Shown in pieces: positions 1-34,314 of a DNA stretch of 34,314 nt (its first letter is position 1; every line of letters begins with the position of its first letter). The notes beneath the pieces were generated by a model. It was not told the origin of the DNA and made no database searches. It saw only the letters and a program-made list of their open reading frames with translations. This DNA comes from Gemmatimonadota bacterium (lineage in GTDB: Bacteria; Gemmatimonadota; Gemmatimonadetes; Gemmatimonadales; Gemmatimonadaceae), in contig VGVM01000028.1 in NCBI GenBank assembly GCA_016874035.1, positions 1 through 34,314 on the forward strand. The letters are read 5' to 3'. Position numbers and translations under genes: made by a program.

Positions 1-329
1 GCCGCCGCCGGCGCCGCCGCCGGCGCCGCCGCCGGTGCCGCCGCGGGAGCCGGACCGGCCTCGGCCGCGCGCGCCATCGTGTGGCCGCGGAAGGTCCGCG
101 TCGGCGCAAACTCGCCGAGCTTGTGACCAACCATGTTTTCCGTCACGTAGACCGGGACGAACTTGTTGCCGTTGTGCACGGCGAACGTGTGACCGACGAA
201 GTCGGGGATCACCATGCTCGCGCGAGACCAGGTCTTGACGACCTTCTTCTCGTTCCTCGAATTCATGGCGTCCACCCGCTTGCGCAGGCTGTCCTGGACG
301 AATGGGCCCTTCTTTACGCTGCGTGCCAT
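1..329 (-). CDS. rpsS: 30S ribosomal protein S19, 3' end outside window
   Basis: Small-subunit protein of the 30S head. The reading frame begins [19 protein letters not shown] and contains the family core, including [20 protein letters not shown] and the [16 protein letters not shown] region. The ATG at 329 follows AGGA in the seven-base gap after the rplB stop, which supports this start. S19 is usually about 90 residues and ends shortly after the TFRGH motif. Here the frame stays open into a tail with repeated Pro-Ala-Ala-Ala units down to base 3, and no stop is reached, so the protein is at least 109 residues. Identity is secure from the core. The tail length is unknown because the window ends. 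In the S10 order, rplV (L22) would be expected next. Confidence 0.96.
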
Positions 330-336
330 GGGTGTC

Positions 337-1167
337 CTATTGCGTTGCCTTACCGCGCTTGCGCCCACGCACGATCAACCGCTGCGAGGGCTTCTTCTTG
401 TCCCGCGTCTTGATGCCTTCCGGCTTGCCCCAGGGGCTCACCACGTTCCGCCCACCGCGCGTACGGCCGCCGTGCGGGTGGTCCACCGGGTTCATGACCT
501 CACCGCGCACCTTCGGACGGCGACCCGCCCAGCGCGTCCGACCAGCCTTGCCCCACGACAGCAGCTCATGCTCGGCGTTGCCGACTTCGCCGACCGTCGC
601 CAGGCACTCGCCGTGCACCATGCGCATTTCCGTTGACGGCAGGCGGAGCGTCACGTACTCGCCCTCCTTGGCCACCACCTGCAGGCTCGAGCCCGCGCTG
701 CGGGCCAGCTGCCCGCCCTTGCCGCGCACGAGTTCCACGTTGTGCACCGCCGTACCCAGCGGCATTTCCTTGAGCGGCAACGCGTTCCCGGTCCGCACAT
801 CGGATCCCGGACCCGCCACCACCTGGTCACCCTGGGAGAGCCCCTTCGGGTGCAGCATGTAGCGCTTCTCGCCGTCGGCGTACTCAATCAGCGCGATGCG
901 AGCCGAACGGTTGGGATCGTATTCGATCTCCTTCACCGTGCCCACGACGCCGAACTTGTTCCGCTTGAAGTCGATCACGCGGTACATCTTCTTGTGGCCG
1001 CCACCGAGGCGCCGCATCGAGATGTGCCCGTGATTGTCGCGACCGCCCGAGCGCTTCATCGGCTCGAGCAGGGACTTCTCGGGTGTGCTCCGCGTGATCA
1101 CGTCGAAATCCGGTACGGACCGGAAGCGTGAACTCTTGGTGACTGGCTTGAACTGGCGAATTCCCAT
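337..1167 (-). CDS. rplB: 50S ribosomal protein L2
   Basis: Core 23S rRNA-binding protein near the peptidyl-transferase centre. The 276-residue length is normal for L2. It begins [15 protein letters not shown] and has the conserved [19 protein letters not shown] segment early. Near the C terminus it carries the NPVDHPHGG motif that contains the invariant histidine of the family, followed by a basic GRKRGKATQ end. The ATG at 1167 is preceded by a GGAG ribosome-binding site. It sits between rplW (12-base gap) and rpsS (7-base gap), the standard S10-operon order L23-L2-S19, so it is almost certainly co-transcribed with them. Confidence 0.98.
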
Positions 1168-1179
1168 CGTCGTTGCTCC

Positions 1180-1467
1180 TTAGCCCTCGAAGATCTCGAT
1201 CGTGTCGCCCTGACGGAGCTTCACGATGGCCTTCTTCCAGCGCGGCCGGAGGCCGACGCGATTTCCCATGCGGCGCGGCTTCCCGCGCTGCTGTGCCGTC
1301 CACACGCCGGTCACCTTCACGCCGAACAGCGACTCGATCGCCTGGCGGATGGTGGCCTTCGTGGCGTCCGGGTGCACTTCGAACGTGTACTCCTGACGGT
1401 CCTGGAACGCCGCCGAGCTCTTCTCGGTGACGAGCGGCCGCACCACAGTCCGTTGAATGGACGGCAT
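1180..1467 (-). CDS. rplW: 50S ribosomal protein L23
   Basis: L23 binds 23S rRNA at the peptide-exit tunnel and is the docking point for trigger factor and SRP. The 95-residue product starts MPSIQRTVVRPLVTEKSS, matching the family start where the first motif is RPxxTEKS. It continues with YTFEVHPDATKATIRQAIE and VKVTGVWTAQQRGKPRR, the positions of the conserved beta strands and basic loop. The length is typical. The start codon lies three bases after the rplD stop, which points to translational coupling. Nothing unusual is seen. Confidence 0.97.
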   Translation of the reverse strand: MPSIQRTVVRPLVTEKSSAAFQDRQEYTFEVHPDATKATIRQAIESLFGVKVTGVWTAQQRGKPRRMGNRVGLRPRWKKAIVKLRQGDTIEIFEG

Positions 1468-1470
1468 CGG

Positions 1471-2382
1471 TTACTTCCCCTTCTTCTTCGCGGCCGACTT
1501 CGTCGCGGCCGCGGACTTGGTCGTCTTCTTCGCCGCCGGCTTGGCCGCCTTGGTGGCCTTCATGCCGGACTTGGCCGCCGCCTTCGCGGCCGGCTTCTTC
1601 GCGGCGGCCTTACGGGCCGCCGGCTTCTTCGACGCCGCCTTCGCGGCCGGCGCATCGTCCGCCGAGGCGTCGGCGCCGGCGGCAGCCGCCGCGGCCACGA
1701 CGCGCTTCGACTTGACCACTTTCACCTTCGCGGCCGCCTTCTCGCTCATCGGGGCCATGGCGGCGCCCAGCGCGCCCGACTCGACCAGCACGACATCGGA
1801 CCAGAGCACATGGAACGCCGACGCATCGCCATACGGCATCACGTGCACGTTCGGCACATTCCGGCCGGACTTGAATACGTTCTGCTTGAGGCCATCGGTC
1901 AGGATCAGCACCTTCTTGTGCGCGACGTCGAGGCGCGCGAGCAGCTGCATCAGCTGCGACGTCTTCGGCGCGTCGTACTGGAACGTGTCCACCACGTGCA
2001 GCGCGCCTTCACCGGCGCGGGCATTCAGCGCGCTCTTGCGCGCGAGCGCCTTGGTCTGGCGCGGAATGTCCTGCGTGTACTTGCGGGGCTGCGGCCCGAA
2101 CACCGTACCGCCGCCCGGCCAGTTCGGCGCGCGCGTCGAACCCTGACGAGCGCGGCCGGTTCCCTTCTGCTTCCACGGCTTCTGGTTGCCACCGACCACC
2201 CAGCGGCGGGTCTTGGTGGCGTGCGTGCCCTGGCGCTGGTTGGCGAGGTACGCCTTCACCGCGAGGTGCATCGCCGGCATGTTCACCGTGCCGTCGAACA
2301 CGTCTGCCGGGAGCGCGACAGCGTCACGGGGCGTGCCCTGCCCCGAGTATGCCGCTGCCTGGAGTGTTGTTGAGTCAGCCAT
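1471..2382 (-). CDS. rplD: 50S ribosomal protein L4 with long Ala/Lys-rich C-terminal tail
   Basis: L4 binds 23S rRNA, reaches into the exit tunnel, and in some bacteria represses the S10 operon. Residues 1 to about 220 form the usual protein. They include [19 protein letters not shown], which marks the tunnel loop, and [19 protein letters not shown]. The family is normally about 200-210 residues, whereas this protein has 303. The additional roughly 80 residues are almost only Ala, Lys, Pro, Ser and Thr, with units such as [10 protein letters not shown], and end in KKKGK. The composition resembles histone H1-like tails. The frame is continuous from the L4 core into the tail, with a normal stop and then rplW, so this is a fused extension and not a separate gene. 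Confidence 0.96.
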
Positions 2383-2392
2383 CGGTCAGTCC

Positions 2393-3073
2393 TTAGCCCT
2401 GCTTGCGGACGAGGACGATCCCGTTTCGGGGACCGGCCACGGAGCCGCGGATGTAGATGAGGTTGCGCTCGGCGTCCACCTTCTCGACCCGCAGGTGCGT
2501 CTGGGTGTGCCGCGCAGCGCCGTAGTGGCCCGGCATGCGCTTGCCCTTGATCACGCGAGAGGGATCCGTGCCGGCGCCGACGGCGCCCGGCCGCCGGTGC
2601 TTCGTGTTGCCGTGCGTGTTCGGACCGCCGCCGGCGTAGTGCCGCTTCACCATGCCCTGGAAGCCGCGCCCCTTCGACGTGCCCGTCACCTTCACGGTCT
2701 CACCCGGCGCAAAGATGCCCACCGAGATGACGTCGCCCACGTTGTACGACGGCGCGTCGGCCTTCGCCGGACCGTCGTCGAGGCGGAACGAGCGCAGCAC
2801 CGAGGGCGGCGCCGAGAGTCCGGCCTTCGCGGCGTGCGCGACGGCGGCCTTCGACGCGCGCGATCCACGCGGCGTCCGCTCGCCCTTCTTCGACTCGCGG
2901 GCCAGCCGGTCCGCGCCGAGCCCGAGCTCGATCGCCGCGAAGCCCGCCTGCTCCTTCGTGGTCACCTTCGTGACCGGATTCGGCGCGGCCTCGACCACCG
3001 TGCAGGGGATCTGCTGCCCCTGCTCGTTGAAGATCTGGGTCATGCCCAGCTTGCGTCCAATGATTCCGAGCAT
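2393..3073 (-). CDS. rplC: 50S ribosomal protein L3
   Basis: Early-assembling 50S protein whose central extension approaches the peptidyl-transferase centre. The 226-residue product begins [19 protein letters not shown], the characteristic L3 start. It contains [17 protein letters not shown] followed by [14 protein letters not shown], the conserved loop. A segment around residues 70-105 ([20 protein letters not shown] and onward) carries the family's variable middle region. The start lies two bases after the rpsJ stop and the stop lies ten bases before rplD, so it belongs in the S10 operon. The length is slightly above the E. coli protein. Confidence 0.97.
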
Positions 3074-3075
3074 GG

Positions 3076-3384
3076 TTATTGCACCTTGATCTCGACGTCC
3101 ACGCCGGCCGGCAGGTCGAGCTTCGTGAGCGCATCCACCGTCTGGGCCCGTGAATCGAGGATGTCGATCACGCGCTTGTGCGTCTTCAGCTCGAACTGCT
3201 CGCGGGACTTCTTGTCCACGTGCGGCGAACGCAGCACCGTCCAGCGCTGCGTCTTCGTCGGCAGCGGGATCGGGCCCGACACCTGCGCGCCCGTCTTCTC
3301 GGCGGTACGCACGATGTCCCCCGCGGCCTGGTCAATCACCGCGTGGTCGAACGCCTTCAATCGGATACGAATGCGGCCAGCCAT
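3076..3384 (-). CDS. rpsJ: 30S ribosomal protein S10 (NusE)
   Basis: S10 is a 30S head protein and, as NusE, a partner of NusB and NusG in antitermination. The product from the ATG at 3384 is 102 residues, the usual length, and begins [19 protein letters not shown]. It contains [20 protein letters not shown] and ends in the conserved [14 protein letters not shown] longer open frame exists upstream, but this ATG is preceded by GGAGAT at proper spacing and matches the family start. The gene opens the S10 block, and a palindromic repeat separates it from tuf. Confidence 0.97.
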
Positions 3385-3401
3385 ATGATCTCCATGAAAC
3401 G

Positions 3402-3495
3402 GCAACTCCGAGTGCTGGGTTCTCGGTGGTCGGTGATCAGTTGAGGTCACCTCAACCGATCACCGATAACCGATCACTCACGACTCGCCGTTGTC
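3402..3495. repeat. Heptad-containing palindromic intergenic repeat, copy A (tuf-rpsJ)
   Basis: The gap between tuf and rpsJ is almost filled by a palindrome. Its ends are imperfect inverted repeats: CAACTCCGAGTGCTGGG on the plus strand at the left, and CAACGGCGAGTCGTGAG on the minus strand at the right. The arms hold seven-base units of the type TGATCGG and TTATCGG. The centre is a hairpin at 3431-3465: CGGTGATC, one mismatch, GTTGAGG, a three-base loop, then the complements. The right end overlaps the tuf stop codon. A closely similar element lies at 28451-28574 and a partial one at 13042-13096. In RNA it would fold strongly. Whether it acts as a terminator is unknown, since no U tract follows. 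Confidence 0.75.
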
Positions 3496-3496
3496 G

Positions 3497-4699
<1,203 letters not shown>

Positions 4700-4753
4700 T
4701 GGAACGATCCTTGTAACGGGGAAACGGGGTGAGATGTAAACCGGCTGACGAAC

Positions 4754-4795
4754 ACCTATTACCTACTACCTACTCCCTACTACCTACTGCCTGCC
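4754..4795. repeat. Tandem heptad array between fusA and tuf
   Basis: Six consecutive seven-base units occupy this stretch. On the plus strand they are ACCTATT, ACCTACT twice, CCCTACT, ACCTACT and GCCTGCC, the last being degenerate. On the coding strand they read as AGTAGGT-type units starting four bases after the fusA stop. They lie inside the fusA-tuf gap of 100 bases. Unlike the palindromic elements elsewhere in the window, this array has no inverted arm. It resembles in form the short tandem heptanucleotide repeats known from cyanobacteria, but the sequence differs and any relation is only by analogy. Confidence 0.8.
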
Positions 4796-4799
4796 CTTC

Positions 4800-6926
<2,127 letters not shown>

Positions 6927-7371
6927 GAGTGCGTCTGATAATCCGTGCGTAGGAACACAAATGCGGGTGGACCAGCATCCCCGTGGGGACCGGTGTCCAT
7001 CCGCTGTCGCCGGGTACAGCCGTCACTGGTGCACGACTGGGGACCCGCGGCGCGTCAGGCTGACTTCGAACTGCCCACTGCCCTGACGTCAGGTTGTCCT
7101 GCGTTGCTTTTCGGGAACCTCGGCTCGTGACATCGGCCTGCGCTTGCGCGTTTGCCTCGTCCCGTGCGTCAGCAGTCGGATCGGTCCATCGATCCCTCGC
7201 GCGACCCCGCTCGACTGGTCAGCCGAAAACGGAGAGGTTGGCGAGCCCATCTTGACCGGCACGCAGTTCGCCGGAACTACACCCTTGGGATCGCGGCCTA
7301 AGCCATGATTTCCCAGAGCCTTAGAAAGGTAGCGGGGCGCGCCCCTGTGTCAACCCGGAGCAGTGCCGTGA
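6927..7371 (-). promoter_or_regulatory. Long non-coding leader upstream of fusA
   Basis: This 445-base gap holds no ORF that I can support. It contains a probable promoter at 7326-7353, which leaves an untranslated leader of roughly 390 nt before fusA. Within the leader I see several short inverted repeats: CCTGACGTCAGG at 7082-7093, GGATCG with CGATCC around a six-base loop at 7178-7195, and CCCC-GT-GGGG at 6979-6988. A leader of this length before an elongation-factor gene suggests post-transcriptional control, but I recognise no known riboswitch or RNA family in it. Confidence 0.5.
7326..7353 (-). promoter_or_regulatory. Putative fusA promoter with palindromic spacer
   Basis: On the minus strand a perfect -35 TTGACA (7353-7348) is followed after 16 bases by TACCTT (7331-7326) as a possible -10. 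The spacer contains the perfect palindrome GGGGCGCGCCCC at 7335-7346, which could be an operator. The -10 is a weak match, so the call rests mainly on the -35 and on the position upstream of the fusA leader. Confidence 0.45.
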
Positions 7372-7845
7372 CTACGGGGGTTGCAGGGTGCCGGGGCCCT
7401 CCGCCTGGCCACTGACTCCGCCCATCCCGAGGGCCAGCGCGAACACCCCGAGTACGCCGAGCACGCCCCCGATGACGGCGGACCGCGTCTTCGACTTGTT
7501 GAGGGTTCGCGCATCAACCGACATCACGTGCCGCGGGTGAAACGTGACCACGTTTACGCCCGCCCACGACTGCCGCGCGCCACCCAGACGTTCCACCTGG
7601 TCCACCCCAACGACGACAGAGCCATCCGGCTGCCGTTCGCTCAGGAGACCGATTGCCGCGACCGCGCCGGGTCCGAGGTTCGGCGCCAGCTGCTGCGCGC
7701 CTTCGGGCGTCAACTGCACCCTCACCTGGGCGCCGAAGGCCGGACTGGCGCCGGCGACGACAGGCACGAAGGTGTAACACGCGGTGTTGAAAAGCATCGC
7801 CGCACCTACCGCGACGCCCGCTGCCCTGCGGCGAGAACTGGTCAC
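7372..7845 (-). CDS. Small putative lipoprotein of unknown function
   Basis: A 157-residue product that I do not recognise. It starts at a GTG with a GGAGG site nine bases upstream. A basic N terminus (SSRRRAAG) is followed by a hydrophobic stretch ending FNTAC at residue 23, which looks like a lipoprotein signal although the -3 position is Asn and not the usual Leu. The middle (residues 35-115) is soluble and beta-like with no known motif. Residues 123-145 (AVIGGVLGVLGVFALALGMGG) form a hydrophobic glycine-rich segment, and the C terminus is Pro/Gly-rich. It follows susD by 99 bases, with a hairpin between, so it may be separately transcribed or depend on read-through. An envelope role is a guess from the signal and the neighbours. 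Confidence 0.7.
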   Translation of the reverse strand: MTSSRRRAAGVAVGAAMLFNTACYTFVPVVAGASPAFGAQVRVQLTPEGAQQLAPNLGPGAVAAIGLLSERQPDGSVVVGVDQVERLGGARQSWAGVNVVTFHPRHVMSVDARTLNKSKTRSAVIGGVLGVLGVFALALGMGGVSGQAEGPGTLQPP

Positions 7846-7888
7846 CTGGGGAAGCCTCCAATCAGTGTCGTCTGCTGGCTACAAACTT

Positions 7889-7925
7889 CGTGGGGCGGGC
7901 CCGCCAATCGCAGACCCGCCCCACG
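7889..7925 (-). terminator. Hairpin terminator after susD
   Basis: A perfect 11-bp stem, CGTGGGGCGGG with its complement (7889-7899 and 7915-7925), encloses a 15-base loop 19 bases beyond the susD stop. On the minus strand it is followed by AAGTTTGTAG, a weak T-rich tract. It is a plausible terminator or attenuator of the susCD unit. Confidence 0.6.
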
Positions 7926-7944
7926 CGACTACTCCGCTACCTGC

Positions 7945-9294
7945 CTAGCACTTCGATGCGTCAGTGACGCAAGGGTTGGCCAGGCGCTCGACGTTCGTGA
8001 TCGGGAACAGCAACCCGACCTGCGTCAACGCCGCGTCGTAGTTGGAACTGGTCGTCCACTTCGGATCCTTGATGTTGAACCGATACATGTCCATCAAGCG
8101 GCGGCGCATGAGCCACAGCTGGGCCTGGCGCTCGTAGACCAGCATCGCCTGGTTGGCGATCTGGCCGCTGAACGCCGGCTTGCCGTCCAGCGCACGCACC
8201 GTGTTGATCTGTGTCGTGAAGCCCGCCGCGTCGCCTGCAGCAAGCGACGCTTCGGCCAGGATCAGCCGCAGCTCGCGCGTGTTGGTGATCCAGAGCGTGC
8301 CCGACAGCGTCCCAAACGCCTTGAAGGCGGTGAGCCGTGCCTGCAGCCGCGGGTCCGCGGCGTTGGTGATCGGGTCACGGAGCGCGGCGACGTACTTGTC
8401 GTTCGTGCTCAGCGGGTTGACCACATACGCACGGCCCGGGGCGCTCTCGTTGCGGCCGTTCACTTCGAACCACAGGTTGATGCCAGGGGTCGCTTCCTGG
8501 TTGTTGACCAGGTTGAACTCCTGGTCCGGCGAAGCGAGCGCAAGCGCTGCGTTCGCATCCGCCACGGCGCCGGCGTCGTTCACCAGCGGCTGCGCGGGTG
8601 CCGACGCGCCCTTCGGCGTCACCTTCTGCCACACACCCTTGCCGTGCTTCACACGGGCGCGGTAGGCGAGGATGTTGAACCGGTCGGTGTTTGTCGTGGC
8701 AAGGGCGAACGCCTTGTCCAGATAGCCGACCGCCGTGTCATACAGCTTGAACATGTTCGTGCGACCCACCGGAGCGGCCGCGATCGTCTTGTTCGAGAAC
8801 GCGAAGTCATCGTACATGTCCGCGATCGACGCGTACACCACCGCGCCGTACACGTACGTGCGCATGAGGTCCGCACGGTTGGCGAGCGTGCCGGCCGTGT
8901 TGAAGCCCTCGAGACGCTTGATGGTCTGGTCAGTGAGGTAGCGCGCCTCGGCGGACCAGGGGAACGCACCGTCGGCGAACTCGTTGATGAAGTTGCCGAT
9001 GATGCCCTGGTCGAGCTCGCCCCATGCGTCGCGCGAGCCGATCCACTCCATTTCGTCCGTTGCGTCTCCGTAGACGACGGACGTCGCCGCCAACATGCGC
9101 GTCGTTGCGCCCAGCACACCGTTGGCCTCAGGACCAGCGGCCGCCGGGTTGTCCAGCGAAGACTCGGCAATGTTGTTCGGATTCTTCACGTCGAGCAGGG
9201 ACTGGCAGGCCCCGGCGACGAGCAGGACGCTCGCGCCGGTGGCCAGTCGAAGTGCGCGACGGGTCTGAGCGAAGATGCTGTGGGGAGTCATCAT
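7945..9294 (-). CDS. SusD/RagB-family outer-membrane lipoprotein
   Basis: SusD-like proteins form the extracellular substrate-binding lid over a SusC TonB-dependent channel. The 449-residue product has a lipoprotein signal (SVLLVAGAC, Cys at about residue 30). This is followed by SLLDVKNPNNI, typical of the family's mature start, and helical repeats through the middle. The C terminus has LLFPITNVERLANPC, matching the SusD pattern LFPIPxxExxxNP. The length is at the lower end for SusD proteins. The first of two consecutive ATGs lies two bases after the susC stop with no separate ribosome-binding site, so the pair is translationally coupled. The substrate cannot be inferred: no glycoside hydrolase, peptidase or regulator gene sits beside it. 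Confidence 0.88.
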   Translation of the reverse strand: MMTPHSIFAQTRRALRLATGASVLLVAGACQSLLDVKNPNNIAESSLDNPAAAGPEANGVLGATTRMLAATSVVYGDATDEMEWIGSRDAWGELDQGIIGNFINEFADGAFPWSAEARYLTDQTIKRLEGFNTAGTLANRADLMRTYVYGAVVYASIADMYDDFAFSNKTIAAAPVGRTNMFKLYDTAVGYLDKAFALATTNTDRFNILAYRARVKHGKGVWQKVTPKGASAPAQPLVNDAGAVADANAALALASPDQEFNLVNNQEATPGINLWFEVNGRNESAPGRAYVVNPLSTNDKYVAALRDPITNAADPRLQARLTAFKAFGTLSGTLWITNTRELRLILAEASLAAGDAAGFTTQINTVRALDGKPAFSGQIANQAMLVYERQAQLWLMRRRLMDMYRFNIKDPKWTTSSNYDAALTQVGLLFPITNVERLANPCVTDASKC

Positions 9295-9296
9295 CG

Positions 9297-12200
9297 TTAG
9301 AAGCCCACTCGGATGTTGAAGGAGATCTGCTTCGGAATCGGGAACCCGAACGCGTCAATGGATTCGCCGACGTTCTGGTCCGTGCCGCCGCCAGAGCCGC
9401 GGCCGTAGACGTTGATCTCGGGATCCACGCCCTTGTACTTGGTCCACATCATGAAGTTGCGCGCGGCAAACGTCATGGAGAGATCGCTGCCGCCGACCTT
9501 GCTGGCCCACGATGCCGGCGCGGTGTAGGTCAAGCTCAGTTCACGCCAGCGGATGAAGTCACCCTTCATCTGCTGGTTCAGGCCGTCGTACGGCGACAAC
9601 GCGGCGATGGACGCCCAGTACTCCTTGGCGGCATCGAGACGCTGCTGCGGCGTGCTCGCCGGGTTCATCATGGTCATCTCGACCGTGGCACGACGCTCGG
9701 TGTTGCCACCGTTCGTCGGGCTGCCGGTGCGGAAGCCCCGCGTCAGGTTCGAGATCGTGTAGTTGCCGGCACGGTACTCGAAGTTCGTCGAGACGCGCCA
9801 GTTCTTGCGCCACGTGAGCGAGCCACCGAACGCACCTTCGAAGTCCGGAAGCGGCTTGCCGTCCCAATGGTCGAGCGGATCGCCGTTCGCGTTGTCGTCC
9901 GACTGCATCGGGTTGATGTTCGTCAGCGTACGCGGCGACGCGAGGTATGCCAGCACCTCGGCCTCGGTATCCGGGACGCGGTTGCCGTTCAGGTCAACCG
10001 GCAACTGCCCCGCCTGCAAGCACGGCCCACCAGCCGCTTGCGGCTTGCTGTAGTTGAACGCGGTCGTGCGGCCGGCCGGGCAGGCCAGCGGCAGGCGCGC
10101 ACCGAAGAACGTACCCGGCGCGTAGCCTTCCTTGATGAAGTTGCGGTAGCGCGGATAGCTGCCACCGACCTTGAGCGGCGGCGCGCCGCCCATGCTCGTC
10201 ACGAGCTGGCTGAGGAACGCCGTCGAGGCGAACACGTCCGCCGAGAGGTTGGCGCGGTTCACCAGGTAGGCCTTCATCTTGACGTCATACCCAAACGACC
10301 GCATCTCGCCGATGTTGTCGAGCTGCAGCGACCGGAACCCGCCGGACACCGGGAACTGACGCGCCACGAGCGCATCCTTCAGCGTCCGCTGCCAACGCGT
10401 CACGTCCACCGACACGTTGTCGTTGAACAGGCCGAACTCGGCGCCGAACTCGAGCTCGGTCGAGATCTCCGGCTTCAGCTCGGGGTTGCCGAGGTTGCCG
10501 GGCACCAGGCCCGGGCCAGTCGCCGCCGTCAGCGGAAGGTACGTGGTCAGCTTGTCGAATGCGCCGGGCTGACGGCCCGCCTGGCCAAACGCGCCGCGAA
10601 TACGGAACGTGGACAGATACTTGCCGAGGAAGCTGTCGGCGTATCCCGCCCGATCGCTGAGCACGAGCGAGAACGAGGTCTGCGGGTACAGGACGCCACC
10701 GGACGTCTTGCCGAACGCGGAGTTGTAGTCATACCGCCCGCCGACCGTCGCGAAGATCCAGTCGCGCCAGCCGAGCTGTTCCTGCGCGAAGAAGCCGGTG
10801 TTCACGATCGAAGCGAACGACTCGAACACCTGCGGGCTTGCCGCGCCACCGAGCACTTCGATGCCGGGGCCCGGGAATGCCGTCGCGTTGCCGCCTTCGG
10901 TGTTGGTCTGGGTCACGTATCCCTGACCACCGAACACGAGGTTCGACGACGTATTGAAGGGAAGCGTGCTCGTCCAGCCGCCGTTTACGGACAGCGTGAG
11001 CACCTGGTTCGTGCGATTGTCCACGCTGGCGAAGCCGTTGTTGGCGCGGTTGATGCGCAGGTCCAGGTTGTTACCGAAGCCAAGGAACTGCGTTGACCGC
11101 GTGCCGGTGTAGTCGATGCCGAACGTGGCGTCAAAGTTGAGCGACGCCGACGGGATGTAGCTGGCACGGAGCGACCCGTTGTAGTGCCGCGCATCCTGCT
11201 TCACCGTCTCCTGCACCATCTCACGCTGCGAACCGAAGGCACTGGCGCCCGTCGGATTGCCCGAACCCTTGCACAGCCCGTTCCCCATGCTGCCAAAGCT
11301 CGGGTCGGTCGGGCTGCTCTTCGACGCGTCGCACTGCGCGTTTTCCGGCTTCGAGAAGAGGCCGATCGTGTACGGCGCGTAAATGCTGTTGTTGTTCTGC
11401 GGGATTTCGTTGTGCGCCAAGGAGAACAACGAGTTGAACTGGAGCTTGAAGTCCTTCGAGGGCGTCAGGCCGATCGCCATGGTGCCCTGATACTTGTTGT
11501 TGATGTCCTTCATGAAGACGCCGCGCGTGGCGCCCTGGGCATCCGGCCAGTTGAAGTTGTTGGCCGTGAACGGGCCGTCTTCGCGGTAGGCGCGTGCCGA
11601 GGCGAAGTAGGTCGAGATCGGCGTACCGCCCGTCACCTGACCGCTCACCGTGGTTGCCTTGCCCGTCTCAAAGAGCTGCGTGGGGACATCCTGGTTGATC
11701 ACCTGATACCGGGTGATCGGGTAGCCGAAGTGCGTGGCCAAGCGGGCTGCCTGCGTGTCGGCGCACGCCGCCGCCGTAGCCGTGATTCCGCAGGTACGGC
11801 CGGCGAACCCGTACTGGTTCTCGATCCGGCCCTTCGGGTACGTCTTCGCCGTCTGGTCCACCTCGAGCGACCACTTGGTGTTCGAAACCGCGCCCTTCTT
11901 GGTCGTGATCAGGATGACGCCGGCCGATGCTTCCGTGCCGTAAAGCGTCGCAGCAGCGGCGCCCTTGAGCACTTCGACCTTTTCGATCGACGCCGGGTTG
12001 ATGTCATCGAGGCGCGACGGCCGACCGCCGCCGCCCGTGCCGACGAATCCGCTGAACCCGCCGCCGTTGTCAATGCGGACGCCGTCCACATAGACGATCG
12101 GCTCGTTGTTCTGCGAAAGCGACGCGTTGCCACGAATACGGATGCGTGAGCCCTCACCGGTCGTACCGGACGACGGCAGCAACATGAGGCCCGGTTCGCG

Positions 12201-12677
12201 GCCCTGAAGCGCGGTGGAGAAGTCGGCCACCGGCATGGTCGTCGGCATCTCAACGGCGGCCACGGTGTTGCCCAGCTTGCGGGCCTCCACCTGGCTGCCG
12301 CCGGTTCCGGTCGTCACGACCGCGGAGAGCTCGATCGCCGATTGGCGAAGCTCGATGCTCACCCGACCCACGCCACCAGCGGTGACGTTGACCGTCGCCG
12401 TCGTGGCGGCATAACCAATGAGGCGGGCCCGAACGGTCTGCGAACCCACCGCAACGTTCGGGATGCGGAACGTACCCTGTGCACTGGTCAGGGCGCCTAC
12501 AGTGGCGCCAGTACCCTGGATTGACACCTGCACGTTCGCCAGCGGACGCTGGGACGCGGCATCAATCACCGTGCCTTCCACGGTGCCTGTGCCCTGTGCG
12601 GCCAACGCGCCCGGAAGCGCGATAGTCGCCAAGGCCACCAGGACCGCAGTGGCTCGCTTCAACACCGATTGCATCAT
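9297..12677 (-). CDS. SusC/RagA-family TonB-dependent outer-membrane transporter
   Basis: A 1126-residue channel protein with an N-terminal signal peptide (hydrophobic core VLVALATIALPGALAAQ). A carboxypeptidase-regulatory-like beta domain follows at residues 30-110 (GTVIDAASQRPLANVQVSI). The plug contains RIRIRGNASLSQNNEPIVYV and the SusC-type motif EVLKGAAAATLYGTEASAGV. The remainder is a barrel ending in the aromatic NIRVGF. There is no N-terminal sigma-signalling extension. The ATG at 12677 has a strong GGAGGGAAGG site. It is coupled to susD and preceded by its own promoter and by a terminator after rpsG, so it is an independent transcription unit within the str region. Imported substrate unknown. 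Confidence 0.93.
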   Translation of the reverse strand: MMQSVLKRATAVLVALATIALPGALAAQGTGTVEGTVIDAASQRPLANVQVSIQGTGATVGALTSAQGTFRIPNVAVGSQTVRARLIGYAATTATVNVTAGGVGRVSIELRQSAIELSAVVTTGTGGSQVEARKLGNTVAAVEMPTTMPVADFSTALQGREPGLMLLPSSGTTGEGSRIRIRGNASLSQNNEPIVYVDGVRIDNGGGFSGFVGTGGGGRPSRLDDINPASIEKVEVLKGAAAATLYGTEASAGVILITTKKGAVSNTKWSLEVDQTAKTYPKGRIENQYGFAGRTCGITATAAACADTQAARLATHFGYPITRYQVINQDVPTQLFETGKATTVSGQVTGGTPISTYFASARAYREDGPFTANNFNWPDAQGATRGVFMKDINNKYQGTMAIGLTPSKDFKLQFNSLFSLAHNEIPQNNNSIYAPYTIGLFSKPENAQCDASKSSPTDPSFGSMGNGLCKGSGNPTGASAFGSQREMVQETVKQDARHYNGSLRASYIPSASLNFDATFGIDYTGTRSTQFLGFGNNLDLRINRANNGFASVDNRTNQVLTLSVNGGWTSTLPFNTSSNLVFGGQGYVTQTNTEGGNATAFPGPGIEVLGGAASPQVFESFASIVNTGFFAQEQLGWRDWIFATVGGRYDYNSAFGKTSGGVLYPQTSFSLVLSDRAGYADSFLGKYLSTFRIRGAFGQAGRQPGAFDKLTTYLPLTAATGPGLVPGNLGNPELKPEISTELEFGAEFGLFNDNVSVDVTRWQRTLKDALVARQFPVSGGFRSLQLDNIGEMRSFGYDVKMKAYLVNRANLSADVFASTAFLSQLVTSMGGAPPLKVGGSYPRYRNFIKEGYAPGTFFGARLPLACPAGRTTAFNYSKPQAAGGPCLQAGQLPVDLNGNRVPDTEAEVLAYLASPRTLTNINPMQSDDNANGDPLDHWDGKPLPDFEGAFGGSLTWRKNWRVSTNFEYRAGNYTISNLTRGFRTGSPTNGGNTERRATVEMTMMNPASTPQQRLDAAKEYWASIAALSPYDGLNQQMKGDFIRWRELSLTYTAPASWASKVGGSDLSMTFAARNFMMWTKYKGVDPEINVYGRGSGGGTDQNVGESIDAFGFPIPKQISFNIRVGF

Positions 12678-12694
12678 GACCTTCCCTCCGGCTT

Positions 12695-12702
12695 GGGGGG
12701 GG
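12695..12702. repeat. Homopolymer of eight G in the susC leader
   Basis: Eight G on the plus strand (eight C in the transcript) lie a few bases upstream of the susC Shine-Dalgarno sequence. A tract of this length in a leader could slip and change translation or transcript structure. Confidence 0.7.
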
Positions 12703-12746
12703 TAAAACGTGAGTTAAAGCCCGGTCCAACCCCCAATCGTTGGGAG

Positions 12747-12762
12747 CGTGACCTGGATCACG
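12747..12762. promoter_or_regulatory. CRP/FNR-like palindrome at the susC transcription start
   Basis: The sequence CGTGA, six bases, TCACG is a perfect dyad of the GTGA-N6-TCAC form bound by CRP/FNR-family regulators. It begins about seven bases downstream of the putative -10, so it would cover the start site, where binding would be expected to repress. No regulator gene is in the window. The match is by pattern only. Confidence 0.4.
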
Positions 12763-12769
12763 GCACCCG

Positions 12770-12799
12770 TAAATACCCGCCGAAGCGCCGGTCTGTCAA
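12770..12799 (-). promoter_or_regulatory. Putative susC promoter
   Basis: On the minus strand TTGACA (12799-12794) is followed after 18 bases by TATTTA (12775-12770). This predicts a start near 12763 and a leader of about 85 nt ending in a strong ribosome-binding site. The perfect -35 and the position between the rpsG terminator and susC support the call. The -10 is only a partial match. Confidence 0.55.
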
Positions 12800-12832
12800 C
12801 ACTTCCGTCACCTTGGTCGTAACTGAGCCCTG

Positions 12833-12843
12833 CCCCCCCCCCC
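12833..12843. repeat. Homopolymer of eleven C upstream of the susC promoter
   Basis: Eleven consecutive C on the plus strand, directly followed by GGGG, lie about 35 bases upstream of the susC -35 element. Long single-base runs are prone to slipped-strand length change, and also to sequencing error. Confidence 0.75.
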
Positions 12844-12984
12844 GGGGAGGGCCGGCGGCCAGCCCGCGGCGTCGAGAGCAACGGCGCGGCGGCGGCGGCC
12901 CAAATCGACCCTGCCCAGCGGCTCGACGGGGACGGCCACACTTCTATAGTAGGTATGCGTCGCGGCCGTACGACCCCGGTCCGG

Positions 12985-13021
12985 ACAAACAACGCGGCCC
13001 CGAACTCTCGTCCGGGGCCGC
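12985..13021 (-). terminator. Intrinsic terminator after rpsG
   Basis: On the minus strand GCGGCCCCG-GAC, the tetraloop GAGA, then GTT-CGGGGCCGC forms a 12-bp stem with one G-U pair. It is followed by GTTGTTTGTC. This is a classical rho-independent terminator and separates rpsL-rpsG from susC. Confidence 0.8.
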
Positions 13022-13041
13022 TATTGCTGTTGTAGTTGCCG

Positions 13042-13096
13042 TTAAACCCAAACCGGTAACCCGTAACCCACCACCCACAACTCGCCGTTGTCGTTA
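13042..13096. repeat. Heptad intergenic repeat, partial copy B (after rpsG)
   Basis: Downstream of the rpsG stop, the minus strand reads CGACAACGGCGAGT and then seven-base units such as TGGGTTA and CGGGTTA. Eighteen bases (13080-13097) are identical to 3483-3500 after tuf, and both include the stop codon. I could not find the matching left arm, so this looks like a half element. Confidence 0.65.
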
Positions 13097-13564
13097 CCAG
13101 CGATAGTGCGCGAATGCCTTGTTCGCATCCGCCATGCGGTGCGTGTCTTCCTTCTTCTTCACGCCGTTGCCTTCACCCTTGCTGGCGGCGATCGTCTCGG
13201 CGGCGAGCTTCTCCGCCATGGACTTCTCGCTGCGCTCGCGCGAGTAGAGGATGAGCCAGCGCATGGCGAGGGCCGTGCGGCGCTCGGGGCGAACTTCGAC
13301 CGGCACCTGGTATGTGGCGCCACCGACGCGGCGGCTCTTCACCTCGACGACCGGTTTGAGGTTCGTGAGCGCCTGCTTGAAGACGGTCACGCCGGGCTGC
13401 GACGTGCGCGCCTCGACGAGGTCCATCGCGCCGTAGAAGATGCGCTCGGCGGTGGCCTTCTTGCCCTGGTACATCAGGACGTTGATGAACTTGGAAACGG
13501 TCTGGCTGTCGTAGCGCGCGTCTCCGAGGATCACGCGCTTCACACTCTTCTTTCGGCGACTCAT
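13094..13564 (-). CDS. rpsG: 30S ribosomal protein S7
   Basis: Primary 16S rRNA-binding protein that nucleates the 30S head. The 156-residue length is standard. It begins [20 protein letters not shown] and contains [20 protein letters not shown] and [20 protein letters not shown], conserved S7 segments. It ends with NKAFAHYRW. The ATG overlaps the rpsL stop by four bases (ATGA), so it is translationally coupled and leaves no room for the S7-binding spacer that regulates the E. coli str operon. A repeat element and a strong terminator follow it. Confidence 0.98.
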
Positions 13565-13956
13565 GCGGCGGCTCCGGCCTTACCGCCCTTCGGCCTCTTC
13601 GTGCCGTACTTGGAGCGGCTCTTGTTGCGGCCGTTGACGCCAGAGGCGTCGAGCTTGCCGCGAACGATGTGATAGCGAACGCCCGGGAGGTCCTTCACAC
13701 GGCCACCGCGAATGAGCACGATCGAGTGCTCCTGCAGGTTGTGGCCTTCGCCGGGGATGTACGCCGTGACTTCGAAGCCGTTCGTGAGGCGGACACGCGC
13801 AACCTTGCGGAGCGCCGAGTTCGGCTTCTTGGGGGTCGTGGTGTACACGCGGGTGCACACGCCACGCTTGAAGGGGTTCGCCTTGAGCGCGGGGGCCTTG
13901 TCCTTCCGCCCCACGTCGCTGCGACTGCGGCGAACGAGCTGATTAATTGTTGGCAT
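13561..13956 (-). CDS. rpsL: 30S ribosomal protein S12
   Basis: Decoding-centre protein of 131 residues, starting [18 protein letters not shown]. It has [19 protein letters not shown] and [17 protein letters not shown]. Lys43 and Lys88, the positions at which substitutions give streptomycin resistance, are both lysine, so the sequence looks streptomycin-sensitive. Asp89, equivalent to the residue methylthiolated by RimO in other bacteria, is present. The C terminus ends KGGKAGAAA. It heads the rpsL-rpsG unit. Upstream lies a 184-base gap carrying inverted repeats and no convincing promoter match. Confidence 0.98.
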
Positions 13957-14140
13957 CTACTCGCTGCATCCTGCGTGTTCGTGGACCTGATTCTACGTGG
14001 ATCACGCCCGGACTGGACGTGGCACGGAACAGACTGGGAAAGATGGGCAGGATCGTGCCCGAATGCAAGGCGGGTAACCGACGCTGCTCCAACGAGTTAC
14101 CCGTGCTCGGCGGTGGCGGCGCACGGGCAGGAAGCCCGCG
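13957..14140 (-). promoter_or_regulatory. Gap upstream of rpsL with inverted repeats
   Basis: No coding sequence is supported here. The gap contains CGGGTAAC at 14071-14078 with its exact complement at 14096-14103, and GGGCA with TGCCC at 14045-14060. The str promoter should lie in this stretch. The best -10 I see is TAGAAT, about 30 bases upstream of rpsL, with no good -35, so I do not mark a promoter position. Confidence 0.4.
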
Positions 14141-14143
14141 CTA
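14124..14143 (-). terminator. Small hairpin abutting the acyltransferase stop codon
   Basis: On the minus strand the stop codon TAG is followed by GCGCGGGCTTCCTGCCCG, which folds as CGGGC, loop TTCCT, GCCCG. The stem is short and lacks a T tract. It could be a weak terminator or a copy of a dispersed palindromic repeat. Confidence 0.35.
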
Positions 14144-15616
14144 CAGGTCCACCGCCTTGTACACCGGCAGTGCGTCCCGGTCGCGGACGGATTCCGCGAA
14201 GTCGCCGAGCAGATGCACGATGGAATTCGCGTAGTAGCTCACCAACTCCCGGCCGGTTTTCAGCACTACGATTCCTTCATATGTGCGCGAAAGCGCGCGG
14301 CGGCTCCACAACAACTCGACAGCGCGCTCGACCACTCGATCGGTCGGCTCGTCGGCCCCAACGACGACCCGGCCTTCGTCGGCGAGTGAATCGCGCAGCT
14401 GGTCCACGCGCTCGAGCAGCCTCGCTCGCGGCACGTAGTCGCCTTCGAACGTCTGGATCGCTGCGCAAACGATTGGCACAGCCGTGACGGGCAGGATGTC
14501 GCCGATGCGGCGCATGGCGTCGTCCGCCAGCTTCTGGACCTCACCCAAACGCTGTTCACGCGGCAACTCGAACAACTGGATGCCGTCCGCCTGCAGTCGC
14601 TTGAGCCTGGGGGCCACCGGCACCGGCGCGCCGATTACCACGACGGCGTCGCCGTGCCGCTTCCAGCTGCGCGTCACGATGCGCGACACGTTCCACGTGA
14701 TGTTCCAGAGCACGATGCTGAACTGCACCAGTCGGTTGGGCGGACGGTGCCCCGCGTCGGGGTTGAGCTCGCGCAGCAGTGAGCGATCCTCGAGCACGCG
14801 GTCGTAGTTGATCGCGACCGGGACGATGTACATGCGTTCCGCCGCTGCCGGGTCGCGCGCGACGCCGAGCATGTAATCGAGGAGGCCGATCTTCACGGGC
14901 CGGAACCGCCCGTCGCGGGAGAGGCCGCCCTCGGGGAAAATGCCTTGCGTCACCCCGTTGGCCGTGATGAGCTGCACGTAGCGCTCGAGCACGGTGTGGT
15001 ACAGCGGCTCGCGAAAGCGCCGACGCACGAAGTACGCGCCGAATGTCTTGAAGACATAGTCGAGCGGGAAGACGCGCGCCCATTCGCCCACCGCGTACGA
15101 AATGGCCACCTGCCCCGCGAGCGCCCAGCCGGCCAGCACGTAGTCGGCATTGGAGCGGTGGTTCATCAGGTACACGACAATCGAATCCTTCGGCAGCGCG
15201 GCGAACTCCGCGGCGCCACGGTCAATGACCCGGACGCGGAAGAACAGCTTCAGCAGCGACTCGGCGATCGCGAGCCCGATGCGATAGTAGAACCACAGCG
15301 AAAACTGCGGGACGATCTCCTGGACGTAGCCGCGCGCGTGCTTCCATGCGTCGTCTTCGCTGACACCCTGCTCGCGCGCGTGAGTGCGAACCGCCTCCCC
15401 CACGACCGCGTCGGCAAGCACGGCCGCGACGATACCGTCGCGATCCGCAAACTTGTACCGGTCAACCCGGGCGCCGAACTGACGGTGCGCCCGGAGCGAC
15501 GCCCGGTGCACCCAACGACGCCACCAAGCGGCGAGCAGCACCCCGATCGCGACGACAACGACCAACGCCGCGGCCACCCCCAACGCAAACGCCAGCAGGC
15601 TGGAGCGTGTGGGCAT
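14141..15616 (-). CDS. PlsB-like glycerol-3-phosphate/phospholipid acyltransferase
   Basis: Membrane-bound acyltransferase of the PlsB/PlsC superfamily, probably acylating glycerol 3-phosphate or a lysophospholipid. Residues 8-30 are a transmembrane helix followed by a basic WWRRWVHR stretch. Motif I is NHRSNADY with the catalytic H153-x4-D158. GAYFVRRRF (193-201) is the motif II region and FPEGGLSRDG (227-236) is motif III, with VPVAINYDR further on as motif IV. The order and spacing fit PlsB-type enzymes, but at 491 residues it is much shorter than E. coli PlsB (about 800), so the exact substrate is uncertain. It follows the MFS gene by 89 bases in the same direction and may be co-transcribed. 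No clear ribosome-binding site. Confidence 0.82.
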   Translation of the reverse strand: MPTRSSLLAFALGVAAALVVVVAIGVLLAAWWRRWVHRASLRAHRQFGARVDRYKFADRDGIVAAVLADAVVGEAVRTHAREQGVSEDDAWKHARGYVQEIVPQFSLWFYYRIGLAIAESLLKLFFRVRVIDRGAAEFAALPKDSIVVYLMNHRSNADYVLAGWALAGQVAISYAVGEWARVFPLDYVFKTFGAYFVRRRFREPLYHTVLERYVQLITANGVTQGIFPEGGLSRDGRFRPVKIGLLDYMLGVARDPAAAERMYIVPVAINYDRVLEDRSLLRELNPDAGHRPPNRLVQFSIVLWNITWNVSRIVTRSWKRHGDAVVVIGAPVPVAPRLKRLQADGIQLFELPREQRLGEVQKLADDAMRRIGDILPVTAVPIVCAAIQTFEGDYVPRARLLERVDQLRDSLADEGRVVVGADEPTDRVVERAVELLWSRRALSRTYEGIVVLKTGRELVSYYANSIVHLLGDFAESVRDRDALPVYKAVDL

Positions 15617-15705
15617 CAGGTTGCGCGCCGTGCCGCGCTAGCGACGGAGCAGGATCACCGCGACCGCGGTCGGCAGGACCACGGTGGATCGGATGCCTCC
15701 GGGCA

Positions 15706-17019
15706 TCATTGCGATCCGAGGGCGGCCCAGTCGCGCCTGGTATCGGTGACCGGCTTGAGCACCCAGTAGGAGAACGCCACCATCGCCAGCAGGGACGAGA
15801 GGGCGATCGCCTGCCCGGTGAGCTCGTGCAGCCCGCTGCGCTCCACTGCGACATACGTGATCGCGCTCCACAGGAGCGGTCCGGTCACGGCCGAGAACCG
15901 GCCGACCATTCCATACAGTCCGTAGAACTCGCCGATTCGGTCGGGCGGCGTCAGGCGGAGCATGTACGGTCGGTCAGCCGCCCAGATGCCGCCCATGGCA
16001 ACACCGGCCTGCGCGGCCACGAGGTACAGCCACCCGACCGGAAGCCGGAAGAACCCGATCCACATTGCAAGCGCAAACGTCTCGATCCACAGCCACAGCA
16101 CGATGTTGAGCGTCCGCTTCGGGCCGATGCGATCCACCAACCACCCCCACACGAAGCCGCCCACGATGGCGAACGAGATTGCGGACATCATGACCAGCTG
16201 CGCGGTCTTCTCGCCGGTTTCCTTCGTTCCGCCGGCGGCGATGGCGACGTTCACGGTATAGAGCGACATGTACGCGATCACGGTGTTGATCGCATCGGTG
16301 TAGAAGATGCGCCCGAACAGGAAGCGCAGCAGCCCGGGGTACTTGTGCCCCTCGCGCAGGGTACGGATGGTCTGTGCGGTGGATTCCCGCAGCATCTGCA
16401 CCCCGAACACGGGTCGCGGGTTCGGGTTTCCACGCTCGCGCACCCAGATGAAGCACGGGATCGAGAGCAGCACGAACACCGACGCGATGATCGTGAAGAG
16501 GAGCGGCTTGTCCTTGGTCCCGAGCATCAGGCCGATCCCCACGGCGATGTAGCTGCCGAGGTAACCCACGCCGACTCCGATTCCGCTGATCCGCCCGCGG
16601 TTCTGCTCGGTGGTCACTTCGGGGAGCAACGAGTCGTAGAACTGCAAGCCGGCCTGATACGCCGCGTTGCCGACCACGAACAGCGTGGCGGACATGATGT
16701 ACGACCCGCGGGCGAGCAGCGCCGTGCACAGGCAGCACAGCAACGTGCTCACGATCAGGAACGGCATGCGTCGCGAGGCACGGTCGGTCATCGCACCCAG
16801 GAGCGGTGAGATGATGAAGATGATGCCCATCGACAACGCGGTGATCAGGCCGTAGGTCGAGTCGGCCCGCTGGGGTCCCACCTCATCGCGGACGTACAGC
16901 GAGAAGTAGAGCGACACGACGCCCATGGAGAAGATGGTGTTCGCCATGTCGTACAGCACCCAGCTCGCGACTGCGCGGCGGGGGATCACGCGATTCGGGG
17001 ATTCGGCGATCTCAGCCAT
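15706..17019 (-). CDS. Atg22/UMF1-like major facilitator transporter
   Basis: A 437-residue polytopic membrane protein with about 12 hydrophobic segments. Family marks are ASWVLYDMANTIFSM in the first helix, GAMTDRASRRMPF in the loop after helix 2, AYQAGLQFYDSLLPEV in helix 4 and SGIGVGVGYLGSYIAVG in helix 5. These are typical of the UMF1/Atg22-like branch of the MFS, which includes the yeast vacuolar amino-acid effluxer. The bacterial substrate is not known. The ATG lies 34 bases after the rpoC terminator hairpin and shows no Shine-Dalgarno sequence, so it may be expressed by read-through or from a promoter within rpoC. The acyltransferase gene follows. Confidence 0.85.
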   Translation of the reverse strand: MAEIAESPNRVIPRRAVASWVLYDMANTIFSMGVVSLYFSLYVRDEVGPQRADSTYGLITALSMGIIFIISPLLGAMTDRASRRMPFLIVSTLLCCLCTALLARGSYIMSATLFVVGNAAYQAGLQFYDSLLPEVTTEQNRGRISGIGVGVGYLGSYIAVGIGLMLGTKDKPLLFTIIASVFVLLSIPCFIWVRERGNPNPRPVFGVQMLRESTAQTIRTLREGHKYPGLLRFLFGRIFYTDAINTVIAYMSLYTVNVAIAAGGTKETGEKTAQLVMMSAISFAIVGGFVWGWLVDRIGPKRTLNIVLWLWIETFALAMWIGFFRLPVGWLYLVAAQAGVAMGGIWAADRPYMLRLTPPDRIGEFYGLYGMVGRFSAVTGPLLWSAITYVAVERSGLHELTGQAIALSSLLAMVAFSYWVLKPVTDTRRDWAALGSQ

Positions 17020-17043
17020 CGCGTGAAGATGCGACTACTGGCG

Positions 17044-17086
17044 CGAAACGACAACGGCCCGGGCGGTGAACCACCGCCCGGGCCGT
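17044..17086 (-). terminator. Strong hairpin terminator after rpoC
   Basis: ACGGCCCGGGCGGT (17054-17067), a five-base loop and its perfect complement (17073-17086) make a 14-bp GC-rich stem. On the minus strand it is followed by TGTCGTTTCG. It lies 20 bases beyond the rpoC stop. Confidence 0.8.
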
Positions 17087-17106
17087 CTCCACTGCACTAC
17101 CGCAGC

Positions 17107-21429
<4,323 letters not shown>

Positions 21430-21432
21430 GGG

Positions 21433-26118
<4,686 letters not shown>

Positions 26119-26138
26119 GACTTACAAAGCGCCGCGCC

Positions 26139-26166
26139 CCGGGGCCCGGACAAGGCCGGACCCCGG
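26139..26166 (-). terminator. Hairpin just upstream of rpoB
   Basis: On the minus strand CCGGGGTCCGG, loop CCTTGT, CCGGGCCCCGG forms an 11-bp stem with one G-U pair, about 20 bases before the first possible rpoB start. It could slow polymerase or mask the rpoB start. No T tract follows. Confidence 0.5.
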
Positions 26167-26245
26167 TGCGCGTGCAGGTCAACTACTGGTGGTGCTGGAG
26201 TGCGAAAGCGTCACGTATCGAGGGCAAGTGAGGGTGGAGACCGTT

Positions 26246-26268
26246 CGCCAAGCGCTGGGCGCCTGGCG
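26246..26268 (-). terminator. rplL-rpoB attenuator-like hairpin
   Basis: CGCCA, a G-U pair, GCGC, a CCA loop and the complements form a 10-bp stem 18 bases after the rplL stop. It occupies the position of the partial terminator that reduces rpoBC transcription relative to L12 in E. coli. It has no T tract. Confidence 0.5.
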
Positions 26269-26285
26269 GACGGAACCGCAAACCC

Positions 26286-26678
26286 TTACTTGACCTCGAC
26301 GGCCGCGCCCTGCTCTTCGAGCTTGGCCTTCATCGACGCGGCTTCTTCCTTCGTGACGCCGGCCTTCACGGTCTGCGGCGCGCCATCGACCATGTCCTTG
26401 GCTTCCTTGAGGCCAAGGCCGGTGAGTTCGCGCACGACCTTGATGACCTGGATCTTCTTGGCGCCAACGTCCTTGAGGGTGACGGTGAACTCCGTCTGCT
26501 CCTCGGCCGCCGCCGCCGCGCCACCGGCGCCGCCGCCGGCCGGTGCGCCCGCCGCCACCGCGGCGATCGTCACGTTGAACTTCGCCTTGAACGCATCAAT
26601 CAGTTCGACGAGCTCGACGACCGACATGTTGCCGATCGCTTCGAGGATTTCGTCCTTGCTCATGGTTGCATTTGCCAT
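26286..26678 (-). CDS. rplL: 50S ribosomal protein L7/L12
   Basis: Stalk protein that recruits and activates translational GTPases. From the ATG at 26678 the product is 130 residues. The N-terminal dimerisation domain is [20 protein letters not shown], followed by a flexible Ala/Gly hinge ([17 protein letters not shown]). The C-terminal domain contains [20 protein letters not shown] and ends [11 protein letters not shown] longer open frame upstream is not used: this ATG follows GGAGAG and matches the family start, with a second in-frame ATG five codons in. It lies 67 bases after rplJ. Confidence 0.97.
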
Positions 26679-26700
26679 TGTGATACTCTCCGTGGTTTCT

Positions 26701-26716
26701 CCCAGGCTTACCTGGG
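26701..26716 (-). other. Small hairpin between rplJ and rplL
   Basis: CCCAGG, loop TAAG, CCTGGG gives a perfect 6-bp stem just upstream of the rplL ribosome-binding site. It could tune L12 translation relative to L10, but this is only positional inference. Confidence 0.35.
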
Positions 26717-26745
26717 GCGTGTGATTCAGGCCAACGCCTGGGGAA

Positions 26746-27246
26746 TCAAGCTGCGGAACTGCCGGTGCCCGACTCGAGTTGCGTCTTCCGCCCCTCGAGC
26801 GCGAGCGCGAACATCGCCAGCACACTGCTGAGCGCGCCGAGGACCTGACCCAGCGCCTCGTCACGCGTCGGCAGCGACGCCAGCTTCTTGAGCAGCGCTT
26901 CGTCAACCGGAGCGCCTTCGTACAACCCACCCTTCACGGCCGGACGCTGCTCGTTCTCCTTGCGGAAATCACTGAGCAACTTCGCGGCGGTGATCCCGTC
27001 CTTCGCCACGACGACACCGGTCGGACCCTTGAGCTTCGTGCCGGCCAACCCGCTCTCATTGACGGCCTTGAGGGCGAGGGTGTTCTTGATGACGACGTAC
27101 TCGATCCCCGCGCGGCGAAGCCGCCGGCGCAGGTCGGTCATCCGCTTCACGTTGAGGCCGCTGAAGTCGGTGTAGTACAGGGCGTTGGCGCCCTGGATCT
27201 TGCCCTTGAGCTCGGCCACGAGCTGTTCTTTCGCTGGTCGCTTCAT
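26746..27246 (-). CDS. rplJ: 50S ribosomal protein L10
   Basis: Stalk base protein that anchors L12 dimers. The 166-residue product starts [20 protein letters not shown] and contains [20 protein letters not shown] and [13 protein letters not shown]. The C-terminal part includes [20 protein letters not shown], the region before the L12-binding helix. The gene starts only six bases after rplA. In E. coli a long leader before rplJ carries the L10-L12 autoregulatory site, and there is no space for it here unless it lies within rplA. Confidence 0.97.
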
Positions 27247-27252
27247 GGCGGC

Positions 27253-27942
27253 TTACCGGTAGGGGGTCGTGTCCACGCGCACACCGGGTCCCATCGTGCT
27301 GGACACGGCGACCGTACGGACGTACACACCCTTCGCCGTGCTCGGCTTCACACGCACGATGGTGTCCATGAGGGCCTGGAAGTTCGTTTCGAGCGACTCG
27401 AGCGGGAATGACACCTTCCCGATCGGGGCGTGCACGATGCCCGCCTTGTCCACCCGAAACTCGATCTTGCCGGCCTTGGTTTCCTTGACAGCCTGCCCGA
27501 CGTTCATCGTGACGGTGCCGGCCTTGGGGTTCGGCATCAGGCCCCGTGGGCCAAGCACACGACCCAACTGGCCGACCTGTCCCATCTGGTCGGGCGTCGC
27601 GATCATCACGTCAAAATCGGTCCACCCATCCTTGATCTTCTGGATGAACTCGCTGCCGACGAAATCGGCGCCGGCGGCCTCGGCTTCCTTCGCCTTGTCG
27701 CCGACGGCGATCACGAGCACGCGCACCGACTTGCCGGTGCCGGCCGGGAGGACAACCGTACCCCGGATGGCCTGGTCGGCGTGCTTGGGATCCACGCCGA
27801 GGCGAATGGCGACGTCCACGGTCTCGTCGAACTTCGCGAACGAAGCCTTCTTGACCAGTTCGAGCGCGTGCTTCGCCTGGTAGTTGATCGCGATGTCGCG
27901 CGCTTCGGCCGCCTTGCGGTACTTCTTGCCGTGCGTACGCAT
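27253..27942 (-). CDS. rplA: 50S ribosomal protein L1
   Basis: L1-stalk protein and, in many bacteria, repressor of its own operon. The 229-residue length is normal. It starts [16 protein letters not shown]. Motifs include [20 protein letters not shown] and the invariant [19 protein letters not shown], followed by [20 protein letters not shown]. The ATG overlaps the rplK stop by one base, so translation is coupled to L11. A candidate L1 target lies in the rplK leader. Confidence 0.98.
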
Positions 27943-28364
27943 CAGTCCTTCACCTCCACGCCCATCGAGCGGGCCGCGCCGGCGACCATCGCCATCGCGG
28001 ACTCGAGCGTGTCACAGTTGAGGTCCGGCATCTTGAGCTCGGCGATCTTCTTGACCTGGCTCTTGTTGATGCTGCCGACCTTGTTGCGGTTGGGCTGACC
28101 CGAACCCTTCTCGATCCCGGCTTCCTTCTTGATGAGCACCGCGGCTGGCGGCGTCTTCAGGATGAAAGTGAAGGACTTGTCGGCGTAGATCGTGATCTCG
28201 ACCGGAAGGATCGTATCCTGGCCCTGTGTCTTTGCATTGAACTCCTTGCAAAAGGCCATGATGTTGATGCCCTGCGGACCGAGCGCGGTGCCGACGGGAG
28301 GGGCCGGGTTCGCCTTGCCTGCAGGGATCTGCAGCTTGACGAAACCGACTGCCTTCTTTGCCAT
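27942..28364 (-). CDS. rplK: 50S ribosomal protein L11
   Basis: GTPase-associated-centre protein, 140 residues. It starts [20 protein letters not shown] and keeps the proline-rich [20 protein letters not shown] segment that contacts thiostrepton and elongation factors. The C-terminal rRNA-binding domain ends with [25 protein letters not shown] site lies just before the ATG. The upstream gap of 224 bases carries a possible L1-binding hairpin and a palindromic heptad repeat. Confidence 0.98.
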
Positions 28365-28378
28365 GGTACTCCTCTACG

Positions 28379-28413
28379 CAGTAGCGGACCTCGCGATCCG
28401 CTGGCTCCCACTG
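28379..28413 (-). promoter_or_regulatory. Candidate L1-binding hairpin in the rplK leader
   Basis: On the minus strand CAGT, an unpaired GGGAGCC, then AGCGGA, an eight-base loop, TCCGCT and ACTG form two short helices joined by an asymmetric internal loop. AGTGGGAGCC resembles the GUGGGAGGC strand of helix 76 in 23S rRNA where L1 binds. It lies 15 bases before the rplK ATG, where L1 autoregulation of the L11 operon is known to act in other bacteria. Predicted by eye only. Confidence 0.45.
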
Positions 28414-28450
28414 GGATTAGCGTCGGAGTGGTCACCGACGTCTATCAACT

Positions 28451-28574
28451 GCAACTGCGAGTGCTGAGCGATCGGTTGTCGGTGTTCGGTGAAGGTGACT
28501 CCACCGCACGGACCGACTTCCTGTCGTCACCTGCACTGACCACCGATCACCGACGACCCAAGGCTCGTCGTTGC
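28451..28574. repeat. Heptad-containing palindromic intergenic repeat, copy C (nusG-rplK)
   Basis: The left end, GCAACTGCGAGTGCTGAG, matches the left end of copy A (3402-3419) at most positions. The right end on the minus strand, CAACGACGAGCCTTGGG, corresponds to the right end of copy A. The arms contain seven-base units (TTGTCGG, TGTTCGG; TCGGTGA, TCGGTGG) and a central GGTGAC/GTCACC pair. It starts 15 bases after the nusG stop, so it is part of any nusG-rplK transcript. Confidence 0.7.
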
Positions 28575-28588
28575 CGGTGCTCGTTTCC

Positions 28589-29128
28589 CTAATGCGCCCT
28601 CAACTGCAGGTAATCCAGCTCGACCGACGTCGGGCGCCCGAACAGGCTCACCGACACGCGAACCTTGCCCTTATCGGCCATGACTTCTTCAACCGTGCCA
28701 TTGAAATCCGTGAACGGCCCGTCCGTGATCGCCACGGCCTGGCCGGTCAAGAACGGGATTTCTTCCTTGGGCGCCTCTTCTACCGCGGTGTCCGCGATGC
28801 CGAGGAGCCGGTTCACTTCGTCCGGACGCAGCGGCTGCGGGTCCCGATCCTTCCCGATGAACTTGATCACGCCCTGGATCGAGTTGATCGTGTGGAGCGT
28901 TTCCTGGTCCACTTCCATCTCCACAAGCACGTAGCCCGGGAACACCTTGCGCTCGACGGTGACCTTCTTGCCGCCCTTGATCTCGACGACCTGCTCGGTG
29001 GGCACCAGCGCCTGCCGGATGCGCCGCTCGGCGGCGGGCACGGCATCGCCGTCAATGCGCCGCTGGATCAGCGAACGCACCTTGTTCTCGTGTCCCGAGG
29101 TGGTCTGGACCGCGTAGAAACGGTGCAT
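28589..29128 (-). CDS. nusG: Transcription termination/antitermination factor NusG
   Basis: Elongation factor that binds RNA polymerase and couples it to Rho or to S10 on the ribosome. From the ATG at 29128 the product is 179 residues. The NGN domain begins MHRFYAVQTTSGHENKVRSL and contains KVFPGYVLVEMEV. The KOW domain has AVAITDGPFTDFNGTVEEV and ends VELDYLQLRAH. A longer open frame upstream would overlap secE and is not used. The start lies two bases after the secE stop. A palindromic repeat follows the stop codon. Confidence 0.97.
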   Translation of the reverse strand: MHRFYAVQTTSGHENKVRSLIQRRIDGDAVPAAERRIRQALVPTEQVVEIKGGKKVTVERKVFPGYVLVEMEVDQETLHTINSIQGVIKFIGKDRDPQPLRPDEVNRLLGIADTAVEEAPKEEIPFLTGQAVAITDGPFTDFNGTVEEVMADKGKVRVSVSLFGRPTSVELDYLQLRAH

Positions 29129-29130
29129 CG

Positions 29131-29361
29131 TCAGAAGAGCCGCGGGATTCCCGACACCAGGATCAGGCGCAGCACCGTGTCGAGCAGGAAGATCACCAGG
29201 CCGACAAAGAGCGAGAGCACGACGACGCCGATCGACAGCTGCTGCACCTGCGGCCGATCGGGCCACGTGACCTTGCGCATCTCGGCGGTGACGTCCTGGT
29301 AGAACGCCACGAGACGCTGCGGCAGCCCCGGCTGAGGGGCAGCAGGCACCGGAGCCGACAC
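29131..29361 (-). CDS. secE: Preprotein translocase subunit SecE
   Basis: Essential small subunit of the SecYEG channel. The 76-residue single-span form starts with a Pro/Ala-rich stretch. It has the conserved amphipathic segment FYQDVTAEMRKVTWPDRPQV and then one transmembrane helix (IGVVVLSLFVGLVIFLLDTV). The GTG start directly abuts the rpmG stop, with AAGGAG nine bases upstream inside rpmG. It precedes nusG, the near-universal order. Confidence 0.95.
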   Translation of the reverse strand: MSAPVPAAPQPGLPQRLVAFYQDVTAEMRKVTWPDRPQVQQLSIGVVVLSLFVGLVIFLLDTVLRLILVSGIPRLF

Positions 29362-29514
29362 CTACTTCGTCTCCTTATGGGGCTGATGCTTGTTGCAGCG
29401 CGGGCAGTACTTCTTCCACTCCACCCGTTCCGGGTGAAGCCGCTTGTTCTTCATCGTGAAGTAGTTGCGGTTTTTGCACTCGCCGCAGGCGAGGATGATC
29501 TTTTCGCGTGGCAT
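29362..29514 (-). CDS. rpmG: 50S ribosomal protein L33, zinc-binding form
   Basis: A 50-residue product beginning [20 protein letters not shown] and ending [16 protein letters not shown]. The four cysteines (C10, C13, C37, C40) form the zinc ribbon of the C+ type of L33. The conserved [20 protein letters not shown] is present. The ATG at 29514 has a weak purine-rich site (GGACAGG) ahead of it. It sits between the tRNA cluster and secE, with no gap to secE. Confidence 0.95.
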
Positions 29515-29596
29515 CCTGTCCGTCCCGTATGAACCTTTGTCGCTGCACCTGAACTACGCCGTCGTATTCACCGCTGACCGCACCATCACTCTTCAG

Positions 29597-29669
29597 AGCA
29601 CGCGACCGGGATTGAACCGGTGACCTCACCCTTACCAAGGGTGTGCTCTACCAACTGAGCTACGCGTGC
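29597..29669 (-). tRNA. tRNA-Thr (GGT)
   Basis: A full cloverleaf can be read: acceptor GCACGCG with CGCGTGC, D arm GCTCAGTTGGTAGAGC, anticodon stem CACCC/GGGTG around TTGGTAA (anticodon GGT), and T arm ACCGGTTCAATCCCGGT. The discriminator base is U. CCA is not encoded. Last of four tRNAs, 82 bases before rpmG. Confidence 0.96.
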
Positions 29670-29728
29670 AGCTTCACCTCATTCGCGCGAGCCATCCACA
29701 CAGCGTTGCTGCACGATCACGCATCCAG

Positions 29729-29801
29729 AGCGGGAGACGGGGCTCGAACCCGCGACATCAAGCTTGGAAGGCTTGCGCTCTACCAGCTGAGCTACTCCCG
29801 C
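29729..29801 (-). tRNA. tRNA-Gly (TCC)
   Basis: Acceptor GCGGGAG with CTCCCGC, D arm GCTCAGCTGGTAGAGC, anticodon stem CAAGC/GCTTG around CTTCCAA (anticodon TCC), and T arm GCGGGTTCGAGCCCCGT. The discriminator base is U. CCA is not encoded. Third in the cluster. Confidence 0.96.
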
Positions 29802-29901
29802 GACTCGACCTGTCGTCCCTCACCCGCGACTGCCCCGCCATCGCAACGCCACCGCACCGCGACTCCCCTGCGCCCGCACATTCCATCCCGCGCCTGCCAA
29901 A

Positions 29902-29984
29902 TGGTGGGGGAAGGATTCGAACCTTCGAAGGCATAAGCCGGCAGATTTACAGTCTGCTCCCGTTGGCCACTTGGGTACCCCACC
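29902..29984 (-). tRNA. tRNA-Tyr (GTA)
   Basis: Acceptor GGTGGGG with CCCCACC, anticodon stem GCAGA/TCTGC around CTGTAAA (anticodon GTA), and a long variable arm typical of class II bacterial tRNA-Tyr (83 nt in all). T arm AAGGTTCGAATCCTT. Discriminator A, CCA not encoded. Second in the cluster. Confidence 0.96.
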
Positions 29985-30050
29985 GACTTGTCTGGCCGCC
30001 AGCACCGATCCCACTCCATCATCCCACCCACGCCGACCACCAACACGCAG

Positions 30051-30123
30051 AGCTGACGGCGAGAATCGAACTCGCAACCGCCTGATTACAAATCAGGTGC
30101 TCTGCCAATTGAGCTACGTCAGC
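30051..30123 (-). tRNA. tRNA-Thr (TGT)
   Basis: Acceptor GCTGACG with CGTCAGC, D arm GCTCAATTGGCAGAGC, anticodon stem CCTGA/TCAGG around TTTGTAA (anticodon TGT), and T arm GCGAGTTCGATTCTCGC. The discriminator base is U. CCA is not encoded. First of the four, just downstream of a probable promoter. Confidence 0.96.
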
Positions 30124-30149
30124 GACGAGCCGTTCTTCGCGAGCCCTGA

Positions 30150-30178
30150 AACTTATCGGACTCCCAAAACAGGGTCAA
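30150..30178 (-). promoter_or_regulatory. Putative promoter of the tRNA-rpmG-secE-nusG unit
   Basis: TTGACC (30178-30173) and TAAGTT (30155-30150) on the minus strand are 17 bases apart. They place a start near 30143, about 20 bases before tRNA-Thr. The bases after the -10 are GC-rich (CAGGGCTCGCG), as at stable-RNA promoters. The -10 match is partial. Confidence 0.5.
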
Positions 30179-30233
30179 GCGATTGGGCTGAACGGGTTTA
30201 GGCCGTCGCGATCGGTGCGGCTTTGGTCAACCG

Positions 30234-30255
30234 GCGCCTGGCGCTGCGCCAGCGC
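30234..30255 (-). terminator. Hairpin downstream of cysS
   Basis: GCGC-C-TGGCG, a three-base loop, and CGCCA-GCGC form a 9-bp stem with one bulged base, beginning about ten bases after the cysS stop. It lacks a T tract. It is a possible terminator between cysS and the tRNA unit. Confidence 0.45.
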
Positions 30256-30265
30256 GGGAACGCAG

Positions 30266-31678
30266 CTACCGGACGGACTTCCAGCGCGTCCCGCTGGGCG
30301 AGTCCTCAATGGCTATCCCCTTCTCTTCCAACGACTTGCGAATAGCGTCGGCAGCGGCAAAATCGCGGCGTGCGCGCGCTTGCGTGCGTGCCTCAAGCTG
30401 AGCCTCGACCCAATCCGCCAGTTCGCCGCCGCTGGTCCCTCGATCGGGAACGATGTCCAGCACGCCGTTCACCTGGCGGAACGCCTCACGCGCACGGCCG
30501 AGGGCGGCGGGATCGGAACCGCGTGAATCCAGTGCACGATTCGCCGCGCTGATGAACTCGAACAGCGCGCCGACCGCCCGCGGCGCGTTCAGGTCGTCGC
30601 TGAGCACGGTCGTCGCCTCGACCAACAGCGTATCCGCCGCTTCGGAGAGCGCCGGGCTTCCCGCGGTTTCGCGCGCGAGCCGATCGGAGAAATCGCCAAT
30701 GCGGCGCACGGCCTCGATCGAGGCCTCCAGCGCCGCCGCCGAGAGGTTCAGCTGCTTGCGGTAGTGCGTCGAGAACACGAAGTGGCGCAATGCGGCGGCG
30801 CTCACGCCCTGCTCCCGGAGGTCGGCCACCGTGCTCACGTTCCCAACTCGCTTGGCCATCTTCGCGCCGTCGGTGAGCAGGAACTCCCCGTGGCACCAGA
30901 ATCGCGCGAACGGCTTGCCCGTCGCCGCTTCGCTCTGTGCGATCTCGTCCTCATGGTGCGGGAACATCAGGTCCACGCCGCCGGCGTGGATATCGAGCGT
31001 TTCGCCGAGCAGCGCCATGGCCATCGCCGAGCACTCGAGATGCCAGCCGGGCCGACCGCGTCCCCACGGGGAATCCCACGCGGCCGCGCAGGCCTCATCT
31101 TCCGGCTTGGCCGATTTCCAGAGCGCGAAGTCCTGTGCGTTCTCCTTCGCGTAGTCGTCCTGCGCGACACGCGCGCCGGTACGGATTTTACGTGTGTCGA
31201 GTCGCGAAAGGCGGCCGTAGCCCTCGAACTTGTCGATCGCGAAGTACACCGAGCCGTCGTCCGCGCGATAGGCGACACCGTTCGCCTGGAGCCGCTCGAC
31301 CAATGCGATCATCTCGGCGATGTACTCGGTCGCGCGCGGGTAGTGCTCGGCCGCCTGGATGCGCAGGTATTCGCGGTCCGCGTGGAACGTCGTGACGACG
31401 GGGTCGGTCAGCGCGCGGATGGTAATGCCACGTTCCGTGGCGCGCTTGATGATCTTGTCGTCCACATCCGTGAGGTTCATCACCTGCTCGACGCCCCAAC
31501 CGCGCATGCGGAGTACACGGCGGAGCAGGTCCTCGAACAGGAACGTGCGGAAGTTCCCGAGGTGCGCCGGGTTGTACACCGTTGGCCCGCAGGTGTAGAG
31601 GCGCACGGTGGAACCGTCGGCCGGGGCGAACGGTTCGACCTCGCCGGTCAGCGAGTTATAGAGGCGGAACTCGGGCAC
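30266..31678 (-). CDS. cysS: Cysteine-tRNA ligase
   Basis: Class I synthetase that charges tRNA-Cys. The 470-residue length fits. TCGPTVYNPAHLGNFRTF holds the first zinc cysteine and the HIGH-equivalent motif, here HLGN. GWHLECSAMAM and GGVDLMFPHHEDEIAQSE hold the other zinc ligands. The KMSKS-equivalent is KMAKR in TDGAKMAKRVGN. The C-terminal region is the helical DALR-type anticodon domain. The start is a GTG nine bases after the upstream pseudo-ABC gene's stop, so the two are probably co-transcribed. No clear ribosome-binding site. The motif variants deviate from consensus at positions known to vary in this enzyme family. Confidence 0.95.
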   Translation of the reverse strand: MPEFRLYNSLTGEVEPFAPADGSTVRLYTCGPTVYNPAHLGNFRTFLFEDLLRRVLRMRGWGVEQVMNLTDVDDKIIKRATERGITIRALTDPVVTTFHADREYLRIQAAEHYPRATEYIAEMIALVERLQANGVAYRADDGSVYFAIDKFEGYGRLSRLDTRKIRTGARVAQDDYAKENAQDFALWKSAKPEDEACAAAWDSPWGRGRPGWHLECSAMAMALLGETLDIHAGGVDLMFPHHEDEIAQSEAATGKPFARFWCHGEFLLTDGAKMAKRVGNVSTVADLREQGVSAAALRHFVFSTHYRKQLNLSAAALEASIEAVRRIGDFSDRLARETAGSPALSEAADTLLVEATTVLSDDLNAPRAVGALFEFISAANRALDSRGSDPAALGRAREAFRQVNGVLDIVPDRGTSGGELADWVEAQLEARTQARARRDFAAADAIRKSLEEKGIAIEDSPSGTRWKSVR

Positions 31679-31687
31679 GCGTGGAAT

Positions 31688-32644
31688 TTAGCCACCGACC
31701 ACCTTCGCCGTACGGTCGAACCCGTTTTCCGCCACGCGGGGCGCGAGCGGTGCGAGCGGTGCGAGCGCGCCTCGACGTCGCGACGGCGCGTCCTCAGGAA
31801 TGATCCGCGAACCATGCACCTCGATTCCAAGCGCGCGACACTCGCTCAGCACCTGTTCCGACGTCCAGCGTTGCAGCGGCACGCGCAGCGTCCGCCCGCG
31901 GCGATAGACCGACGGTACCCGCAGCGCGAGCCGGGACCGCGCTTCAATCGGCATCGAGACGTCGAGCTCGATCGTCTCGCGAAGATCCACCGTTCCCGTG
32001 ACCGTGCCGCCGACCATCCGCACGACTCGATCCGGCGCGGCGGGTGCACATGCCGTGGCATCGCGCGTACCGACGACGATGGCGATCGCGTCCGCCCGCA
32101 GGAACCCGAGGACCTGCGCGAACCGGGCGCGCTCGACACCGGACAGGCCGTCGAACGGCCGGTCGAGCAGCAGCACGCGCGGATCAGCGAGCAGGGCGCC
32201 GGCCAGGGCCACCCGCGCCGAGACGCCGGGCGTGAGGTGCCCGACACGGATTCGCGCAAACTCATCGAGTGCCGCGCGCCGCATGACGATGCCGACGCCG
32301 CTGTCGTCGGCCGAAGACTCATCGTCGCGCTGGGCGGCCGCGAACTCCAGCCACGGACGCACTGCGAGGTACGGGTGCGAGTCCGCCCGCGCGGGCGCGT
32401 ACGCCGCCCGGGCGGCCGACCACCGGTGCGAGCCGAACCAGCGCACCTTGCCGGTGTCCGGGCCTACCAGGCCGGCGGCGCAATGCAGCAGACTGGTCAT
32501 GCCGGCTTCGGCGCCTGCCTCGACCACGACGAGCTCGCCGGCGCGCACATGCAGCGAAGCGTTCCGGAGCGCGGTCGCGCCGCTCGAGGCGTAGCGAAGG
32601 CCGACCTGCTTGAGTTCCAGCGCAAGGGGTTCCATGCGCCGCAC
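31688..32644 (-). CDS. ABC-type ATPase-like protein with degenerate catalytic motifs
   Basis: The first 215 residues have the layout of an ABC-transporter ATPase: LKQVGLRYASSGATALRNAS, then a P-loop position, VRPWLEFAA, a signature position, and ADPRVLLLDRPFDGLS. Yet the key residues are replaced. The Walker A region is EAGAEAGMTS, with Met49 for the lysine. The Q-loop glutamine is Ala85. The signature is LTPGVSA in place of LSGGQ. Arg162 replaces the Walker B glutamate. The H-loop position is Arg194 in GTRDA. It probably does not hydrolyse ATP in the usual way. A 100-residue C-terminal part is not recognised. The frame opens at GTG 32644, but ATG at 32635 (MEPLALELKQ) is the more likely start. 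No permease domain gene is adjacent. Confidence 0.75.
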   Translation of the reverse strand: MRRMEPLALELKQVGLRYASSGATALRNASLHVRAGELVVVEAGAEAGMTSLLHCAAGLVGPDTGKVRWFGSHRWSAARAAYAPARADSHPYLAVRPWLEFAAAQRDDESSADDSGVGIVMRRAALDEFARIRVGHLTPGVSARVALAGALLADPRVLLLDRPFDGLSGVERARFAQVLGFLRADAIAIVVGTRDATACAPAAPDRVVRMVGGTVTGTVDLRETIELDVSMPIEARSRLALRVPSVYRRGRTLRVPLQRWTSEQVLSECRALGIEVHGSRIIPEDAPSRRRGALAPLAPLAPRVAENGFDRTAKVVGG

Positions 32645-32712
32645 GATGCACCGTATTCGCGGCCAGCGCAGTAGCGCGGCCTCGCGAGACTCATCTTCTT
32701 ATTGCACGCGAC

Positions 32713-33780
32713 TCATTCAGGCGCCGGCGGGTCGCCGTACACGCGCTCCTGGAGCACGCGGCGCACCAGCACCAGCGTCACCGCAAGGAGCGGGACGGCG
32801 ACGAGCAGCCCGGCGGGGCCGAGCAAGGTCCCGACCACGAGGACCGACAGGATCGTCAGCACCGGCGGGAGGTTGACGCCTTTATGGAAGATCATCGGCG
32901 CGACGACGTTGCCTTCCACCACGTGCACGACAATGCCGAGCAGCAAGACGAGCACGACTTGTGTCGCGCCGGCGTCGAGCACGAACAGCGCCGGCAGGAT
33001 GGTGGAAACCAGTGTCCCGAAGAACGGTACGATCGCCGCCAGTCCGGCGAAGATCCCGAAGGCGAGCCAGTACGGCACGTCGAGCACCCAGAGCCCGATC
33101 GTCGTGAGGAGTCCCAGCGCCGCCATGTTGAACAGCTGGGCGAACACCCAGGAGCGGAGCGCGGTTCCCATGGAGGCGAGCACGTCTCGTGTCGCATCGC
33201 GGTGCCGAGGCGGGGCAAGGCGAACGACGAAGTCCACATACAGCTGTGGCGCTCGCGCCAGGTAGACGGCCATGACCAGCATCGACACGAAGTTGATCAG
33301 TCCATGCAGCAGGTTGAACACCTGCGGGAACAGCCCGGCCACGAGCGATTGCGCCTGGGAGACGACGGCATCGACGATATCCTGCTGCCGGTCCCCGCCG
33401 ACGAACGGCGCGAGCGCCGGGACCCGGTCAACGAGGCGAGCGAGCCAGGCCTGCCACGCCGAGACATACGTCGGCAAGTTGGTCGCGAGGGCGCGCGTCT
33501 GCTCGACGACCGGCGGCACGAGCAGCGCCTCGATCCCCCAGAGCGCCAGCAGCGTCGCGATGATCGCCGCCGTGAAGGCGAGCGGGCGCGGCCATCTCGT
33601 GCGGGCGACGATCGCGTCGGTAAACGCGCTGAGGTACACGGCGACCAGCACCGCGATGAACAGCAGCAGCAGCAGGCTGACGGCGCGCCCGGCGAGCCAG
33701 AGCCCGAGGACGAGCACGGCGACAGCCGCGACGCCGGGCGTCAGCGTGACGCGACGCGACGCGGTAACGGATTCTGGCAC
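32713..33780 (-). CDS. AI-2E family transporter (PerM-like)
   Basis: A 355-residue membrane protein with about eight hydrophobic segments. The two-helix start (VAAVAVLVLGLWLAGRAVSL) is followed by a soluble stretch with ALATNLPTYVSAWQAWLARL. The C-terminal membrane core includes FGIFAGLAAIVPFFGTLVST and then VEGNVVAPMIFHKGVNLPPV. These positions are the hallmark of the AI-2E/PerM family. Members have been linked to autoinducer-2 export, to sodium/proton antiport and to unknown roles, so the substrate is open. The start is a GTG 18 bases after the pspA-like stop. The product ends YGDPPAPE. Confidence 0.88.
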   Translation of the reverse strand: MPESVTASRRVTLTPGVAAVAVLVLGLWLAGRAVSLLLLLFIAVLVAVYLSAFTDAIVARTRWPRPLAFTAAIIATLLALWGIEALLVPPVVEQTRALATNLPTYVSAWQAWLARLVDRVPALAPFVGGDRQQDIVDAVVSQAQSLVAGLFPQVFNLLHGLINFVSMLVMAVYLARAPQLYVDFVVRLAPPRHRDATRDVLASMGTALRSWVFAQLFNMAALGLLTTIGLWVLDVPYWLAFGIFAGLAAIVPFFGTLVSTILPALFVLDAGATQVVLVLLLGIVVHVVEGNVVAPMIFHKGVNLPPVLTILSVLVVGTLLGPAGLLVAVPLLAVTLVLVRRVLQERVYGDPPAPE

Positions 33781-33798
33781 CGTCGGCGACCCGGCGGA

Positions 33799-34314
33799 CT
33801 ACTTCTTTTCGATTTCGGCCTGCACGGTCTCTTCGCCGGCGCCGAGCGCTTTCGGGCGCGCGGCCGCGCCGGGCCCGAGCAGCCCCATCTTCTCCTTGAG
33901 GGCCAGCAGCTGCTGGTCGGCGCTGGCCGAGCCGGCCACTTTCTCGAGTCGCTTGAAGTCGCCGGCGAGCTTGTCCCCGGAGAACTCCTCATCGATCTCC
34001 GATGAGGCTTTGATCATGCGCTCGTTCTGGTTGACCTTCTCCTCCATCCGCGCAAACGCCTCGAACGCGCTCTTGTCGGACATGGACGACAGGGTCGAGG
34101 CAATGCGCTTCTGGGCTTCGGCCCTGCGCTGGCGCGCCACCAGGATGTTCTTCTTGCGCTTCGCTTCCTCGATCTTGTCGTTGAGGTCACGGAGCGAGTT
34201 CTTGAGTTTCTCGGTCTCGAGCGCCTGCGCTTGCCAGGTTGTCTCGAGCTGTTGCGCATGGGTGGCGTGTTCGTTCTGCCGCAGGAGCGCCTGCTTCGCC
34301 AGGTCGTCGCGGTT
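33799..34314 (-). CDS. PspA/IM30-family membrane-stress protein, 5' end outside window
   Basis: The frame is open to the right edge and gives the last 171 residues of a coiled-coil protein. It contains long charged helices (KLKNSLRDLNDKIEEAKRKK) and the stretch MEEKVNQNERMIKASSEIDE, typical of PspA/Vipp1 helices. The tail ends ETVQAEIEKK. PspA-type proteins bind the inner face of the cytoplasmic membrane and assemble ESCRT-III-like rods. The N-terminal amphipathic helix and the start codon are not visible. Next downstream is the AI-2E-family gene at 18 bases, so the two may share a transcript. Confidence 0.8.
   Translation of the reverse strand, partial: NRDDLAKQALLRQNEHATHAQQLETTWQAQALETEKLKNSLRDLNDKIEEAKRKKNILVARQRRAEAQKRIASTLSSMSDKSAFEAFARMEEKVNQNERMIKASSEIDEEFSGDKLAGDFKRLEKVAGSASADQQLLALKEKMGLLGPGAAARPKALGAGEETVQAEIEKK

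Follow-up and report, generated by a model that had tools for sequence, protein, structure and literature searches.

The window, that is, the whole 34,314-nucleotide stretch of contig VGVM01000028.1 that was analysed, carries a degenerate ABC ATPase gene on the reverse strand between the gene of an AI-2E family transporter (AI2E) and cysS, with a pspA/IM30-like gene further upstream (Table 1). The host genome belongs to the Gemmatimonadaceae. The reading frame is open throughout, giving 315 amino acids from the likelier ATG or 318 from a GTG (start codons are guesses throughout the analysis), and scores as coding by codon usage. The gap to the start of cysS at 31678 is 9 bases. The intact frame and tight spacing described in an earlier note, which had been made from the sequence alone, are thus both borne out. 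A chance open reading frame at 31688-32644 was ruled out by the codon score, homology and the frame control given below. Elsewhere in the window, the str ribosomal operon is interrupted between fusA and rpsG by genes of a TonB-dependent receptor (SusC-like) and of a lipoprotein-like, possibly SusD-like, protein (7945-12677, reverse strand), and the interval from rpsL to rpoC contains genes for an acyltransferase and for an Atg22-like MFS transporter (14141-17019, reverse strand).

Table 1. Features of the pseudo-ABC-ATPase gene and its neighbours in the window; residues are numbered from the ATG at 32635.
Feature	Position	Strand	Remarks
cysS, cysteinyl-tRNA synthetase	30266..31678	-	Syntenic downstream neighbour
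Pseudo-ABC-ATPase gene	31688..32644	-	Stop codon 31688-31690; likely start ATG at 32635
RVAE tail motif	31727..31738	-	Conserved in protein sequence across the family
C-terminal domain, predicted ferredoxin-like	31796..31978	-	Residues about 220-280; most constrained part of the protein
H-loop position	32063..32065	-	Arg191 for His
Walker B RVLLLDR	32159..32179	-	Asp kept; catalytic Glu replaced by Arg159
Degenerate ABC signature LTPGV	32222..32236	-	Residues 134-138, for LSGGQ
Q-loop position	32390..32392	-	Ala82 for Gln
Degenerate Walker A AGAEAGMT	32495..32518	-	Met46 for Lys; first Gly replaced by Ala
AI-2E family transporter gene	32713..33780	-	Syntenic upstream neighbour
pspA/IM30-like gene	33799..34314	-	Syntenic upstream neighbour; cut by the window edge

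The ABC-ATPase layout claimed for the protein was found both in its sequence and in its predicted structure. It matches Pfam ABC_tran (PF00005) with E=1e-8 and 36 bits against a cut-off of 25, and its AlphaFold2 model (mean pLDDT 82) has the ABC fold, matching ABC NBDs with a Z of about 25. The protein is an ABC ATPase by descent. A functional ABC ATPase is expected to have a Walker A motif GxxxxGK[ST], an LSGGQ-like signature, the Walker B Glu and the H-loop His, all of which are missing here. All five substitutions listed in the earlier note (Walker A Lys, Q-loop Gln, LSGGQ, Walker B Glu and H-loop His) were confirmed, and two more were added, namely the change of the first Walker A Gly and the replacement of the D-loop Asp by Ser. 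The substitutions are common to the clade of the window protein, in which the Walker A Lys is replaced by Met, Thr or Leu.

The C-terminal region, which could not be placed earlier, was assigned by structure prediction and by alignment with sister families of the order. It is predicted to form a beta-alpha-beta-beta-alpha-beta, ferredoxin-like domain (pLDDT 85) and can be aligned with the C-terminal domain of the intact sister-family ABC orthologues described below. By HMM, the domain is present in 40 of 80 rows. A small domain of this type likewise follows the ABC ATPase in the PmtC basket domain, the NosF R-domain and the MetN C-terminal domain, and full-length NosF, MetN and PmtC chains were among the Foldseek hits. 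However, the likeness is one of fold only: the PDB fold matches of the C-terminal model are generic for ferredoxin-like structures, the best being Atx1 (Z 7.4), an unrelated fold of this kind with which the PmtCD basket domain (Z 6.5-6.6) is tied, all at Z <8 and without a sequence match. PDB and Pfam profile searches with the domain gave nothing above noise or threshold; it may be an accessory domain of the DUF4162/basket type.

In the genus of the window, 13 other genomes carry the gene, with AI2E on one side and cysS on the other in every case where the contig extends far enough. For the family, the stretch from AI2E to cysS, or that upstream of cysS, was taken from about 80 genomes, most of them metagenome-assembled, and presence or absence rests on profile hits. 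An ABC-derived frame was present in more than 50 of these stretches; the family set comprises 70 sequences, genus members included. About 70 sampled Gemmatimonadaceae genomes have a degenerate copy in this slot, the gene order being pspA-AI2E-ABC-cysS; in some genomes AI2E is gone and pspA-ABC-cysS is retained. Of 67 cases, 66 have the pseudo-ATPase on the same strand as cysS, and in 37 the gap between the two is no more than 100 bases. In G103 (L152:211-825), a miniature form occupies the usual slot but runs counter to cysS and AI2E, apparently having been inverted. Two genomes, G001 and G014, have a gene for a Ser/Thr kinase-TPR protein between the pseudo-ATPase and cysS (L041:5114-7483, reverse strand; L045:7347-9740, forward strand). 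In a quick tree, a single branch (SH-aLRT 97) separates the locus copies of Gemmatimonadaceae and sister families from 27 other ABC ATPases. By synteny and tree, the ATPases of this slot are orthologous.

Intact ATPases occupy the same slot in sister families of the order (G043, G045, G046, G047, G054, G059 and G156). They have the motifs GPNGAGKTT, [LY]S-R-G-M/Y, LLLDET and SHD as well as the C-terminal domain, and most are directly preceded by a gene for a protein with 5-6 predicted transmembrane segments. This partner has a weak ABC2_membrane_2 match (E 0.08) and may be called an ABC-2-like permease from its size, topology and position and from the class of the ATPase (DrrA/GldA-like). The intact orthologues score best against the DrrA, GldA and lantibiotic-protection ATPase models, all far below the curated cut-offs, so that no named family is assigned. 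With their C-terminal accessory domain and adjoining small membrane partner gene they resemble ABC-2-type exporter ATPases (the DrrA, GldA, NodI and NosF-like subfamily), unlike the window protein, which lacks all catalytic motifs and the partner. In G037, G052 and G153, the membrane gene is kept beside an ATPase that has begun to lose its motifs. The only Gemmatimonadaceae genome with an intact ATPase is G035, where it is followed by a 210-amino-acid membrane protein and then by cysS; this contig is short and lacks pspA and AI2E. Given the intact ATPase of G035 and the partnered orthologues of the sister families, a functioning ABC-2-like exporter is the probable ancestor. The sister families also have a gene for a DUF1611 protein between AI2E and the exporter genes (L289:3165-4241), and several of their genomes have, by eye, a gene like that of an MscS-type mechanosensitive channel just upstream of cysS (L286, L300, L301, L303-L305).

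At the window locus there is no permease alongside, AI2E and cysS flanking the gene directly. Furthermore, no relative of the ancestral membrane partner was found in the window's own genome, in a search whose query had no positive control there. Of the structural or regulatory subunit proposed earlier, the pseudo-ATPase part stands, with substitutions that are clade-wide, and a subunit of a nearby transporter is not supported in that form. The protein could nevertheless serve a transporter in trans, as the degenerate member of an NBD heterodimer whose active ATPase, like the permease, is encoded elsewhere; the genome does encode other ABC ATPases and ABC-2 permeases, and in the three genomes named above the membrane partner is still found next to a degenerate ATPase. 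There is also a precedent in ABC exporters with degenerate nucleotide sites, which lack the catalytic Glu as the window protein does (PMC7544095). In those exporters, however, one site of the pair is degenerate within a working transporter (PMC7544095), and their NBDs still bind ATP, the loss being partial, whereas here the whole subunit is degenerate, without Walker A, signature or an adjoining transporter. In addition, the 160-250-amino-acid forms of 28 genomes lack the helical domain, the segment that contacts the permease and the other NBD. An in-trans role is possible for full-length forms such as the window protein; as an account of the gene it is unlikely.

The motifs have been lost to different extents. 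Among the 70 family copies, the Walker A Lys survives in 59, the catalytic Glu in 15 and the H-loop His in 5, and the signature core is intact in only 8 of the 77 rows scored across the family and sister families (G035 and seven sister-family genomes). Parsimony on the cysS tree (a quick tree) requires at least 5 changes for the Walker A Lys and 5 for helical domain loss, counts that have no direction by themselves and receive it from the intact sister families. The helical domain is missing from the 28 miniature copies, and the C-terminal domain alone is left in G042, G050, G060 and G158. By the criterion used, the gene is absent in 28 sampled genomes, many genomes without it still keep its flanking genes, and no remnants were seen in the 13 gaps checked. 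The absent class includes G004, whose frameshifted copy was left out of the alignment; in this orthologue (L034:6859-7745) the frameshift separates the ABC part from a C-terminal domain that is well conserved, and it could be an assembly error or a very recent break. In the earlier note, intact orthologues were to mark the window copy as a recent loss. They do exist, in the sister families and in one genome of the family, and point to descent from an active ATPase, but the whole genus is degenerate in this slot, so the loss is old. A recent pseudogene was ruled out by this genus-wide degeneracy together with the low dN/dS reported below.

The retention of the Walker A Lys in most family copies, mini forms with little beyond the P-loop and tail included, would fit a nucleotide-binding switch, in which GK[S/T]T relatives would bind ATP or GTP but not hydrolyse it, and the window clade would have lost even this secondarily. 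The Lys was, however, lost independently about 5 times, which argues that nucleotide binding is not essential to the role, and a switch cannot account for the window protein itself; this explanation is quite improbable.

Selection was measured as pairwise dN/dS (Nei-Gojobori). For the window gene against its nearest relatives, the ratio is 0.25-0.33 with the other two forward frames above 1, in keeping with the view that the gene is not simply decayed; dS in this clade is 0.9-1.7, near saturation, so these ratios are approximate. For the pseudo-ATPase gene it is 0.09-0.43, with 0.03-0.30 for AI2E and 0.01-0.12 for cysS in the same genomes. The ratio of the C-terminal part is lower than that of the ABC part in 12 of 12 pairs. 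In the frame control, the other two forward frames exceeded 1 in all comparisons of degenerate and mini forms; the exception was the C-terminal-only pair, with a less sharp contrast (0.27 in the coding frame against 0.89 in another forward frame). The antisense frame sharing third positions has a low dN/dS, as expected. The remaining protein is under purifying selection.

These ratios bear on the main rival explanation, a dying gene whose frame stays open only for the sake of the essential cysS downstream (polarity), its amino acids being free to drift. The gene does adjoin cysS in most genomes, its motifs were lost repeatedly and the gene itself outright, and the relative G004 has a frameshift. 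On the other hand, full, mini and C-terminal-only forms all have a dN/dS well below 1, constraint on the protein persists in G001 and G014 despite the kinase gene before cysS, and the tail motif is maintained as amino-acid sequence. A dying gene explains neither the selection nor the tail, and is considered unlikely.

The tail motif, R(x)[VI]AE, occurs within the last 32 residues of 53 of 70 family copies (not independent events, the copies being related), compared with a mean of 0.94 and a maximum of 5 in 2000 shuffles; elsewhere in the same proteins its frequency is about 0.01 per 32 residues. It persists in forms without the helical and C-terminal domains. Codons vary at all four positions, as expected for constraint at the protein level. 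A T-box or tRNA element behind the motif was ruled out, as the codons vary freely and there is no tRNA there. In genus g46 (G115, G072 and G095; 3' ends of L164, L166 and L167), the place of the motif is taken by an Arg/Ser-rich tail of 35 residues, RRKRSAARIA...TYGRSLRSPQ, which is nearly identical among the three while the rest of the protein diverges. The position of the conserved tail, near the stop and near cysS in many genomes, might also suggest a cis-acting leader in which translation or the nascent C-terminal peptide regulates cysS. The distances vary too widely for this, from 1 to 24 codons between motif and stop and from 8 to about 3900 bases between stop and cysS, and the kinase gene intervenes in G001 and G014, which makes such a leader very hard to credit.

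The reading preferred here, with a probability of about 0.55, is that an orphaned exporter ATPase has been kept as a non-catalytic protein, likely an adaptor or stabiliser near PspA. It builds on the homology, orthology, motif loss, intact partnered orthologues, purifying selection and tail enrichment described above. The starting point would have been a two-gene ABC-2-like exporter, whose ATPase subunit was encoded between pspA-AI2E and cysS in the order's ancestor. In Gemmatimonadaceae, the membrane partner would then have left the locus, and the orphaned subunit would have lost ATP hydrolysis, judging from the signature and catalytic Glu, which are gone nearly everywhere; in the window clade, where the Walker A Lys is gone, ATP binding was probably lost too. 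In other lineages the gene would have vanished altogether. Since selection has preserved the protein after the loss of partner and catalysis, a new, non-motor job is probable. Selection still acts on the C-terminal ferredoxin-like domain and on the R(x)VAE tail. These would most likely be docking surfaces, and the protein may work as an adaptor or stabiliser in the envelope-stress setting around PspA, which as the most constant upstream neighbour would be the first candidate partner. Absence of the gene from many genomes that keep the flanking genes makes the role dispensable and counts against the adaptor model, and the retention of different parts in different lineages (P-loop and tail, or the C-terminal domain only) argues against a single fixed function.

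Pseudoenzymes such as pseudokinases and pseudo-ATPases are cases in which fold and selection outlast catalysis and the role shifts to binding; they are mostly known as single dead paralogues. The window protein resembles them in general, having kept its fold and selection after catalytic loss. A wider reading, put somewhat short of an even chance, is that of an order-wide exaptation, which would have produced a non-catalytic adaptor family that keeps the C-terminal ferredoxin-like domain, the R(x)VAE tail or both while the ABC core is free to be eroded or excised, so that its forms range from an active enzyme down to a P-loop stub or a lone accessory domain. A search of open-licence PMC papers found no description of an ABC ATPase being taken apart step by step over an entire order, and nothing on the pspA-AI2E-ABC-cysS locus. 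Here, one locus presents all stages in dozens of genera, from the intact ATPase with its partner through the degenerate ATPase with partner and the orphaned dead protein to miniature and domain-only forms, with selection still acting. With this series one can test which parts of an ABC ATPase remain of value after its motor function ends, and the four-residue tail points to a binding partner that recognises it.
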